DNA of 64,000 nucleotides, from contig NZ_JALGQH010000018.1 in assembly GCF_022810305.1 (NCBI RefSeq), positions 51,666 to 115,665 of the forward strand. Reading direction: 5' to 3'. Below the pieces are notes generated by a model. That model was not told the origin of the DNA, searched no databases, and saw nothing but the letters and a program-made list of their open reading frames with translations. How positions within the stretch are numbered: position 1 is the stretch's first letter; each line of letters begins with the position of its first letter. The stretch comes from Rhodococcus sp. ARC_M6. GTDB taxonomy: Bacteria; Actinomycetota; Actinomycetes; Mycobacteriales; Mycobacteriaceae. Shown here piece after piece: positions 1 to 64,000 of this stretch. The position numbers were made by a program, and so were the translations under genes.

Positions 1-285
1 CGCCGACGCCACGTTCGGCAGTGCAATGAAGTGTCGCTTCTCCGAAGGGTCGAACGACGGCACTGTTCGGTAGAAATCTGCAATCGCATCGTGCCCCTTG
101 TACTCTCCACGCCCGGTGCTCAATATTCCGTCCGCAGTAAACAACCCGGCAACCAACTCTGGCACCGGATTATCCAAAGCCGCCGCATATCGGTGCAGCA
201 GTCCTGTTGCCGCAGTGCAGTCTTCGAGTCGCCGAAGCCTAGCCTCCACATCGTCCATCCTGGTCGCGATGTCGCCATCCGTCAT
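1..285 (-). CDS. SnoaL/NTF2-like protein, 3' end off the window
   Basis: Reading the minus strand from an ATG at 285 gives an open frame of 95 codons running off the left edge. The visible N-terminus contains MTDGDIATRMDDVEARL, then a helix with ATGLLHRYAAALDN and FTADGILSTG followed by GRGEYKGHDAIADFY. This order (helix with RY/LD, then F..DG....G...GHDAIADFY) is the hallmark of the SnoaL-like / NTF2 cone fold, used by small hydrolases, isomerases and polyketide cyclases. No catalytic role can be assigned from half a protein. It is divergent from the SDR at 493 and shares its intergenic region, so it may belong to the same catabolic regulon. A start at 258 is also possible because no strong ribosome site distinguishes the two. 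Confidence 0.6.
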   Translation of the reverse strand, partial: MTDGDIATRMDDVEARLRRLEDCTAATGLLHRYAAALDNPVPELVAGLFTADGILSTGRGEYKGHDAIADFYRTVPSFDPSEKRHFIALPNVASA

Positions 286-354
286 CAAGTCGTCCAATCT
301 CGCGCATAGTCTTCTCGAACATGGCCGCCGGGGGCATCCGCAAAGAATCGCTGA

Positions 355-383
355 TTGACCCACCACTACCTATGTCCTAGATT
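355..383 (+). promoter_or_regulatory. Candidate sigma70-type promoter upstream of the first SDR
   Basis: TTGACC at 355-360 is followed by a 17-base spacer and TAGATT at 378-383, in the AT-rich gap between the divergent SnoaL-like gene and the SDR at 493. An AT-rich stretch with TTATCAT follows the -10, similar to elements near other promoters of this island. Spacing is ideal but no transcript data exist. Confidence 0.4.
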
Positions 384-492
384 ATATTAATAGTTATCAT
401 TTAATTGTCCATGCAACGAGCAGATCATCGAATGTGCGAAATCTTTCGATCGCGCCGTGCGACGCGACAGCCACCGCCGCGAGAGGAACACG

Positions 493-1329
493 ATGGACGA
501 CCGCTTTATCGGCCGAGTAGCAGTGATCACCGGAGGCGCCGGGGGCATCGGCGAGGCCACCGTGCGCGGACTACATGCGGAAGGCGCATCGGTCGTCATC
601 GCCGATATTCAGGACGCGCCCGGGCAATCGCTGGCAGCAGAACTCGGCGACAGGGCTGTATTTCTCCGGACCGACGTTTCGCAGGAGTCCGATGTTGCAG
701 CCGCCGTAGACGCCGCTGTCACTCGATTCGGCCAGCTAGACATCATGTTCAACAATGCGGGCGTGATGGGAACTCTCGGCCCGATCGAAACCACCAGTAT
801 CGACGACGCAGACCTGACGATCGCCATCAATCTCCGAAGTGTCATCTCAGGAATGAAGCATGCGGCCCGCGTCATGAAGCCCCGTCGTAGTGGAATTATT
901 CTCTCCACCTCGAGCCCGGCAGGAATGCTCGGCGGAGTCGGACCGCACGTATACAGTGCCACCAAGGCGGCTGTCATCGGGATCTCCAATTCTGTTGCAG
1001 CGGAACTTCGCCCATTCAATATTCGGGTCAACACCGTCGTGCCCGGCGCCGTCGTCTCCCCGATGACAGCCAGCCTGGTGGCCGACGGCCCGGATCACCT
1101 CGAGCAGGCGCTCCAGACGATGAGTGGCACCTCCTTGATGGGCCGCCCACTGCTCCCCGCCGACGTTGCAGCCGCCGCACTGTATCTGGCCAGCGACGCT
1201 GCGGCATTCGTCACCGGCGTCACCCTGCCGGTCGACGCAGGAATGACCGGAGCGATCGGCCAATCCCCGTTCGCCACTGGCAAATACGAGCAATCCGTCA
1301 CCGTATTCGAAGCCGGCCGACGAACATAG
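493..1329 (+). CDS. Short-chain dehydrogenase/reductase (SDR)
   Basis: Predicted 278-residue classical SDR, probably an NAD(P)-dependent alcohol or hydroxyacyl dehydrogenase. Visible hallmarks are the Rossmann motif TGGAGGIG near the N-terminus, D at the end of the second strand (VIADI, suggesting NAD preference), NNAG, a catalytic Ser in LSTSSPAG, the YSATK Tyr/Lys pair, and the PG motif in TVVPGAV. The ATG at 493 is chosen over an upstream in-frame ATG at 457 because GAGAGGAAC lies just before it and the SDR fold begins there. The C-terminal 30 residues extend past the usual D.G ending. It is followed 67 bases later by a second SDR in the same direction. The substrate is unknown. Confidence 0.85.
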   Translation: MDDRFIGRVAVITGGAGGIGEATVRGLHAEGASVVIADIQDAPGQSLAAELGDRAVFLRTDVSQESDVAAAVDAAVTRFGQLDIMFNNAGVMGTLGPIETTSIDDADLTIAINLRSVISGMKHAARVMKPRRSGIILSTSSPAGMLGGVGPHVYSATKAAVIGISNSVAAELRPFNIRVNTVVPGAVVSPMTASLVADGPDHLEQALQTMSGTSLMGRPLLPADVAAAALYLASDAAAFVTGVTLPVDAGMTGAIGQSPFATGKYEQSVTVFEAGRRT

Positions 1330-1396
1330 TTTCACATCTCACCGTTCTTGCAGCACCCCCGTATGTTGCACGATGTCAGCTGAAGGAGAAGTACGT

Positions 1397-2185
1397 ATGT
1401 TGGACGGAAAGCGCATCCTGGTAACCGGAGCCGCCCAGGGCATGGGGCGCGAGATCGCCATCGAGGCCGCGCGGCAAGGTGCCGAATACGTCAGCGTTGC
1501 GGACCGCAACCTCGACGGTGCAAAAGAAGCTGCGGATGAAATCGAGAAGCTCGGAATCGGAGCACAGGCAATCGACGTCGACCTCGCGAATTCCGACGAG
1601 ATCCGCGCGATGATCGAGCAGGCCGTTGCCGGAGGCGGCGGTCTCGACACCCTGATCAACAATGCCGGGGTCATGGAAGGTGCTTTCACTGCAGATACCA
1701 GCTTCGAAGATCTTCCAGAAGACGTGTGGGACAAAGTATTCGACATCAATGTCAAGTCCATCTGGTTGGCCACCAAATTCGCGGCACCTCACCTGCGTGC
1801 ATCGGGTCGCGGCCCTTCGGTGATCAATGCCGCGTCCGTGGCCGGCATGGTCGGATACGTGTCGACCGCTTACCCGGCGAGCAAGGCCGCCGTCATCCAG
1901 CTGACCCGCACCACCGCAGTCGCGTTGTCGCCTGAGATCCGTTGCAATGCATTCTGCCCCGGTTCTATCGCTACCCCGATGAGCGATGCCTTCCTCGCGT
2001 CTGCGCCCGACTACGACGCTCAGCTGCAACGAATGACCGGGGCGCACTTGATTCCCCGATTCGGCACATCCGGTGAGATAGCTAAGGTCGTCGCCTTCTT
2101 GGCCTCGGATGCAGCATCCTTCTTGACCGGTGTAATCCTTCCGATCGACGGCGGAACCACTGCCTGGCGCGGATTGCGCAACTGA
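1397..2185 (+). CDS. Short-chain dehydrogenase/reductase (SDR)
   Basis: A 262-residue classical SDR. It has TGAAQGMG for the dinucleotide fold, VADRN at the end of beta-2 (Asp, so NAD is likely), INNAGV, ASVAG with the catalytic Ser region, YPASK, and CPGSIATPM. It ends in the usual LPIDGGTTAW segment. The ATG at 1397 follows GAAGGAGAAG at good spacing; an in-frame upstream ATG would add eight residues unlike the family. It is probably co-transcribed with the SDR at 493 and ends before a strong hairpin. An oxidoreductase acting on a hydroxylated intermediate of the island's substrate is the natural inference; the reaction is not determinable from sequence. Confidence 0.85.
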   Translation: MLDGKRILVTGAAQGMGREIAIEAARQGAEYVSVADRNLDGAKEAADEIEKLGIGAQAIDVDLANSDEIRAMIEQAVAGGGGLDTLINNAGVMEGAFTADTSFEDLPEDVWDKVFDINVKSIWLATKFAAPHLRASGRGPSVINAASVAGMVGYVSTAYPASKAAVIQLTRTTAVALSPEIRCNAFCPGSIATPMSDAFLASAPDYDAQLQRMTGAHLIPRFGTSGEIAKVVAFLASDAASFLTGVILPIDGGTTAWRGLRN

Positions 2186-2254
2186 GCAAGGTTGTCTGAC
2201 CGTCAGACCCGAGATTGTCAGACACGGCGGATCCGCCGAAAGTGGGACGCAACA

Positions 2255-2298
2255 AACCGAGTGCCGGTCTGCCCTTGAGGGTGGACCGGCACTCGGTT
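2255..2298. terminator. Hairpin terminator between convergent genes
   Basis: Perfect 15-base inverted repeat (2255-2269 with 2284-2298, core CCGAGTGCCGGTC) with a 14-base loop. It lies between the plus-strand SDR ending at 2185 and the minus-strand GntR gene ending at 2367, so it may stop transcription from both sides. Confidence 0.7.
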
Positions 2299-2366
2299 GT
2301 CGATACTGACGACGATTGCGAGATCTTCTCCGATATGTCGGATGAAATCTGTTGCGTTCTAACGCA

Positions 2367-3107
2367 TCAGTCGCGCCCACCCCACGCGATCGGGGTGTCG
2401 AGCAACTCCGGGTAATGTTTGGTGTCGTAACGCCAGATGCCGGCAATATGTTCTTCCATCGCCGTCAACGCCGCAACTGGATCCCCATCGGCCACCGCAA
2501 GATAGATCTTCTCGTGGATATCGCAGGTCGCGACGCGGCTACGCATGGGATACTCCATGCCCATTGCCGAACCGTCGAGCATGTCGAGCAGCGCATGTAT
2601 GAGGTAAGCGAAGAGGACATTTCCTGAACCCTGCGCGACCGTGTCATGGAAGACCCGGCTCATCTCCACGAAGATCTGTTCGTCGTCGAGGTTGGCCCGT
2701 TGATGTTCGACGCAATGCTTGAGCGCCACCAATTGCTCGTCGCTAATCCGTTCCGCCGCAAGCTTGGCCATCATCGGCTCGAGCGCTGTACGCGCTTCGA
2801 CGATCGTTCGAAACGGAGCGCTCTCGAACTGCAGCAGCAGCGTGATTGCCGTGCCGAGCGCAGCGCTGTCCGGTTGCTGAACAATCGGACCACCACCTGG
2901 CCCCGGTTTGAGTGCAAGCACTCCTTGCAATTCCAGGAACCGCAGCGACTCCCGGAGCGTGCCACGTCCAACTTCGTATTCCTCGAGCATCACTCGCTCA
3001 GGCGGCAACCGATCACCGACCTTGTTGCCGCGGCGGTTGATATCTTCAACGATCCGCTGCGCGACAAGCATCGCAGTCTTCTGCGGACGCAATGTTGCCC
3101 GTACCAC
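2367..3107 (-). CDS. FCD-domain GntR-family transcriptional regulator (copy 1)
   Basis: 246-residue regulator with an N-terminal winged helix (about residues 10-75: RIVEDINRRGNKVGDRLPPE, then EYEVGRGTLRESLRFLELQG and LKPGPGGGP) and a C-terminal all-helical FCD ligand-binding domain (about 95-225). Family members bind a small acid or acyl compound, often through a metal held by Asp and His residues. The GTG start at 3107 is supported by GGAGG six bases upstream. It aligns without gaps over its full length with the regulator at 28574, so the two are paralogues controlling parts of one catabolic island. It probably acts as a repressor relieved by a pathway intermediate. It lies upstream-oriented away from the SDR pair and downstream of the CoA-transferase gene on the same strand. 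Confidence 0.88.
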   Translation of the reverse strand: MVRATLRPQKTAMLVAQRIVEDINRRGNKVGDRLPPERVMLEEYEVGRGTLRESLRFLELQGVLALKPGPGGGPIVQQPDSAALGTAITLLLQFESAPFRTIVEARTALEPMMAKLAAERISDEQLVALKHCVEHQRANLDDEQIFVEMSRVFHDTVAQGSGNVLFAYLIHALLDMLDGSAMGMEYPMRSRVATCDIHEKIYLAVADGDPVAALTAMEEHIAGIWRYDTKHYPELLDTPIAWGGRD

Positions 3108-3352
3108 TACACACCTCCACTAGCCACGATCTCCCGACCAGGAGTACGAAAATGGCAATTCCTGACTATGTTTACCTCATCGTACGGCGCATCACAACGT
3201 AATCGATGCAATTGATGATCAACGTCGTAAATCGCCCATACGGTTCGCGGCACAGACCACACTCACACCCGTCGTCCGCCGCTCACTCCCGCGTTGACGC
3301 GAAGATTCTTGAACGCCATTCCCCTTTGCCGCTGCCTGAATTGGCAATAAAG

Positions 3353-4555
3353 TTACTGCACGATGCCCGACGAGCGCATCGCCTCGATCTGCTCAGCGGA
3401 GCGTCCCAGCGAACCGAGAATGGCATCCGTCTGCTCGCCCAACGCCGGCACCGCGTCCATTCGCATCTCCACATCCGAGAAAGTCATCGGTGGCAGCACT
3501 CCCCGAATCGGGCCGGCTTCGGTGCTTACCTCTCGCCACCGATCCCGCTCCTCGAGTTGCGGATGCGCCAGGAGCGCCTTCATGTCGTTGAGCTGCGCAG
3601 CCGGAACACCAGCCTGTGCCAGCTTGTCGTCGAGGTCGGCCGTCTTGAACTCGCGGGTCAACTCCGCCACGAGAGCATCGACCTCACCGCGATGCTGAAC
3701 GCGAAGAATGTTGGTGGCGAACCGCGGATGCTCCGCCAGATCTGGTCGCCCGAACACCTCTGCAACCAACTGCGTCCATCCACGATCGTTCTGCACGCCG
3801 ATCAGGATCTGCCCGTCAGCAGTCGGGTACGCGTCGTACGGCGCGATCGAGGCGTGACTGAGGCCCATCCGCTTGATCTGTGTGTCCTGGTACATCTGCA
3901 TATACATCGGATGACCCAGCCATTCCACCGTGGCGTCGAACATCGCGACGTCGATCGTGGCACCCGCACCGGTGCGTTCCCGACGGAACAGCGCCGCCTG
4001 CACCGATGTCAACGCATACAACCCTGCGGCGATATCAGATGCGGGAACACCTGTCTTGGTTGCGGTTTCAGGCGTCCCGGTGATCGAGCACAGACCGGTC
4101 TCCGCCTGCACCAGCATGTCGTAAGCCTTACGATCCTTGAGCGGCCCTGCAGTGCCGTAACCGGTCATGTTCACGACGATCAGTTCCTGGTGGTCGGCGC
4201 GCAGCGCATCCGCGCCGAGCCCGAGACGTTCCGCTGCACCGGGCGCGAAGTTCTGGATGAACACATCTGCCGAAGCGATCAGATCGATGATCGCCGCGCG
4301 TCCCTGCTCCGATTTGAGGTCGACGCAGATCGACTCCTTGTTCCGGTTCAGCCACACGAAGTGCGAAGCCAACCCGTGTACGGCCGCATCGTAGTTTCGG
4401 GCGAAGTCGCCTTCCCCGATGCGTTCGACCTTGATCACGCGCGCGCCGAGGTCGGCGAGGTGACGACTGGCGATGGGAGCTGCGACAGCCTGCTCGAGGC
4501 TTACAACCGTGACACCTTCGAGCGGCAGACCTGTGGAAGTTGCAGTATCCGACAT
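3353..4555 (-). CDS. CaiB/BaiF (family III) CoA-transferase
   Basis: A 400-residue class III CoA-transferase, which moves CoA from an acyl-CoA donor to a free carboxylic acid through an aspartyl-CoA thioester. Family features visible are LEGVTVVSLEQAVAAP at the N-terminus, DLGARVIKVE, NRNKESICVDL, FIQNFAPG, and the catalytic Asp in IDVAMFDATVEW. Length fits single-domain members such as formyl- or succinyl-CoA:acid transferases. The ATG at 4555 starts two bases after the stop of the upstream acyl-CoA dehydrogenase (4558), so the two are translationally coupled; a TTG at 4561 is a less likely start. The pairing suggests activation of an acid followed by alpha,beta-dehydrogenation. Acid substrate and CoA donor are unknown. 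Confidence 0.88.
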   Translation of the reverse strand: MSDTATSTGLPLEGVTVVSLEQAVAAPIASRHLADLGARVIKVERIGEGDFARNYDAAVHGLASHFVWLNRNKESICVDLKSEQGRAAIIDLIASADVFIQNFAPGAAERLGLGADALRADHQELIVVNMTGYGTAGPLKDRKAYDMLVQAETGLCSITGTPETATKTGVPASDIAAGLYALTSVQAALFRRERTGAGATIDVAMFDATVEWLGHPMYMQMYQDTQIKRMGLSHASIAPYDAYPTADGQILIGVQNDRGWTQLVAEVFGRPDLAEHPRFATNILRVQHRGEVDALVAELTREFKTADLDDKLAQAGVPAAQLNDMKALLAHPQLEERDRWREVSTEAGPIRGVLPPMTFSDVEMRMDAVPALGEQTDAILGSLGRSAEQIEAMRSSGIVQ

Positions 4556-4557
4556 GA

Positions 4558-5748
4558 TCAACGCCCCGTTCCGGCGGCGGCAACCTTCTTGGCCTGGTTA
4601 ACCAGACCGCCACCGATGATCAGGCGTTGAATCTCGCTGGTGCCTTCGTACAGGCGCAGCAGACGCACGTCACGGTAGATACGTTCGACCGGCATCTCTC
4701 GCATGTATCCACTACCACCGTGGATCTGCACGGCGAGATCAGCTGCCTTCCCGACCATTTCGGTGCAGAAGAGCTTCACGGCCGAGGGCCCGATCCGACG
4801 ATCCTCCCCGGAGACATAGCGCGCCGCCACCTCACGGACCATCGCCCGACCGGCCATCACACCGGTCGCGATGTCGGCGATCATCGCTTGAACCAATTGG
4901 AAGTCCCCGATCGCAGTACCACCCTGCGTCACTGTCGCGGCGTATGCGACTGCTTCGTCGAGTGCACGCTGTGCCGAGCCGACAGACAACGCTGCGATGT
5001 GCACGCGGCCGCGAGCCAGCGAGGTCATCGCCGCGCGGTAACCCACGTCCTCGTTGCCACCCACGAGAGCTGAATTCGGCACTCGCACATCGGTGAAATG
5101 CACGTCAGCCGTCCAGGCGCCTTCTTGCCCCATCTTGCGATCCTTCGGGGAGACCTGCACGCCTTCAGCGTCGGCCGGGACCAGGAACACCGCAATGCCC
5201 GTACCGTTCGCGTCCGCTGGACGCGTGCGAGCAAACACTACGAACAGGTCCGCGAGTGGGGCATTGGTGATGAACCGCTTCTCTCCGGAGATCACCCAAT
5301 CATCGCCCTCGTGTACGGCCTTGGTTCGCAGCCCCGCCGGGTTGGAACCCGCGCCGGGTTCGGTGAGCGCAAATGAGGCCACGACATCTCCGGATGCAAT
5401 GCCCTCGAGCCACTGCTGCTTCTGCTCATCAGTACCGAAGTTGACCAGAACCTGGCCGGCGATGCCGTTGTTAGTGCCGAACATGGATCGCAATGACAGC
5501 GAGGTGTATCCGAACTCCATTGCGAGTTCGACATCCTGCGTCAGATCCAGTCCCAGGCCACCCCATTCCTGTGGAATGGCATACCCGAAAAGGCCCATCG
5601 CGGCGGCATTCTTACGAATGTCCTCCGGAATACTGTCGGTGTCGGCGATCTCCTGTTCACGCGGAACAACGCCCTTTCGGATGAACTCACGTGTCTGTCC
5701 CAGGATGTCTACAAAATCTTCCGGACCGACTGCACTACCTGATGTCAT
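4558..5748 (-). CDS. Acyl-CoA dehydrogenase
   Basis: 396-residue FAD enzyme introducing a 2,3-double bond into an acyl-CoA and passing electrons to ETF. It contains the ACAD order: N-terminal helices, FALTEPGAGSNP at the FAD/substrate site, GEKRFITNAPLAD, and the C-terminal QIHGGSGYMREMPVERIYRD arm. LYEGTSEIQR follows, whose Glu is the catalytic base in medium/short-chain enzymes. The frame stays open far upstream to 6363, but that part is antisense to the SDR at 5840. The ATG at 5748 (MTSGSAVGPEDF) is therefore chosen. It heads a two-gene operon with the CoA-transferase at 3353 and is divergent from the SDR at 5840 across a palindromic control region. Confidence 0.9.
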   Translation of the reverse strand: MTSGSAVGPEDFVDILGQTREFIRKGVVPREQEIADTDSIPEDIRKNAAAMGLFGYAIPQEWGGLGLDLTQDVELAMEFGYTSLSLRSMFGTNNGIAGQVLVNFGTDEQKQQWLEGIASGDVVASFALTEPGAGSNPAGLRTKAVHEGDDWVISGEKRFITNAPLADLFVVFARTRPADANGTGIAVFLVPADAEGVQVSPKDRKMGQEGAWTADVHFTDVRVPNSALVGGNEDVGYRAAMTSLARGRVHIAALSVGSAQRALDEAVAYAATVTQGGTAIGDFQLVQAMIADIATGVMAGRAMVREVAARYVSGEDRRIGPSAVKLFCTEMVGKAADLAVQIHGGSGYMREMPVERIYRDVRLLRLYEGTSEIQRLIIGGGLVNQAKKVAAAGTGR

Positions 5749-5791
5749 ACTCGCAATACTCCTCACAGTGCCTGCCTGTGTCAATGGATTG

Positions 5792-5817
5792 TATAGATTG
5801 ATTATCATCAATCTATA
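5792..5817. promoter_or_regulatory. Perfect palindromic operator candidate
   Basis: TATAGATTGAT (5792-5802) and its exact reverse complement (5807-5817) flank a 4-base spacer in the 91-base gap between the divergent acyl-CoA dehydrogenase and SDR genes. The AT-rich 26-base dyad sits where both promoters must lie, about 22 bases before the SDR start, and is a good candidate for binding by one of the FCD regulators. Confidence 0.6.
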
Positions 5818-5839
5818 ACACGTACGAGAGGAACCATCG

Positions 5840-6631
5840 ATGAGTACCACTGGACGTTTGGCCGGGAAAACCGCTTTGATCACCGGTGCGGGCTCAGGCC
5901 TCGGCCGAGCCACTGCGCTTCGCTTCGCAGAAGAAGGAGCCGCAGTAGCCTGCGTCGACCTGAACCTCACTGCTGCACAAGCAGTTACACAGGAAATCCG
6001 AGAGAGAGGGGGGCGCGCGATTGGTCTCGCGGCCGATGTTTCCTCCTCTGCCGACTCCGAAAAGATGGTGTCCGACGCCATCGAGCAACTCGGCCGGGTA
6101 GATATCCTGTTCGCCAACGCCGGCGTTGCCGGCACCGGCAACGCCGCCGACATCAGCGAGGACCTGTGGGACAAGGTCATCGATATCAATCTCAAGGGTG
6201 TCTGGCTCTCAGCGAAATACGTTCTGCCCCATATGATCGAACGCGGCGAAGGCGTGATCATCAACCAGGCCAGCATGGGTGGCCTGGTTGGGATCAACGG
6301 AATTTTCCCGTACACGGCAGCGAAGGGTGGCGTCATAGCGATGACCAAACAGATGGCAGTCACCTACGGTCCCAACGGGGTTCGTGTCAACGCAATCTGC
6401 CCGGGCACAATTCCCACACCCCTCGTCTATCGCTCGAGAGAAGAGCGCGGCGATGCCCCGGCGAACGCCGATCACTCAGCAAAGGACGCCGAAGTGTCCA
6501 AGCGCTTCCCGCTGCAGCGTCTCGGCACCCCGGATGACGTCGCAAACCTCGCGCTCTTCCTGGCCAGCGACGAGGCTAATTGGGTCACTGGTTCGATCTA
6601 CGCCGTCGACGGTGGCCGTAGCGCCGCCTGA
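5840..6631 (+). CDS. Short-chain dehydrogenase/reductase (SDR)
   Basis: 263-residue classical SDR. Visible motifs are TGAGSGLG, VDLN (Asp after beta-2, NAD preference), ANAGVAG, INQASMGG with the Ser region, YTAAK and CPGTIPTPL. The end is GSIYAVDGGRS. A loop of about 25 residues after the PG motif (SREERGDAPANADHSAKD) is longer than in most relatives and would cover the substrate pocket. A GAGAGG ribosome site precedes the ATG at 5840. The gene is divergent from the acyl-CoA dehydrogenase at 5748 and ends before a hairpin shared with the convergent SDR at 6705. The substrate is unknown; a cyclic or branched secondary alcohol is plausible given the island. Confidence 0.86.
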   Translation: MSTTGRLAGKTALITGAGSGLGRATALRFAEEGAAVACVDLNLTAAQAVTQEIRERGGRAIGLAADVSSSADSEKMVSDAIEQLGRVDILFANAGVAGTGNAADISEDLWDKVIDINLKGVWLSAKYVLPHMIERGEGVIINQASMGGLVGINGIFPYTAAKGGVIAMTKQMAVTYGPNGVRVNAICPGTIPTPLVYRSREERGDAPANADHSAKDAEVSKRFPLQRLGTPDDVANLALFLASDEANWVTGSIYAVDGGRSAA

Positions 6632-6648
6632 ACCGACTCTCCGATAGC

Positions 6649-6685
6649 GAATGAGGCGGTATCCGCTACGGACACCGCCTCATTC
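6649..6685. terminator. Bidirectional hairpin terminator
   Basis: 12-base perfect inverted repeat (GAATGAGGCGGT at 6649-6660 with its complement at 6674-6685) and a 13-base loop, in the gap between convergent SDR genes. Confidence 0.65.
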
Positions 6686-6704
6686 GGCAGTCGATGTTGC
6701 AGAG

Positions 6705-7475
6705 TTACTGCGCGGTGAGTCCGCCGTCGGCGGCCAGCGTGGAACCGGTGATGTAAGACGCCTCGTCGGAGAGCAGGAACGAAATGATCGATGCCATCTC
6801 CGCCGGTTCAGCGCGCCGCGCAAGCGGAGTCTGAGCTAAGGCAGTGCTGGTTACGCCACCCACTTCACGCGCCTTTTGGGCCAATGGCGTATCTACGACA
6901 CCCGGGCACAGGCAATTCGCTCGAATATTCTTGTCCGCGTACCCGATAGCCACCGAGCGAGTCAGCCCCACGACTCCGGCCTTGGACGCGTCGTAGCTGG
7001 GAGTGTTTTTGTTGGCCGAGATCAACGAGGCCACTGACCCGATCGTGACAACGCTGCCCCCGCCGGCCCTCTCCATGTGAGGGAGGGCGAATTTCAATAC
7101 CAGGAACGAACCCGTCAGGTTGATCCGGATCACCGAATCCCAGTCCTCGAAAGCCATTTCACCGGCGAGCGAAGAGCGTGCAATTCCAGCACAGGTGACT
7201 GCTCCGTCGATACCGCCAAGGTGCTCGGCAACGGTGGCAGTCGCTGCCGATACCGATGATTCGTCGCCAACGTCGCACTTCACACCGATCGCAACACCTC
7301 CGGCAGCCGTGATCTGTGCCGCCAGTGCCTGCGCGCCCGCTTCGTCGATATCCAGGATGCCGATTGCAGCCCCCTCGTCCACCAGGCGGGCAATCGCCGC
7401 AGCACCGATGCCACCGACTCCGCCGCTGACGACAATCCGTCGTCCGAGATGCCGATCCTTCGTAATCTTCTGCAT
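6705..7475 (-). CDS. Short-chain dehydrogenase/reductase (SDR)
   Basis: 256-residue SDR with SGGVGGIG as the dinucleotide loop (the usual TG replaced by SG), ILDID after beta-2, TCAGIA in place of NNAG, TIGSVASL with the Ser, YDASK, and CPGVVDTPLA. It ends STLAADGGLTAQ. The ATG at 7475 lies 10 bases beyond the stop of the mycofactocin-type SDR at 7485, so the two are co-transcribed. The degenerate NNAG motif is uncommon but tolerated in functional SDRs. It probably oxidises or reduces an intermediate in the same pathway as its neighbour. Confidence 0.84.
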   Translation of the reverse strand: MQKITKDRHLGRRIVVSGGVGGIGAAAIARLVDEGAAIGILDIDEAGAQALAAQITAAGGVAIGVKCDVGDESSVSAATATVAEHLGGIDGAVTCAGIARSSLAGEMAFEDWDSVIRINLTGSFLVLKFALPHMERAGGGSVVTIGSVASLISANKNTPSYDASKAGVVGLTRSVAIGYADKNIRANCLCPGVVDTPLAQKAREVGGVTSTALAQTPLARRAEPAEMASIISFLLSDEASYITGSTLAADGGLTAQ

Positions 7476-7484
7476 CACAATCTC

Positions 7485-8315
7485 TTAACTGACCCGGAGG
7501 CCACAGTCGACGGGCAGGGATACGCCAGTGACGAAGCGGGCTTCATCGGAGGCAAGGTACAGGACGGCATGGCTGATGTCTTCGGGTTCGACCCAGGCTG
7601 TGTCGAGAGGATTGCGACCACGTGCCCGCTCGCGCAGGTCCTCGATCGTGGGGTTTTCCTTGTCCGGGTTGAATACTCGCAAAGTGGAGTCACTGAACAG
7701 CATCGCGGTACCCACGTTGCCGGGGTGGACGGTGTTGACGCGAATCTTGTGCGGACCGAATTCGTTGGCCAGGGTTTTCATCAGACCTTCGACGCCGCTC
7801 TTGGATGCGTTGTAGTGCGCGACATTTGCCGAACCCTTGAACGTCACGGCCGAGGAGGTCAACACGATCGAGCCGCCCTTGCCCGCCTTGATCATATGGG
7901 GCGCGGTCGCTTTGACCGTGCGCCAGACACCGGTCAGGTTGATGTCGATCATGTCCTGCCACTCGTCCGTGGACAGATCAAGCGTCGGGATACAACCACA
8001 GACACCGGCGTTGGCACTGACGATATCGATGCCGCCGAATGCCTCGACCGCGTCGTTCGCGACTGCATTCATGCCATCCTGGTCACGGACGTCGACCTTG
8101 CGAATGAGGACCCGACGCCCGAGTTCCTTGACCAGTCGCTCGGTTTCACGCAGATCATCCTCGGTCGCCATCGCATATTCGAGCGAACTGATGTCTTCAC
8201 ACGCGTCGGTGGCGACTATGTCGGCACCTTCCGCAGCGAGACGCAGAGCATGCGAACGTCCCTGCCCACGTGCCGCTCCGGTGATGAATGCAACTTTGCC
8301 TGCTACTCGTCCCAT
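7485..8315 (-). CDS. Mycofactocin-type SDR (carveol dehydrogenase-like)
   Basis: 276-residue SDR opening with MGRVAGKVAFITGAARGQGR, the signature start of the mycofactocin-associated SDR subfamily that includes carveol dehydrogenase of Rhodococcus. In this family NAD is held tightly and electrons leave through the redox peptide cofactor mycofactocin rather than by NAD exchange. Other motifs are ATDACEDI, ANAGVCG, LTSSAVT, YNASK and HPGNVGTAM, plus the family's long insertion before the C-terminus (RVFNPDKENPTIEDL). It is co-transcribed with the SDR at 6705. The finding points to an alcohol, possibly terpenoid or other secondary alcohol, as a pathway compound. The mycofactocin biosynthesis genes are not in this window. 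Confidence 0.88.
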   Translation of the reverse strand: MGRVAGKVAFITGAARGQGRSHALRLAAEGADIVATDACEDISSLEYAMATEDDLRETERLVKELGRRVLIRKVDVRDQDGMNAVANDAVEAFGGIDIVSANAGVCGCIPTLDLSTDEWQDMIDINLTGVWRTVKATAPHMIKAGKGGSIVLTSSAVTFKGSANVAHYNASKSGVEGLMKTLANEFGPHKIRVNTVHPGNVGTAMLFSDSTLRVFNPDKENPTIEDLRERARGRNPLDTAWVEPEDISHAVLYLASDEARFVTGVSLPVDCGLRVS

Positions 8316-8423
8316 TACTGATCCTTCACTATTTCAGTTGACAGAAATTTTCCATGTCAGTCGGTGACGAGGGCTATCGAATCATCCGGCTGACCATCTT
8401 TCAGTGACGCACTACATGACTCA

Positions 8424-9311
8424 CTAGCCGGTCAGACTCAGCAGCCGAGCCGGGTTGTCACACGCCATGGTGCGCAGATCGGTCTCCGACACACCCTCGT
8501 CCCAGAGCGCATTTATGTAGCTCTGCAGTCCTGCACCGGGCTTCGGAACATTACAACTCCAGCCGTAATCGGTGGACACAACTGCCCGGTCCGGCCCGAT
8601 CAGCTTGATCGCTTCGATCACATTGCCGAACGAGGACGGAGCACCCATGCAGGTGTGAGCGGTCAACTCGATGAACGCGCCCAGGTCGGCAAGCTCCAGG
8701 GTCTCCTGAACATTCAGCCGGGGTCCTGTCGTTTCATGCATGGCATGCGTGACCAACAGGTTTCCGCGCGAACCGAATTCACGCGACACGGCAAAATGTT
8801 CCGCCTTCGAGATATGACCGGTAGCGAGGACTCCCCCGTGTTCGATCACGAGATCCATGATTGTCCGAACCTCGGGAAGGAGTTCGCCGTCGTTGTCGAC
8901 TACACGCAAACCCTCGGTGATACCGAAGAACTTCTCCACCGTGACCGGCGCATCCTGCTGTGCCGAGATCGTGGGAAGCCACACCACCTGGGCTCCGTTG
9001 CGCAGCGCCACCTCCACCGCGTGTGGATTCAACCCGCCCACTGGATGATCACAGCAGATACCGGCAATGGTACGAACCCCGGGGACTGCCTTGTTGGCGA
9101 GGTACGCGGCTGTCGTCGAAGGAAATTCGTGGGCTTTCAATACGATTGCCTTCATTCCCAGTGTTTCCGCCTCGGCCGCAGCCTCGATCGGGTCCACACT
9201 GTGCGGCACCTTCGCGAGCTTTTCTACGAGCGGCTCCGGGCCGAAATGGCAATGCATATCAATCGCGTCTTCCAAATGAATGGGAGAGGATCCCGAATCA
9301 CGTTGCGCCAT
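8424..9311 (-). CDS. Amidohydrolase-superfamily protein (DUF6282-like)
   Basis: 295 residues starting at an ATG preceded by GGAG. The N-terminal IDMHCHFGPEPL has the HxH metal pair of the amidohydrolase TIM barrel. Later come KAIVLKAHEFPS (candidate bridging Lys and third His), ICCDHPVGGLNPHAV, GVLATGHISKAEH, LVTHAMHE and a C-terminal VVSTDYGW with the Asp expected at the end of strand 8. The metal-ligand set H-x-H, K, H, H, D therefore appears complete, so it is probably an active metal-dependent hydrolase or decarboxylase. DUF6282 members have no established substrate. It sits between the SDR pair and the TRAP binding protein in one orientation. A role in ring or lactone hydrolysis is inference. 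Confidence 0.75.
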   Translation of the reverse strand: MAQRDSGSSPIHLEDAIDMHCHFGPEPLVEKLAKVPHSVDPIEAAAEAETLGMKAIVLKAHEFPSTTAAYLANKAVPGVRTIAGICCDHPVGGLNPHAVEVALRNGAQVVWLPTISAQQDAPVTVEKFFGITEGLRVVDNDGELLPEVRTIMDLVIEHGGVLATGHISKAEHFAVSREFGSRGNLLVTHAMHETTGPRLNVQETLELADLGAFIELTAHTCMGAPSSFGNVIEAIKLIGPDRAVVSTDYGWSCNVPKPGAGLQSYINALWDEGVSETDLRTMACDNPARLLSLTG

Positions 9312-9355
9312 ATGCTGCTACTCCATTCCATTACATGGATATCGAAATACGAAAG

Positions 9356-9398
9356 CCCGAGCCTGGTTCACACGTTGTGAGTGCGAACCCGACTCGGG
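9356..9398 (-). terminator. Imperfect hairpin after the TRAP binding-protein gene
   Basis: CCCGAG...GGTTC pairs with GAACC...CTCGGG (9356-9398) with internal mismatches. It lies 37 bases downstream of the minus-strand dctP stop and before the DUF6282 gene, which may therefore be expressed separately. Confidence 0.4.
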
Positions 9399-9435
9399 AG
9401 TTCATCCAAGACTCATATCAGCGCCGCTTGTTCGA

Positions 9436-10719
9436 TCAGGAAGGCCGATTAGGGAGCAGGACCTCTTCGTAGAACTTGTCCACGAATGGGCCGATGTCAA
9501 TCTTGCCTGGTGCATACCAGTCAGCGAAGCCGTTGTAGTCAGTCTCGTTGGTGTATCCGAGCTCGGTGACGATCTTGGACCACTTGTCAGCGAGTTCCTT
9601 GGCATTGGCTGCGAACTGTGCACCGTCCTCGAAGGTGGAATTCTTCGACACATCCGCCAGGATGCCGGCGTTGGTCTCCTGCAACTTCGCACGAAGTGCT
9701 GGATCGAATGCCTGCACCGAGCCACCTGCTGCCCGTACTGCCTGAACTGCCTCAACCGTAATCGGCCAGATCTTGTCTTCAATGCTGCCAGAGATGAAGG
9801 TCTCCATGCGATCCCAGAGCAACTGTTGCGCCACCAAAGGCAGTCCGTCCCAGACGCCTTGGTTGATAACCATGTTTCCGGTCGGCACCGCCAAGCCTGC
9901 ATCGGGGTCGATGACGACCTGATGTGCGGCCTCGATAAATCCGCCCAAGATTCCCACAGCCGGACTCGACATGCTGCAGTCAATTACACCGCGCTGAAGT
10001 GCTTCGTACAGTTCGGTGTAGGCCACCGAAGTTGCGTTGCCACCTATCGACTTCACCTGCTGCGTCCCCGCGGTGTTGCCCACCGAGATGTTGGCGCCGT
10101 TGATTTCGGAAGGCGTGATCCGTTCCTTCGTACAGAACAGCGCATTCACGCCGGCATTGTAGGACGGAAACATCAGCTTCATGCCCTTGTCTTCGAATTC
10201 CGCGACTATCTCGGGAGTATTGAAGGCAAGTTCAGGTGCCCATGCGTTGGACTGCAAGGTACCGGTCACGACCGATTGATCCGAGAGGACACTGGTTTCA
10301 AGTAGCGCCGCCGTGGCCGGGAATTCCTTGGGCTCATAGATTGCGACAACCTGACCGATGTCGAGACGTCCGTCCCGCACCGCGTCATCGATCTGAGCGG
10401 CCTTGGCAATAGCGTCCGAGTACGCAATATCGAACTTGATCTTGCCGTCGGACCATTCCTCGACAGACTTCAGGTAGTTCTCCAAAAATGCACCTGCGGT
10501 CGATCCCGCTGCGCCCGGCGATTGGGTGTGGAGCGTGATCTGGTCGATGTCCGCGAAAGCAGCCTGGTACTCCTCCTTGGAAGCCCCGTATGACAGTCCT
10601 TCGCCACTCCCTGAATTGCCGCCACCGGATTCAGCACAACCTGTGAGAGCAATAGCCCCCACAGTTGCCAGGGCACCGAAACGCAACAACGCCTTCGGCT
10701 TGTCCTCGAACATCCTCAC
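9436..10719 (-). CDS. dctP: TRAP transporter solute-binding lipoprotein (DctP)
   Basis: 427-residue extracytoplasmic binding protein of a TRAP transporter. The N-terminus has a basic region, a hydrophobic stretch and the lipobox LTGC (Cys about residue 28). It is thus anchored to the outer face of the membrane, as expected in a Gram-positive-type envelope. The mature part shows the two-lobe DctP pattern, including FLENYLKSVEEWSDGKIKF, VAIYEPKEFPATAALLET, and the central helix region around NGANISVGNTAGTQQVKSIG. The GTG at 10719 is preferred, with AAGGAG five bases upstream; an ATG at 10713 is the alternative. DctP proteins bind carboxylates. The two membrane subunits are encoded 0.7-3.3 kb away, with an SDR in between. 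The gene has its own promoter (10853-10881). Confidence 0.88.
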   Translation of the reverse strand: MRMFEDKPKALLRFGALATVGAIALTGCAESGGGNSGSGEGLSYGASKEEYQAAFADIDQITLHTQSPGAAGSTAGAFLENYLKSVEEWSDGKIKFDIAYSDAIAKAAQIDDAVRDGRLDIGQVVAIYEPKEFPATAALLETSVLSDQSVVTGTLQSNAWAPELAFNTPEIVAEFEDKGMKLMFPSYNAGVNALFCTKERITPSEINGANISVGNTAGTQQVKSIGGNATSVAYTELYEALQRGVIDCSMSSPAVGILGGFIEAAHQVVIDPDAGLAVPTGNMVINQGVWDGLPLVAQQLLWDRMETFISGSIEDKIWPITVEAVQAVRAAGGSVQAFDPALRAKLQETNAGILADVSKNSTFEDGAQFAANAKELADKWSKIVTELGYTNETDYNGFADWYAPGKIDIGPFVDKFYEEVLLPNRPS

Positions 10720-10852
10720 AGGGACTCCTTCATCGCGGTCCGACCTGGACCTGTATCACTTAGAGGTTCTATTCATCCGCAGCGCAACCAAGGCACATGC
10801 GGACAGCGACGCACGGCATCCATTTCACGTGATTCGCCTCACTTACATGACA

Positions 10853-10881
10853 ATCATGCGTCTAGATTGCCGGAAAGTCAA
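10853..10881 (-). promoter_or_regulatory. Promoter of dctP, twin of the dctQ promoter
   Basis: On the minus strand TTGACT (10881-10876) is followed by 17 bases and CATGAT (10858-10853). The spacer contains GCAATCTAG, also found at the same position in the dctQ promoter at 14105-14133. The identical placement suggests a shared operator read by one regulator. It lies about 130 bases before the GTG start. Confidence 0.6.
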
Positions 10882-11011
10882 GAATTGATGCGAATAATTA
10901 TTCTACTTACGGATCCATCGGCCAATCGTCTCGCCGCATGCCAAAAGGGTACCGAATCCATAGAGGATCCCGCACCCTTCAGCAGATCGAATCATGTTGG
11001 TGCACTGATGT

Positions 11012-11797
11012 TTATTCGGCGGTAACGCCACCGTCGACAAGAATGGCCTGACCGGTCACGTACGACGCGTCGGAGGATGCCAGGAAGGCGACGACCGAGG
11101 CGATCTCCTCCGGCTCACCGTATCGGCCGAGTGGCACGGACAGCGGCTTCGACGGGTTCTTCACTTGCCCCGTGGTGGGTACGAGCGCCGCGGTATTGGC
11201 GGTGAGGTTGGTCTTGACGGCACCTGGGCACACGCTGTTCACGCGAATTCCCTTGGGCGCGTACTCGACAGCAAGCGTTTGAGTCAGCATCTTCACACCG
11301 CCCTTCGACGCACGGTAGGGCGCCAAGCCACCCTGGGTGGCCACGAATGACGAAGTCGATCCGCATGTGACGATCGATCCACGACCTGCCTGCACCATCG
11401 ACGGCAGACAAGCCTGAATTGCAAAGAACGTGCCATTGAGATTGATGTCGAGGACGTTTTGCCACTCTACAATCGGATACTCGTGACTGTCGACGCGGGC
11501 ACCACTGACGCCAGCAGCGGTAAAGACGATGCTGATGGCCCCGAATTGCTCCACAACCTGCGAAGCGATTGATTGCAGCGCATCACTATCGCGCACATCT
11601 GCTCCGAAGGCCACGGCAGTTCCACCCTGCGATGCGATTTCATCAACCGTACGCTCGGCCGCATCTTTGTGGACATCGATCACGGCCACGCGTGCACCTT
11701 CCGCAGCGAGACGTAGTGCCGAAGATGCGCCAATTCCCGAACCTCCACCGGTCACGAATGCAATCTCACCTTCGAGCCTGCGCACTGTCATCGTCAT
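11012..11797 (-). CDS. Short-chain dehydrogenase/reductase (SDR)
   Basis: 261-residue classical SDR with TGGGSGIG, VIDVH (Asp, NAD preference), TAAGVSG in place of NNAG, TCGSTSSF with the Ser region, YRASK, CPGAVKTNL and the ending ILVDGGVTAE. The ATG at 11797 follows GGGAGA. It lies between dctP and the dctQM genes, all on the minus strand, and 93 bases separate it from dctM, so read-through from the dctQ promoter is likely. Its position inside the uptake locus suggests that it acts on the imported compound or an early intermediate. Confidence 0.85.
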   Translation of the reverse strand: MTMTVRRLEGEIAFVTGGGSGIGASSALRLAAEGARVAVIDVHKDAAERTVDEIASQGGTAVAFGADVRDSDALQSIASQVVEQFGAISIVFTAAGVSGARVDSHEYPIVEWQNVLDINLNGTFFAIQACLPSMVQAGRGSIVTCGSTSSFVATQGGLAPYRASKGGVKMLTQTLAVEYAPKGIRVNSVCPGAVKTNLTANTAALVPTTGQVKNPSKPLSVPLGRYGEPEEIASVVAFLASSDASYVTGQAILVDGGVTAE

Positions 11798-11890
11798 TGA
11801 AATCTCCCATTCATCGATCTTCGTGACTCTGCCCTACCTGCGGGCCTTTCCTAACTGCATCCGGAACGAATTCACCACCGCGACAAGGTT

Positions 11891-13411
11891 TTAACCTGCG
11901 CCTCGATCAGGAAGGAAAGTGGCGATCTCCGGGAAGAAGATCAGGATCAGGATCACGATCACCGCCATGGGCAGGAACCACCCGGCAGCGACAAAAACAT
12001 CCTTGAGAGAAATCGGAGTACCAAGGTTGACTTTGGGATCCTTGACCAGTGAGTGCACGATCATCGACAGAATTCCCACCGGCGGGCTGATCACGGCGAG
12101 TTCACACATGAAGACGACAAACGCGCCGTACCAGAGTAGTGAAATATCCAGGGTGGCCAACGTCGGGATCAGAATCGGCACGGTCAGAACCATCATCGCC
12201 AGCGAGTCCATGAACGCACCGAGGAAGAGATACACGACCATCATCATCAGGAGGAACTGCACACGTCCGAGATTCATATCGGCGACGAGGTCGGCGAATC
12301 CGTTGCTGATGCCGGTCAGGGTCATCATGCGCGAGAGAATGGCGACACCCACCAAAAGCATGAAGATTGCGCCGACAGTTGCCACGGCGCCAAGGGAAGC
12401 CTCCGACACCGCAGCCCAAGCCCCACCCTTGCGCTTCCAGATAACCAAGACGATGAGCGATGCAAGTGCCGCAACGGCACCGGCTTCGGTCGCCGTGAAA
12501 AGACCGGAGAACATGCCGTAGGTGATGATGAAGACGATCAGCGGCACTGGCCAGATGTTCACCAGACTGTCGAAGCGGCCGCGCCAACTCGTCTTGACGA
12601 TCGACGACGGATCGGCGGCACTGGGGTCGATACCCTTACCGAACTTGGCAAAGACCACGATCATGATCGTGAACATGACCATCACCAGCAGACCCGGTCC
12701 GACGCCCGCCATCAACTGCTTGCCAACCGGCACCTCGGCGATGCCCGCGTACAGCACCATCAGAATGCTCGGGGGGATCAACTGCCCGGGCAGGCTCGCA
12801 ACGAGAACCGCGCCAACTGCCAAGTGCTTGCTGTACCCGGCCTTCAGCATCTCCGGAACGCCGATGCGCGCGAGTGCGTACACCGTGCCGGTGGTGGATC
12901 CACTGACTGCGCCCAGCCCCGCTCCGGCAAGGTTTGTACCCGCTGCAAGTCCGCCGGGAAGCCAACCGAGCCACTGACGTCCGGCCCCGTAGAGACTTTC
13001 GGTCAAGCCGGACTTCCACAGAAACAATCCCATCAGGATGAACATCGGCAGGACACTCAGAGTCCAGCTGGCGACCTCGTCATAGGGCACAGTGGCGAAG
13101 ATCGTCTCGACCACCTTGGGACCACGCATCGAATACATGGCAGCCAGGGATGGCACGATCATCGCGATCGCGACCGGTAGACGCAAGAAGATCAGCATCA
13201 CCATCGAGACGATGGCTGCAATCCCGATCGCCTCCGACTTGAGCGGCAAGAAAATTGCAACACTCGAAATGACCGCGGCGGCTACGAACACACTGAAAGT
13301 GATCCATGACCGGTAGGCGATCTTCTTGTTCGGTCCTACGAACGAGTCCGGCTTACGCCCTGACTCCTCCGAAGATATCTTCTCGAGTTCGATCTCAGGA
13401 ACAGTGGTCAT
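11891..13411 (-). CDS. dctM: TRAP transporter large permease (DctM)
   Basis: 506-residue integral membrane protein, the ion-coupled transport subunit of a TRAP system. About a dozen hydrophobic helices are visible, starting near residue 35, with typical DctM loop motifs such as GLTESLYGAGRQWLGWLPGG, TGTVYALARIGVPEML and PPSILMVLYAGIAEVPVG. TRAP carriers import carboxylates using a sodium or proton gradient. The N-terminal 30 residues are charged and cytoplasmic. The ATG overlaps the dctQ stop by four bases (ATGA), so translation is coupled. DctM, DctQ and the DctP lipoprotein together make one importer. Confidence 0.92.
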   Translation of the reverse strand: MTTVPEIELEKISSEESGRKPDSFVGPNKKIAYRSWITFSVFVAAAVISSVAIFLPLKSEAIGIAAIVSMVMLIFLRLPVAIAMIVPSLAAMYSMRGPKVVETIFATVPYDEVASWTLSVLPMFILMGLFLWKSGLTESLYGAGRQWLGWLPGGLAAGTNLAGAGLGAVSGSTTGTVYALARIGVPEMLKAGYSKHLAVGAVLVASLPGQLIPPSILMVLYAGIAEVPVGKQLMAGVGPGLLVMVMFTIMIVVFAKFGKGIDPSAADPSSIVKTSWRGRFDSLVNIWPVPLIVFIITYGMFSGLFTATEAGAVAALASLIVLVIWKRKGGAWAAVSEASLGAVATVGAIFMLLVGVAILSRMMTLTGISNGFADLVADMNLGRVQFLLMMMVVYLFLGAFMDSLAMMVLTVPILIPTLATLDISLLWYGAFVVFMCELAVISPPVGILSMIVHSLVKDPKVNLGTPISLKDVFVAAGWFLPMAVIVILILIFFPEIATFLPDRGAG

Positions 13412-14019
13412 TTTGTTTCCACCTCAGCTGAATCAGGGGTGTGGGAAGACTCCGCATCGGTCAATGGCTCAGCATCCGCTTCGGTGAATCGCGCTTCGTC
13501 CGCTTCGTTCGCCGAAACGAGTTCCTCGACAGTGTCCGGACGCATAATCGATCGGTACGCCGCGTATCCGAATTGCGCTGTGAGACTCGCGAAGACCAAT
13601 GGAACAAGGAACATGACCGGCCAGGAGATCAGCGTACTGACTCCCGCTGTCTTACCAATCTTGGCCGAGTGCTGCGCTTCTCCCCATCCATACCAAGCAA
13701 ATCCAGCCATCACCACCGCAGTGATGATGTATCCGATACCCAACACCCACGGTCGCGTCACTGGCGGCAACTTGTCAAAGATCAGGTCTGCGGTGATGTG
13801 TTCGTTGCGCGCCTGTGCCGCGACGAATCCGAGCAGCGCGATGATCGGGACGTACCAGTACTGGGTCAATTCCAGTGTGTGATTGATCGGGGCGCCGCCC
13901 AGAGAACGCAGCAACGCGTTGGCTGCGATGTGCACCATCATCAGGAATGTGACGATGACGGCGGGCACCTCGATCAGTAAGAGAAGGCGACTTTCACGCC
14001 CCGCGCTCGATGCGCTCAT
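13408..14019 (-). CDS. dctQ: TRAP transporter small permease (DctQ)
   Basis: 203-residue small membrane subunit with four hydrophobic segments (about residues 12-34, 45-65, 85-105 and 128-150). It has the conserved NHTLELTQYWYVPIIALLGF region of DctQ proteins. DctQ supports DctM in the membrane. The ATG at 14019 has GGAG eight bases upstream and begins just before the first helix; a GTG at 14058 would add 13 residues with a poor ribosome site. The C-terminal 45 residues are acidic (many Glu and Asp) and not part of the common fold. It is the first gene of the dctQM unit, with its promoter at 14105-14133. Confidence 0.88.
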   Translation of the reverse strand: MSASSAGRESRLLLLIEVPAVIVTFLMMVHIAANALLRSLGGAPINHTLELTQYWYVPIIALLGFVAAQARNEHITADLIFDKLPPVTRPWVLGIGYIITAVVMAGFAWYGWGEAQHSAKIGKTAGVSTLISWPVMFLVPLVFASLTAQFGYAAYRSIMRPDTVEELVSANEADEARFTEADAEPLTDAESSHTPDSAEVETK

Positions 14020-14104
14020 GGTCCATACTCCAAACTGCCTGTCAGCGGTGGATAACACCAGCTAACTCATAAGCTCTTCGTGATTCGAGTCACGACCAAT
14101 GAAT

Positions 14105-14133
14105 ATCATTCGCCTAGATTGCGTCAGAGTCAA
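14105..14133 (-). promoter_or_regulatory. Promoter of dctQM
   Basis: Minus-strand TTGACT (14133-14128), 17-base spacer, AATGAT (14110-14105). The spacer shares GCAATCTAG and the -35 with the dctP promoter at 10853-10881, and a TATCAT/AATCAT core overlaps both -10 elements. This supports co-regulation of the split transporter. Confidence 0.6.
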
Positions 14134-14233
14134 GATCTATGAGGATCATTTTCATAAAATACGGTTCGCGCTCTTTCCACGATCGAGCATTCCAGGAGCC
14201 GAAAGGTGCTCGGCGCAGACGCCTCACCAACAC

Positions 14234-14278
14234 AACGATCGGCTGCACGTCCTCCAAAAGGGCGCGCAGCCGATCGTT
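14234..14278 (-). terminator. Hairpin terminator after the acyl-CoA dehydrogenase pair
   Basis: Perfect 13-base inverted repeat (AACGATCGGCTGC at 14234-14246, complement at 14266-14278), 27 bases beyond the stop of the minus-strand gene at 14305. It probably ends the operon that begins at 19532. Confidence 0.65.
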
Positions 14279-14304
14279 TGTAACACGAAAAATCTTGCGT
14301 TAGT

Positions 14305-15402
14305 TCAGATTCCGACCAAGTCAGCCAACTCCGCACGATGTTGATTACTATTGCCGAAGATCGGTTCGACTGCCTTGGCGCGCCGGAAGAACAGATGCGG
14401 ATCAGCTTCCCAGGTGAAACCGATACCGCCATGAACCTGAATATTCGTACTCGCACACAGTGTCAGGCACTCGGAAGCCTGCCCCTTGGCCATGATTGCC
14501 GCCCTCAGGAACTCGTCATTGTCATGCTCGGCGCACATCGACGCGTACATGACCGTAGCCTGAGCCGCATCGATCGAAATCGCCATGTCCGCACATTTGT
14601 GTTTGACCGCCTGGAACGAGCCGATCACGCGGTTGAACTGAACGCGCTGCTTCGCGTACTCGACAGCCATGTTGAGTGCCGCTTCCGCAGCCCCGAGCGC
14701 TTCGTTTGCGAGCAGTGTACGCACCACGCCGATAACCCGCTCGATCGATCGCACGTCGGCGCCGAGCAACTGAGCCGGGGCGTCGTTCAACTCGACCGTT
14801 GCAACTGGGCGAGTGAAGTCGAGCGAGTCGCGTCCCGTAATCGCTACCCCGGCCGAATCTGCCGCCACCACATACAGTGCCACCGCACCACCGTCCGGCG
14901 TCACTGCCGGAACAACCAACAGATCGGCAATGTGACCGAACGCAACGTAGTCGAGTCGGCCCGTCAACTTCGGCGCATCCCCCGTCGCACGCACCAACGC
15001 GACGTCTACCTCGACGTCCTTGGTTCCGGCAAGTGCGAGCGAGCCGATGACACTGCCGTCCAACAACTTCGGAAGCAGATCCCGCTTCTGCGTGGCACTT
15101 CCCAAGCACAGAATCGCTTCAATTGCGCCGGCGGTCGCGATCATCGGCACCGGCGTCAGCGCCCGACCCAATTCCTGTGCCACGATTGCGGTTTCGAGGA
15201 AACTGAATCCTCCTCCACCGAACTCCTCGGCAACATGCAAACCAGGCACACCCATGTTGGAGGCCAACAACTGCCAGGTCTCGGTGTCATACCCGCCGCC
15301 CAGGGCGATGTCACGAACCTTGGTCATAGGTGCACGTTCGGACAGGAGCCTGCGCAACGAAGTGCGGAACTCGTCCTGGTCCTCGTCGAATGCGAAGTAC
15401 AC
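14305..15402 (-). CDS. Acyl-CoA dehydrogenase, small-subunit type
   Basis: 365-residue ACAD of the shorter type found as the partner in actinobacterial alpha2beta2 enzymes (for example the steroid side-chain dehydrogenases). The N-terminal FDEDQDEFRTSLRRLLSE and EEFGGGGFSFLE are typical. The FAD/substrate loop reads LALAGTKDVEVD rather than the usual TEP.GGSD. Near the C-terminus it has QVHGGIGFTWEADPHLFFRR, followed by EPIFGNSNQHR, where the medium-chain catalytic Glu would lie in YEG. Both key places are thus altered, fitting a structural or FAD-sharing subunit. It is 44 bases downstream of a full-length ACAD, so they are probably one heteromeric enzyme. Confidence 0.82.
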   Translation of the reverse strand: MYFAFDEDQDEFRTSLRRLLSERAPMTKVRDIALGGGYDTETWQLLASNMGVPGLHVAEEFGGGGFSFLETAIVAQELGRALTPVPMIATAGAIEAILCLGSATQKRDLLPKLLDGSVIGSLALAGTKDVEVDVALVRATGDAPKLTGRLDYVAFGHIADLLVVPAVTPDGGAVALYVVAADSAGVAITGRDSLDFTRPVATVELNDAPAQLLGADVRSIERVIGVVRTLLANEALGAAEAALNMAVEYAKQRVQFNRVIGSFQAVKHKCADMAISIDAAQATVMYASMCAEHDNDEFLRAAIMAKGQASECLTLCASTNIQVHGGIGFTWEADPHLFFRRAKAVEPIFGNSNQHRAELADLVGI

Positions 15403-15446
15403 GATGCTCTTCCGTTCTGCCGCCTGAGCGGCGAAAGCGTTTTCGT

Positions 15447-16706
15447 TCAGGCGCTCTTGCGTCGCCCGATGTCCTGGAACGGCCCGCCGTCAAGACGAGG
15501 CTCTTTGGGTAGTCCGAGTAGTTGTTCACCGATGATGTTGCGCTGAACTTGCGAACTGCCGCCGTAGATCGTCGCGGCGCGCGCGTACAGTGCGATGTCG
15601 GTCCAGCAGTTCGACGAATTCTCGGTGCCCGGTTGCGGGGTGACGAGGATGCCTCCGTTGCCCTGGCCTGTCGGCGCCAACGCTTCCAAACCGAGAATCT
15701 CCATTCCCAGTTCGGTGTACCGCTGGAAGAACTCACTCCAGATCACCTTGCTGAAAGATCCGTCGACTCCGGGGACATCGCCGCTGAGCAACTTCGTCAG
15801 CGCCCGATATCCGCGAAACCTCATGGTCTGCACACGCGACCAGCACCACGCCAATTCACTACGAATGTGTGGGTCGTCGGACAGGCCACGTTCACGGGCC
15901 AGTTCGATCATCCGCTCGACCTCACGGCCGAAACGAACTGCGTCGGTGGTCGCGCGCACGCCTCGCTCGAATCCGAGCAGCATGTTGGCAGTGGCCCACC
16001 CACCGTTGACTTCACCGAGCACGTTGGACTTCGCTGTCCGTGCGTCGGTGAAGAACACCTCGTTGAACGCGACGTAGCCGGCGGCATTGACGATCGGTCG
16101 GACCTCTACGCCGGGCTGATCCATCGGTACCAGCAGGAAGGACAGGCCCCGGTGCTTCACTGCGCTCGGGTCGGTACGGACGATCGCGAAGATCCAGTTG
16201 GCGTTGCTACCGGCCGAGGTCCAGGTCTTCTGGCCGTTGATAACCCACTCGTCACCGTCGAGCACTGCTTTGGTTCGCATACCGGCCAGATCAGAGCCTG
16301 CCTCCGGCTCCGAATAGCCCTGGCACCAGACGTGCTCACCGGAGAGCATACGAGGAAGGAAGTAGTCCTTCTGCTCGTCAGTGCCCAGCACGGTGATCGT
16401 ATTTCCCAGCAACTTCAGTCCGAGCGAATCGTTCTCGGTGCCCTCGGGCACCCCGAGTCGCATCAGTTCCTCATTGAGCACAACCTGTTCGAGATCGGAC
16501 AGGCCGCCACCGCCGTATTCTTTCGGCCACGAAACAGCAAGCAAGTTGTTCTCCGAGAGAACCTTTCGCCATACCTTCAAGAATGCAACCTGCTCGGCGT
16601 CCGGAAGCGAGCCGATGCCACGCCAGTCCTCCGGAAGGTTCGATTCGAGCAGAGCCCGGATTTCCGAACGATACTTCTCGGCCTCCGCGGGGTATGTGAT
16701 GTCCAT
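15447..16706 (-). CDS. Acyl-CoA dehydrogenase, large-subunit type
   Basis: 419-residue ACAD with the actinobacterial N-terminus ([33 protein letters not shown]) and an intact FAD loop, [14 protein letters not shown], followed by [14 protein letters not shown]. The C-terminal segment is [19 protein letters not shown], with Gly where medium-chain enzymes have the catalytic Glu, as in isovaleryl-type enzymes that carry the base elsewhere. It is four bases downstream of the tandem CoA-transferase stop-start junction (16706/16710) and followed by the small ACAD at 14305. The two ACADs most likely form an alpha2beta2 enzyme acting on a bulky acyl-CoA made by the CoA-transferase. Confidence 0.87.
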
Positions 16707-16709
16707 GCG

Positions 16710-19076
16710 TCAGGATTCCTTTGCCGCGACCGTGGGCAGCTTGCACACGGATGCCATGAATGAGTCGATCTCGTCGGCGCTGTAGCCCAATTCGGCTAGA
16801 ATCTCCGCCGAGTGCTGACCGAGTTGCGGGCTTCCGCCCTTGAAGCGGCCAGGAGTATCGGACAGATGGATCACCATGCCGACTTCACGCGACCAGCCGT
16901 ATTCGGGGTGGTGATGTTCGACGACGCGCTGGGAGTCGAGCGCCCATTCCTCCCACAGCAACTCGGGCATGATCGGGTAGTCGAGAGGAATTTCCGCGGG
17001 AACGTTGTTGTCGTCGAGCATCTTGAATGCCCCAGCGCTGTCGAGTGCAGCGAATGCTGCCTGGAGGATTTCCGCCAACGCCTCCGCATTGTCAACGCGG
17101 GCAGCCTTCGTAGCGAACCGCTGGTCCGACGAGAGTTCGGGGGTGTTGAGCGCGGCTGCCAGTCGACCGAATGCCGCATCACCGAATACAGCGATGCAGA
17201 TCCACCCGTCTGACGTCTTGTACAGACGATAGAGCGGAGACCACCCGTTCTGATCGGAATCAAGCTCATGCGCGGGTATCGCATTGCCCTCGAGGTCCGC
17301 CGAGTGCTCACTGATCACGAACAGGCTCGAGTGCAACTGTGGACTCTCCACGTACTGAGCTTCACCGGTATTGAGGCGGTGGTGCAGTCCGAGCAGAACG
17401 GTCACTGCCCCAAGGAAACCGTTGTAGAGATCCTCGTTGCCGATAACCCGACGGATCGGCGGATTGCCCTTGCCGGAGCCTTCGAAGTTGAGACCCACCA
17501 GACCGGAGACCAAGGGCGCAAACGACTTCAGCGACGACTTCGGACCAGCCGAGCCGAATCCGGGCAAGTATGCGTACAGAAGATCCGGATTGATTGCCTT
17601 GAGCTGTTCGTATCCGAGACCGATCTTCTCGGCCTTACCAGGTCGGTAATTTTGCAGCACCACATCGGCCTCGGCGACCAACCGGTGGGCAATTTCCTGG
17701 CCCTTCTTGGTTCGCATGTCCAGAGCGATGTTGCGCTTTCCGCGGTTCGCACCCTCGAAAAGGTCGCCCAGCGGACGCATCTGATCACCGACCAGCGGCT
17801 CGATCTTGATGACATCGGCACCCAGGTCCGACAGCAGACGGGCCGCAAATCCGGTCGCAAAGTAGGAACTGAAGTCGAGGATCTTGACGCCCTGCAGCGG
17901 CGCGGTGACCGCGGAGCCTTCAGTCGGCGCGGGTGCCCAGATCGGTGAGCGCGCAATTTCACCGATGCGCTCGTCGTGCGCGCCGGGACGCGGAGCAGCA
18001 GTCGGTGTTGCCGGCTTCGACTTCTCGAAACGGATGACCGGTCCGATCTGTCGGATCGTTCCGTGATCTTCGTCAGGCAGTTCGATGGCGATCTCGGCGA
18101 ACTTCACCTGGTCGTCTTCGAACGTCTCTTCCGGATGCAAGAGCGGCAAAGCCGCGATATCGGCAGCATGGAACATCTCGAGCCACTCGTCGCGGTTACG
18201 CGACTTGAACGCCTCGGGAACCTTGTTGCGAGCAATGTCGAGCTCGATGTCGTTGAGCGGCACTGACATCTCGGGACCGTCGATGGTTTGAGTCTGATCA
18301 CCGAAACCAAGCAGGTCCATCATGCGCTTGTAGGATCCGGGACCGCCGGTGTGCGGGGTCAGCCATTTGCCGTCGGCACACTGGAAAGGGTCGGTGATCA
18401 GACGCTTGTTACCGAAGCCGGTCTGCGTACCGCTGCGCGCCAGGTAGGAAATGTCCTTCTCGTTCCACCACCAGTTCATCGACGAGATAGCCAGCATTCC
18501 GTCGAGCAGAGAGGTATCAACCTTCTGGCCGGTGCCGTTGAGCTTTCGGGCACGCAGGGCCGAAAGAATACCGATGGTAGTAATGAAGGCAGTGCCGTAC
18601 GAGACCGTCGGGTGCCCCATGAAGATCGGACCGGACCGGTGACCGCCCTGCTCAGCCATCTGCCCCAGACGCGCATTGAGGAGCGCCTCGTATCCGGGTC
18701 GCTGTGCAAGTGGTCCCTCGTTGCCGTAACCGGTTACCGAGGCATACACCAGTTCAGGATGACGAGCATGGACTGCTTCGTAGTCGAGCTCGAATTCCTT
18801 CGCCCGTCCGCTACCGAACGATTCGATGAAAACATCTGCGGTGGAAAGCAACTGCTCCGCGATCTTGCGTCCCTCATCAGTACGCAGATCTGCCTGAACA
18901 CTCCACTTTCCACGGTCCAGCGACTTACGCATCGCAGAATTCGCATCGTGGCCACCGCCCGGGCGCTCCAGTTTGATGACCCTCGCTCCGTAGTCGGCGA
19001 GCATCATGCTGGAAATAGCGGACGGCATTCCCCAACTCGCATCAACGACTACGAGTCCGTCAAGTGGACCGACCAT
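16710..19076 (-). CDS. Tandem two-domain CaiB/BaiF CoA-transferase
   Basis: 788 residues made of two class III CoA-transferase domains. Domain 1 (about 1-365) begins LDGLVVVDASWGMP and has DYGARVIKLE and a catalytic-site Asp in VDTSLLDGMLAISS. A linker rich in Pro/Ala (about 370-395) joins domain 2 (about 395-780), which begins LQGVKILDFSSYFATGFA and has DLGADVIKIE and VVLQNYRPG. The matching active-site stretch of domain 2 is VESPQLHSSLFVIS, with His where Asp is expected. The class is an interlocked dimer, so a fused protein could form a pseudo-dimer with one active site. It is followed closely by the ACAD pair and preceded by two microprotein genes. Bile-acid or racemase-type relatives are alternatives for function. 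Confidence 0.86.
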   Translation of the reverse strand: MVGPLDGLVVVDASWGMPSAISSMMLADYGARVIKLERPGGGHDANSAMRKSLDRGKWSVQADLRTDEGRKIAEQLLSTADVFIESFGSGRAKEFELDYEAVHARHPELVYASVTGYGNEGPLAQRPGYEALLNARLGQMAEQGGHRSGPIFMGHPTVSYGTAFITTIGILSALRARKLNGTGQKVDTSLLDGMLAISSMNWWWNEKDISYLARSGTQTGFGNKRLITDPFQCADGKWLTPHTGGPGSYKRMMDLLGFGDQTQTIDGPEMSVPLNDIELDIARNKVPEAFKSRNRDEWLEMFHAADIAALPLLHPEETFEDDQVKFAEIAIELPDEDHGTIRQIGPVIRFEKSKPATPTAAPRPGAHDERIGEIARSPIWAPAPTEGSAVTAPLQGVKILDFSSYFATGFAARLLSDLGADVIKIEPLVGDQMRPLGDLFEGANRGKRNIALDMRTKKGQEIAHRLVAEADVVLQNYRPGKAEKIGLGYEQLKAINPDLLYAYLPGFGSAGPKSSLKSFAPLVSGLVGLNFEGSGKGNPPIRRVIGNEDLYNGFLGAVTVLLGLHHRLNTGEAQYVESPQLHSSLFVISEHSADLEGNAIPAHELDSDQNGWSPLYRLYKTSDGWICIAVFGDAAFGRLAAALNTPELSSDQRFATKAARVDNAEALAEILQAAFAALDSAGAFKMLDDNNVPAEIPLDYPIMPELLWEEWALDSQRVVEHHHPEYGWSREVGMVIHLSDTPGRFKGGSPQLGQHSAEILAELGYSADEIDSFMASVCKLPTVAAKES

Positions 19077-19185
19077 TGCACCGTCTCCTTATCTCATGCG
19101 CGGTACGCGCAGCATTGCCAGCAGGCCGACGACACGGCCGATACGATTTTGTTTGTGCAGATACCGAACCGAGAGCCTTGTTCGC

Positions 19186-19332
19186 TCAGTCGGATGACGG
19201 AAGTGGCTTCGCCGTAACGAGTTCCATTGCAACACCGTGGCAGGTGAACTGCCCATCACCCTTCTTGACGCAGATGATCTGGGTTTCACAGGTCGCGCAG
19301 GTATAGCGCTTACCAACCTCGTTCATGTTCAT
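19186..19332 (-). CDS. 48-residue desulforedoxin-like microprotein B
   Basis: A small open frame with MNMNEVGKRYTCATC at its N-terminus, then ETQIICVKKGDGQFTCHG. The pattern C-x2-C ... GG/GDG ... C-[CH]-G resembles the desulforedoxin / desulfoferrodoxin N-terminal FeS4 or zinc knuckle, except that the final Cys pair is CH. The rest of the protein is a short polar tail. A ribosome-like AAGAAGGG precedes the ATG at 19332; an ATG at 19326 is also in frame. It lies 53 bases downstream of microprotein A and 109 bases upstream of the tandem CoA-transferase, same strand. Metal (Fe or Zn) binding is inferred; function is unknown. Confidence 0.68.
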   Translation of the reverse strand: MNMNEVGKRYTCATCETQIICVKKGDGQFTCHGVAMELVTAKPLPSSD

Positions 19333-19385
19333 GCCCTTCTTGCTGACGCATTTCGGCAGACCGGAATGCGGTGATTATCGGTTTG

Positions 19386-19532
19386 CTATGCGCCGAAAGT
19401 AATTTCGACAGACTGGCCGCAACACGTGAGAGCCGATCCGCCGGCCTTTGTCACGATCGCTTCGGAACCGCACACGTTGCAGCGCAGTCGATTGCCATTG
19501 CCGGCCTGCGTTCCCACAGAATCAGAACTCAT
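19386..19532 (-). CDS. 48-residue desulforedoxin-like microprotein A
   Basis: A small frame from ATG 19532, with AGAAGGAG six bases upstream. After a Gly/Ser-rich N-terminus come LRCNVCGSEAIVTKAGGS and LTCCGQSVEITFGA. C-x2-C plus CC with a GG between and a CCGQ ending is the classic desulforedoxin-type metal site (rubredoxin-like FeS4, or Zn). The whole protein is just this knuckle, shorter than rubredoxins. It heads an apparent operon A - B - tandem CoA-transferase - ACAD - ACAD, with a promoter at 19590-19618. It may be an electron carrier, a metal-sensing or structural subunit; nothing in the sequence decides this. Confidence 0.72.
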   Translation of the reverse strand: MSSDSVGTQAGNGNRLRCNVCGSEAIVTKAGGSALTCCGQSVEITFGA

Positions 19533-19589
19533 CTCGCGCTCCTTCTAGTGACACCCGTGGACTCGCTTGAACCCACTGTAACCCATTTC

Positions 19590-19618
19590 ACTATAATCAT
19601 GATCATAGACTTCGGCAA
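19590..19618 (-). promoter_or_regulatory. Promoter and AATCATGATCAT element of the microprotein/CoA-transferase operon
   Basis: Minus-strand TTGCCG (19618-19613), 17-base spacer, TATAGT (19595-19590). The spacer contains the palindrome ATGATCAT beside the -10, related to the wATCAT cores at the dctP and dctQ promoters. A mirrored AATCATAGTCAT occurs about 110 bases away before the divergent gene at 19788. Confidence 0.55.
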
Positions 19619-19787
19619 CCATTGACTTCGATCCCGAGGCGCACGCCCCGCCGGAAGCCTCGTCCGGCGATTGCAGTCGCCTATCCCGTCACCTTGTTCT
19701 CAATTCATGACTATGATTATTTGAATTAGAGTCGATAGTAGGGCTCCGCGTTCAACTACACAAGACCACCGGAATGAGGAGTAATCC

Positions 19788-20279
19788 ATGACCGAATCCG
19801 AAGACCCCAATCCGTCCGAAGACACCGGCCCCTCCAAAGACACCAGCGCCGACGTCCGCAAGCCGATCCCTCGACCCGATGAGAACTCGGCGGGATACTG
19901 GACTGCCGCGCGTGAGCACCGCCTCGCAATTCAGTACTGCGCGCCGTGCGAACTGCTGATTCACACACCAGCCGGCATCTGCCCACAATGCGACAACGAC
20001 GACCTCGACTACCGAGATGTCTCCGGCCGGGGAAAGCTCTACTCCTACACAGTTATTCACGATGCTCCGGCACCAGCTTTTGCAAACATGCTGCCGTACA
20101 TCGTCGGTGTCATCGAACTCGAAGAGCAGGACCGACTGTTCATGATCGCCAATATCCTGGATACGCCCACTGAATCCGTAAAAATTGGAATTCCGATGGA
20201 AGTGACGTTCGAGAGTCTGACCCCGGATTGTGAACTGCCTCAGTTCCGCCCGGCGCACTTCAACACGACTGGAGACTGA
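19788..20279 (+). CDS. DUF35 OB-fold/zinc-ribbon acyl-CoA-associated protein
   Basis: 163 residues with an acidic, disordered N-terminal 30 residues, then the rubredoxin-like zinc ribbon (YCAPCELL and GICPQCDND, four Cys about residues 51-69) and an OB fold (SGRGKLYSYTVIHDAP, YIVGVIELEEQDRLFM). DUF35 proteins bind the CoA end of the substrate for thiolase-fold partners. It is three bases upstream of the thiolase-like gene at 20283, so the two surely form a complex. In steroid side-chain degradation a comparable DUF35 domain pairs with the retro-aldolase Ltp2. It is divergent from the microprotein operon. Confidence 0.86.
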   Translation: MTESEDPNPSEDTGPSKDTSADVRKPIPRPDENSAGYWTAAREHRLAIQYCAPCELLIHTPAGICPQCDNDDLDYRDVSGRGKLYSYTVIHDAPAPAFANMLPYIVGVIELEEQDRLFMIANILDTPTESVKIGIPMEVTFESLTPDCELPQFRPAHFNTTGD

Positions 20280-20282
20280 CCC

Positions 20283-21470
20283 ATGTGGGAACTACGCGAC
20301 AAGGTAGCGATCGCCGGAATCGGGTACACCGAACTCACCCGCCGATCCCCTCGAACACTGGCATCGTTGACTCTCGAGGCAGTAGATGCAGCGATCGCCG
20401 ATGCGGGTTTGGCCCGCAAGGACATCGACGGACTGGCGACCACTCCGACGATGCCCGTCTACGGCGGAGACAAGGGCACTATCGACGGCGTCGACGTCGT
20501 CACACCCGGATTTCTCGGTCAGGCAATGCATATCCAAGATCAACTGACCTGGATGGGCAACACGACCCCGATGGTCACCCATGCCGCTATCGACGCTATC
20601 AACGCTCTGGCCGCCGGTGCCTGTTCACACGTAATCGTCTATCGCGCACTACATATGCCGGTCGGACGCTACTCGAACTTCACCAACGCCCACGCTGCCG
20701 GCCGAGACCAGTACTTTGCTCCCTACGGCTTTTCGATGCCCGCAGCCTGGGCCGCCACCGTCTTCCGTCGCTTCCTGGATCTGCGGGGCGGGACGCGCGA
20801 GAGTCTGGCGCGTTTCGCGGTGGATAATCGCGCCAACGCAAACAAGAACCCTCACGCGTTCTTCCGTGACAAACCCCTGACGACGGAGCAGTACCTGGCC
20901 TCGCGCATGATCGCCGACCCAATCACCATGCTGGACTGCGATATTCCCGTCGACGGTGCGGTCGCGATGGTTCTCACCCGCGCCGACCGTGCGCGTGATC
21001 TGAAGAATCCACCGGCCTTGGTGAGTGGCTACGCCGCCAGCACCCGTCTCGGTTCCACCGGTGTGCCGATGAACCTGGAAGACATCCTCGCCGGCTGCGC
21101 ACAGACCGGTGAACGCCTCTGGGCATCAACCGGTTTGAGTGCCTCCGATATCGATGTCGCTCAACTCTACGATGGATTCAGCGTATTCACGCACACCTGG
21201 CTCGAAGGCCTGGGCTTGGTTCCGCCCGGCGAGGCGCTCCGGTTCATCGACGACGGCAACGCTCGCCTCACCGGCACTCTCCCGGTCAACACCGGCGGTG
21301 GCTGCCTGGCAGAAGGACGCTTGCACGGCATGACGCAACTGACCGAAGCGGCCTATCAAGTCACCGATCGCGGCGGCGAACGACAGGTACCGGGGGCGTC
21401 ACGATCGATCGTGACTGTCTCGAACGGCTTGGCCGGCTCCACGGCATTCGTCATCAGTCGAGACAGCTGA
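20283..21470 (+). CDS. Thiolase-fold protein, probable retro-aldolase (Ltp2/SCP-x-like)
   Basis: 395-residue thiolase-superfamily protein of the SCP-x/lipid-transfer branch. It has the N-terminal AIAGIGYTELTRRSPRTLASL and the LYDGFSVFTHTWLEGLGL segment with a conserved Tyr. The nucleophilic Cys region is replaced (PMVTHAAIDAINALAAG has no Cys), the usual GHP is replaced in GGGCLAEGRLHGMTQLTE, and the C-terminal catalytic Cys loop reads VSNGLAGSTAFVIS. Without Cys it should not be a thiolase. The pattern fits Ltp2-type aldolases, which cleave a beta-hydroxyacyl-CoA to a ketone or aldehyde plus a shorter acyl-CoA with a DUF35 partner, here encoded three bases upstream. The substrate is unknown. 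Confidence 0.8.
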   Translation: MWELRDKVAIAGIGYTELTRRSPRTLASLTLEAVDAAIADAGLARKDIDGLATTPTMPVYGGDKGTIDGVDVVTPGFLGQAMHIQDQLTWMGNTTPMVTHAAIDAINALAAGACSHVIVYRALHMPVGRYSNFTNAHAAGRDQYFAPYGFSMPAAWAATVFRRFLDLRGGTRESLARFAVDNRANANKNPHAFFRDKPLTTEQYLASRMIADPITMLDCDIPVDGAVAMVLTRADRARDLKNPPALVSGYAASTRLGSTGVPMNLEDILAGCAQTGERLWASTGLSASDIDVAQLYDGFSVFTHTWLEGLGLVPPGEALRFIDDGNARLTGTLPVNTGGGCLAEGRLHGMTQLTEAAYQVTDRGGERQVPGASRSIVTVSNGLAGSTAFVISRDS

Positions 21471-21482
21471 GATTTCGTTCAG

Positions 21483-21542
21483 AAATCGAGCGGGGTTCTC
21501 CGGCACCATTGGAAAATAGTGTCGGAGAACCCCGCTCGATTT
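21483..21542. terminator. Strong bidirectional hairpin terminator
   Basis: 20-base perfect inverted repeat (21483-21502 with 21523-21542, core CGAGCGGGGTTCTCCG) with a 20-base AT-rich loop, between the convergent genes ending at 21470 and 21561. Confidence 0.8.
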
Positions 21543-21560
21543 CAATACCGCCCTACCGGA

Positions 21561-22853
21561 TTACGCGTCGTACGCGCTGTCCGTCAGGTCAAACTTCGCG
21601 CGTGCCTTCTCCTCGAGGGCCGGGATGTGGTAGCTCGGGAACAGGCCCTCCGCCGGCTCGACCCCGCGCAGCAGCTGACGTGCTACGGCGATCTTGTGAA
21701 TCTCGGTAGCACCGTCGGCAAGTCCCATGTGGTAGCTCTCGAGCAGCCACTTACCCAACGGAAGTTCTTTGGAGACGCCGAGCGAACCGTGCAGCTGAAC
21801 GGCACGAGAGGTGACGTCGAGAAGCACCTTCGGCATCGCAGCCTTGACCGCTGCGATGTCCTTGATGACCTTGCGGTAGTCGTTCTCCTGATCGATCTTC
21901 CACGCGGTGCGCAACACGAACAGGCGGAACTGCTCAATTTGGATCCATGAGTCCGCGATCATCTCCTGAACCAACTGCTTGTCGCCCAGTCGACCACCTC
22001 GTGTTGTGCGAGACACTGCGCGCTCGAGCATCATGTCGAGTGAAGCCTTCACCAATCCGACGGTACGCATCGCATGGTGAATCCGGCCGCCGCCGAGACG
22101 GGTCTGCGCCACCTCGAAGCCCTGTCCGACTCCACCGAGGATGTGGTCCTTGGGAATTCGCACATTCTCCCACCGCGTGTACGCGTGGGTACCGACCTCG
22201 TAGTCGTGTCCCCACACACCGGTGTTACGAACGATCGAGAGTCCCGGCGTCTCGGCCGGAACGATGAACTGCGAAAGGCGCTTGTGGGGTTCAGCCTCAG
22301 GATCGGTCACTACCATCACGATATAGAAGGACGCGAATCGCGCGTTGGATCCGAACCACTTCTCGCCGTTGATAACCCACTCGTCGCCATCGAGAACAGC
22401 GGTGGTCTCGAACTCCACGGGGTTGGATCCACCCTGGGGTTCCGTCATCGCGTAGCAGGAGACGATCTCGTTGGCGACGAGGGGCTCGAGGTAGCGCTTC
22501 TTGAGCTCTGGGGTGCCGTAGTGGGCCAGAATCTCGGTGTTTCCCGAATCTGGTGCCTGGCAGCCGAAAACAACGGGTCCGCTGTGTGTGCGGCCGATAA
22601 TCTCGTTAAGCAGGCCAAGCTTGAGCTGGCCGTAGCCCTGTCCGCCGAGTTCGGCACCAAGGTGTGTAGCCCACAGTCCCTTCTCACGAACCTTCTGCTG
22701 CAACGGCTTGATCAGCTTGTTGCGCAGAGGATCCGACATGTCCCAGGCATGGGTGATGACGCGGTCGACCGGTTCTACCTCTTCGCGAACAAACTCCTCG
22801 GCCCAATCCAGAACCTTCTGGTACTCCGGGTCGGTCTCAAAACCCCAAGACAT
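21561..22853 (-). CDS. Acyl-CoA dehydrogenase (ACAD10/11-like)
   Basis: 430-residue ACAD. The FAD/substrate loop is AMTEPQGGSNPVEF, then GEKWFGSNARFASF. The C-terminal arm is QLHGSLGVSKELPLGKWLLE followed by LADGATEIHKIAVARQLL, where Asp replaces the catalytic Glu of the medium-chain pattern. This places it near the ACAD10/11 group rather than straight-chain enzymes. It is the last gene of a minus-strand run from 28293 (ligase, thiolase, SDR, MDR, SDR, ACAD) and ends at the shared hairpin. It probably oxidises an acyl-CoA in the lower pathway. Confidence 0.87.
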   Translation of the reverse strand: MSWGFETDPEYQKVLDWAEEFVREEVEPVDRVITHAWDMSDPLRNKLIKPLQQKVREKGLWATHLGAELGGQGYGQLKLGLLNEIIGRTHSGPVVFGCQAPDSGNTEILAHYGTPELKKRYLEPLVANEIVSCYAMTEPQGGSNPVEFETTAVLDGDEWVINGEKWFGSNARFASFYIVMVVTDPEAEPHKRLSQFIVPAETPGLSIVRNTGVWGHDYEVGTHAYTRWENVRIPKDHILGGVGQGFEVAQTRLGGGRIHHAMRTVGLVKASLDMMLERAVSRTTRGGRLGDKQLVQEMIADSWIQIEQFRLFVLRTAWKIDQENDYRKVIKDIAAVKAAMPKVLLDVTSRAVQLHGSLGVSKELPLGKWLLESYHMGLADGATEIHKIAVARQLLRGVEPAEGLFPSYHIPALEEKARAKFDLTDSAYDA

Positions 22854-22917
22854 CGCTATTCCTTTCGTGGAAGTGTGTGGTTTCGGCGCCGATGCACCGT
22901 GAACCGAGTGCTACGGA

Positions 22918-23676
22918 CTAAGCTTTGGCGATACGTCCACCGTCCACGGGGAGCAATGCTCCAGTGGTGTAGCTCGATGCATCACCCGCCAAGTACAGTG
23001 CGGCACCGACAATTTCGTTGGGATTTCCCGCGCGGCGCAGTGGATATGCCTGCATGCGCTCCGCAACCTGATCCATGTCCCAGGCCTTGCTGATATCCGT
23101 CAGGAACGGGCCGGCCATGATCGCATTGACGCGCACTTTCGGGCCATAGGCCTGCGCGAAGCCCTTGGTGAGAATGTTCAGCCCACTTTTGGCGGCGGCA
23201 TAAGGCAGGTCACCGGGAGTAGGGCGCTCAGCGGCGATGCTGCTGATATTGATGATCGAACCGCCGTCCCCCTCGGCCATACGCTTACCGACCAGCGCGG
23301 TCAACCGGAAGGGGCCTTTGAGATTTACCGCCATCACCTTGTCGTACAGGTCCTCCGAGATCTCGTCGAGACTCGAGTACAGCGGCGACATACCCGCGTT
23401 GTTCACCAGGATATCGACCCGGCCGAACTCTTCGTAGGCACGCTCCACGAGTCCGTCCTGAGCCGCCCAGTCACCCATGTGGCACGCGAAAGCGACAGCC
23501 CGACGGCCAGTGCTCTCCCGTACCTGCGCCGCCAATTCCTCACAGCTGTCGAGCTTCCGGCTGACGATCATCACATCTGCACCGGCCTCGGCGAAGCCCA
23601 GGACCATCTCGCGTCCCAGTCCACGGCTTCCACCGGTCACCACGGCAACTTTGCCCTCGAGCTGAAGGTTCGACAT
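22918..23676 (-). CDS. Short-chain dehydrogenase/reductase (SDR)
   Basis: 252-residue classical SDR with TGGSRGLG, IVSRK after beta-2 (Ser-Arg, pointing to NADP), VNNAGMS, NISSIAAE, YAAAK, IMAGPFLTDI and the ending LLPVDGGRIAKA. The frame is open far upstream, but the ATG at 23676 (MSNLQLEGKV) has AAGGAGAGG at proper spacing and starts the fold, so it is chosen. Clues to NADP suggest a reductive ketone step or an enoyl-type reduction. It lies between the ACAD at 21561 and the MDR at 23753, all on the minus strand. Confidence 0.86.
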   Translation of the reverse strand: MSNLQLEGKVAVVTGGSRGLGREMVLGFAEAGADVMIVSRKLDSCEELAAQVRESTGRRAVAFACHMGDWAAQDGLVERAYEEFGRVDILVNNAGMSPLYSSLDEISEDLYDKVMAVNLKGPFRLTALVGKRMAEGDGGSIINISSIAAERPTPGDLPYAAAKSGLNILTKGFAQAYGPKVRVNAIMAGPFLTDISKAWDMDQVAERMQAYPLRRAGNPNEIVGAALYLAGDASSYTTGALLPVDGGRIAKA

Positions 23677-23752
23677 GTCAGGGTCCTCTCCTTGGCAAGA
23701 TCTCTCTCGCGTATTCGTACTACAGTTACGTTCGACCATCTGGGCCGCGGAA

Positions 23753-24784
23753 TCAGAGCGGGACAATCGTCTTCCCGGTTCCGGTGCCGTCCAGCATCCC
23801 CAGAAAGCCCGCCCACGCTCCTTCGATACCACCCGGCACTGCTGTCTCCACAGCCCGCACCGCACCGACGTGGAGCCACTCACGCATGTCTGCCTCGAAT
23901 TCCGGGCGGGCATCGCGATGATCACGAAGCAAGAAGCCCTCCATCCGAGCACGGCGCCACACGAGCTTGATCAGATTGCTGGGGCCGGGTTGCGGTGATT
24001 CCGCGCTGTAGATGCTGATCATCCCGCACAATGCCACGCGTGCATGATCATTGAGCACCCGAATCGCCGCCTCGAGGTGATCTCCGCCCACGTTGTCGAA
24101 GTAGGCGTCCAGACCCGGTGCGCCCAGTTCTGCCAGTGCCCCGCGAAGCAGAGTGCCGACCGAACCGTCGTGATAGTCGAATGCCGCATCCGCGCCGAGT
24201 TCACGAACCAACGCAACCTTGTCTTTAGATCCGGCACTCCCGATCACTGTGCAGCCCAGAGCTTTTGCAATCTGCACCACCGTCGAACCGACTGCACCCG
24301 CAGCGGAAGAGACGAAAACGACGTCACCTGACTTCAGCTGGGCAATCCGTCGTACACCGACCCATGCCGTCATACCGGGGATACCGAGTAGGCCCAGGTG
24401 GAGAGCGGAAACGCTGGCCTGTCCGTGGACAACCGTGCAAGCGGTTTCCGGTACCAGCGCATGCTCACGCCAACCGAAATCGTGCAGCACCGTGGCGCCA
24501 ACCGGAATTTCCACCGACGACGACGCAGTCACTCGCCCGATAGCGGGCGCTCGCATGGCTTCCCCGAGCACGTACGGATCTGCGTAGGTCGAGCGCGATG
24601 ACATCCGGCCTCGCATGTACGGCTCCACCGACATAACCTCGTTCTCGACCCGAACGAAACCTGGATCCGGCTCATCGACTTCAACTGTCACCAGTTCGAC
24701 ATCGGTGTCGTTCGGCTGGCCGTTCAGGTAGTGCACCAGTCGCCATTCCCGACTGAGCACGTGCCCGGTCGCGATCGCGGTCAC
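23753..24784 (-). CDS. NADP-dependent MDR-family oxidoreductase (zinc-free)
   Basis: 343-residue medium-chain reductase of the zinc-independent prostaglandin-reductase / curcumin-reductase group. The catalytic GroES half is residues 1-125, with EPYMRGRMSSRSTYADPY. The nucleotide half carries FVSSAAGAVGSTVVQIAKALG and GSAGSKDKVALVRELGADAAFDYHD, and the family signature LDAYFDNVGGDHLEA follows. No zinc ligands are seen. Such enzymes reduce the double bond of alpha,beta-unsaturated ketones or aldehydes with NADPH. The GTG at 24784 overlaps the stop of the upstream SDR by four bases (GTGA). An enone intermediate in the pathway is implied. Confidence 0.85.
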   Translation of the reverse strand: MTAIATGHVLSREWRLVHYLNGQPNDTDVELVTVEVDEPDPGFVRVENEVMSVEPYMRGRMSSRSTYADPYVLGEAMRAPAIGRVTASSSVEIPVGATVLHDFGWREHALVPETACTVVHGQASVSALHLGLLGIPGMTAWVGVRRIAQLKSGDVVFVSSAAGAVGSTVVQIAKALGCTVIGSAGSKDKVALVRELGADAAFDYHDGSVGTLLRGALAELGAPGLDAYFDNVGGDHLEAAIRVLNDHARVALCGMISIYSAESPQPGPSNLIKLVWRRARMEGFLLRDHRDARPEFEADMREWLHVGAVRAVETAVPGGIEGAWAGFLGMLDGTGTGKTIVPL

Positions 24785-25542
24785 CGCGGAGCCATCCGAA
24801 TGCCACCATCCAAACGAATAACCTCACCGTTGAGCATCGGGTTCGACACGATATGTGCAGCGAGCGAACCGAACTCGCCCGGTGCACCCAAACGGCTCGG
24901 GTGCGGCACCTGCGCACCCAACGATGCCTTCGCCTCATCACCCAGGCCTGCCAGCAACGGAGTGTCGAACAGGCCCGGAGCGATGGAGACGACCCGAATG
25001 GCGTGCGAAGCCAGATCACGTGCCAACGGGAGCGTCATACCGGCAACGGCGGCCTTGGACGCCGAGTATGCTGCCTGACCGATCTGTCCGTCGAACGCGG
25101 CCACTGACGCGGTATTGATGATGACGCCACGCTCTTCGCCCTCGACCTCGTTGCGCACCATACGTTCTGCTGCCAGTCGCGTCACGTTGAATGTTCCGAA
25201 CAGGTTGATCGAGACGACACGAGTGAAGACGTCCATCGGGAACACACCCTGGCGACCGACAACCCGCAGAGACCGTCCGGTTCCGGCACAGTTGACCGCC
25301 ACCCGGAGTTCGCCGAAAGAATCCGCAATGTCGAGAGCGCTCGCGACAGCGACCTCGTCAGTGACATCGGCGGGAGCGAACCGAGCACGCTCTCCCAATT
25401 CTTCTGCAACGGCAGCACCGTTGGAAGTGGGCAGGTCCAGCAGGACAACCTTGGCACCTTGATCGAGCAGTGCTCGCGCCGTAGCCAGACCCAGACCCGA
25501 GGCGCCACCGGTGACGAGAGCGACCTTGTCATTGACCTTCAT
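24781..25542 (-). CDS. SDR, 3-hydroxyacyl-CoA dehydrogenase type II-like
   Basis: 253-residue SDR closest in pattern to HSD17B10-type 3-hydroxyacyl-CoA dehydrogenases. It has TGGASGLG, LLDLPTSNG (NAD-type Asp), NCAGTG, a long helix with RGVIINTASVAAFDGQIGQ, YSASK, IAPGLFDTPLL and a C-terminal PMLNGEVIRLDGGIRM. The GQIGQ.AYSASK stretch and the NGEVIRLDG ending are characteristic of this subgroup, which oxidises 3-hydroxyacyl-CoA to 3-ketoacyl-CoA. It sits between a thiolase (upstream) and the MDR, as expected for the last steps of beta-oxidation. Confidence 0.87.
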   Translation of the reverse strand: MKVNDKVALVTGGASGLGLATARALLDQGAKVVLLDLPTSNGAAVAEELGERARFAPADVTDEVAVASALDIADSFGELRVAVNCAGTGRSLRVVGRQGVFPMDVFTRVVSINLFGTFNVTRLAAERMVRNEVEGEERGVIINTASVAAFDGQIGQAAYSASKAAVAGMTLPLARDLASHAIRVVSIAPGLFDTPLLAGLGDEAKASLGAQVPHPSRLGAPGEFGSLAAHIVSNPMLNGEVIRLDGGIRMAPR

Positions 25543-25596
25543 GTTGTGAATTCCTCACCCTTGCAGATTATGTGGACGTGCAGCGAACGGAGGAGC

Positions 25597-26775
25597 TCAG
25601 TTTCGCTCGATCACGAGAGCGTTTGCCATACCACCGTGCTCGCACATGGTCTGGAGGCCGTAGCGGCCACCGGTGCGCTCGAGATGGTTGACCATCGTGG
25701 CCAGCAGTCGAACGCCCGAAGCGCCGATCGCGTGCCCCAGAGAAATAGCCCCGCCGACAGGGTTGACCTTGGCCAGGTCCACATCGAGTTCCCGCGCCCA
25801 GGCCAACGGAACCGACGCGAACGCCTCGTTGACCTCGAATGCGTCGATGTCGGCAACCGAGAGACCGGCACGCGCGAGAACCTTGGTAGTTGCCGGGATC
25901 GGCGCCGTCAGCATGAACAGGGGATCATCGCCCGCCACTGCAAAGTCCACGAACCGCGCACGTGGCGTCAGTCCGAGCTCTGCAGCCTTCTCCTCGGACA
26001 TGATCAGAGTGGCTGCGGCTGCATCGGTGAGTGGAGAGGAGTTGCCCGGCGTGATCATCCAATCGAGTTCTCCGAAGCGGGTATTCGCCTCGTCCGTTCG
26101 AAACGACGGATGGAGCTTGCCGAGGCTTTCCATCGTTGTAGACGGCCGTACCGTCTCGTCGACATCACGGCGGACACCGTCGACCTCGACGGCAACGATC
26201 TCATTGTCGTAGTCACCGGCCGTAGCAGCCGCGGCAGCACGTTGGTGCGACAGCAGTGCGTACCGGTCCACGTCGTCGCGGGTCAAACCCCACTTGCGTG
26301 CCACCAGTTCAGCCGAGATGCCTTGATTGACAAAACCTTCCGGGTACCGCGCGGTGACGGCGCCACCCTGCAAGTCCTTGCCCATCGAAGCGGTGCCCAT
26401 CGGAATACGACTCATCGACTCGACGCCGCAGGCGACAGCAACATCGTAGGCACCGGACATGACGCCCTGAGCGGCGAAGTGCACGGCCTGCTGGCTCGAT
26501 CCGCAAGCCCGCGTGACCGTCGTTGCGGGTACGGATTCTGGAAGCCCGGCACCGAAGACCGCGTTTCGCGTGAGGTTGCCAGCCTGTTCGGACGCCTGAC
26601 TGACACAGCCACCGATGACATCGTCGATCAGTACAGGATCGAAGTCGTTGCGCGCGATGAGCGCTCGTAGCGTGCTAGCCAGAAGATCGACCGGATGTAG
26701 CCCGGACAGAGCGCCGCCAGGCTTGCCGCGCCCCGACGGGGTGCGGACGATATCGACGATCACGGCGTTGCGCAT
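25597..26775 (-). CDS. Acetyl-CoA acyltransferase / 3-ketoacyl-CoA thiolase
   Basis: 392 residues with all thiolase hallmarks. The nucleophilic Cys is in VTRACGSSQQAVHFAA (about residue 90), FEVNEAFASVPLAW and the His in GGAISLGHAIGASG follow, and the second Cys is in TMCEHGGMANA near the end. The usual IG.GM loop is present as ESMSRIPMG. It cleaves 3-ketoacyl-CoA with CoA to a shortened acyl-CoA plus acetyl- or propionyl-CoA. It follows the ligase at 26806 and precedes the HSD17B10-like SDR, giving the order ligase-thiolase-dehydrogenase in one operon. Confidence 0.93.
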   Translation of the reverse strand: MRNAVIVDIVRTPSGRGKPGGALSGLHPVDLLASTLRALIARNDFDPVLIDDVIGGCVSQASEQAGNLTRNAVFGAGLPESVPATTVTRACGSSQQAVHFAAQGVMSGAYDVAVACGVESMSRIPMGTASMGKDLQGGAVTARYPEGFVNQGISAELVARKWGLTRDDVDRYALLSHQRAAAAATAGDYDNEIVAVEVDGVRRDVDETVRPSTTMESLGKLHPSFRTDEANTRFGELDWMITPGNSSPLTDAAAATLIMSEEKAAELGLTPRARFVDFAVAGDDPLFMLTAPIPATTKVLARAGLSVADIDAFEVNEAFASVPLAWARELDVDLAKVNPVGGAISLGHAIGASGVRLLATMVNHLERTGGRYGLQTMCEHGGMANALVIERN

Positions 26776-26805
26776 GAGGCCTCCAGAATAAGAAGTGTCG
26801 GGATT

Positions 26806-28293
26806 TCAGAGATTAGGAGCCGTGATCTGGACAGCCAGATCACGGCGGACAAGCTTGCCGGTTGCGGTCTTGGGCAATTCGTCGACGAAAACGACCTCGT
26901 CCGGAGTTCGCGAGCCTCGCAAGCGACTGCGGCACCAGTCGCGAATGTCCTCGTGATCGGGAATGTCGTTGCCCTTCAAGACGATTACGGCGCAGATCCG
27001 CTCACCCCATTCGTCATCGGGCATTCCGATGACAGCGATCTCTTGAACGGCGGGATGGTGCACCAGTACGTCCTCGATCTCCGCCGGCGCGATGTTTTCG
27101 CCGCCGCGGATGATGGTGTCGTCCGCGCGGCCACCGATGTAGAGAAACTCTCCCTCCACGCGGGCGCGGTCTTTGGTGGGGAACCATCCCTGCACGTCAA
27201 GCGCGGAGCCCTTACCCATGTATTCGCCGCTGACCTGAGCGCCGCGTACCCAAAGCAGACCGGTCTCACCGTCGCCGAGCACGTTGTCCGCCTCATCGCG
27301 GACCTCGACCTCCATACCAGGCACGATGCGCCCCACCGAACCCAGTCTGCCGCGCAATGCCGGATCGGCCAGCGCTTCACGGTGATCTTCTGGGCCTAGA
27401 ACTGCAATGGTGGAGCTGGTTTCGGTCAGACCGTAGGCATTGACGAACCCGGTCTGAGGGAATGCCGCGAGTGCACTTTCGAGCACCGGTTGAGGCATGC
27501 GCGCACCGCCGTAAGCCAGGGATTCGAGCGCCGGGGTATCAGCCGGGGCACCATCCAGGTGCTGCACGACGCGCGCCAACATCGTCGGCACCACCATCGC
27601 GCTGGTGATCGATTCCTCGCGGACGAGATCGAGCCAGGACTGCGGGGTGAAATCGGGAAGATGAACCATCCGCCGCGTCCCGTAGACGTTGCTGAGCACC
27701 GCGCCCATGCCGGCAATATGGTAGGGCGGCGTGCTGACCAATGTCGCCTGTTCCTCACCGGCAGAACCGAATTCAACGGTATTCAGGAGATAAGACAGCA
27801 GGTGCTGATGGCGCAACAACACGCCCTTGGGTGCAGACGTCGTACCGCTGGTGAACAGTACAATTGCCGTTGCATCGTCCGGCGCCGGTACGGTTTCCGT
27901 CGCGGGAGCAGCTTTGGCACGCTTGACGAACTCATCGGTAGTCAACACGATCGAGGCTGACGCGGCCAGCTTGTCCCGGTACGCGACATCGGCCACGACA
28001 ACCGGATCATCCAGTTGCGCAATGAGTTCGAGAAGCTGATCGGTTGCGAGTCGATAGTTCAAGGGCGCAAATCGCACCCCCGCCCGCGCGGCCGAGAAGA
28101 CCAACAGAGGCAGAGCAGCGCTATTGACACCGACAAAGACCAGGTCACGTGCGCCCAACTCCCGCAGCACCGTGACACCGCCCGCGGCCGAGTCGCTGAG
28201 TTGCTGATAGGACATTCCGTCGCCGCGTCGCCCCACCGCCAGCCTGTCCGGATATACCGACGTCGCCATATCCAGAACCATTTCGATACCCAT
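26806..28293 (-). CDS. Acyl-CoA ligase (AMP-forming, FadD-like)
   Basis: 495-residue ANL-superfamily ligase that makes acyl-AMP and then acyl-CoA. The P-loop is IVLFTSGTTSAPKG. Further motifs are AYGLTETSSTIAV, TGLLWVRG, GWFPTKDRARVEGEFLYIGG with the conserved Asp, the hinge RADDTIIRGGENIAPAEIED, and the catalytic Lys in PKTATGKLVRRD. The ATG at 28293 is preferred to a GTG at 28302, with little ribosome-site evidence either way. It is the first gene of the minus-strand operon running to 21561 and is divergent from the second FCD regulator at 28574, the usual layout for autoregulated catabolic operons. Confidence 0.9.
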   Translation of the reverse strand: MGIEMVLDMATSVYPDRLAVGRRGDGMSYQQLSDSAAGGVTVLRELGARDLVFVGVNSAALPLLVFSAARAGVRFAPLNYRLATDQLLELIAQLDDPVVVADVAYRDKLAASASIVLTTDEFVKRAKAAPATETVPAPDDATAIVLFTSGTTSAPKGVLLRHQHLLSYLLNTVEFGSAGEEQATLVSTPPYHIAGMGAVLSNVYGTRRMVHLPDFTPQSWLDLVREESITSAMVVPTMLARVVQHLDGAPADTPALESLAYGGARMPQPVLESALAAFPQTGFVNAYGLTETSSTIAVLGPEDHREALADPALRGRLGSVGRIVPGMEVEVRDEADNVLGDGETGLLWVRGAQVSGEYMGKGSALDVQGWFPTKDRARVEGEFLYIGGRADDTIIRGGENIAPAEIEDVLVHHPAVQEIAVIGMPDDEWGERICAVIVLKGNDIPDHEDIRDWCRSRLRGSRTPDEVVFVDELPKTATGKLVRRDLAVQITAPNL

Positions 28294-28394
28294 TGCACCC
28301 ACTTGGTAGTCACTGATTTGCCGACAGTCACGCTTCGAGTGGCCGTAACCACCCGCTAAGACCTTTTCGTACGAACCATAACAAGAGATTTAGT

Positions 28395-28419
28395 CATTGT
28401 GAAGCGGATCATGACAATG
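28395..28419. promoter_or_regulatory. Inverted repeat in the ligase/regulator divergent promoter region
   Basis: CATTGT (28395-28400) and ACAATG (28414-28419) are exact inverted halves around 13 bases, beside GGTATACATC. The 280-base gap between the ligase (start 28293) and the FCD regulator (start 28574) holds no gene. This dyad is the best operator candidate for the adjacent regulator. Confidence 0.45.
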
Positions 28420-28573
28420 GTATACATCAATAGGGTTCAGTCGTTCCGCCTCACAAGCAACGGAACTCGCAAAACGCGAGGTCAGTGGCCTATCGCGGTA
28501 CCAGAAAGAACACCAGCTAGCTGGATACAGCAGGACCCCAGCTCTGGGTCGCACTCAACCAAAAGGCTCCGGA

Positions 28574-29314
28574 ATGGCACAGACATCGTTACGTCCGAAG
28601 AAAACCGCACTACTCGTCGCCCAACGCATCGTCTCCGATATCGCTCGGGGCGGCCACAGCATCGGCGACCGACTCCCACCCGAACATCTCATGATCCAGG
28701 AGTACGGAGTCGGCCGAGGGGTTCTACGCGAATCCCTGAGGTTCCTCGAACTACAGGGCGTGATCTCACTCAAACCCGGACCAGGCGGCGGGCCGGTAGT
28801 CCAGCATCCGGACAGTGATGTCCTGGCCACTGCCCTGACCCTGCTACTTCAGTTCGAAAAGGCGCCATTCCGGACAATCGTCGAGGCTCGCACTGCACTC
28901 GAACCGATGATGGCGCGCCTGGCCGCAAACAGAATGAGCGATACGGCGATCGCAGAGTTGAAGATCAACGTCGATGAAACACGTCTACACATGAACGATC
29001 CTCAAAAATTCCACGACGAGATCGAGAGATTCCACGATCTCGTCGCCAAAGGATCCGGAAACCAACTCTTCGGCCATCTGATCAGCGCTCTCCTGGGAAT
29101 CCTGGACGGAACAGCCATGGGAATCGACTACCCGGAGAAGCAGCGCATCGCCAGCTGCACAATCCACGAAGATATCTACGATGCCATCGCCGCCCATGAC
29201 GCGAATAGAGCCCAGGAACTGATGAACGTGCATATCCAGGCACACGCCCGGTATACCGAACTCGAGTTCAAGGACGTACTCGACACCCCCATTCAGTGGA
29301 ACCTACTCAGGTGA
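28574..29314 (+). CDS. FCD-domain GntR-family transcriptional regulator (copy 2)
   Basis: 246 residues. The winged helix covers about 10-75 (VAQRIVSDIARGGHSIGDRL, EYGVGRGVLRESLRFLELQG, LKPGPGGGP), then the FCD helical bundle. The segment FRTIVEARTALEPMMARLAA, found almost unchanged in the regulator at 2367, starts the FCD domain. The two proteins are the same length and align without gaps. Its position divergent from the ligase operon indicates control of genes at 21.5-28.3 kb, with the other copy perhaps acting on the left half. The effector is probably an acyl-CoA or acid of the pathway. Confidence 0.9.
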   Translation: MAQTSLRPKKTALLVAQRIVSDIARGGHSIGDRLPPEHLMIQEYGVGRGVLRESLRFLELQGVISLKPGPGGGPVVQHPDSDVLATALTLLLQFEKAPFRTIVEARTALEPMMARLAANRMSDTAIAELKINVDETRLHMNDPQKFHDEIERFHDLVAKGSGNQLFGHLISALLGILDGTAMGIDYPEKQRIASCTIHEDIYDAIAAHDANRAQELMNVHIQAHARYTELEFKDVLDTPIQWNLLR

Positions 29315-29353
29315 CGGGCGCCTACACGCAGAGTCGACAGGACGAGGACCAGT

Positions 29354-29391
29354 AGCACCTTCGGAAGAGTCAGAGCTCTACCGAAGGTGCT
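29354..29391. terminator. Hairpin terminator between convergent regulator and crotonase genes
   Basis: 11-base perfect inverted repeat (AGCACCTTCGG at 29354-29364 and complement at 29381-29391), between genes ending at 29314 (+) and 29411 (-). Confidence 0.6.
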
Positions 29392-29410
29392 CAGCTGTTC
29401 ACGACAACGG

Positions 29411-30229
29411 TCAGCGCGCCTTCCAGATCGGTGCGCGCTTCTCCGCGAACGCAATTGGCCCTTCCTTGGCGTCTTCGCTACTCAACACCGAGTACCACTC
29501 TGCGTTCGACATCTCCCACTTCGAGGCCTCGTCGACACGCTCTGTGCCGACAACTCCATAGGCGACGCGTTTGGTTGCCTGCACTGACAACGGCGCATTC
29601 ACCGAGATTCGCTCAGCCAGCGCAAGTGCGGCGTCCACAACAGAACCGTCAGCTGCTATCTGGTTGATCAAGCCCCACTCGAGTGCCTTCTCCGCTGAAA
29701 TCGGATCGCCGGTGAACATCATCTCCATCGCAAGTCGCTGCGGGATCTGCGCAGGTAGTCGGAACATTCCACCGGCACCAGCGATCAAGCCACGCTTGAC
29801 TTCTGGCAACCCGAAGGTTGAACTCTCGGCTGCCACAATCAGGTCGGCAGCGAGCGCCAATTCCGTGCCGCCACCCAATGCCGCTCCATTGACAGCTGCG
29901 ATGATCGGCTTGCTGATGAAATTCTTCACGAAGCCGGCAAATCCCCACTGCTCGTTGCCGGGAGCATGCACGCTCTCGCCACGAGAGATAGCCTTGAGAT
30001 CGGCTCCGGCACAGAATGACTTATCGCCGGCCCCGGTGAGCACCACGACCCGAATCTCGGGGTCGTGCTCCGCCTCTACAAGAGCGCCACCCACGGCCGC
30101 GCTTACTGCCGCATTGATCGCGTTTCGGGCGGCCGGTCGGTTGATCGTAATAAGGAGAACGTGACCTCTGCGCTCGACGATTGCGTCAGCTTCTGTGGTC
30201 TTCGTGGACTGGATGCCATTGCTACACAT
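29411..30229 (-). CDS. Enoyl-CoA hydratase/isomerase (crotonase family)
   Basis: 272 residues, crotonase fold. The N-terminal TINRPAARNAINAA, the oxyanion-hole segment SFCAGADLKA, and AAVNGAALGGGTELALAADL are all intact. The catalytic region GLPEVKRGLIAGAGGMFRLP carries the Glu of hydratases, although the second Glu is less clear. It probably hydrates an enoyl-CoA produced by one of the island's ACADs. It is convergent with the regulator at 28574. About 320 bases lie between its start and the end of the upstream ligase gene, with a hairpin inside, so it may have its own promoter. Confidence 0.88.
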   Translation of the reverse strand: MCSNGIQSTKTTEADAIVERRGHVLLITINRPAARNAINAAVSAAVGGALVEAEHDPEIRVVVLTGAGDKSFCAGADLKAISRGESVHAPGNEQWGFAGFVKNFISKPIIAAVNGAALGGGTELALAADLIVAAESSTFGLPEVKRGLIAGAGGMFRLPAQIPQRLAMEMMFTGDPISAEKALEWGLINQIAADGSVVDAALALAERISVNAPLSVQATKRVAYGVVGTERVDEASKWEMSNAEWYSVLSSEDAKEGPIAFAEKRAPIWKAR

Positions 30230-30319
30230 GTGAAAATTCCTATCCGTCAGGATGCGTGGGCCTCAGATTCAGAGGGCGGCGCCCGGGCATAGGCCCGTCG
30301 CACGGCAGGAAGATCGAGA

Positions 30320-30351
30320 TCAGGCAGGTCGGATGATTCCGACCTGCCTGA
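30320..30351. terminator. Perfect hairpin in the 319-base gap between crotonase and ligase genes
   Basis: 14-base arms (TCAGGCAGGTCGGA at 30320-30333 and its complement at 30338-30351) with a 4-base loop. It lies 200 bases past the ligase stop on the minus strand. The rest of the 30230-30548 gap has no coding frame I can support. Confidence 0.55.
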
Positions 30352-30548
30352 AATTCGATTGTTCCCATATCCGCCAACCGGTTTGTCGACTCCACGTCAA
30401 TCATTTCCGATTGGACGGCATCGATTCGGGCGCATCGTGGCCGCAGAATGGAGTGCCTAGCCCTCCGGAACCGATCCTACCCAAGTCCGACGAGATGTTG
30501 ACGGCGGCACCTTCTTTGACGAAGTACCAACAAGCTCGAGTCCAAATG

Positions 30549-32069
30549 TCAGACGGTCCGGAGTTCTCTCTTCAGCAGTTTTCCGCTCTGGTTGCGCGGC
30601 AGTTCAGACACGAACCGAACGTGCTTGGGCACCTTGAACGGAGCGACCTTTTCCTTCACATACGCAATCAGCGCCGCGGGAGTCAGCGAATCCTGACCGT
30701 CCTTGAGCACGACGATCGCGGTGATCGCTTCGATCCACTTCTCGTCCGGCGTCCCGATCACCGCAACCTCGGCAACGTCAGGATGGGTGTAGATTACGTC
30801 TTCGACCTCGCGCGATGCCACCAAGATGCCGCCGGTGTTGATGACGTCCTTGATCCGGTCCACGACGGTGATGAACCCCTCCGCGTCTCGCACGACAAGA
30901 TCTCCGGAGTGGAACCACCCGTCGCGGAACGCTTCTGCTGTCGCTTCGGGATTCTCCCAGTAGCCGTTGCAGAGTTGCGGCGAACGGTAGAGAACCTCAC
31001 CCGACTCACCGTCCGACACATCGTTACCGTCGGCGTCGACGACGCGGGTCTCGACGAAGAACACGGCGCGACCACACGCGGAAGGTCGCTCGGCGTGCTC
31101 CTCGGGTTGCAGAACCGTTGCAAGCGGACCGATTTCGGATTGGCCGAAGCAGTTATAGAAGCCGATGTCGGGGTAACGCTCCCGCAGACGGTTCAGCACG
31201 GTCACCGGCATGATCGACGCCCCGTACTGAGCCTTCTTCAGCGACGAGAGATCCCGCGTTTCCAGATCGGGATGATTGGCCAACGGCACCCACACCGTCG
31301 GCGCCAGAAAGAGTGACCCGATCTTCTCGGATTCGATGCGGCGCAGGATCTCCGGAATATTCGGTGCCGCCATCACATTGACCGTGGCACCGACAGACAG
31401 GTACGGAAGCATGAATACGTGCATTCCCGCAGAGTGGTACATCGGCATGCAGATCAGCGGATTATCAGCCTGGTCGAGCGCGAGCGCGATCACCGAAGAC
31501 ACGTATTCGTGGACCAATGCACCGTGAGACATCATCGCGCCCTTGGGCTTCGACGTAGTTCCCGAGGTATAGAGCAACTGCGCTAGATCGGTCGATGATG
31601 CGCGCGGCTCGAAGTCCGGCACCTCCCCAGCCTCACTGATCGTGACCACCGACAGTTCGGCATCTCGCAACGCCAGCACGTGATCGAGGTCCAGGTCTGC
31701 GCGCACCGAGTCGAGGGTCGGGGCAAGCGTTGGATCCACCAGAACCGCTCGGGCGCCGGACTGCGCTACGAGGTAACGCAATTCGTCGCCCTTGAGTGCG
31801 TAGTTGATCGGGACGTGCACCAAACCGGCTCGCCCACAGGCCAGGAACCCGATGACATAGGCGTCGGAGTTGGTTCCGTAGGCGGCCACCCGATCACCGT
31901 GCTCGAGTCCCAACCCCAGCAGATGCGCCGCGACCCGTGTGACAGCGTCGTCGAGGTCTCGATACGTGCGAGTGCGGTCCTCGAAGACCACGGCCACACG
32001 ATCGGGGTATTTGGCTGCCGAGCGCCGCAGCACTCCGTCGACGGTATTGGTACGCGGGTCCAGGCTCAT
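30549..32069 (-). CDS. Acyl-CoA ligase (AMP-forming, FadD-like)
   Basis: 506-residue ANL ligase with the P-loop QLLYTSGTTSKPKG, NCFGQSEIGPLATVLQPEEH, DGWFHSGDLVVRDAEGFI, VVDRIKDVINTGGILVASRE and the terminal catalytic Lys in LPRNQSGKLLKRELRTV. The ATG at 32069 is taken instead of a GTG at 32075. It activates a free acid to its CoA ester; chain type cannot be inferred. It follows a crotonase gene (32125) by 55 bases on the minus strand. The two are divergent from an aldehyde dehydrogenase, so aldehyde to acid to acyl-CoA is a plausible route. Confidence 0.9.
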   Translation of the reverse strand: MSLDPRTNTVDGVLRRSAAKYPDRVAVVFEDRTRTYRDLDDAVTRVAAHLLGLGLEHGDRVAAYGTNSDAYVIGFLACGRAGLVHVPINYALKGDELRYLVAQSGARAVLVDPTLAPTLDSVRADLDLDHVLALRDAELSVVTISEAGEVPDFEPRASSTDLAQLLYTSGTTSKPKGAMMSHGALVHEYVSSVIALALDQADNPLICMPMYHSAGMHVFMLPYLSVGATVNVMAAPNIPEILRRIESEKIGSLFLAPTVWVPLANHPDLETRDLSSLKKAQYGASIMPVTVLNRLRERYPDIGFYNCFGQSEIGPLATVLQPEEHAERPSACGRAVFFVETRVVDADGNDVSDGESGEVLYRSPQLCNGYWENPEATAEAFRDGWFHSGDLVVRDAEGFITVVDRIKDVINTGGILVASREVEDVIYTHPDVAEVAVIGTPDEKWIEAITAIVVLKDGQDSLTPAALIAYVKEKVAPFKVPKHVRFVSELPRNQSGKLLKRELRTV

Positions 32070-32124
32070 GGGCACAGGTTATAGGACGTCCAAGTATTGA
32101 GGAAGGCCCCGACCGTTCGTCCGC

Positions 32125-32922
32125 TCATTTGTTCTGCCACTCCGGGGCCCGCTTCTCCACAAAGGCCTGCATACCTTCCTGAGCATCACAGGTGACCGCA
32201 TTGGTCGCCATTGTTTCGGCCATCGCCTCGTACGCCTGCGCCTGCGGTAGATCGATCTGGCGGTAGAACGCCTGCTTGCCGATCCGAACGGTCAACGGGC
32301 TGGCCGTCGTAATCTTTGCGGCCAGATCCCGCACCTCCCGATCGAGGTCTGATGCGTCGACGACAAAGTTGACCAGTCCCCAGTCCGCCGCTGTATCGGC
32401 GCCGATGGCCTGACCCGTCAGCAGCATCTGCATCGCTCGTTTGCGACCAACAGCCCGGCTCAGGGCCACCATCGGGGTGGAGCAGAACAGGCCGATCTTC
32501 ACTCCCGGCGTTCCGAAAACGGCACTCGACGCCGCAACAACGAGGTCGCACGACGCCGCCAGCTGGCAACCGGCGGCAATCGCCGGCCCCTGAACGGCCG
32601 CGATGACCGGCTGCGGGATTGCCTGAACGGTTTCCATCATCTCGGTGCATCCGTCGAAAATCGCGCGTTCCTCGTCGAGCGTGCGGCCGATCATCTCGGT
32701 CAGATCGTGTCCGGCCGAGAACACCGGACCCTCGGCGCGAACAATCACAACACGCACCCGTTCGTCCGCGGACAATTCACGAAGTCCCGCTGTCACTTCA
32801 CGCATGGTCTCCGCGGAGAGAGGGTTGCGCCTCGCCGGCTGATCGAGTGTCAGAAACCCCAATCCCACTGACTCGTCGATGGACGTGCGTACAGCGCTCC
32901 GACTTACCTGTGTTCCCGACAT
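32125..32922 (-). CDS. Crotonase-family protein (ECHDC3-like)
   Basis: 265-residue crotonase-fold protein. It has LGFLTLDQPARRNPLSAETM, the oxyanion-hole VFSAGHDLTEM and AAVQGPAIAAGCQLAASCDL. The region that normally carries the catalytic Glu reads FGTPGVKIGLFCSTPMVAL, without an acidic residue, as in ECHDC3-type proteins. It may therefore be a thioesterase, isomerase or non-hydratase member of the superfamily. It starts the two-gene unit with the ligase at 30549 and is divergent from the aldehyde dehydrogenase. Confidence 0.83.
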   Translation of the reverse strand: MSGTQVSRSAVRTSIDESVGLGFLTLDQPARRNPLSAETMREVTAGLRELSADERVRVVIVRAEGPVFSAGHDLTEMIGRTLDEERAIFDGCTEMMETVQAIPQPVIAAVQGPAIAAGCQLAASCDLVVAASSAVFGTPGVKIGLFCSTPMVALSRAVGRKRAMQMLLTGQAIGADTAADWGLVNFVVDASDLDREVRDLAAKITTASPLTVRIGKQAFYRQIDLPQAQAYEAMAETMATNAVTCDAQEGMQAFVEKRAPEWQNK

Positions 32923-33030
32923 ACAACCTCTCTACCAAGCTATTCCGTCCCGGTCAACGAGACGTATCGGCCACTGTTGCCGCAGCGTCGATACCGTTCG
33001 GTCAATATTTCGCCACTACGAGGAGTGCCC

Positions 33031-34461
33031 ATGAGCACCGAAGCCGTCATCACCACCGACCTTGCTCAGATTCTGCAAGCGCAACAGGACGCCACCCGCG
33101 CTGCGGGAGCGCCGAGCGCAGAGCAGCGCCGCGAACGCATCCAACAGGTGATCGACCTGCTCGTGGCAAATCACAAAGATCTGACCGAAGCCATGAACGA
33201 GGACTTCGGTGGCCGTCTACCGGCCTACTCGGTCATGAATGACGTTCTCGGATCGATGGTTTCACTCAAGCATGTTCGAGATTCCCTCGAAGACTGGATG
33301 ATTCGTTCACCCCGAACCGCCGGTGAACTTCAGGATCAACTGGGCGCCACTGCGTACGTCACGTACCAGCCGAAGGGTTCCATCGGCATCATCGGTACGT
33401 GGAATGCTCCACTCTTCACTCTCCTGAGCCCGCTGGCATGCGCACTCGGAGCCGGCAACCGTGCCATCCTCAAGCCCTCGGAGATCGTTCCGAACACCGC
33501 TGCCGTATTGGCCGAGGCCGCCGCACGACATCTCGATCCGCTCGAAATCGCTGTAGTCACAGGCGGACCCGATGTAGCCGACCACCTCACTTCACTTCCC
33601 TTCGACCACTTGGTCTTCACCGGAAGCACCACCGTCGGCAAATTGGTCATGGCAAATGCCGCCAAGAACCTGGTGCCGGTCACCCTCGAACTCGGCGGAA
33701 AATCGCCGAGCGTTCTGGGCAAGAGTGCCGACCTAGACGAGGCTGCATACAGATTGGCCATTGCGAAGTCCACCAACTCCGGGCAATTGTGCGTCTCCCC
33801 CGACCTCATCTACGTGCCTCGTGAGAGCACTGAACGCTTCATTACCGCGTTCACCAATTCCTTCACCGGACTCTTCCCGACCGTTGCCGACAACACCGAC
33901 ATGGTGTCCATCGTCAGCGATCGCCATCTTGCCCGCATCGAGGGATACATCGCCGACGCAGCCGAGCGCGGCGCCCGCATCATCACCGTTCCCGACGAAG
34001 AGCTTTCGTCCGAGACACGTCGACGCCCCTTGCGTATCGTCGTTGATCCCCCGGCCGATGCCGAGATCATGAAGGAAGAGATCTTCGGACCGGCCGTTGT
34101 GGTCTTGCCTTACGACGAGATGGATGCGGTTGTCGCAGACATCAACTCACGCCCGAAGCCGTTGGCGCTGTACTACTTCGGCACCGACCTCGACGAGAAG
34201 GAATCGGTACTCGATCGCACCAATTCCGGCGGTGTCACGATTAACGACGCGATGTCACATCCCGGCCTCAACGACGCACCATTCGGTGGCGTCGGCGCTT
34301 CCGGTATCGGCCACTACCACGGCCGCGAGGGCTTCCTCGAGTTCAGCCACGCTCGTTCGGTATTCGAAGCAGCAGAACATGATCCGCGCGGCGAGTGGGG
34401 AATGCTGCCGCCCTACGGCGACGGATTCGCACAGATGATGACGGCTCAGGTTACTCCTTAG
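33031..34461 (+). CDS. Aldehyde dehydrogenase (coniferyl aldehyde dehydrogenase-like)
   Basis: 476-residue NAD(P)-dependent aldehyde dehydrogenase. Motifs are GTWNAPLFTLLSPLACALGA, ILKPSEIVP, FTGSTTVGKLVM, the general-base Glu in VTLELGGKSP and the nucleophilic Cys in NSGQLCVSPD. EEIFGPAVVVLPYD follows. The shorter C-terminus and overall pattern match the coniferyl-aldehyde / long-chain fatty aldehyde branch. The ATG at 33031 has GAGGAG eight bases upstream; a frame extension to 32977 is rejected. The gene is divergent from the ECHDC3-like/ligase unit and ends before a long hairpin. It likely oxidises an aldehyde arising from alcohol oxidation or aldol cleavage. Confidence 0.91.
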   Translation: MSTEAVITTDLAQILQAQQDATRAAGAPSAEQRRERIQQVIDLLVANHKDLTEAMNEDFGGRLPAYSVMNDVLGSMVSLKHVRDSLEDWMIRSPRTAGELQDQLGATAYVTYQPKGSIGIIGTWNAPLFTLLSPLACALGAGNRAILKPSEIVPNTAAVLAEAAARHLDPLEIAVVTGGPDVADHLTSLPFDHLVFTGSTTVGKLVMANAAKNLVPVTLELGGKSPSVLGKSADLDEAAYRLAIAKSTNSGQLCVSPDLIYVPRESTERFITAFTNSFTGLFPTVADNTDMVSIVSDRHLARIEGYIADAAERGARIITVPDEELSSETRRRPLRIVVDPPADAEIMKEEIFGPAVVVLPYDEMDAVVADINSRPKPLALYYFGTDLDEKESVLDRTNSGGVTINDAMSHPGLNDAPFGGVGASGIGHYHGREGFLEFSHARSVFEAAEHDPRGEWGMLPPYGDGFAQMMTAQVTP

Positions 34462-34471
34462 GGGCAGAGCC

Positions 34472-34517
34472 CCTGTGCGCCGTTTTGGTAGCTCCCACTA
34501 CCAAAACGGCGCACAGG
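34472..34517. terminator. Long bidirectional hairpin terminator
   Basis: 20-base perfect inverted repeat (34472-34491 with 34498-34517, core CTGTGCGCCGTTTTGG) with a 6-base loop between convergent genes ending at 34461 and 34524. It marks the right edge of the catabolic island. Confidence 0.8.
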
Positions 34518-34523
34518 CGAAGC

Positions 34524-36443
34524 CTATGCAAACCGCGCGCTGAGGAACTCGACCAACTGCCACGGCTGGGTATCCGGCGAGTCGATCAACGCGATCAACG
34601 CATCCTTGTCTTCCGCTGCAATTGGTTCGATACCACCGAATGTGCGGGTCGTTGTTCCGGCCGGCAGAACCCGGGTGCACACCAGTGCACCGGCTTCGAG
34701 GTTCAGGCTGCCCCACTCGTCGGAGACGTCGTGAACATCTCCGGTACGGACGTCACTCAACGTCAGCGACGTACCCGGTACCGTCGAGACAACCTCGTAC
34801 ACCGACCGCGGCACCTCCAACCACCGCTGCGCCAGTTCCAACTCGTCGGCAGGCAGTAGTTCACCACGACGCGCGATGAACGCTTCGAAGATGTTCCCGT
34901 CGAATAGTGCTGCGTCGACTGCCAATCCGCCTTCGAGTGCGCGGGTCAGCGCGTCCTCGTCATCCCAATGCTGCGCACGAACCTCGGCAAGGTCGAATAC
35001 CTCGTCGAAGTACTCCGGTGTGCGCGAGAACAACTGCGCTTTCACATACAGCCAGTTTGCCCGGTCGTCGAAAGTAACTTCCGACTTACCTAGGTGGCAG
35101 ACCTTGTACTTGCGTCCAGACCCGCACCAGCACTTGTCATTACGACCCAGCTCGGGGTGATCGGCCGGTGCATATCGCGCAAGGACGTCGTGCAGAATCT
35201 CGGACTCGCCGCCTTCGATTCGACCGAGCAAAGCAAGCGCCCTCGTCGCATCGCTGCGATCCGCGACCAGAAGTGCGAGATCGAAAATTGCTGGGACCCA
35301 ATCGGGATCGCGGTCGAGCGCGCTTTCGTAGTACGCCTCGGCGACGATGATCTTGCCCAGACTGTCTGCAGCCTTACCGGCGAGCCAGTACGCAGCAGGC
35401 TTCACACGACGCGGCCCCTTGTCTGCCAGTGCTGTGGCTACCGCATGCAATACCTCGTCATGGTCGTCGAGTTCTGACAACAATTCGAGGGCCGCCGCCG
35501 CTGCCGGAGGCTCGGCAATACCCACATAAATCTGAGGGTTTTCCGTGATCTGTTTGCGTGCCCAATCACCGATGCCCGAAGTGTCTTCGGGGAACTCGAG
35601 GTGCGCAGCCGACACGAGATCGACGAGCGCGATGACCGCTGCTGCTTCGTCTGCATGCAGATTGTCGCGGATCTCGAGCATCCGGGCGCGGTTCGCCAGG
35701 TGGTAGGCCTCGAAATCGAAACCTTCGATCGCGACGTAGTCACCGTCGCGCACGTATCCCGCGGAGTCGAGCAGTTCGCCCAAGGGGGCGGCCGGCTGGC
35801 GGAACAGTGACGGATCCTCGAGCATCAGCTGCCAGACAATCGCGTCGAGGGTTTCAGCACCGGTCTCGCTGAGGATGCTCCCGAGTGCGTTCCCGAAGCT
35901 GGGGGCAGGATCAAGCACTTCGGCGATCGTGCACAACGTCAACTCACGGTCCGCGACAAAAAGCCCGATCAAATCGCCGGCCGAGCATTCGGAGAGTGCG
36001 TCGGAGGCCAGCAGGAAACCTTCATCAGCCGGAAACTTCGGATCGTCGATTCCGCGTTCGGCAAGGATGTCGTCGTCAAGACCGCGATGTACGACGCGCA
36101 TCTCCCGGTCCTCGTCTTCCTCGAAGCTGTCGAGGAAGACGCGCAGGACCATCAAATCAGGATTGGCGTCGAGTACGCCTGAACTGATCTCGGCGTCGGT
36201 GAGCCGATGAGTGAGTACTCGATGCTCGAAGAGTGTGTCGAGAGCTGCGTAACGCTCACCACTCAAATATCCGAGCAGCGGATCTTCGACGTACTCCACA
36301 AACTCAGTCATGTCGTCGGCCGTGCCATGCCCGGCCTCGGCCAGCAAGTTTCCCCAGTCCGTCGCGGTCTGAGGGCCATGCTGACGCAATAACTCCATCG
36401 CAGCTTCGGCGATCAAGTCATTAGGATCCATCGGTTCGGTCAC
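34524..36443 (-). CDS. SEC-C motif protein with TPR-like region (paralogue 1)
   Basis: About 639 residues, highly acidic. An N-terminal region of 300 residues has no fold I recognise. Then come TPR-like helices about 340-415 (AEAYYESALDRDPDWVPAIF, RALALLGRIEGG) and the metal-binding SEC-C motif about 433-450 (LGRNDKCWCGSGRKYKVCHL). A further 190 residues hold a mostly beta segment (RSVYEVVSTVPGTSLTLSDV). SEC-C is a zinc module found at the end of SecA and in many proteins of unknown job. The GTG at 36443 matches the start of the paralogue; an ATG at 36431 is possible. It is followed by the island's terminator and preceded by a paralogue of the same layout. Confidence 0.85.
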   Translation of the reverse strand: MTEPMDPNDLIAEAAMELLRQHGPQTATDWGNLLAEAGHGTADDMTEFVEYVEDPLLGYLSGERYAALDTLFEHRVLTHRLTDAEISSGVLDANPDLMVLRVFLDSFEEDEDREMRVVHRGLDDDILAERGIDDPKFPADEGFLLASDALSECSAGDLIGLFVADRELTLCTIAEVLDPAPSFGNALGSILSETGAETLDAIVWQLMLEDPSLFRQPAAPLGELLDSAGYVRDGDYVAIEGFDFEAYHLANRARMLEIRDNLHADEAAAVIALVDLVSAAHLEFPEDTSGIGDWARKQITENPQIYVGIAEPPAAAAALELLSELDDHDEVLHAVATALADKGPRRVKPAAYWLAGKAADSLGKIIVAEAYYESALDRDPDWVPAIFDLALLVADRSDATRALALLGRIEGGESEILHDVLARYAPADHPELGRNDKCWCGSGRKYKVCHLGKSEVTFDDRANWLYVKAQLFSRTPEYFDEVFDLAEVRAQHWDDEDALTRALEGGLAVDAALFDGNIFEAFIARRGELLPADELELAQRWLEVPRSVYEVVSTVPGTSLTLSDVRTGDVHDVSDEWGSLNLEAGALVCTRVLPAGTTTRTFGGIEPIAAEDKDALIALIDSPDTQPWQLVEFLSARFA

Positions 36444-36533
36444 CTATACAACTTTAACGGGTTGACTCTTTCGGGGTCAGACAGCATCAGTCGGAGATGA
36501 AGGTTGTGCAGAACAGCGGCGACCGAAGCGTCT

Positions 36534-38396
36534 CTAACTCAACACCGTCACCAACTCGACGGGATCGATATCATCCGCAGCCAGAACCCGGAGTACATCA
36601 GCAATTTGCTGATCAGAGGTGAGTACGACGCCACCGACGGCCTGAGTCGTCGATCCGGCGACCAAGATTCGAGCGCTGAGAACGTCGCCAGGCTGACCTG
36701 TAGCGCCCATCTTCACCGTCTCTCCGGTTCGGCGATCGACCATCGTCGCTCCGTCAGAGCTCACGTCGTACACCGAACGCCGTGTTCCCAGCCACTCGGT
36801 GGCAGTAGCGAGATCCTTCTCCGAAAGCAGTTCACCGCGTCGGGCAAGGAATTCGGCAAAGAGTCCATCCTCGAAAAGTGCAACGTCCAGCGCGGGCCCC
36901 TCGAAGATCGTTCTGCTCCGTAGGGTTTCTTCGCTCAGGTTCACGCTTGCCAGGTTGTCGAGTTCGACCAACCTGTCGGCAAATTCGGAGGCGAAGGCAA
37001 ACATGCAGGCCTTCTTGTACAACCAGCGGCCGTCTTCGAGTATCGACTCGTCGATCTTGCCCAGGTGACAGACCTTGTATTTACGGCCGGATCCGCACCA
37101 GCACTTGTCGTTCCGTCCCAGTTCGAGATGTTCGACTGGCAAGAATGCTTGCAGGACCTCGTGGAGGGCTTCTTGAGTCCCACCGTCAATTCTGCCCAGG
37201 AGCGACAATGACCGATTCACATCTCCACGATCGGATGCGAACTGCGCCAACTCGAAAAGTGCTGGGCCCCAATCAGCTTCCCACTCCAGCGACTTCTCGT
37301 AGTGCGCTTCGGCTTCAAGAACCCGTCCGAGTCGATCTGCCGCTTTGCCGGCCAGCCAATGGGCCGCCGGCTTCACCGCACGTGGCCCGTGCCCGGCCAT
37401 TTCGAGGGCAAGAGCCTCGAGAATCATGTCGCTCGCCGGGTCTTGATTGCGGAACCCCAGATCGAAGACCGCCACCGCAACCCCGGGATCAGCTAGGGAT
37501 GCAAACGAATCGGGCGCTGCGGCAATGTGTCTACGAGCCCAGTCCTGGATATCGAAGTTGTCGATGGCTGCATCGGCATAGCCGCGATCAGCAAGATCCA
37601 CAAATGCCACGACGGCTACGGCTTCGTCGTGACCGAGGCTGTACCTCGATGCAACCGAAGCGGTGCGAAGTTGCACGTCGTACGCGATGAAGTCGAACCC
37701 GCGCTCAGCAAGCAACTCTCGCTGATGCTCGTATCCTGCCGCCTCGAACAGTTCATCGAGCGGCGGGCTCGGAACCGTGAACAGTTCAGGATCTTCGATG
37801 ACAAGTTGCCAGCACGCTGAATCCAGTGCTTCCACACCATTAGCCGCAAATATCTTTCCGAGCACTGGTGCAAGATCCGGCTCGTCCTCGACCTCGGCGG
37901 CACGCAACGTCAACTGCCCGTCCTCGACGGCAAGTCCAACCAGATCACCAGCCGAGTAGTCCGCAAGTGAGCCTGGCGACAGAAGGATGACGCGACGACT
38001 GCCCGCCGATTCAAAACCGCGCTCGTTCAGCAGTTCAGTCTCGTGTTCGACTTCCACGACGCGCAATCCGTCGGTGACGTGGACAAATCCTAGGATCGGA
38101 TCCAGATCGGGGCTGGCCTCGAGCACATTCGCGGAGATTTCGATATCGCTCAGGCGGTGCGTGAACACCAGACCTTCAAGGAGAGCATCCAGAGCGACGT
38201 ACTTGTCTCCGGGGAGAAACCCCACCAGGGGATCGTCGAGGAGCTCGAGGACTTCGGCAATCTCGTCTACCGATCCGAATTCTCCGAGCGCGAGCGCCCA
38301 CTGTTCCAGACTCAGCGGGCCAGACTCACGCAAAGCTGCCATGGCAGCAGTTGCGAAGGCAGCATCTTCAGGGGAATCAACAGAGGAAACGGTCAC
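36534..38396 (-). CDS. SEC-C motif protein with TPR-like region (paralogue 2)
   Basis: About 620 residues, same architecture as its neighbour. It has an acidic N-terminal region (EDAAFATAAMAALRESGPLS), a TPR-like stretch (RLGRVLEAEAHYEKSLEWEA, RSLSLLGRIDGG), the SEC-C core in RNDKCWCGSGRKYKVCHLGK, and a C-terminal domain with RSVYDVSSDGATMVDRRTGE. The pair is clearly a tandem duplication that has diverged, with the zinc motif nearly identical. The GTG at 38396 starts it. It lies 90 bases upstream of paralogue 1 and 44 bases after a GAP-family gene, same strand. The cytosolic acidic nature suggests a protein- or RNA-interacting role, which is unproved. Confidence 0.85.
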   Translation of the reverse strand: MTVSSVDSPEDAAFATAAMAALRESGPLSLEQWALALGEFGSVDEIAEVLELLDDPLVGFLPGDKYVALDALLEGLVFTHRLSDIEISANVLEASPDLDPILGFVHVTDGLRVVEVEHETELLNERGFESAGSRRVILLSPGSLADYSAGDLVGLAVEDGQLTLRAAEVEDEPDLAPVLGKIFAANGVEALDSACWQLVIEDPELFTVPSPPLDELFEAAGYEHQRELLAERGFDFIAYDVQLRTASVASRYSLGHDEAVAVVAFVDLADRGYADAAIDNFDIQDWARRHIAAAPDSFASLADPGVAVAVFDLGFRNQDPASDMILEALALEMAGHGPRAVKPAAHWLAGKAADRLGRVLEAEAHYEKSLEWEADWGPALFELAQFASDRGDVNRSLSLLGRIDGGTQEALHEVLQAFLPVEHLELGRNDKCWCGSGRKYKVCHLGKIDESILEDGRWLYKKACMFAFASEFADRLVELDNLASVNLSEETLRSRTIFEGPALDVALFEDGLFAEFLARRGELLSEKDLATATEWLGTRRSVYDVSSDGATMVDRRTGETVKMGATGQPGDVLSARILVAGSTTQAVGGVVLTSDQQIADVLRVLAADDIDPVELVTVLS

Positions 38397-38440
38397 TGCT
38401 CAATGGTAGGCGACCACGACTGTCGATCTACCCGCATCGA

Positions 38441-39106
38441 CTAGCTGAGACCACTCAAACCTTCACCGAGCACAATCACCCCGAGCAGTGCCAAGATCGC
38501 GGTCATCATGACTGCGTTGTTCGCGGTCATCCAGGCTTTAACTGAGTCGAGCACCGACGCGGCGCGATCACCGAGGGCCACATTGACCACAACCGGGGCA
38601 GCGACGCCGACACTTGCAATGACAGTGAAAACAACAGCGGCGACGGCTTGCTCCGCCACAACGTAGGTTCCGGCTGCGATCGCCGCAGCACCCGAGACTG
38701 CGAGAGCAGAGTTCTTCGGGTTAGCCACCGAGAGCAAGGCAAGCCCGAGCGATTTCAGTGGACTGAGCGAACCAGCGCTCGACATCCACTTGGGCTGCAT
38801 GGGCTGCGCTCCGTCGCGGGGCCGGGATCGCCACTGCTTGAACGCAAGTCCGAACAGCACAAACCCGAGCACTATCCGAACGATACTGGCCCAGCGCGAA
38901 GCCTCGGTCTCGGGCACCGCAGTGTCGACAATCGTGATCGTCAGTGCCACAACACCGCCGATACCTACGACCCAGCCCAGAATGAACGCTGCAACGGAAG
39001 CTCGCGCACCGGCAGTAACCATCATCAGCACCACAACGGCCATCGGGATGGAGACAAAAGCCAAGCCGACTGCAATCGGTAATGATTGGCCGAGTGCACT
39101 CAGCAT
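38441..39106 (-). CDS. GAP-family (Sap-like) membrane protein
   Basis: 221-residue protein with six hydrophobic helices and a central polar loop (about residues 90-110, RSRPRDGAQPMQPKWMSS). The pattern (MLSALGQSLPIAVGLAFVSI, LGWVVGIGGVV, LLSVANPKNSALAVSGAAAI) fits the GAP / sulfolipid-addressing-like transporter family of mycobacteria and rhodococci. These resemble LysE-type exporters; some move lipids to the cell surface. The ATG at 39106 follows AAGGAC. It ends 44 bases before the SEC-C gene and may be in one unit with both SEC-C genes. The cargo is unknown. Confidence 0.78.
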   Translation of the reverse strand: MLSALGQSLPIAVGLAFVSIPMAVVVLMMVTAGARASVAAFILGWVVGIGGVVALTITIVDTAVPETEASRWASIVRIVLGFVLFGLAFKQWRSRPRDGAQPMQPKWMSSAGSLSPLKSLGLALLSVANPKNSALAVSGAAAIAAGTYVVAEQAVAAVVFTVIASVGVAAPVVVNVALGDRAASVLDSVKAWMTANNAVMMTAILALLGVIVLGEGLSGLS

Positions 39107-39125
39107 GAAAGTCCTTCTGGTTGGG

Positions 39126-39179
39126 ACCTGCTGTGCGCCTTTATTGACCGCCCGCGGTTAATAAAGGCGCACAGCAGGT
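39126..39179. terminator. Hairpin terminator
   Basis: 20-base perfect inverted repeat (39126-39145 with 39160-39179, core GCTGTGCGCCTTTATT), right at the end of the spermidine synthase-like gene. It shares CTGTGCGCC with the hairpin at 34472. Confidence 0.8.
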
Positions 39180-40741
39180 TAGCGTTCATAACCTTTTCTC
39201 ATGTCATCAACTATCCGGGGTCGATCGAGTGTCGACGGTTCCATCTCGCGGCGGGGACGATCCCGCGGAAAGACCGAGGCCGACGCCAATGTCGGCTCGT
39301 CGAGGAAGCGCAGTTCCGGAACGTCAGCGGGCAGTCGAAGTTCCGGCGGAACGCCGCCCACCTGAGCAAGAACGTACCCCCAGTCCCCGAAACTGGGCAC
39401 GTACACGTGGTACGGCGACACTCCCAATCCGACGGCAGAGACCGTGGACACGGTTCGCCAGTACGCATCGGGCGTCGAATAGGGGCTGCCGGATTGGACG
39501 ACCATCAAGCCGCCGGGATTGAGTGCGGCAGCGGCAAGTCCGTAGAACTCCATCGAGTAGAGCCGGCCCAGGGCTGGTGTGTCGGGGTCGGGAAGATCGA
39601 TGATGACAGCATCGAAGCCGGGTTCGGACTTGTCACGCAACCACCGGAAAGCGTCGTCGACAACGACGTGAACGCGTGGGTCTTCGAGCGCACCACCGTT
39701 CAACAATCGCAGTCGGGTGTTGGCCAATTCGATGACGGCAGGATCCAGTTCGACCTGCACGATTTCCTGGACGCTGGGCAGTCGCAGTACTTCGCGTGCG
39801 GCAAGACCGTCGCCGCCGCCGAGTATCAGTACCCGCTGCGGATTGTTCGAGAGAGCCGGATAGACCAGCGATTCGGTGTACCGATGTTCGTCGACGCTGG
39901 AAAATTGCAGGTCGCCGTCGAGAAACAGTCGGGTGTCGTTGTTGCGCTCGGTGACGATAATTTCTTGGTACACGGAGCGCTCGGCCGCGACTACAGGATC
40001 GGTGTACAGGCGCTGACGGGCCGTGGTTTCGATATCGGATGCCGCGATCAACAACCATCCGATCAGGCTCGCCGCCAACAGCATTGCCGCCACCGCGATC
40101 AGCCGGGCACGCAGGCTCAGTTGCCACCGCAGCAAGATCAACGCAACTGCTGCTGCGGCAACAAGATTGATCATTCCGGTGATGGCGGCGCCGCGGATCA
40201 TTCCGGTCCAGGGCAGCAGAACGAACGGCCACAGTAGTCCGCCGACCAGGGCGCCCAAGTAGTCGGCTGCATTGAGATTGGCAAGAACTTTGCCGGCGCT
40301 TTGCGCGTCATTGTCATCGCGTCCGGATTGCAGCAATGTCATCAGCAAAGGCACTTCGGCCCCCACCAGTGTGCCGATCAACGCTGTCGCAACCACCAGT
40401 ACGGCCGCGCTGGAACCGAAGAACGTGAAAGTGACGTACAACGTGACGGCACTGAAACCGCCGATGATGCCGAGCAGAATCTCTACTGTCACAAAGGAAA
40501 TAGCCGCGTGCCCCAACAACGGTTTTGCCGCGAGCGCGCCGACGCCCAAGGCAGCAACAAAGCCGGCGACGATCAGCGAGGTCTGGGTTATCCCGCCGCC
40601 GGTGAGGCTGACCGACAATGTGAGCAGAGCCAACTCGTAGATCAGCCCGCAGGCAGCACAGGCCGCGACGGCCGCGAGCAACAGTACCCGCGCCCGGGCA
40701 CCAAGCATCGAAGATGAGACTTTCACATCAGCGACACTCAT
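39179..40741 (-). CDS. Membrane-bound spermidine synthase-like protein
   Basis: 520 residues: about seven transmembrane helices (residues 15-225) followed by a Rossmann-type aminopropyltransferase domain. Motifs of the latter are VLILGGGDGLAAREVLRLPS, VELDPAVIELA, HVVVDDAFRWL and DAVIIDLPDPDTPALGRLYS. The Asp of the DLPDP region lies where spermidine synthases have the catalytic acid. Soluble spermidine synthases lack the membrane half. The ATG at 40741 overlaps the DUF350 stop (ATGA). In this conserved actinobacterial gene set (with DUF350, DUF4247, DUF2617 and DUF4178) the enzyme is proposed to act at the membrane, but substrate and product are not known. Confidence 0.86.
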   Translation of the reverse strand: MSVADVKVSSSMLGARARVLLLAAVAACAACGLIYELALLTLSVSLTGGGITQTSLIVAGFVAALGVGALAAKPLLGHAAISFVTVEILLGIIGGFSAVTLYVTFTFFGSSAAVLVVATALIGTLVGAEVPLLMTLLQSGRDDNDAQSAGKVLANLNAADYLGALVGGLLWPFVLLPWTGMIRGAAITGMINLVAAAAVALILLRWQLSLRARLIAVAAMLLAASLIGWLLIAASDIETTARQRLYTDPVVAAERSVYQEIIVTERNNDTRLFLDGDLQFSSVDEHRYTESLVYPALSNNPQRVLILGGGDGLAAREVLRLPSVQEIVQVELDPAVIELANTRLRLLNGGALEDPRVHVVVDDAFRWLRDKSEPGFDAVIIDLPDPDTPALGRLYSMEFYGLAAAALNPGGLMVVQSGSPYSTPDAYWRTVSTVSAVGLGVSPYHVYVPSFGDWGYVLAQVGGVPPELRLPADVPELRFLDEPTLASASVFPRDRPRREMEPSTLDRPRIVDDMRKGYER

Positions 40742-41211
40742 CAGGTAAGCGCGGCGGCGTTCACCAAACCGATGGACAGCAAGCTCACGCCTACCGCCCA
40801 GGCCGCACCGCACATCTTCGGATCCTGTACCAGCGCAACCAACTTTCCGGGCAGGACTACGTTCATCAACCGCAGCGCGATTGCCTGCAGGACTATGGCG
40901 AACAGTCCGTACACTGCCGAGTCTGCAAGCCCCTGCGCAAAGCCGTCAGAGCTGGTCAAGATTGCGGTCACCACGATGATCGCGAGCGCAAGGTGATTGG
41001 ACGCCAACAGAATTGCGGCATTCGGATTCTTGTCCACGTACACCTGATGGCGGAGATTGCCCGGCGTCATGAGATCGAGGACCAGAAACCCGGTGACCAG
41101 AACTGCGACACCGACAGCGAAGTAGGCCAAGGTTCCGAGAACACCACCGACCAGTTCGAGGCCGTCGACGGTTCCGATCTCGGTGGTTGCGGACGCAAGG
41201 ATGAAGGTCAC
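40741..41211 (-). CDS. DUF350 membrane protein
   Basis: 156 residues, four predicted helices (about 20-42, 70-92, 97-118, 133-155). VTGFLVLDLMTPGNLRHQVY and NPNAAILLASNHLALAIIVV are DUF350 signatures. The GTG at 41211 has GGGAGA six bases before it and avoids the 41-base overlap with the upstream DUF4247 gene that a start at 41283 would need. DUF350 proteins form membrane assemblies of unknown activity, usually with spermidine-synthase-like genes, as here. Confidence 0.83.
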   Translation of the reverse strand: MTFILASATTEIGTVDGLELVGGVLGTLAYFAVGVAVLVTGFLVLDLMTPGNLRHQVYVDKNPNAAILLASNHLALAIIVVTAILTSSDGFAQGLADSAVYGLFAIVLQAIALRLMNVVLPGKLVALVQDPKMCGAAWAVGVSLLSIGLVNAAALT

Positions 41212-41242
41212 GTATTTCTCCCGTTGATAGTGTTCGAGGTGC

Positions 41243-41644
41243 TCATTTCGCGCTACCCGATCCGCCGCTGCCACTACTGCCACTCACGGGTGATCCTGGG
41301 TTGAATCCCGGCCCCAGGTAGGCGTATCCGCCGCTGCGATAGGTGCCGTCGATGTCTTCGACCTTGATAGTGCTGCCGCCACCGGAGCCAGCACTCACGG
41401 TGACGATGTCGTCGTCGTAGCGCAGGTATTCATTGCCTCCGTCGGCACTACGCGCAGCAGGTTCGTCGGCGTCGACGATCTTCGATACCGTTTTTCCGAC
41501 AGGATCTTTCGACGAGTACAAAGCAACATCACCGACTTGCGAACTCTTGGAATAGTTGTCCGCGATGAAGTCCTTGGCGCCTCCGCCACAGGACGACAGC
41601 ACGAAAGCCATGACGATCAATCCGGGAACAAGCCATGCCTTCAC
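41243..41644 (-). CDS. DUF4247 lipoprotein
   Basis: 133 residues with a clean lipoprotein signal (KAWLVPGLIVMAFVLSSCGG, Cys about residue 19), then DFIADNYSKSSQVGDVALYS and a DUF4247 core. It ends in a Gly/Ser-rich tail. The GTG at 41644 gives the four-base overlap (GTGA) with the DUF2617 stop that the other genes of this operon show; a GTG at 41653 is also in frame. The protein is anchored on the outer membrane face and may be the extracytoplasmic part of the system. It has no enzymatic motif. Confidence 0.82.
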   Translation of the reverse strand: MKAWLVPGLIVMAFVLSSCGGGAKDFIADNYSKSSQVGDVALYSSKDPVGKTVSKIVDADEPAARSADGGNEYLRYDDDIVTVSAGSGGGSTIKVEDIDGTYRSGGYAYLGPGFNPGSPVSGSSGSGGSGSAK

Positions 41645-42141
41645 GGATTCCACCTACTCGACGTTTTCACGATCACTCCTGTCCCCTCCCCGGGGTACAA
41701 ATGCCAACTCTGCCAAGCCCATCCATGCCCGGCGCTACTGCCGGACAAAACCGTGAGTGCTGATTCATCTCCGGGAAACGCTCCGCAGATCCAGCCTTCC
41801 TCCGAAGCTCTACCCTTCAACCGGATAGCGGCGGCGTCGAACTCAGCGCGATCAACAGTCTCAGTGACGGATTCGAATTCATAAGGTCCGACTACTTCGG
41901 CTCGCGGCAGAGGATCCCCACCGGCGCCGACGGCATCGCAGGACACCTGCTCGGTCAGCATCTCCCCCTGCGAACGAGCCGTCACCACATGCGACGCTCC
42001 CAGCACCCCCAAAATCAAAGCGCCATCAACGTTTTCGATGACAAGTTGCGCCAGAACCGGCGGGGCGGGCGCGTCCAGGAGCAGACCGAGCGCCGACGCA
42101 TCCACGTCGGTGGGCTCCACTGCGAGGAGATGCACACTCAC
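41641..42141 (-). CDS. DUF2617 protein
   Basis: 166-residue soluble protein matching DUF2617. It has the motif-like LGASHVVTARSQGEMLTEQV and a C-terminal GHGWAWQSWHLYPGEG with several Trp and His. No signal peptide or catalytic triad is evident. The GTG start overlaps the DUF4178 stop by four bases (42138-42141), and its stop overlaps the DUF4247 start in the same way. The tight coupling implies a stoichiometric partner in the DUF350/spermidine synthase-like system. Confidence 0.8.
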   Translation of the reverse strand: MSVHLLAVEPTDVDASALGLLLDAPAPPVLAQLVIENVDGALILGVLGASHVVTARSQGEMLTEQVSCDAVGAGGDPLPRAEVVGPYEFESVTETVDRAEFDAAAIRLKGRASEEGWICGAFPGDESALTVLSGSSAGHGWAWQSWHLYPGEGTGVIVKTSSRWNP

Positions 42142-42728
42142 TGCGGCGGGCCTGAATGAATAACCGTCAACTCACTGCGAGTCACCGCGCGTCCAGTGGA
42201 AACCTCCCACGACTGTCCGCGTGCCCATCTCTCGAATGCGATGAGGCCAGTCTTGTCGGCCGTCGCATAGTCGGCGTAGTCCATCGAACCCGACGGCGCT
42301 GTTCCTGTTGTGCCTTCGGCGGTGAACCGGGCCGTTCCGCTCTCGATCTTGCGATGCACCTTGTCGTCGAGGATGACGTCGCCGCTCGGTTCGAGATTCG
42401 TGCCCTCACGGCGCATCCAGAGCGTCATCTCGAGTTCGCCCTCGTCGTCCTCGACGGTGAGCCAGCGTCGGCCGGTCGACCCGTCGATCAGGTGCTCACG
42501 CCAGATGTATCCCTCTTCGTCGAGGGTGATGGTTCCGCGGACCACGTGATCGATCCCCGCGTAGGTGATGATGTCGCCGACACCGATCTTGTGGGGGTCG
42601 TAGACCTCCGGATAGTCGGCGAGCGGATCTACGCGTCCGGCTGGAGCACTCTTGCGTCCGCGTAGGACCACGAAGGCCACTGCCGCGATCACGACAAGTA
42701 TCAGTACAACGATCAGTACATTCGTCAA
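42138..42728 (-). CDS. DUF4178 protein with N-terminal membrane anchor
   Basis: 196 residues: an N-terminal hydrophobic helix (about 3-22, VLIVVLILVVIAAVAFVVLR) and a beta-rich DUF4178 domain (IGVGDIITYAGIDHVVRGTI, DEEGYIWREHLIDGSTGRRW, YADYATADKTGLIAFERWAR). It is the first gene of the five-gene operon DUF4178-DUF2617-DUF4247-DUF350-spermidine synthase-like, and lies 66 bases from the GntR gene end at 42795. The domain faces the cytoplasm if the helix is an uncleaved anchor. Function is unknown. Confidence 0.83.
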   Translation of the reverse strand: MTNVLIVVLILVVIAAVAFVVLRGRKSAPAGRVDPLADYPEVYDPHKIGVGDIITYAGIDHVVRGTITLDEEGYIWREHLIDGSTGRRWLTVEDDEGELEMTLWMRREGTNLEPSGDVILDDKVHRKIESGTARFTAEGTTGTAPSGSMDYADYATADKTGLIAFERWARGQSWEVSTGRAVTRSELTVIHSGPPQ

Positions 42729-42794
42729 CGGTCACTCCGAAACGGTCGTCCGGCAGGGTTGCCGCGGGCCATACCCTACCGACCGTTCTCCGAG

Positions 42795-43526
42795 TTAGGT
42801 GGCGACAGTCGACCCAGCGGACCGAGACAATGTCGGGTACGCCGCAAGTATCTGAATCCGGGCATCATCGAGATACTTCTGGAGCAGTTCGACGGCCAGC
42901 GCATTTTCGCCGGACTTCAACGCGCTGTAGATCTCGTGATTCCTGGCCAGGTACGGCGAGTGGAATCGATGCGGGTCGTCCATGACGTGAAAGACCAAGC
43001 GGAGTTCGTTCCACACCCCACCCATCAACTGGTCGATGCGGCTGCTGTTGTTCAAACCCGCGATCGCACGATGAAAATGGATATCTGCCGTGCCGACGGC
43101 AGTCCAGTCCCGGGCAGCCAGTCGTTCCTCGGCGAGCTCGAGGGCGTCGGCGAGCGCGTCGAGGTCGCCCGTCGCAGGATCGAAGTCTCGAACGCCGGCC
43201 GACTCGACCACCCGGCGGCAGATGTACAGCTCAGCAACGTCCTCGATGGACGGGACCCGAACGAACACGCCACGGTTGAGTTCGTGTGAAACCAACCGGT
43301 CCTCGATCAGGATCTGGAAGGCTTCGCGGACGGTGTTTCGGGAGACATCCAAGGCGGTGCAGATGTCAGGTTCAGACAATCTGGCGCCCGGACGGAAGCT
43401 TCCGTCGATGATCAACTCGCGCAGAATTCCTGCAACGCGCACTGTTCGACTCGTCCGCTCGAGTTGTCCTCGATGGGCGGCCAACGCGGCGTGCGCATCC
43501 TCTTTCGGAGGATTCAAGCTGGTCAA
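42795..43526 (-). CDS. FCD-domain GntR regulator, probable repressor of the 5-oxoproline genes
   Basis: 243 residues with an N-terminal winged helix about 30-95 (AGILRELIIDGSFRPGARLS, DVSRNTVREAFQILIEDRLV) and an FCD domain with DIHFHRAIAGLNNSSRID and DPHRFHSPYLARNHEIYSAL, which includes candidate metal-binding Asp/His. A TTG at 43526 is chosen as the start, because TAGGAG lies five bases upstream and the frame shows no ATG near. It is divergent from the MFS/DUF1445/pxpABC operon, with two near-palindromic boxes between them, so it most likely represses that operon and senses 5-oxoproline or a related amino acid. Confidence 0.85.
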   Translation of the reverse strand: MTSLNPPKEDAHAALAAHRGQLERTSRTVRVAGILRELIIDGSFRPGARLSEPDICTALDVSRNTVREAFQILIEDRLVSHELNRGVFVRVPSIEDVAELYICRRVVESAGVRDFDPATGDLDALADALELAEERLAARDWTAVGTADIHFHRAIAGLNNSSRIDQLMGGVWNELRLVFHVMDDPHRFHSPYLARNHEIYSALKSGENALAVELLQKYLDDARIQILAAYPTLSRSAGSTVAT

Positions 43527-43623
43527 GTGTGCTCCTAGTCGTTTGTCGCTGCACTCATCATAGTGAGAGCGGTCCGTCCAGTCTGCTCGCGACAGCCCAC
43601 CCGAAAGTTTCCGATAAATTAAT

Positions 43624-43677
43624 TATCCCTTCAGGGTATTGCAGGATCGTTGAACGATTTGTACCTTAAGGGTCCTG
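43624..43677. promoter_or_regulatory. Two repeated near-palindromic boxes upstream of the 5-oxoproline operon
   Basis: TATCCCTTCAGGGTATTG (43624-43641) and TGTACCTTAAGGGTCCTG (43660-43677) match the pattern TnTnCCTTnAGGGTnnTG and begin 36 bases apart. They lie between the divergent GntR gene and the MFS gene, and are the natural operator pair for that regulator. Confidence 0.6.
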
Positions 43678-43702
43678 ACTTTTCTTCTCACGCGAGGTAC
43701 CG

Positions 43703-44971
43703 ATGACCGTTCCGCTACAAATCGCAGGTGCCCCGCCGCGCCCGTTCGACTGGTTCCGCACGCTCGGACCGAAGGGCAAGAAGGCATTTGTCGGCGCTTT
43801 CGGCGGCTACGGTCTCGACTCGTACGACTTCCAGGTACTGCCCCTCGGGTTGGCCGCGATCGCCGCGTACTTCGGACTCACGACGGGGCAGGCCGGCCTC
43901 CTCACCACCGTCACACTGGTGGTCTCCGCACTCGGCGGCATCCTGGCCGGCATCCTGGTGGACCGCATCGGCCGCGTCCGCACATTGCAGGTGACTGTCG
44001 CGACGTACACGATCTTCACGGTTCTGTGCGGTTTTGCACCCAACTTCGAGACGCTGCTGATCTTCCGCGCTTTCCAGGGACTGGGCTTCGGCGGAGAGTG
44101 GGCAGCCGGCGCGATCCTGGTCGCCGAGTACGCAAAGCCTGAGTACCGCGGCCGCGCAGTTGCATTCGTCCAGAGCGCCTGGGCTGTGGGCTGGGGACTG
44201 TCGGTTGTCATCTACACCGTTGTCTTCCAACTCTTCGATCCCGATGTCGCCTGGCGCGTTCTGTTCTGGACCGGCGTCCTTCCCGCCTTCCTCATCATCT
44301 GGGTACGACGCAACCTCAAGGATCCGGAAGTAATCACGGAGAAGCGGGAGTCGGCAAAAGCTGAAAAGGGTTCCTTCTTAGCCATTTTCCGGGGCCCGAT
44401 GCTCCGGACCACGATCTTCGCGTCCCTTCTCGCCACCGGCGTTCAAGGCGGCTACTACACCCTCGCGTCCTGGTTGCCGACGTATCTGAAGAACTCGCGC
44501 GGTCTCGACGTCGTGGGCACTGGCGGGTATCTCGCCATCCTCATCGGCGGTGCATTCCTCGGCTACGTCAGCGGCGGCATCCTCACCGACAAGCTCGGAC
44601 GCAAGCGCACCATGCAGTTGTTCGCGACCCTGTCCGCCGTGTTCATGGTGCTTTACACCCAGGTTCCGGACGGCGCGAACACTCTCATCATGATTCTCGG
44701 ATTCCCCCTCGGCTTCTGTACGTCTGCCATTTTCAGTGGATTCGGTTCATTCCTCTCCGAGCTCTACCCGACTGCCCACCGGGGCACCGGACAGGGATTC
44801 ACATACAACTTCGGTCGCGCTGTCGGCGCCGTGTTCCCCGCCATCGTCGGTTTCCTCGCAGCCAGCAGCCTGGGCATCGGCGGCGCCATGATCTTCGGTG
44901 CCATCGGCTACGGCATCGCCGTAATCGCACTCTTCGGCCTACCCGAAACCTTGGGACGCGAGCTCACCTGA
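43703..44971 (+). CDS. MFS transporter (aromatic acid/sialate-like H+ symporter group)
   Basis: 422 residues and 12 predicted helices. The MFS signatures DRIGRVRTLQ (loop 2-3) and DKLGRKRTMQ (loop 8-9) are seen. YGLDSYDFQVLPLGLAAIAA and FQGLGFGGEWAAGAILVAEY mark the AAHS/sugar-acid-type family, proton-coupled importers of organic acids. It begins the operon with the DUF1445 and pxpABC genes (33 bases to the next) and is the likely carrier of 5-oxoproline or a related acid. The cargo is inferred from context only. Confidence 0.87.
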   Translation: MTVPLQIAGAPPRPFDWFRTLGPKGKKAFVGAFGGYGLDSYDFQVLPLGLAAIAAYFGLTTGQAGLLTTVTLVVSALGGILAGILVDRIGRVRTLQVTVATYTIFTVLCGFAPNFETLLIFRAFQGLGFGGEWAAGAILVAEYAKPEYRGRAVAFVQSAWAVGWGLSVVIYTVVFQLFDPDVAWRVLFWTGVLPAFLIIWVRRNLKDPEVITEKRESAKAEKGSFLAIFRGPMLRTTIFASLLATGVQGGYYTLASWLPTYLKNSRGLDVVGTGGYLAILIGGAFLGYVSGGILTDKLGRKRTMQLFATLSAVFMVLYTQVPDGANTLIMILGFPLGFCTSAIFSGFGSFLSELYPTAHRGTGQGFTYNFGRAVGAVFPAIVGFLAASSLGIGGAMIFGAIGYGIAVIALFGLPETLGRELT

Positions 44972-45004
44972 TCGCTTGTCGCTAGGAATCGACTGCTTCG
45001 AGGA

Positions 45005-45811
45005 ATGGACACCACCGTGATCGGCAATCGCACCAACCCCGATCCGAGCTCAGCTCGGCAGGGATTCAGAGCCGGAGCAGTGTTCCCCACATCGGGAATT
45101 GCACCAGGTTTCGCGCAGACCAATCTGATTGCCGTTCCCAAGGACTGGGCGTACGAGGTTCTGCTGTTCACACAGCGGAACCCCCAGCCCTGCCCCGTCC
45201 TCGACGTCAGCGACGCCGGCGAATTCACGACGATCCTGGCTCCCGACGCCGATATCCGGACGGACTTTCCGTTGTATCGCGTCTGGGTCGACGGTGAACT
45301 GACCGCCGAAATCGAGGATGCGACGCAGTACTGGCGCGACGATCTGGTGGCGTTCCACATCGGCTGCAGCTTCACTTTCGAGCACCCTCTTGTCGCGGCG
45401 GGGATCCCGCTTCGCCATGTCGAGCAGAATCGAAACGTCCCGATGTACATCACCGATCGGGAATGCCGACCCGCCGGACGCGTCAGCGGGCCGACCGTCG
45501 TGTCGATGCGTCCGATCCCCGCCGAACAGATCGAACTCGCACGCGCAATCACCGCCCGCATGCCCGCCGTCCACGGTGCGCCCATCCACATCGGCGACCC
45601 TGCCGAACTCGGTATTGCCGATCTCGGCCGTCCCGACTTCGGCGACGCCGTCGAATTCCAGCCCGGCGACGTTCCAATGTTCTGGGCTTGCGGCGTGACA
45701 CCGCAAGCGGCAGTGATGGCATCGAAACTCCCGTTCGCCATCACACACGCACCCGGTCACATGCTGATCACCGACGTTCCGGACAGCAAATACACCTTGG
45801 ATCTGCCATGA
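45005..45811 (+). CDS. DUF1445 (D-glutamate cyclase-like) hydro-lyase
   Basis: 268 residues of the DUF1445 / YcsI family. It has [80 protein letters not shown] and a C-terminal [21 protein letters not shown] mitochondrial member is a D-glutamate cyclase making 5-oxo-D-proline, so the same reaction is plausible here, feeding the 5-oxoprolinase encoded next. The stop overlaps the pxpA start (ATGA), tying it to the operon. A start at 45005 is chosen; the first 20 residues are not conserved. Confidence 0.85.
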
Positions 45812-46563
45812 ACATCGACCTCAATTGCGATCTCGGAGAAGGCTTCGGAGACTGGCGGATGGGCGAAGATACGGCGCTCCTCGACATTGTGTCGAGTGCC
45901 AACATCGCCTGTGGATTTCATGCCGGCGATCCGGCGACGATGCGTCGTACCTGCGAAATGGCCGTCGAACATTCGGTATCCATCGGAGCGCACATCGGTT
46001 TTCGTGACCTGGTGGGCTTCGGCCGGCGAAACATCGACATCACTCCGGGTGATCTGAAGGACGAAACCCTGTACCAGATCAGTGCTCTGGCAGGATTCGC
46101 TCACGCGGCAGGCTCGGCCGTCACCTACGTCAAACCTCATGGCGCGCTCTACCACTCCGCATCGCAGAGTGCCGAGCTCGCCGACGCTATCGTCTCTGCC
46201 ATGACCGAATCCTCGAATTCCCTGGCGCTGCTCGGTCCACCACTCTCTCACCTGCAGAAAGCTGCCGAGCTCCACGGAATCGAGTTCGTCTCCGAGGGTT
46301 TCGCCGATCGCTCCTATACCCGATTCGGCAAACTCACTCCGCGAACCGAACCCGGCGCAGTCCTCGCCGATCCCGAATCCGCGACAGCGCAGGCAATCGA
46401 TTTGGCCAGCACGGGAACGGTCATCACCGCCGACGGAATCACCATCTCGATGCCGGTGAAAAGTATTTGTGTCCATGGCGATTCGCCCGGCGCAGTCACT
46501 ATGGCCAAGTCCATCAAGGCCGGACTGATCAACGCCCGCATTCGTGTGGAGGCCTTCGCATGA
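45808..46563 (+). CDS. pxpA: 5-oxoprolinase subunit A
   Basis: 251-residue LamB/YcsF protein with the family start [20 protein letters not shown], the [18 protein letters not shown] segment, [15 protein letters not shown], and [11 protein letters not shown]. These acidic and His positions make a TIM-barrel-like active site. With PxpB and PxpC it cleaves 5-oxoproline to glutamate using ATP. The ATG at 45808 overlaps the upstream stop, and the A-B-C order with overlaps is the standard bacterial layout. Confidence 0.93.
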
Positions 46564-47198
46564 ACCGCCTGACAATCCTTCCGGCCGGTGAACGCGCACT
46601 TCTGGTGGACCTCGAGTCCGAGGCCGAAGTTCTTGCGTTCATCCATGCCCTCACACGCAATACTCCCGCCGGTGTCGAGGATTTCCTTCCCGCCGCCCGC
46701 ACAGTCCTGGTGACCTGCACACCGACGGCAGATCTGACGCACGTGCGTCATGATCTGAACGAGTTGGCGCACACCATGTCCGACGCGGTCACGGACAGTG
46801 GTTCCGACGAGGCCCCGTTCGTCATCGAAGTCCGCTACGACGGACCAGACCTCGACGACGTCGCAAAGACCCTGAAAATGAGCCGTGCAGAAGTCATTTC
46901 AGCCCATACGTCGGCGGTGTGGCGCTGCGCCTTCATCGGATTTGCACCAGGCTTTGCGTACCTCACGTCCGAAGACACTCGTTTCGACATCCCGCGTCGA
47001 CCCCAATCGCGCACTGCGGTGCCCGCCGGTTCCGTTGCGTTGGCCGGTGGATACAGCGCTGTCTACCCACGCGCCTCCCCGGGCGGCTGGCAGATCATCG
47101 GCAGCACCGACGCCGTGATGTGGGACTTGAATGCCACACCGCCCGCAGCCGTGCAGCCCGGGCGACGTGTGCAGTTCGTAAACGAGGAAGAACGATGA
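46560..47198 (+). CDS. pxpB: 5-oxoprolinase subunit B
   Basis: 212-residue allophanate hydrolase subunit 1-like protein. It has LPAGERALLVDLESEAEVLA, FVIEVRYDGPDLDDVAKTLK and the conserved FIGFAPGFAYLTSEDTRFDI, followed by PRRPQSRTAVPAGSVALAGG and YPRASPGGWQIIGSTDAVMW. It is the ATP-binding partner that works with PxpC in the carboxylation-free ATP-dependent hydrolysis. The ATG overlaps the pxpA stop by four bases and its own stop overlaps the pxpC start. Confidence 0.92.
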   Translation: MNRLTILPAGERALLVDLESEAEVLAFIHALTRNTPAGVEDFLPAARTVLVTCTPTADLTHVRHDLNELAHTMSDAVTDSGSDEAPFVIEVRYDGPDLDDVAKTLKMSRAEVISAHTSAVWRCAFIGFAPGFAYLTSEDTRFDIPRRPQSRTAVPAGSVALAGGYSAVYPRASPGGWQIIGSTDAVMWDLNATPPAAVQPGRRVQFVNEEER

Positions 47199-48058
47199 AT
47201 AGTCTGGAGATTCTCGAAACCGGTCCGCTGAGCCTGATCCAGGATCTCGGCCGGACCGGCCACTTACGCTCCGGCGTCGGAGTTTCCGGTGCTGCCGACA
47301 GGCGATCACTCGGGCTCGGCAATCGGCTCGTCGGCAACCCCGAAGACGCCGCGGGGATCGAAATCCTGATGGGCGGGTTCAGCCTCCGTGCACATCAGTT
47401 GATGACACTCGCATTCACCGGCGCCCCCGCGCAGGCGTACCGCGACGGTGTCCCTGTTGGTCATTCGAGCATCATCGTCGTCAATCCCGGCCAGGTTGTT
47501 CGGCTGGACTACGCGCCCAGCGGACTGCGGACGTATCTGACTGTTCGGGGCGGAATTGCAGTGCCCGAGATTCTCGGATCACGCAGCACCGACACACTTT
47601 CCGGGATCGGCCCGGCGCCCCTCAAGCCAAATGACATACTCCCGATCGGACCGACTCCGGCTGCATTTCCGTTGGTAGACGTTGCACCTGTCCATCAGGT
47701 TTCGGGCGGAATCCTCGATATTCGAGTTGTATTCGGTCCTCGCGCAGACCGATTCGTCAATCCGGAAGCCTTGACTGCCGGGCGATGGGCAGTCTCGACG
47801 GACTCCGACCGCATCGGCGCGCGCCTCGATCGCGTCGGCACCGATGCGCTCCTGCAGCGACCCGCCGGACTCGAATTGCCGACGGAAGGCGTGGCCCTCG
47901 GCTCGATCCAGGTTCCGCCCAGCGGCCAACCCGTCGTCTTTCTGGCAGATCACCCCATCACCGGCGGATATCCCGTAGTCGCAGTAGTAACGGACGCAGA
48001 TATCGACCGACTCGGCCAAGCTCGTCCGGGTCAGACGATCCGATTCATCGGCGACTGA
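47195..48058 (+). CDS. pxpC: 5-oxoprolinase subunit C
   Basis: 287-residue biotin-dependent carboxyltransferase-like (allophanate hydrolase subunit 2) protein. It has LEILETGPLSLIQDLGRTGH, GVGVSGAADRRSLGLGNRLV, VRGGIAVPEILGSRSTDTLS and the C-terminal FLADHPITGGYPVVAVVTDA. With PxpA and PxpB it completes 5-oxoprolinase. The ATG at 47195 overlaps the pxpB stop and has GAGGAAG upstream. It is the last gene of the operon. It ends 34 bases before the polymerase-like gene, which may be transcribed from the same message. Confidence 0.93.
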   Translation: MNSLEILETGPLSLIQDLGRTGHLRSGVGVSGAADRRSLGLGNRLVGNPEDAAGIEILMGGFSLRAHQLMTLAFTGAPAQAYRDGVPVGHSSIIVVNPGQVVRLDYAPSGLRTYLTVRGGIAVPEILGSRSTDTLSGIGPAPLKPNDILPIGPTPAAFPLVDVAPVHQVSGGILDIRVVFGPRADRFVNPEALTAGRWAVSTDSDRIGARLDRVGTDALLQRPAGLELPTEGVALGSIQVPPSGQPVVFLADHPITGGYPVVAVVTDADIDRLGQARPGQTIRFIGD

Positions 48059-48091
48059 ATTCCTGTCGGACCCTACGGGCACAATGGTGCC

Positions 48092-49648
48092 GTGAGAGTT
48101 GTCCTGGTTCCCGGTAGTACGACGTCCACGGGAGCTATGACGGCAACGGTCGTTCGCACCGATCCCGGCGGGACTCCCGTCATCGATGCCGTCGAACATC
48201 CTGATCTGGTCTCCGCAGTCCAAACCATCGAGGCTGCCGAGCATCCTCGATGGGTCTGGCCCAGCACTTCGTCGGTGTATCCGACGTTGCTGCGGGCGGG
48301 CGTGCGGGTTCAGCGTTGCCACGACATCTCGCTGACTCGCGCCATTCTGGGCATGCGGGCCGGCAAACCGTCACCTCCGGACGAAGAGTTCGACGACGAC
48401 CGCCTCGGCCTATTCGACACTGCACCTGTTCTCGATCCCCGGGGAGTTGTTGCCGAGTTTGCCGCGCAACGAGCCACCATCGGCTCGGACGCTCGTCTCG
48501 ATCTATTGATCGCAGCCGAATCAGCCGGAGCCCTCAGCGCCGCGGAAATGACCCATGCCGGCCTACCGTTTTCGGCGCAGAAGCACCGCAAACTTCTGGA
48601 AGAGCGACTCGGTCCCAAACCGACGGGCTACGACCTCCCCGTCCGGATGCAAGAACTCGCAGCCCAGATCAGCGAAGTCTTCGGACGCACCGTCAACCCG
48701 TCGTCGTCCGTCGAAATCACCGAAGCTTTCGGACGCCAAGGCATCGAACTACCGTCGACGCGTAAGTGGTTTCTGCAGGAAATCGACCACCCGGCGGTGC
48801 CATTGCTGCTGCGTCACCGCGAACTCGCGAAGCTGTACAGCACCAACGGCTGGCAGTGGATGGACAGTTGGGTGCGTGGCGACCGCTTCCGGCCCATCTA
48901 CGTACCCGGCGGTGTGGTGTCCGGCCGGTGGGCCAGCCGAGGCGGCGGCGCTCTGCAAATTCCCAAGACCATGCGCTCGAGCGTCGTCGCCGACCCCGGG
49001 CACACATTCGTGGTTGCCGACGCCGGCCAACTCGAGCCTCGTATTCTCGCGGCAATGTCACGCGATCGCCGCATGATGGAGGCAGCGGGCGACGACGATC
49101 TGTACGCGCTAGTCGGTGCCGAGGCCTTCGGTGGCGATCGGGCCAAAGCCAAAATCGCGATTCTCGGTGTGCTGTACGGGGCCACCGCCGGTGAAGCCAA
49201 AGCACTTCTCATCTTGCTGCGGAAGCGGTTCCCGGTAGCGGTCGACTACGTCGAAAAAGCAGCCAAGGCCGGCGAACGCGGTGAGGTAGTCCATTCACTC
49301 CTCGGTCGAGCTTGTCCCCCACCGTCTCCCGATTTCTACTCACACGGCGACGCTCATGCGCGTGGACGGTTCACTCGAAACTTTGTCGTGCAGGCGACGG
49401 CGTCGGAGTGGGCACTGTGCCTACTCGCAGATCTGCGTCGCCGCCTGGCCGACGACCCCGACGGGGAATTGGTGTTCTTTCAACACGACGAGGTAGTGGT
49501 CCACACTCGCAACCCAGAGTCCGGCACCGCCCATGTGCTGGCCTCAGCGGCGTCGGCAACTCGATTATTGTTCGGCGACACTGTGGTTAGGTTTCCGATG
49601 GATGTGGGTATCCGCGAGATTTACGGCAAACCTGTTCCACCTGAGTGA
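48092..49648 (+). CDS. Family A DNA polymerase-like protein (exonuclease part degenerate)
   Basis: 518 residues. The C-terminal half carries PolA polymerase motifs: motif A VVADAGQLEPRILAAM, with the catalytic Asp; motif B KAKIAILGVLYGATAGEAKA, with Lys and Tyr; and motif C FFQHDEVVVHT, with Asp. The N-terminal 180 residues correspond in position to the 3'-5' exonuclease domain but lack clear DxE, D and D/Y motifs. It is shorter than PolA and has no 5' nuclease. This is the actinobacterial bifunctional-like polymerase that accompanies PolA and probably acts in repair or lesion bypass. The GTG at 48092 is the likely start with a weak ribosome site. Confidence 0.82.
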   Translation: MRVVLVPGSTTSTGAMTATVVRTDPGGTPVIDAVEHPDLVSAVQTIEAAEHPRWVWPSTSSVYPTLLRAGVRVQRCHDISLTRAILGMRAGKPSPPDEEFDDDRLGLFDTAPVLDPRGVVAEFAAQRATIGSDARLDLLIAAESAGALSAAEMTHAGLPFSAQKHRKLLEERLGPKPTGYDLPVRMQELAAQISEVFGRTVNPSSSVEITEAFGRQGIELPSTRKWFLQEIDHPAVPLLLRHRELAKLYSTNGWQWMDSWVRGDRFRPIYVPGGVVSGRWASRGGGALQIPKTMRSSVVADPGHTFVVADAGQLEPRILAAMSRDRRMMEAAGDDDLYALVGAEAFGGDRAKAKIAILGVLYGATAGEAKALLILLRKRFPVAVDYVEKAAKAGERGEVVHSLLGRACPPPSPDFYSHGDAHARGRFTRNFVVQATASEWALCLLADLRRRLADDPDGELVFFQHDEVVVHTRNPESGTAHVLASAASATRLLFGDTVVRFPMDVGIREIYGKPVPPE

Positions 49649-49708
49649 GGTGGGTTCCGCTGCCCCAGCTCTCGTGTTGGTGCTGGTCGAGTGTGCTCGA
49701 GGAGAACC

Positions 49709-51934
49709 ATGACCAAGCTGGATACACCTGACGCAGAACAGAATGGCAGCCCGGCGGTGAAACGCCACCGTCTGCCCATATTCACGGTGATCGCACTGGC
49801 GATCTTCGCCTTTATCGCGGGCGGATTCGGTGGCGCGTTCCAGGGAAAACTGGCTGAGGTTCAGAAGAACGACAATTCCTCGTACCTACCGAGCTCTGCC
49901 GAGTCAACTGTCGTCAGTAATCAGTCTGCGGAATTCCTCTCGGTGGAAACCATTCCCGGATTTGTTCTCTTCCATCGAGATTCAGCCCTGACAAATGTGG
50001 ACAAGTCTGCGATCGACACTGCGCGCCAGTCTATTTCGAGCATCTCCGGCGTCGACGCAAACGGAATGCAACCGACGCAGTTCTCGGCGGACGGCACCAC
50101 TGCATCCATCTTCGTGCCCCTTGTCGCACAAGACGGTGACACGGCGGTGGCCGGCGATGTCCTGGCAGCAACCGAACAGAACGTCATCGATGCAGCCGAA
50201 CACGCCGCCGGAGACATGCAAGTGCTACCCGCCGGACCCGGCGGTCTGCTCGTCGCCCTCATCGACGCCTTTTCGGGGTTGGAAGGCGCTCTCCTGGGCG
50301 CGGCTCTGCTTGTTGTCATTGTGATTCTCCTGGTGGTCTATCGCTCACCCGTCCTGTGGTTTTTCCCACTGTTCTCTGCGGTCCTGGCAATCGGTTTGTC
50401 GTCGATGGTGATCTACTACCTGGCGAAAGCCGATATCTTGACGTTGACCGGTCAATCACAAGGCATCCTGTTCGTGCTGGTCATCGGCGCGGGCACCGAC
50501 TACGCACTGTTGATAATTTCTCGATATCGCGAAGAACTGCACAACTATCCCAACCGATTCGACGCGATGATCCGTGCGTGGCGCGAATCCGTGCCGGCCA
50601 TCACGGCTTCAGCCGCCACTGTCATTCTCGGCCTGCTGTGCCTGACGTTTTCCCAACTCAACTCCAACAAGAGTCTGGGCCCAGTCGCAGCCATCGGAAT
50701 TGCCTGCACCTACCTGGTGATGATGACCTTCATGCCTGTCACGCTGGCAGCGGCCGGTCGCTGGGTATTCTGGCCCCGCACACCACAAGTCGATCACGCC
50801 GCAGACCTCGCGACGCACGGCCTGTGGGGCAAGATCGCGGCAACCGTCGGCAAGAGAGACCGCAGTTTGTGGATCGGTGCAAGCGTGCTGCTGATTGTTC
50901 TCTTCGCGGTCGGCATCGGAAGCCTCAAGACTGACGGACTGACCGCAGCCCAGAATTTCACCAACACTCCCGACGCCGTTGTGGGGCAGGAACTCTACGA
51001 TTCCCAGTTCAATCCGGGAACCGGCGCGCCGGCCGTCATCACCGCCAATGCCGCCCAATCTGACGCGGTCATTAAAGCGGCAAGCGCGGTCCCGGGAATC
51101 TCACAGGATCCCGGCGCTGTCTGCACGCAAGTCGATGTGGCTAAAGTCAGTGCTTTGATCAAGACCAACCCCGCCGCCGTTGCCCAGGCCGCTACAGCGG
51201 GTTGTGCCCCGGCAGGTTTCACCGTTGCTCCGATCGACGGACGCACCATGATCAACGCAACGCTCACCGACTCTTATGATTCGCCGCAAGCCTTGGAAAC
51301 GATCACACGCCTCCGCACCGCAGTGCATGCAGTTCCCGGCGCTGACGCCCTGGTCGGCGGCAGTACCGCGACAACCCTCGACGTTCAAGCGGCGTCGGTG
51401 CACGACCGCAATCTGATCATCCCCATCGTGCTGGTTGTCATCTTCCTTGTTCTCGCCGCACTGCTCCGCGCCTTGCTCATTCCCGTGATTCTGATTGCAA
51501 CCGTAGTTCTTTCGTTTGCCGCAACTCTGGGCGTCAGTGGATTCTTCTTCACGCACGTCTTCGGGTTCGCCGGCAGCGACCAGTCGTTCCCCCTCTATGC
51601 GTTTGTCTTCCTCGTAGCTTTGGGTATCGACTACAACATCTTCCTGATGACCCGGGTGCGCGAGGAAACGGGTGAATTCGGCACTCGTGCAGGCGTATTG
51701 CGCGGACTGGCAGTCACGGGCGGCGTAATTACTTCCGCCGGAATTGTTTTGGCTGCAACGTTTGCCGTACTCGGAGTTCTGCCACTCGTCTTTCTTGCCC
51801 AAATCGGTTTTGTCGTGGCCTTCGGTGTTCTGCTCGACACGATCATCGTGCGCAGCGTCCTCGTACCGGCGCTCTCCCATGACATCGGCAAACGGATCTG
51901 GTGGCCGTCCGCGCTGGCACAGGCAAAAGATTAG
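49709..51934 (+). CDS. MmpL-type RND family exporter
   Basis: 741 residues and about 11-12 helices. The first helix is near residues 15-38; a periplasmic domain follows to about 180. The paired RND motifs GAGTDYALLIISRYREEL and ALGIDYNIFLMTRVREETGE, with the proton-relay Asp/Tyr pair, are present. Two MMPL repeats are evident. MmpL proteins of mycolic-acid bacteria move lipids, siderophores or drugs to the cell envelope. The ATG at 49709 follows CGAGGAG. Its stop overlaps the convergent AlkA gene by four bases, an unusually tight fit. The cargo is unknown. Confidence 0.9.
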   Translation: MTKLDTPDAEQNGSPAVKRHRLPIFTVIALAIFAFIAGGFGGAFQGKLAEVQKNDNSSYLPSSAESTVVSNQSAEFLSVETIPGFVLFHRDSALTNVDKSAIDTARQSISSISGVDANGMQPTQFSADGTTASIFVPLVAQDGDTAVAGDVLAATEQNVIDAAEHAAGDMQVLPAGPGGLLVALIDAFSGLEGALLGAALLVVIVILLVVYRSPVLWFFPLFSAVLAIGLSSMVIYYLAKADILTLTGQSQGILFVLVIGAGTDYALLIISRYREELHNYPNRFDAMIRAWRESVPAITASAATVILGLLCLTFSQLNSNKSLGPVAAIGIACTYLVMMTFMPVTLAAAGRWVFWPRTPQVDHAADLATHGLWGKIAATVGKRDRSLWIGASVLLIVLFAVGIGSLKTDGLTAAQNFTNTPDAVVGQELYDSQFNPGTGAPAVITANAAQSDAVIKAASAVPGISQDPGAVCTQVDVAKVSALIKTNPAAVAQAATAGCAPAGFTVAPIDGRTMINATLTDSYDSPQALETITRLRTAVHAVPGADALVGGSTATTLDVQAASVHDRNLIIPIVLVVIFLVLAALLRALLIPVILIATVVLSFAATLGVSGFFFTHVFGFAGSDQSFPLYAFVFLVALGIDYNIFLMTRVREETGEFGTRAGVLRGLAVTGGVITSAGIVLAATFAVLGVLPLVFLAQIGFVVAFGVLLDTIIVRSVLVPALSHDIGKRIWWPSALAQAKD

Positions 51935-52776
51935 AGGAACGCTTCCTTCGTCCACAGGTGGAAGAGTGCGTAGGCGCGCCATGGCCGCCAGTTCTCCGCC
52001 AAGACAGCGGCCTCCTTGCCCGACGAAACACCAAGGGCCCGCTTGAGAACCAGGTCGTCGGGAACAAATGCGTCGCGGTCACCCAAGATTCGCACGGTCA
52101 GATAGTCCGCTGTCCACGGACCGATGCCTGGCAAGGCGAGGAGTTCGCTGCGGAACCGAACCGGTTCCGCATCCCAGCCGAGATCAAGCCCACCGGCCGC
52201 AGCAATCGCCAAGGTGTGCACGGTTTTTGACCGAGCCTTGGTTAATCCGACAGCCTCCCCGATCGCCTCCGGGGATTGCGCAGCCAACGTCTCCGGTGCG
52301 GGAAAGGCAACAAAATCCCCGTCCACAACGTCACCGAAAGCCCTGACAATTCGTCCCCCGAATGTTCGCGCCGCGGCCAACGAAACCTGTTGCCCCAGGA
52401 CGGTGAGGACGGCGGTTTCAAACCCGTCAATACTGCCGAGCACCCGTAGACCCGGCCGCGCCGCAATCAGCGGAGCAATGATGTCATCCGAATCGAAATA
52501 CGGTTCGATCATCGAGTGATCGGCATCCAGATCCAACCACCTTCGTACCACTGACTCGAGGACAACAGAATCCGTACCCGCGGTGGCACTGACCGACACA
52601 TGGTCCTCGTGCCACGATACCGACACGATCGAGGGACCAGCGGGCAGTGAAATTACGCGTGCATGCACTCCGTCGTCGTGGCGCTCCAATCCCGCCACAC
52701 AGTGAGCACGCAGCGCACCGATCATCGGATCCGTCGAGTACGGCGCAATGAACGGAAGCTGCAGCACCACAGTCAT
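51931..52776 (-). CDS. alkA: DNA-3-methyladenine glycosylase II (AlkA-like)
   Basis: 281 residues. An N-terminal beta region (about 1-85) is followed by the helix-hairpin-helix glycosylase domain. LLALPGIGPWTADYLTVRIL holds the HhH, and the following DRDAFVPDDLVLKR holds the catalytic Asp typical of AlkA. AlkA removes alkylated purines in base excision repair. The ATG at 52776 overlaps the Ogt stop by four bases, so it is the last gene of the Ogt - sigma - Ogt - AlkA operon. Confidence 0.9.
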   Translation of the reverse strand: MTVVLQLPFIAPYSTDPMIGALRAHCVAGLERHDDGVHARVISLPAGPSIVSVSWHEDHVSVSATAGTDSVVLESVVRRWLDLDADHSMIEPYFDSDDIIAPLIAARPGLRVLGSIDGFETAVLTVLGQQVSLAAARTFGGRIVRAFGDVVDGDFVAFPAPETLAAQSPEAIGEAVGLTKARSKTVHTLAIAAAGGLDLGWDAEPVRFRSELLALPGIGPWTADYLTVRILGDRDAFVPDDLVLKRALGVSSGKEAAVLAENWRPWRAYALFHLWTKEAFL

Positions 52777-53384
52777 CTTCGGTGACCGGATTCGAGATCC
52801 AAGAGGACTGCCTTCAGTTCCGGACCACCCGCATACTGCCCGAGGCTTCCATCGCTACGGACCACGCGGTGGCACGGCACGACTAACGGCAGCGGGTTTT
52901 TGGCACACGCCGTTCCCACCGCACGCACGGCGCGCGGACTTCCGGCGGCAGCAGCAACCACCGAATAGCTTGCGGTCTGGCCATATTCGATCTCGGGCAG
53001 GTGACGCAGAACTTCACGTCGAAAACCCTTGGCGAGCTGAAAATCCAAAGGCAGATCGAATTCCGTTCGCGCTCCGGCAAAGTACTCGTCCAACTCCCGC
53101 GCGACAGTGTCGAGCCGGCGCGGAAAATGCAGGACACGAGGGCTCACGGTATCGGCCAATCGCTCCAACACCAGATCATGACCCTCGACCGCAAAAGCAA
53201 CACGAACCAGGCCCGCATCAGTTGCGGCGAGCAGCAGTTTCCCGATCGGCGAGTCGACGGTCCGGTAGGCCACATCGATCAACTGCGCATCCGACGCCTC
53301 ATCAGCGAGTCTCGAACGCAACCGTGCCATCGCGTCCGGATCTACTACGGGGAGTTCACCGAACAGCTCGGAATCGATACTCAT
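52773..53384 (-). CDS. ogt: Methylated-DNA-cysteine methyltransferase with N-terminal extension
   Basis: 203 residues. The C-terminal O6-alkylguanine transferase domain (about 95-203) has KGFRREVLRHLPEIEYGQTA and the active site VVPCHRVVRSDGSLGQYAGG, with Cys accepting the alkyl group. The first 35-40 residues (SIDSELFGELPVVDPDAMAR) form an acidic helical extension absent from the other Ogt at 53922. The ATG at 53384 overlaps the sigma-factor stop by four bases, like sigma/anti-sigma pairs. It reverses O6-methylguanine damage. A regulatory role toward the sigma factor is possible but only inferred. Confidence 0.88.
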   Translation of the reverse strand: MSIDSELFGELPVVDPDAMARLRSRLADEASDAQLIDVAYRTVDSPIGKLLLAATDAGLVRVAFAVEGHDLVLERLADTVSPRVLHFPRRLDTVARELDEYFAGARTEFDLPLDFQLAKGFRREVLRHLPEIEYGQTASYSVVAAAAGSPRAVRAVGTACAKNPLPLVVPCHRVVRSDGSLGQYAGGPELKAVLLDLESGHRR

Positions 53385-53905
53385 GCGTGACTCCCTTCCG
53401 GAACAGTTTTGGGCAAGTAGGTTTTTCGAAGGGCGGCAATGCCGTCGGAGCCGGCCTTCCGGGCAGCGGTCGGGGTATTGCCCAAAATCTCCGCGATGTC
53501 GGCATAAGGCAACCCGCCCAGAAAGTGATAGGCCACCGCGGCACGTTGCTTGAACGGTAACTGTTCGAGCGCATCCCACAGTTCGTGGTCCCAAGATCCC
53601 GGAAGCCCGATACGGGTAGGCAGTTCCGGAACCTCGTCGGTGGGAATCGCGAGGCGGCCCCGAACGCGAATGATGTCAATCGCTTTGCGGTGCGCAATAG
53701 TCACCAGCCACGCTTCGATATTCGCGCCCGGATCGAGTTCCGGATAGGCACGCATCGCCGCGATGAACGTCTCGGACCAGGCATCCTCGGCATCTACCGG
53801 TCCGACTACCGCACGGCACACCCGCAGCACCACCGAACCATGCTCGGCCACGACTTCTTCGAACGGTTTCAACGACACGATCAGTAGACGCTCGGGCCGA
53901 TACAT
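53381..53905 (-). CDS. ECF-type RNA polymerase sigma factor
   Basis: 174 residues. The sigma region 2 part (about 10-80) has VVGPVDAEDAWSETFIAAMR and WLVTIAHRKAIDIIRVRGRL. Region 4 (about 110-165) has LEQLPFKQRAAVAYHFLGGL and PYADIAEILGNTPTAARKAG. Short linker and length fit the extracytoplasmic-function group. The ATG at 53905 (MYRPERLL) is chosen; a GTG slightly downstream is possible. It lies 16 bases from the stop of Ogt 53922 and overlaps Ogt 52773. No separate anti-sigma gene is adjacent, so control by the neighbouring Ogt or by transcription is possible. Confidence 0.87.
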   Translation of the reverse strand: MYRPERLLIVSLKPFEEVVAEHGSVVLRVCRAVVGPVDAEDAWSETFIAAMRAYPELDPGANIEAWLVTIAHRKAIDIIRVRGRLAIPTDEVPELPTRIGLPGSWDHELWDALEQLPFKQRAAVAYHFLGGLPYADIAEILGNTPTAARKAGSDGIAALRKTYLPKTVPEGSHA

Positions 53906-53921
53906 ATGTGAGATCGACTCA

Positions 53922-54422
53922 TCAGAACAGCACATCCGAAATTCCGCCGGACTCTCGTTCGAGAAGGTACCGCTTGCGCTCGAGCCCTCCGGCAAAGCCC
54001 GTGAGGCTCCCGTCGCTACCGACCACACGATGGCACGGCACGATGATGCTGATCGGATTCTTCCCGTTTGCTGCCGCGACAGCACGCACGGCAAGAGGAT
54101 TGCCCAAAGTTTGCGCTAGATCCAGATAGGTCCACGTTTGCCCATACGGAATGGTCCGGAGCGCAGCCCACACTCGGTGCTGAAATTCTGTTCCCGACGG
54201 ATTCAACGGCAATGTGAACTCAGTACGCTCTCCCGAAAAATACTCCGAAAGTTGGGCCTTTGCCTCACCGAAGTTCGCTGGTGCACCGTCCCCGAAAGTC
54301 GATTCGTCAGGCTTGTGCCGATGCTCTGCCATATACAGTCCACACAGGCCGTTTACGGTCGCAACCAGCGTCAACGGGCCGATCGGAGACTCGACCACGG
54401 TGTGGGTACGGACGACTGCCAT
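53922..54422 (-). CDS. ogt: Methylated-DNA-cysteine methyltransferase
   Basis: 166-residue O6-alkylguanine-DNA methyltransferase. It has ESPIGPLTLVATVNGLCGLY at the N-terminus, GTEFQHRVWAALRTIPYGQT, and the active Cys in IIVPCHRVVGSDGSLTGFAG. The ATG at 54422 has GGAAGGATC upstream and begins the conserved domain, so the longer frame to 54491 is rejected. It is the first gene of the alkylation-repair operon and divergent from the hypothetical gene at 54567. Two Ogt copies in one operon differ mainly in the N-terminal extension of the second. Confidence 0.9.
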   Translation of the reverse strand: MAVVRTHTVVESPIGPLTLVATVNGLCGLYMAEHRHKPDESTFGDGAPANFGEAKAQLSEYFSGERTEFTLPLNPSGTEFQHRVWAALRTIPYGQTWTYLDLAQTLGNPLAVRAVAAANGKNPISIIVPCHRVVGSDGSLTGFAGGLERKRYLLERESGGISDVLF

Positions 54423-54566
54423 GTCATGATCCTTCCAGGTATCGAGTGGCGACGGCCTAGACGTCCGTCCAGCACCGCTCGCATCGCTCATAACTCGAAG
54501 ACGTTTCGCACTGCAAGTATGTGAGATTTACCTGCACTTCCACTGACTATCAGGCAGGATCAAGTG

Positions 54567-55133
54567 ATGGCTCTAGTTTTGCCCGGACGCTCGAGCGTTG
54601 TCCGCTCCGTCGGCGACATCGTGCACTGGTCCGTATCTGCAGTGATTTTTGCGGTCACGCTCCCATCGCGCCTCGATGCGCTACTGGTGAGCGTCGAACG
54701 ACTGGTCGCAAGAATTGGCCAGATAGCCGAGAACGCCGATCGTGTCGTTGTCGGCGTCGCCGCCGTCACTGTCCGTGCTGAAACTCTGGTCGAAGCCGTC
54801 GAACAAACTTCGGACATTGCTCAACAACTCCTCGAACTGTACGAACCCCTCGCAGTACAACTGGCACCGTTAGCTGCGAGGTTTGCCAACGACATCAGCG
54901 AAGCCGAAGTCAGTGCCGCGATCAAACTGATCGACCAACTCCCGGAACTCACCGAACGAGTAACGGCAGTCCTGCCGATTCTCGCGACGTTGGACTCGGT
55001 ATCCCCCGAGATCCACGAACTTCTGGGTGTCGTCAAAGACCTCCGGCAAGCAATCGTCGGAGTTCCGGGATTCAGCTTCTTTCGACGCAGGGGTGAGGCA
55101 AGGGACCTTCCGCGAATCACTGGTTCCGAATAG
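54567..55133 (+). CDS. Hypothetical helical membrane-associated protein
   Basis: 188 residues, not a family I recognise. A hydrophobic stretch about residues 22-34 (WSVSAVIFAVTLP) is followed by a long predicted helical region with heptad-like Leu/Val/Ile spacing (LLVSVERLVARIGQIAENAD to ELTERVTAVLPILATLDSVS), so a coiled-coil or phasin-like bundle is likely. The basic C-terminus reads FFRRRGEARDLPRIT. It looks like rhodococcal/mycobacterial ribosomal-neighbour or granule-associated helical proteins, but that is weak. It is divergent from the alkylation operon and convergent with the SDR at 55146. Confidence 0.65.
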   Translation: MALVLPGRSSVVRSVGDIVHWSVSAVIFAVTLPSRLDALLVSVERLVARIGQIAENADRVVVGVAAVTVRAETLVEAVEQTSDIAQQLLELYEPLAVQLAPLAARFANDISEAEVSAAIKLIDQLPELTERVTAVLPILATLDSVSPEIHELLGVVKDLRQAIVGVPGFSFFRRRGEARDLPRITGSE

Positions 55134-55145
55134 TCGGAAACCTGC

Positions 55146-55883
55146 TCAGGCCCGATAGCCGTCGGTTCCGGCCCTAGTCATCACAACTTTCGGAACTACT
55201 GCGCGAGCAGACAACCGGAGGAGTCCGTCGACCAGTTCGACGATGTCGTCAACCTTGATCATTGTGTCCGGAGTGATCTGGTCATGAATCCAGGCAGCCA
55301 TATCGGTGTCGACATACCCGGGAGCAATCGCGGTGGCACAGACACCGTTTCCGGATTCCTCGGCGTTGAGTGCTTCGACTATCGATATCAACGCAGCCTT
55401 CGTGGCACCGTAAACGGCGAGACCACTTTCGGAGTACACACCGGTCAGAGACGACAGCGCAATGACTTTCGCACCTCCGTCGCGATCGGCACCGGCAGCA
55501 GTCCGCAGCAACGGCAACGATGCCTGGAGCAGCGCGAACGGCGTACGAAGATTCACCGCCACGGTTTTGTCGAAACGCCGCATGGGGTAGTCCGCGACAC
55601 TCCCACTTGTTCCCACGCCCGCATTGAGAATCAATGCGCGCATGGAACCGAATCGATCACCGTGTGCGGCAACCAGTTCCGTCGCGAACTCCTCGTCCGC
55701 CATATCTCCGGCAACTACGGCGACGTCGGGAGATCCCGCGCTACGCAGTCCCTCGGCAACCACTTCGAGCTTCTCACTGTCCCGAGCCGTGATGGTCAAC
55801 CCGTAACCGAGCGTCGCGAGACGCGTGGCAATTCCCAGCCCGATACCTTTGGATGCACCGGTAACCAGCGCGGACCTACTCAT
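55146..55883 (-). CDS. SDR (LvaD-like position)
   Basis: 245-residue SDR with TGASKGIG, TARDSEKLEV after beta-2 (Arg, so NADP likely), ALILNAGVGT, IALSSLTGVY, YGATK and IAPGYVDTDM. The C-terminus reads VVPKVVMTRAGTDGYRA, lacking the usual DGG. The ATG overlaps the phosphotransferase stop by four bases. In pseudomonad levulinic-acid genes an SDR reduces the 4-oxoacyl-CoA to 4-hydroxyacyl-CoA. Here it may do the same with the APH and ACAD partners encoded upstream. This reading rests on context. Confidence 0.82.
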   Translation of the reverse strand: MSRSALVTGASKGIGLGIATRLATLGYGLTITARDSEKLEVVAEGLRSAGSPDVAVVAGDMADEEFATELVAAHGDRFGSMRALILNAGVGTSGSVADYPMRRFDKTVAVNLRTPFALLQASLPLLRTAAGADRDGGAKVIALSSLTGVYSESGLAVYGATKAALISIVEALNAEESGNGVCATAIAPGYVDTDMAAWIHDQITPDTMIKVDDIVELVDGLLRLSARAVVPKVVMTRAGTDGYRA

Positions 55884-56905
55884 TCAAATTTTCCGTTCAA
55901 CGCATTCAATCCTGCTGAGATGAGCTCCGGCACAGACGATGCAGCGGTATCAAACCCTGCTCCGACTGTCGCTCCGGCACGGAACCGATGATCGATTCCT
56001 TGCGCGATCACGGCCAGTTTGAAGAATCCGAGCGCCATGTAGAAGTTCCAGTCGGTGAGCTCGCGGCCCGAGACCGTCGAATACCGCTGGGCCAGATCAA
56101 CAGCGGAAGGCAACGACGGACTGGTCCACGCTGCCGGCTCACCCAGGACCAGATCCAATGCGGGATGTCGGTAGACGCACATCATCGCAATGTCGGACAA
56201 CGGATCGCCGAGAGTGGCGAGTTCCCAGTCCACAACTGCTGCAACCTTTGTGACGTCGCCAGCGGCAAGAATCGTGTTGTCGATCCGGAAGTCACCGTGC
56301 ACGATTGACGATTCCGATTGCGCCGGAATCAGTTCCGACAACTTCGACGCCAACCGGTCGACATCAACAGAATCTTGCGTCTTCACACGAGACCACTGCC
56401 CCGACCACAACTTCACCTGACGTGCAACGTAACCCTGCGGACGGCCCAATTCACCGAGGCCGACGGCGTTGTAGTCAACGTCGTGCAGCGCAGCCAGCAC
56501 TCGTACCAATTCGTCGGCGCACTGCGCGATCTGAACTGCGGGAACGGCATCGAGCTCGGACTTGGTTCGAATTACCTGGCCCTTGATGAACTCGACGACC
56601 GTAAAGGACGCCCCCATCACCGATGCGTCCTCACACAGGACGACCGTGGGAGCCACCGGCACTGCGGTGCCCTGTAGAGCGGAAGTGATCCGGAACTCGC
56701 GCGCAACGTCATGCGCCGACGGCGTCAAACCTGCTGTGGGCGGGCGACGAACGATCCAACTCGAAACGTCGTCGTAAATCCCGTAGGTGAGGTTGGATTT
56801 TCCACCGGAAATCAGCTCTGCACGCAAATCGCCTTCAACTGCGACATCCGAGTCGAGTAGATATTTCCGCAATGCCGGAAGGTCCAGGCCGGGAAACTCG
56901 CTCAT
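55880..56905 (-). CDS. APH-type phosphotransferase (ACAD10/11 N-domain-like)
   Basis: 341 residues of the aminoglycoside phosphotransferase fold. It has SGGKSNLTYGIYDD (nucleotide-loop region), VREFRITSAL-type helix residues, the catalytic HGDFRIDNTIL and the metal-binding DWELATLGDP. The pattern HGDFRxDN...DWE is typical of the kinase domain of ACAD10/ACAD11 and of LvaA, which phosphorylates 4-hydroxyacyl-CoA. The ATG overlaps the ACAD stop and the stop overlaps the SDR start, so translation is tightly coupled. Phosphorylation of a hydroxyacyl-CoA followed by the ACAD step is the likely role. Confidence 0.85.
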   Translation of the reverse strand: MSEFPGLDLPALRKYLLDSDVAVEGDLRAELISGGKSNLTYGIYDDVSSWIVRRPPTAGLTPSAHDVAREFRITSALQGTAVPVAPTVVLCEDASVMGASFTVVEFIKGQVIRTKSELDAVPAVQIAQCADELVRVLAALHDVDYNAVGLGELGRPQGYVARQVKLWSGQWSRVKTQDSVDVDRLASKLSELIPAQSESSIVHGDFRIDNTILAAGDVTKVAAVVDWELATLGDPLSDIAMMCVYRHPALDLVLGEPAAWTSPSLPSAVDLAQRYSTVSGRELTDWNFYMALGFFKLAVIAQGIDHRFRAGATVGAGFDTAASSVPELISAGLNALNGKFE

Positions 56906-58116
56906 CGCGCACCGTCACGAGCGGCGCGACGCGCTGCGCCGACGGTGCGCTTGGCAATTGCCCAGCGGTGTACCTCGGACGGTCCGTCGTAAACACGGAA
57001 CGGGCGAACTTCGCGGGAGAGTCGCGCCAATGGAAGATCCTCGGAAACTCCCATGCCGCCGCACATTTGAACGGAGTTGTCGACGATACGGAAGATTGCC
57101 TCAGCTGCAAACGTCTTGGCGATCGAGGTGGAGTTACTCGCATGTCCACCCTGATCAAGCTCCCAGCAGGCCTGAACCAGCAAGGCGCGACTGGCGGCGA
57201 TGTCGATCTCGTTGTCCGCGATCATTTTCTGGATCATTCCGAGATCACCGAGCTTGGAACCGAATCCTTCGCGTTCCGCTACACGGGCGACAGCAATGTC
57301 GTGCCCACGACGAGCCGCACCGAGCCAACGCATCACGTGCGTCATGCGTGCGGGGCCGAGTCGCACCTGCGCGTAAGCGAAGCCCTGGTCGACCTCACCC
57401 AGAACGGCCTCGTCAGGAACAAAAAGATCTTCGAAGGTGACCTCGCAGTGTCCACCGATCATGGACTTGTCGAGCGTGCCGATGTGACGGCCCACGATCA
57501 ATCCGGGAGAGCCTGCGGGTGCGAGAAACATTGTGGCACCGCCACGTTGGCCGGGTTCACCCGACGTGCGGGCCATGATGATGAAGAACCCTGCACCGTC
57601 GGCCCCGGTGATGAACCACTTCTTGCCGTTGATCTTCCAGCCGCCGGGAGCCTTTTCTGCTCGGGTGTTCAATGCAGCGGGGTCCGAACCTGCACCGGGT
57701 GCGGGCTCCGTCATCGCAAAAGCCGAACGCATGTCGCCTCGGGCGAGCGGCGCCAGGAACTGCTCCTTCTGCGCGGCGCTCGCCACATGCGCGAGCATGT
57801 GGACGTTGCCCTCGTCAGGCGCGGCAATATTCAGCGCGGTGGGGCCGAAGAGCGAGTATCCGGCTTCCTCGAAAACCGGCGCTCGATCGCTCATGTTCAG
57901 CCCATGTCCGCCGTACTCGATCGGCGCATGGGGAGCAAAGACACCGGCGGTCCGGGCCGCGTCCTGCATCTCGATACGAGTAGCGTCGCCGCCGGCAACC
58001 GCGATGTCGCCACCGTGCTTGTCCTCGATCGGGAGAACTACGTCGCGAGTGAAGGCGCGCGTCTTCTCGATCAGCGCCGTCACCTCCGGTGCATACGTCA
58101 GATCGATTGCCACCAT
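56902..58116 (-). CDS. Acyl-CoA dehydrogenase (ACAD10/11-like)
   Basis: 404 residues with AMTEPAPGAGSDPAALNTRA, GKKWFITGADGAGFFIIMAR and the C-terminal QMCGGMGVSEDLPLARLSRE. VYDGPSEVHRWAIAKRTVGA follows, where Asp replaces the catalytic Glu, as in ACAD10/11. In those enzymes the ACAD domain eliminates phosphate from the 4-phosphoacyl-CoA to form an enoyl-CoA. The ATG at 58116 has TTGGAGGTGG upstream; the upstream frame extension is rejected. It is the first gene of an ACAD - APH - SDR operon whose promoter overlaps the palindrome at 58136, beside the TetR gene. Confidence 0.87.
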   Translation of the reverse strand: MVAIDLTYAPEVTALIEKTRAFTRDVVLPIEDKHGGDIAVAGGDATRIEMQDAARTAGVFAPHAPIEYGGHGLNMSDRAPVFEEAGYSLFGPTALNIAAPDEGNVHMLAHVASAAQKEQFLAPLARGDMRSAFAMTEPAPGAGSDPAALNTRAEKAPGGWKINGKKWFITGADGAGFFIIMARTSGEPGQRGGATMFLAPAGSPGLIVGRHIGTLDKSMIGGHCEVTFEDLFVPDEAVLGEVDQGFAYAQVRLGPARMTHVMRWLGAARRGHDIAVARVAEREGFGSKLGDLGMIQKMIADNEIDIAASRALLVQACWELDQGGHASNSTSIAKTFAAEAIFRIVDNSVQMCGGMGVSEDLPLARLSREVRPFRVYDGPSEVHRWAIAKRTVGAARRAARDGAR

Positions 58117-58135
58117 CCACCTCCAAGTTAGACCG

Positions 58136-58153
58136 ACCGAACGATCGCTCGGT
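58136..58153. promoter_or_regulatory. TetR-type operator palindrome
   Basis: ACCGAACGATCGCTCGGT, an 18-base palindrome with one mismatched pair around CGATCG, lies between the TetR gene end (58194) and the ACAD start (58116). It is the likely site for that TetR, placed to block transcription of the ACAD operon. Confidence 0.6.
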
Positions 58154-58193
58154 CTATGCACTGTGGCATACCGGCACCTCAGCGGTCAACCAC

Positions 58194-58814
58194 TCAGATC
58201 TGCTTCGCACTCACCGTGCACCTGGCAATCCCCAAATACCGCTCCACCAACTCACCCGGCGACAACTCACCGTCCGGCCGGTACCACTGCGCCACGGCCA
58301 CACACATCGTCACGACAGCCCGACTCGCATCCTCGGGATACTCGGCAGCGAACACGCCCGATTCCACCCCGTCCAGCACGATCTGATCCACCTGCTTCTG
58401 CTGCGCATCACGTTGCGCGATGTATTTCGCCCGACCCTCCGGTTCCATACTTCGAAGCTCCGAGGACGCCACAAAGGACTGCTCACGCCGAAACATGTGG
58501 AAGCGCAACAAGGATTCGATCACGGCGTCAAAACGATCCGAAGGATCCGACCCAGCTTCCATCTCCGCAACACCGGTTCGTTCGAGCAACTCCCCCATGA
58601 CAACCGTCGTCAAGCCGATCAACAACGCCTGCTTCGACGGGTAATGGTGGTAGAGACCTGGCACGGAAAGCCCGGCACGTGCAGCGATGTCTCGAATCGA
58701 TGCACCGTGGTACCCCTGTTCGACAAACGCTTCCAATGCTGCAGCGAGGGGTTTGGGCAGACCCAGGTCTTCGTATTGCCGCCAGGATCCGCGCGTCGCG
58801 GGTTCGTTCGTCAT
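58194..58814 (-). CDS. TetR-family transcriptional regulator
   Basis: 206 residues with the TetR helix-turn-helix at about 20-65 (ALEAFVEQGYHGASIRDIAA, RAGLSVPGLYHHYPSKQALL). A C-terminal ligand domain has RFHMFRREQSFVASSELRSM and VAVAQWYRPDGELSPGELVE, which resembles KstR2/fatty-acid-type regulators. The ATG at 58814 is chosen because the fold begins shortly after and the longer frame overlaps the divergent SRPBCC gene's control region. Its gene precedes the ACAD operon on the same strand with a palindrome in between, so it probably represses that operon and may be autoregulated. The ligand is likely an acyl-CoA. Confidence 0.85.
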   Translation of the reverse strand: MTNEPATRGSWRQYEDLGLPKPLAAALEAFVEQGYHGASIRDIAARAGLSVPGLYHHYPSKQALLIGLTTVVMGELLERTGVAEMEAGSDPSDRFDAVIESLLRFHMFRREQSFVASSELRSMEPEGRAKYIAQRDAQQKQVDQIVLDGVESGVFAAEYPEDASRAVVTMCVAVAQWYRPDGELSPGELVERYLGIARCTVSAKQI

Positions 58815-58903
58815 ACCCGATACCGTAGATCCACTTGCGCTGACACCGAATATGTCGGAGCAGTTAGCTACAGTCGGTGTCCATCGACAGACAGGGACCA
58901 ACC

Positions 58904-59365
58904 ATGATCCACGTTCGCCATTCCGCGGTTGCTGCCGTGCCTGTCGATGTCGCCTTTGCCTACATCGACGACTACCGCAATGTCCCGAACTGGATGTTCG
59001 GCGTTTCCGAGTTCGTTCCCAACGGTGAGTTCGATCAGGGCCTCGGCGCGACCTTCGATGCGGCGATGCAAATCGGTCCCAGCACCTTGCGGTCCAAGCT
59101 CGAGGTCACGGAGTGGGAGAAGGACCGCATCATCACACTGTCATCGCTCGGTGGCGTCTCCAACTCGTCCACGTGGGAGTTCACTGCGGTCGACGACTCC
59201 AAGACCGAACTGTCAGTCGATTTTGCCTACAAGCTTTCCGACGGACTGGCCGGCAAAGCTCTAGGCATGCTGGTCGGGCCATTTGTCGAGAATGCAGTCC
59301 GCGGCAGCGAGGAAACTCTGCGCCGGAACCTCGAAGAGGAGTTCGCCGCCCGCGGGAAAAGCTGA
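58904..59365 (+). CDS. SRPBCC (polyketide cyclase/START-like) family protein
   Basis: 153 residues of the SRPBCC fold. IHVRHSAVAAVPVDVAFAYI at the start, then DDYRNVPNWMFGVSEFVPN, GLGATFDAAMQIGPSTLRSK and a C-terminal amphipathic helix (ENAVRGSEETLRRNLEEEFA) give the typical helix-grip. Such proteins bind hydrophobic ligands; no catalytic residues stand out. The ATG at 58904 is favoured over an ATG at 58877. It is divergent from the TetR at 58814 and convergent with the TetR at 59370. Confidence 0.8.
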   Translation: MIHVRHSAVAAVPVDVAFAYIDDYRNVPNWMFGVSEFVPNGEFDQGLGATFDAAMQIGPSTLRSKLEVTEWEKDRIITLSSLGGVSNSSTWEFTAVDDSKTELSVDFAYKLSDGLAGKALGMLVGPFVENAVRGSEETLRRNLEEEFAARGKS

Positions 59366-59369
59366 TTGG

Positions 59370-60068
59370 TTACGGCTGTTCGGACAGCTTCAACGCGTTC
59401 GCCCAAATCCGGGTTGCGGTCTGAACCACGTCCTCGAACGGCACAGGCTTTCCGTCCGCACCAGGTTCCTCCGACACGAACACGCTGTATGCAAAGCGGC
59501 TGACCATGGACGAGAGCGCTCGCGAAGCCAGCAGCGGATCCAGTGAGCTGTCCGCTTTCCCCGCCGCCTGCAACCGTTCGATGGCTCTCGCGTTCCGATT
59601 GATGAATGTTGCGCCACGATCGCGTCGAAGCTTCGCGAATGCCGGGTCGATATGTGACACCTGCTCGAGCAGACCCATCAACTTGGCGTTGCGTCGGAAC
59701 GCCGTCAAGTATGCGCGGTTACTCGATTCGAGCACGGCATAAGGATTGTCTGCATCATGCGCACGACCCACGCCGGGATGAAGCATGTCTTCCTGCGCCA
59801 CGGCGAGAACGGCAGCAAAAATCTGCTCTTTGTTATCGAAATAGGTATAGAAGGAACCTGTCGAGCAGTTCGCTTCCTTGGTGATGTCCGTCAACCGCGC
59901 ATCGAGATAGCCCGCTCGCTCGAACACTGTGCGAGCAGCAGCCACCAAAGATGCCCTGGTCCGAACGCCTCGCGCGGTCACCGGGAGATCACGCAGGAGT
60001 TCCGTCGCGGCCATCGACGGCGGCGGACGGTCTTCCCAGTTCTCCTGATTTTCAGCGCGAGAGGTCAC
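59370..60068 (-). CDS. TetR-family transcriptional regulator
   Basis: 232 residues. The DNA-binding domain is at about 35-80 (RTRASLVAAARTVFERAGYL, LTDITKEANCSTGSFYTYFD). A helical ligand domain follows, with RAYLTAFRRNAKLMGLLEQV. The N-terminal 30 residues (from the GTG at 60068) are longer than usual and may be partly untranslated; an ATG in MAATELL is an alternative. It is the third gene of the ACAD - SDR - TetR unit (43 bases after the SDR). It ends four bases from the convergent SRPBCC gene. Confidence 0.84.
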   Translation of the reverse strand: MTSRAENQENWEDRPPPSMAATELLRDLPVTARGVRTRASLVAAARTVFERAGYLDARLTDITKEANCSTGSFYTYFDNKEQIFAAVLAVAQEDMLHPGVGRAHDADNPYAVLESSNRAYLTAFRRNAKLMGLLEQVSHIDPAFAKLRRDRGATFINRNARAIERLQAAGKADSSLDPLLASRALSSMVSRFAYSVFVSEEPGADGKPVPFEDVVQTATRIWANALKLSEQP

Positions 60069-60111
60069 CCGCTACTTATACGGCAATGCCGACGGCGCCC
60101 GGGCATCGCCG

Positions 60112-60873
60112 TCAGGTGATCGTGATCCCACCGTCGACGGCAATGGTCTGTCCGGTGACGTATCCACCGGCTTCGGAAGCCAGCCACACCATGGTTGCAG
60201 CAAGTTCTTCCGGATCGCCCATGCGTCCGAGTATCAGCCGCGGAGCCATCGCGTCGAGGTAGCCGTCGTTGTATTGATCGGTCATTTCCGTCTTGAAGAA
60301 TCCGGGGGCGATGGCGTTGACCCGAATCCCCTTGCGTGTGCCCCACTGCTGAGCCAGATCCCGGGTCAATCCCACGATCCCCGCTTTACTCGCGGCATAG
60401 GCCGCTTGCGGAAGTCCGGCAGTGGTGAGTCCGAGGATGCTCGAGATGTTCACGATCGAACTGCCCGGCAGCATCACGCGGCCACACGCCTGCGCAGCCC
60501 AGTAAGAGCCGTTGAGGTTGATGTCGATGACGGCCCGGAACTGGTCAGGCGTCTCGCGGGTCGCCGGAACTGCAGTACCCACGCCGGCGTTGTTGACGAG
60601 CACATCCACGCGGCCGAACTTCTCCATTGCAGCGTCGACCATATTCTGAGCCTGGGCGGGATCGACGATGTCGGTGGCCACACACAGTGCCTCGCGGCCG
60701 GCGTCACGAACCAACTTGGCGGTGTCTTCGAGCTTGTCGATACGACGCGCGGCAAGCACGACGTCGGCGCCGGCTTCGGCTGCTGCCTTCGCAAAGGCCA
60801 CACCGAGACCCGACGACGCACCGGTCACGATGACTACTCGATCGGTCAGGGAAAACTTGTCGAGAACAGACAT
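60112..60873 (-). CDS. Short-chain dehydrogenase/reductase (SDR)
   Basis: 253-residue classical SDR. It has TGASSGLG, AARRIDKLED (Arg-Arg, suggesting NADP), VNNAGVGT, NISSILGL, YAASK, IAPGFFKTEM and the end IAVDGGITIT. The family's final helix residues (VWLASEAGGYVTGQ) are standard. The ATG at 60873 lies 51 bases after the ACAD stop at 60925. It probably converts the hydroxy- or keto-form of the acyl-CoA handled by that ACAD. Confidence 0.87.
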   Translation of the reverse strand: MSVLDKFSLTDRVVIVTGASSGLGVAFAKAAAEAGADVVLAARRIDKLEDTAKLVRDAGREALCVATDIVDPAQAQNMVDAAMEKFGRVDVLVNNAGVGTAVPATRETPDQFRAVIDINLNGSYWAAQACGRVMLPGSSIVNISSILGLTTAGLPQAAYAASKAGIVGLTRDLAQQWGTRKGIRVNAIAPGFFKTEMTDQYNDGYLDAMAPRLILGRMGDPEELAATMVWLASEAGGYVTGQTIAVDGGITIT

Positions 60874-60924
60874 ACGCGGTGATGCTCCTTCGGTCGTCGG
60901 GCTCGGAGAGACTTTCGAACGAAA

Positions 60925-62070
60925 CTACAGGCCGAGGTCGCGGCCGATGAGTTCCTTCATGATTTCGTTGGATCCGGCCCAGATCTTGGTGACGCGGGCA
61001 TCCATCCATGCGCGGGCCGCGCGGTACTCGGTCATGTAGCCGTAGCCACCGTGCAACTGGACGCAGTGATCGAGGATCTCGTTCTGGACCTGCGCGGTCC
61101 ACCACTTGGCCTTGGCTGCGTCGATCGCAGTCAGTTCACCGGCACCGTGGGCGGCGACGCAGTTATCGACATACGCCTGGGTCACGTCGACGCGCGTCAC
61201 CAGATCTGCGAGCAGGAATTTGTTCCACTGCAACGATCCGATGGGCTGCCCGAAAGCCTTACGGTCCTTGGCATATTGGATTGTCTCTTCGAGAATCGGA
61301 ACGGCATGCGCGATGTTGGAAATAGCCGCTCCGATGCGTTCCTGCGGCAGCAACTGCATCATGTGGATAAAGCCGCCGTCGAGCTCACCGATGATGTTGT
61401 TCGATGGAACGCGGACGTTCTCGAAGAACAGTTCAGCGGTATCTGACTCGTGCTGGCCGACCTTGTCGAGCTTGCGGCCGCGCTCGAAACCGTCCATGCC
61501 GGCTTCGACTGCAAAGAGAGTAATGCCCTTGGACTTCTTTTCCGGGCTGGTGCGAGCGGCGACGACCACGAGGTCGGCGTTGTAGCCGTTGGTGATGAAA
61601 GTCTTGGAGCCGTTGATGATCCAGTCGTCGCCGTCCTTGACCGCGGTGGTCTTGAGGGCTGCGAGGTCGGATCCACCGGAAGGCTCGGTCATACCGATCG
61701 CGGTCAGCATTTCACCGGTGCAGAACTTGGGAAGCCAACGCTGCTTCTGCTCTTCGGTGGTGAGCTTGACGAGGTAGGGCGCAACAATGTCGGCGTGGAT
61801 ACTGAAACTCGATGCGACGGCCGCACTGGCACGCGAAAGCTCTTCTATGAAAACAGCATTGAAACGGTAGTCGCCGGCTTCACTTCCGCCGTAGGCCTCG
61901 GGAACCTCGAGCCCGAGAAAGCCGTTGCGGCCGGCTTCTAGCCAGATCTCACGATCGATGAAGCGCTGATCGATCAGCTTCTCTGCGACCGGCAGGATGT
62001 TCCGGTTGACGAATTCACGAACGGATTCGCGAAATGCCTCGTGATCGGGTCCGTACAGAGTGCGACGCAT
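60925..62070 (-). CDS. Acyl-CoA dehydrogenase (isovaleryl/citronellyl-type)
   Basis: 381 residues. AIGMTEPSGGSDLAALKTTA and GSKTFITNGYNADLVVVAAR form the FAD/substrate site. The C-terminal LHGGYGYMTEYRAARAWMDA and KIWAGSNEIMKELIGRDLGL have Ala in the place of the medium-chain catalytic Glu, which points to branched-chain-type enzymes with the base on another helix. It is first in the ACAD - SDR - TetR unit and divergent from the TetR at 62209 across a double TAAGC-N4-GCTTA operator. It most likely oxidises a branched or longer acyl-CoA. Confidence 0.88.
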   Translation of the reverse strand: MRRTLYGPDHEAFRESVREFVNRNILPVAEKLIDQRFIDREIWLEAGRNGFLGLEVPEAYGGSEAGDYRFNAVFIEELSRASAAVASSFSIHADIVAPYLVKLTTEEQKQRWLPKFCTGEMLTAIGMTEPSGGSDLAALKTTAVKDGDDWIINGSKTFITNGYNADLVVVAARTSPEKKSKGITLFAVEAGMDGFERGRKLDKVGQHESDTAELFFENVRVPSNNIIGELDGGFIHMMQLLPQERIGAAISNIAHAVPILEETIQYAKDRKAFGQPIGSLQWNKFLLADLVTRVDVTQAYVDNCVAAHGAGELTAIDAAKAKWWTAQVQNEILDHCVQLHGGYGYMTEYRAARAWMDARVTKIWAGSNEIMKELIGRDLGL

Positions 62071-62118
62071 GACCGTTGCTTCCCTTCATCGCAGCGCATG
62101 CTGCGTCTCGACGCCGCC

Positions 62119-62151
62119 TAAGCGGGTGCTTAGAATCTAAGCACCCGCTTA
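62119..62151. promoter_or_regulatory. Twin TetR operator TAAGC-N4-GCTTA
   Basis: Two copies of TAAGC-N4-GCTTA (62119-62132 and 62138-62151) separated by five bases and arranged as a larger 33-base dyad with GGGT and ACCC as spacers. They lie between the divergent ACAD (start 62070) and TetR (start 62209). This is the probable binding site of that TetR for both genes, resembling operators of acyclic terpenoid or branched-chain acid regulons. Confidence 0.7.
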
Positions 62152-62208
62152 TAGTGTGGCGAAGGCGCGATATTGTCAACATTCGATCCGCAACACCTGG
62201 AGGAACCC

Positions 62209-62808
62209 TTGAGCGATTCACCTGATGCGGTGATCAGCACCTCCAAAGCAGCAGCACGTATCCGCGCGGCCGCCGTCGACGCCTTCGCCGACGCCGGATA
62301 CGGCGGAACGACCACACGTGACATTGCCGCCCGTCTCGACATGAGCCCGGCCGCGATGTACCCGCACTACCGCTCGAAAGAAGAGCTACTTTTTGCCATC
62401 AGCTACGAAGGCCACACCGAAGCCTTGAAAGTGGTTGAGGACGCTAACCTTCCCGAAGAGGGCCCGTCCGTACGACTGCGAGAGCTGATCAGCGTTTTCG
62501 CCAGCTGGCAGGCGTCCCACCATTGCTTGGCCCGCGTCGTCCAATACGAACTAACTGCACTCACGCCGGGGCACTACCGAACCGTAGTTGCCTTGCGCCG
62601 CAATATGACCCAGGTGGTCAGAAACGCAGTTGACGCGGGCGTCGCGTCCGGCGAGTTCACTATTCCCGACGCCGAAGGCGTGACCCTGGCCTTGATGTCA
62701 CTGTGCGTCGATGTGTGCCGGTGGTTCCCGGCCGGCAACTACACCGACCCGAAAGACATCGGAGACCTCTACGGGGACTTGGCTTTGCGGATGGTTGGGG
62801 CAAACTAA
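62209..62808 (+). CDS. TetR-family regulator of the divergent acyl-CoA dehydrogenase
   Basis: 199 residues. The HTH lies at about 12-58 (SKAAARIRAAAVDAFADAGY, TTRDIAARLDMSPAAMYPHY). A helical effector domain follows, with HCLARVVQYELTALTPGHYR and SLCVDVCRWFPAGNYTDPKD. TTG at 62209 is chosen as the start, because GGAGGAAC sits right before it; an earlier TTG at 62173 lacks such a site. It reads divergently from the ACAD unit, with the twin operator between, and is likely an acyl-CoA- or acid-sensitive repressor. Confidence 0.86.
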   Translation: MSDSPDAVISTSKAAARIRAAAVDAFADAGYGGTTTRDIAARLDMSPAAMYPHYRSKEELLFAISYEGHTEALKVVEDANLPEEGPSVRLRELISVFASWQASHHCLARVVQYELTALTPGHYRTVVALRRNMTQVVRNAVDAGVASGEFTIPDAEGVTLALMSLCVDVCRWFPAGNYTDPKDIGDLYGDLALRMVGAN

Positions 62809-62827
62809 ACTAACGACGGACCCCAAC

Positions 62828-63205
62828 GTGCCCACCGAACGGCACGGCGATTTCGAGCAAGCCGACTGGGACTTGAGATTTCTGTCTGCCCTGACCCGGA
62901 TGCTGACATCGAGGCATTGGGACACTGGCAAGTACGTAATCGAACGCCTGGAGTTGGCCGATTCGGCCATGATATTGGTCGTACGGGTCTGGGGGCGCGA
63001 TCAGTCGCAACTCGTGGGATGGCGCGAGCATCTACCCACGATCCGATCCGGCTTCACCCCCGACGATCCGGAATCCGTTGCAGACGCCTGGCATACAGGC
63101 GAGTTCTATCCTTGCTACCTACCCGAACCCCATGTACCCGACACTGACGGCATTCATTGGATCGGTCAGGGACGGCCGTCGTACCGACGCCCACGCAAAT
63201 TCTGA
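62828..63205 (+). CDS. Hypothetical protein
   Basis: 125 residues from a GTG at 62828 with a poor ribosome site. It has no motif I recognise. Visible are a start PTERHGDFEQADWDLRFLSA, a middle LADSAMILVVRVWGRDQSQL and a Pro/Arg-rich end (GRPSYRRPRKF). It follows the TetR gene by 19 bases, same strand, so it may be co-transcribed. It sits at the border of the mobile-element scar and might be affected by it. It could be an orphan fragment. Confidence 0.5.
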   Translation: MPTERHGDFEQADWDLRFLSALTRMLTSRHWDTGKYVIERLELADSAMILVVRVWGRDQSQLVGWREHLPTIRSGFTPDDPESVADAWHTGEFYPCYLPEPHVPDTDGIHWIGQGRPSYRRPRKF

Positions 63206-63260
63206 GGTTCGAGAAATCGACTTGGTCCCAGCCGTACTGCAAACCGCGACTACACGGGCT

Positions 63261-63294
63261 CATACCATTGGATAAGCCATTAACCAATGGTATG
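63261..63294. repeat. Inverted repeat before the Fic remnant
   Basis: CATACCATTGG (63261-63271) and its exact complement (63284-63294) with a 12-base loop. It precedes the broken Fic gene and could be an operator for a lost toxin module or a terminator for the gene at 62828. Confidence 0.5.
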
Positions 63295-63298
63295 GCCG

Positions 63299-63574
63299 CG
63301 AAGTGGCATCGGATAAAAACAAGCCCCGACTCACCGCCGGCTCCGAACGCGCAGCGGCACCGGCGTTCATTGCGAACCACACCATCTCACTGAGCCCCGG
63401 GCTACAGGCCCTGAACGAGAAAGCAGCGACCACCCGCATTCATTCGAAGTCGAGGCCAGTCGCATCACCGCCCCTTTCGCATCCATTCTGCTCCGCACCG
63501 AGAGTGCGTCGAGCTCGGAGATCCAGAACCTCACCAGCGGAGCGCGGCAAATCGCATTCAAGTTGCGGGCGTGA
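63299..63574 (+). pseudogene. Fic-family protein N-terminal remnant, frameshifted
   Basis: One frame carries APAFIANHTISLSPGLQALN. After a shift, another carries EVEASRITAPFASILLRTES and SSSEIQNLTSGARQIAF, then stops at 63574. Both parts match, in order, the N-terminal domain of actinobacterial Fic/DOC proteins, including the LLRTES..SS.I.NLT signature. The catalytic HxFxDGNGR part is absent. The remnant abuts the resolvase fragment near 63560. It is a dead copy cut by an insertion or deletion event. Recognition rests on memory of the family, not a search. Confidence 0.6.
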
Positions 63575-63701
63575 GACTTTCGCGCCACTCGCGTGGTCGG
63601 TGTGGATGTTTTCGGCGTCGATACCGGCCTGTACCAGAGCGTCGATCTGATGGGCGGGGTTCTGCTCTGTGCTCGAGACCCGTGCGTAACCGAACAACAT
63701 C
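63558..63701 (-). pseudogene. Truncated serine resolvase (Tn3-type) N-terminus
   Basis: From the ATG at 63701 the frame begins MLFGYARVSSTEQNPAHQID, followed by HTDHASGAKVSRPQL. This is the catalytic start of small serine recombinases, including the Ser of ARVSS. Homology ends abruptly after RPQLE near 63558, and the following residues are unrelated. So only about 48 of the usual 180 residues remain. The cut coincides with the end of the Fic remnant on the other strand. Confidence 0.75.
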
Positions 63702-63737
63702 TGTCGGAAACTACGCCTGTTTAAGGTTTTTCGACAG
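63702..63737. mobile_element. Possible res/recombination site beside the resolvase start
   Basis: CTGTCGGAAA (63702-63711) and TTTTTCGACAG (63727-63737) form an imperfect inverted repeat directly upstream of the resolvase ATG, where Tn3-type elements carry res subsite I. The site is a candidate leftover of a transposon. Confidence 0.45.
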
Positions 63738-63874
63738 ATGTCGTTCGGCGCATCCCGAAAACAACCACTCCCGATGCACACCGAACTCGGTGACACCGCC
63801 ACACGATGCAATCCGTTGAGGGTCTTTCACCCGTCAGCAGATTCTTCACCCGTCAATACAGCTGTACCGGAAAA

Positions 63875-64000
63875 TCAATCGTGTCGAGGGTGCAACGCCT
63901 CGTTCATGCTCTCCACCCCACGCGCATGCGCCGACAGGTCCTCCCGAGCCGACCGCATCGCGGCACTGCGACTACGCGACCCCGACTCCGAGGCTTCCGA
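63875..64000 (-). CDS. C-terminal end of a protein, runs off the window
   Basis: On the minus strand a frame open at 64000 reads 41 residues (Ser/Arg/Ala-rich, ending in AHARGVESMNEALHPRHD) to a TGA at 63875. It could be the tail of a gene that belongs to the mobile region or an adjacent resident gene. Nothing in it is recognisable. The 63738-63874 stretch before it holds only a direct repeat of TTCACCCGTCA (63826-63836 and 63845-63855). Confidence 0.35.
   Translation of the reverse strand, partial: SEASESGSRSRSAAMRSAREDLSAHARGVESMNEALHPRHD

Follow-up and report, generated by a model that had tools for sequence, protein, structure and literature searches.

MbtH-like proteins are small, conserved proteins that are encoded beside adenylate-forming enzymes and that help adenylation domains. 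Other small proteins carry a metal site. For instance, the amino-group carrier LysW (PF21344) is a small protein with a metal knuckle and an acidic C-terminus that does not vary, and ChsH2, the OB-fold partner of thiolases, is a small metal-ribbon partner of acyl-CoA enzymes. Desulforedoxin, whose module is found in the proteins described here, was not found to be tied to actinobacteria, CoA-transferases or acyl-CoA in the titles and opening parts of abstracts of the open-licence PMC literature.

Here, we describe a pair of microproteins, A and B, encoded in Rhodococcus sp. ARC_M6, together with the family to which they belong and the acyl-CoA ligases with which this family occurs. The stretch of DNA that was analysed, of 64,000 nucleotides, is called the window, and all positions refer to it.

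The twin genes and their operon

Both genes are set between a divergent OB-fold/thiolase pair (19788-21470, plus strand) and a CoA-transferase of 788 aa on the minus strand (Table 1). A sequence-only reading of the window had pointed out two adjacent 48-codon ORFs with metal-knuckle patterns and good ribosome sites, and both are present on the minus strand, B with the pattern CxxC..CCG and A with CxxC..CHG. The ribosome sites are found as well, AGAAGGAG ahead of B and AGAAGGG ahead of the second ATG of A. This second ATG, at 19326, is most likely the translation start of A, giving a protein of 46 aa (MNEVGKRY...), because AGAAGGG lies 7 nt from it and only 1 nt from the first ATG, and because the relatives P0001-P0004 begin there. 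Consequently, the equal length of the twins holds for the ORFs but is partly accidental for the proteins. It had also been supposed that such frames fall below the usual annotation limits; this is not always the case, as NCBI names some of the relatives hypothetical proteins.

Table 1. Features of the twin locus and of the proposed partner gene in the window
Feature	Position	Strand	Remarks
Acyl-CoA dehydrogenase 2	14305..15402	minus	best NCBIfam scores IpdE2 and pimD_small, under cut-off
Acyl-CoA dehydrogenase 1	15447..16706	minus	best NCBIfam score pimC_large, far under cut-off
Tandem family III CoA-transferase, 788 aa	16710..19076	minus	Pfam CoA_transf_3, two stretches; directly downstream of the twins
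Microprotein A	19186..19332	minus	module CATC..CH and C-terminal KPLPSSD; likely start 19326
Ribosome-binding site of A, AGAAGGG	19334..19340	minus	7 nt before the second ATG
Microprotein B	19386..19532	minus	48 aa; first gene; desulforedoxin-like module CNVC..CC; without tail
Ribosome-binding site of B, AGAAGGAG	19539..19546	minus	6 nt before the ATG
Sigma-70-like promoter ahead of B	19590..19618	minus	TTGCCG-17-TATAGT, 9/12 match; 0.4 expected in shuffles
Operator-like near-palindrome CTATGATCATGATTATAG	19591..19608	.	2 mismatches to its own complement; overlies the promoter
AMP-forming acyl-CoA ligase, proposed client	26806..28302	minus	in the 70-row partner clade, support 100

A and B are real genes and are under strong purifying selection. 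When the window was pooled with six related loci (L046, L047 with its two pairs, L048, L067, L068 and L069), the pN/pS ratio was 0.16 for A and 0.25 for B, against 1.8-3.3 in three control frames (two shifted and one antisense), so that the synonymous/non-synonymous test that had been called for reveals selection at the protein level. Conservation of the Cys residues across relatives is also observed. Among the matches listed, there are 25 relatives of A and five of B, where the five include the copy of the window itself (P0026). The metal ligands do not vary in the alignments of A (the window and 24 of the 25 relatives, P0001 being left out) and of B (the window and four relatives), PLPSSD is invariant in the 25-row alignment of A, and CxxC..CC is kept in 12 of 13 B-type rows. 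One of the related loci, L047 (G053:C96:58412-59313), contains two B-A pairs in succession, that is, four microproteins followed by a CoA-transferase; its two A copies are identical across the 42 residues compared.

The tandem CoA-transferase and the pair of acyl-CoA dehydrogenases (ACADs) that had been read downstream of the twins are there, with the correction that the CoA-transferase is a single ORF with two CoA_transf_3 stretches. The arrangement is conserved in other genomes, since a CoA-transferase on the same strand begins 71-118 nt downstream of the twins not only in the window but also in five related loci (L046, L047, L048, L067 and L068). In Amycolatopsis (L069), a gene that looks LLM-like by eye and genes of the ACAD cluster come after the twins. 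Downstream of the ACADs of the window, two ORFs of 506 and 216 aa (11891-14058), which we take to resemble a TRAP transporter pair, hint at an organic-acid substrate for the cluster. On the divergent side, the twins are adjoined by an OB-fold, ChsH2-like gene (PF12172, PF01796; 19788-20279).

The promoter that had been claimed ahead of the twins is a sigma-70-like match, and better evidence comes from the near-palindrome that overlies it, which recurs as AT[CG]ATTAT[AG]GTGAA upstream of seven of the eight B genes, being absent at L069. This motif occurs 23 times when all loci are searched on both strands (3.9 million letters, with overlapping loci recounted). Operator-like stretches of related sequence are observed at both divergent promoters, at 19591-19608 and at 19707-19720 (inverted repeat). 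Together with the recurrence before B genes, they suggest that one regulator could act on both divergent sides.

A two-module family with a constant tail

The modules of the twins are desulforedoxin-like, as had been proposed. B is matched by Pfam Desulfoferrod_N (PF06397) with 31.4 bits (cut-off 23) and by the PDB desulforedoxin 1cfw with an E value of 4e-4, while A alone matched no Pfam family at E <= 1 and has only a weak match, with an E value of 0.003 and far under the cut-off, to the desulfoferrodoxin model of NCBIfam. These scans covered, for Pfam, the genes of the window and the small relatives and, for NCBIfam, the genes of the window and four ligases. In P0005, a natural B-A fusion of 81 aa, the metal ligands are present in both modules; this protein scores 32.1 against PF06397, and its structural model fits the desulforedoxin 1dxg with 0.6 A over 36 columns, at a Foldseek probability of 0.97 but an E value of only 0.78. 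PF06397 was not matched by the three fused forms scanned against Pfam. A desulfoferrodoxin or superoxide reductase was also considered for the twins and rejected, since they lack its C-terminal catalytic domain: they have 46-48 aa and score 17.7 and 19.7 bits with TIGR00320, for which the cut-off is 146.9.

Judging from profile comparisons, the twins are the split form of a two-module small-protein family. Most of the copies found are fused proteins of about 100-102 aa that begin with the B module, continue with the A module and end in the same tail, but lack the metal site. When compared as profiles, the fused form without the metal site matches A with an E value of 1.7e-22, and its first module matches B with 1.7e-8. 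A search of 101 relatives with A gave a match in 18, and both pairs and fused two-module proteins were found. In a database profile search, 7,988 of the 8,000 scored proteins matched at E <= 1e-5; the best 120 of these 7,988 have no Pfam domain and, where they are named at all, are mostly called "hypothetical protein".

The constant element of this family is the tail, not the metal. Among the matches listed, all 25 relatives of A have both CxxC..C[CH] and a P[SA]SD end. By contrast, CxxC..C[CH] is found in none of the best 120 of the 7,988 fused proteins, all of which end exactly in P[SA]SD. Similarly, all 60 copies examined from the class search have P[SA]SD directly at the stop, and none has CxxC..C[CH]; they are 60 of the 106 HMM matches listed, all from the first 74, for an HMM that includes the tail. 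The contig scan behind L066-L095 used the pattern [AVQ]xAKPLPSSD and, therefore, the constancy of the tail in those loci is built in. The model of the fused form has a pLDDT of 94, with 72 for the last block of three residues.

The form of the protein varies between lineages. The members from Frankia and Pseudofrankia (L080, L081, L084 and L088) are fused and have lost the first site, those from Chloroflexi (L082) and Desulfarculaceae (L086) are separate pairs with sites, and those from SAR324 (L093 and L095) are single modules that have no Cys and keep the PLPSSD tail. Several genomes carry more than one form or copy. The genome of L202 (G815:C23) combines a B-A pair with a fused copy that adjoins its clade ligase on a different contig; G093 has six small-protein matches; and in G093 and the f32/g119 genomes, which have several copies, some of them adjoin P450- or VOC dioxygenase-like genes. 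The g119 genomes, with several small-protein copies, have one clade ligase.

A subfamily of acyl-CoA ligases as proposed partner

In the neighbourhood of the family, acyl-CoA ligases are frequent. A ligase on the same strand lies within 350 nt of the small gene in 67 of 117 loci (31 upstream, 38 downstream, two of them both), against a cluster-based background of 31 ligases among 1,082 genes of these regions that are not adjacent. CaiB or an ACAD takes this place in 12 of the 117 loci (CaiB without a ligase in 7), no ligase is adjacent in 50, and no same-strand neighbour was recognised in 19, which means none of the families in the limited reference set with which the tblastn tally was made. 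References of this tally that lie outside the window were named by inspection of their sequences or by BLAST clustering. L066, a copy of L046, is left out of the count, which includes the near-identical L091/L092 and L051/L052. Genes resembling CaiB, ACAD, amidohydrolase, P450 and VOC dioxygenase are also seen among the neighbours. Among the loci in which the Cys site is kept, sorted by hand, only 7 of 29 have an adjacent ligase. None of the acyl-CoA families tested is represented among the neighbours in the two SAR324 loci, where the next gene looks LysM/SPOR-like by eye. No fusion of ligase and small protein was found among neighbours in the same frame.

From their tree and profile scores, the partner ligases are a distinct, unnamed acyl-CoA ligase subfamily. 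In a 100-row tree, built by a quick method, 62 of the 68 adjacent ligases and the ligase of the window fall in one clade with a support of 100, and the window ligase is grouped there with the ligases from the twin loci L046, L068 and L069. In this tree, L087, titled as a Bifidobacterium breve MAG, lies beside Acidimicrobiia L074; it also has a near-identical pair and is probably a contaminated or misnamed bin. A ligase profile trained on some of the clade's own rows gives 653-808 bits within the clade (458 for one cut-off copy) and 470 or less for the rest; the four best ligases outside the clade, from Chloroflexi, Desulfarculaceae and G080, also adjoin small genes. The genome of the window has one ligase of this subfamily (the sole match at E <= 1e-140), located on the strand and in the cluster of the twins, about 7 kb off with other genes between. 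The next best ligase is 38% identical, and the ten other ligases of the genome score 337 bits or less on the clade profile. Among the 25 of 35 NCBIfam rows shown for the window ligase, none is over its cut-off. The partner ligase keeps the ordinary motifs of CoA ligases.

Genome by genome, ligase and small protein go together. Among 394 genomes of the class, the small protein was found in 74 and the clade ligase in 75, with both in 74, the ligase only in one and the small protein only in none. The single exception, G245, is 68% complete, and no family member was found in the 7.6 kb read around its ligase. Fisher's test gives 3e-80 for this co-occurrence, a value that is overstated because the genomes are related; at the level of genera, the small protein and the clade ligase are found in 22 and 23 of 138, respectively. 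In a sample of 396 genomes of the phylum, the small protein was present in all 19 with the ligase, seven of which were not among the positives of the class sample. It was found in 21 genomes overall, and the two without the ligase (G538 and G638) have plain desulforedoxins with no tail. As for distance (between lower coordinates on the same contig), a small gene lies within 2 kb of 60 of the 82 clade ligases in the class set and within 15 kb of 66, while the other 16 are farther away or on another contig. Some genomes, such as G439, have several small genes but one clade ligase.

Possible roles of the small protein

We propose that A and B jointly form an accessory subunit dedicated to the acyl-CoA ligase of their cluster, a reading that we hold to have an even chance of being right. 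By analogy, the role would likely be MbtH-like, although the proteins are not of the MbtH family, which is not represented when the twins and the scanned relatives are matched to Pfam at E <= 1. B and A would come together in a pseudo-dimer that mirrors the module pair of the fused form, and the twin CxxC..C[CH] sites would hold zinc (or iron) for structure. A structural metal in the twin version is probable, because A keeps three Cys and the His of the site and because the site is missing from most relatives. The tail, flexible and ending in a free carboxylate, would dock onto the ligase and, if the analogy with MbtH-like proteins is correct, docking would be needed for folding, activation or correct acyl hand-over. 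Twins that are encoded beside a CoA-transferase would act in the same pathway at the step of acyl activation, and the conserved CoA-transferase/ACAD context may add a second client.

The co-occurrence with the ligase might also stem from a shared catabolic module, with the small protein serving a common step without contact, for instance by protecting or sensing a CoA intermediate. The variety of the other neighbours (CaiB, ACAD, amidohydrolase, P450 and VOC dioxygenase look-alikes, named by eye or BLAST clustering) and the 16 of 82 ligases that are distant from a small gene agree with such a companion, but the ligase subfamily stays constant while the neighbours vary (in a genome-wide test that covered the ligase alone among the neighbour families), and we consider this explanation unlikely. 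Nevertheless, some room for a role without direct contact is left by the distant ligases, the loci without an adjacent ligase, the genomes with multiple small genes and the SAR324 members, as well as by the 7 of 29 ligase adjacencies at loci with the Cys site. It is improbable that the ligase loads an acyl group on the C-terminal tail, or activates this tail, as in a LysW-like carrier whose bound substrate is used by the enzymes of the pathway. The exact free C-terminus of 60 of 60 copies, the lack of fusions to neighbouring ligases, the low model confidence in the tail (72 and 60 for the last blocks in two models) and the varied pathway neighbours would suit a carrier; however, neither Cys nor Lys is invariant at any of the last seven positions, LysW is matched by P0005 only with an E value of 0.14 and by neither twin, and the ligase retains ordinary CoA-ligase motifs. 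A more specific version, in which the ligase would activate an acid onto or at the free P[SA]SD, CoA-transferases, dehydrogenases and oxygenases would use the bound substrate, and the metal site would be a discarded ancestral scaffold, appears to us quite improbable.

Two further explanations start from the operon of the window. If the twins were subunits of the CoA-transferase itself, its position immediately downstream in six loci would be expected; yet more loci of the family lie beside a ligase, CaiB without a ligase accounts for only 7 of 117, and the twins of Amycolatopsis precede other genes, so that this role seems very doubtful. The sequence-only reading had named electron carriers or subunits for the ACAD pair as a possibility. 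Rubredoxin-like iron sites that would pass electrons from the ACADs are suggested by the desulforedoxin match of B, the CxxC..CC of 12 of 13 B-type rows and the two ACADs downstream, but His replaces the fourth Cys in A, and the site is missing in 60 of 60 fused relatives from the class search and in the best 120 of 7,988, while tail and genomic partner stay. We give this idea very little probability because the tail, and not the metal site, is constant across the family. A role as ACAD subunits is possible for the twins of the window, but it is not a general rule, as a ligase is adjacent in 67 loci, against 12 with CaiB or an ACAD instead, and as it is a ligase subfamily whose presence follows that of the small protein from genome to genome.

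If the accessory-subunit proposal is true, a role could be predicted and a partner named for thousands of proteins of about 102 aa without a Pfam domain. In addition, since this ligase subfamily is nearly always found with a dedicated small protein, assays of the ligase without it may fail. The family would also be a case in which a metal-binding fold kept its tail and its partner even though the metal site was lost.

Comparison with known systems

With desulforedoxin and the N-terminal domain of desulfoferrodoxin (PF06397, TIGR00319), B shares the module and the CxxC..CC site. Unlike desulforedoxin, the twins form a B-A pair in which CH replaces CC in A and a fixed P[SA]SD tail ends this module, the fused relatives have no metal site, and the family sits in acyl-CoA gene clusters. 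The likeness to LysW is one of general design, as the family of the twins is also small, with a metal knuckle and an invariant acidic C-terminus, but the tail differs. The LysW globular domain (PF21344) was matched by neither twin in the Pfam scan at E <= 1, its match to P0005 is under the cut-off, and the Foldseek match to a chain of the LysW complex has an E value of only 7.7. ChsH2 is likewise a small metal-ribbon partner, but it belongs to another family and has another partner than the twins. Finally, like MbtH-like proteins, the members of this family are small, conserved and encoded beside adenylate-forming enzymes, and a helper role is proposed for these small proteins; unlike MbtH-like proteins, they appear to be derived from desulforedoxin, and their partner would be an acyl-CoA ligase.
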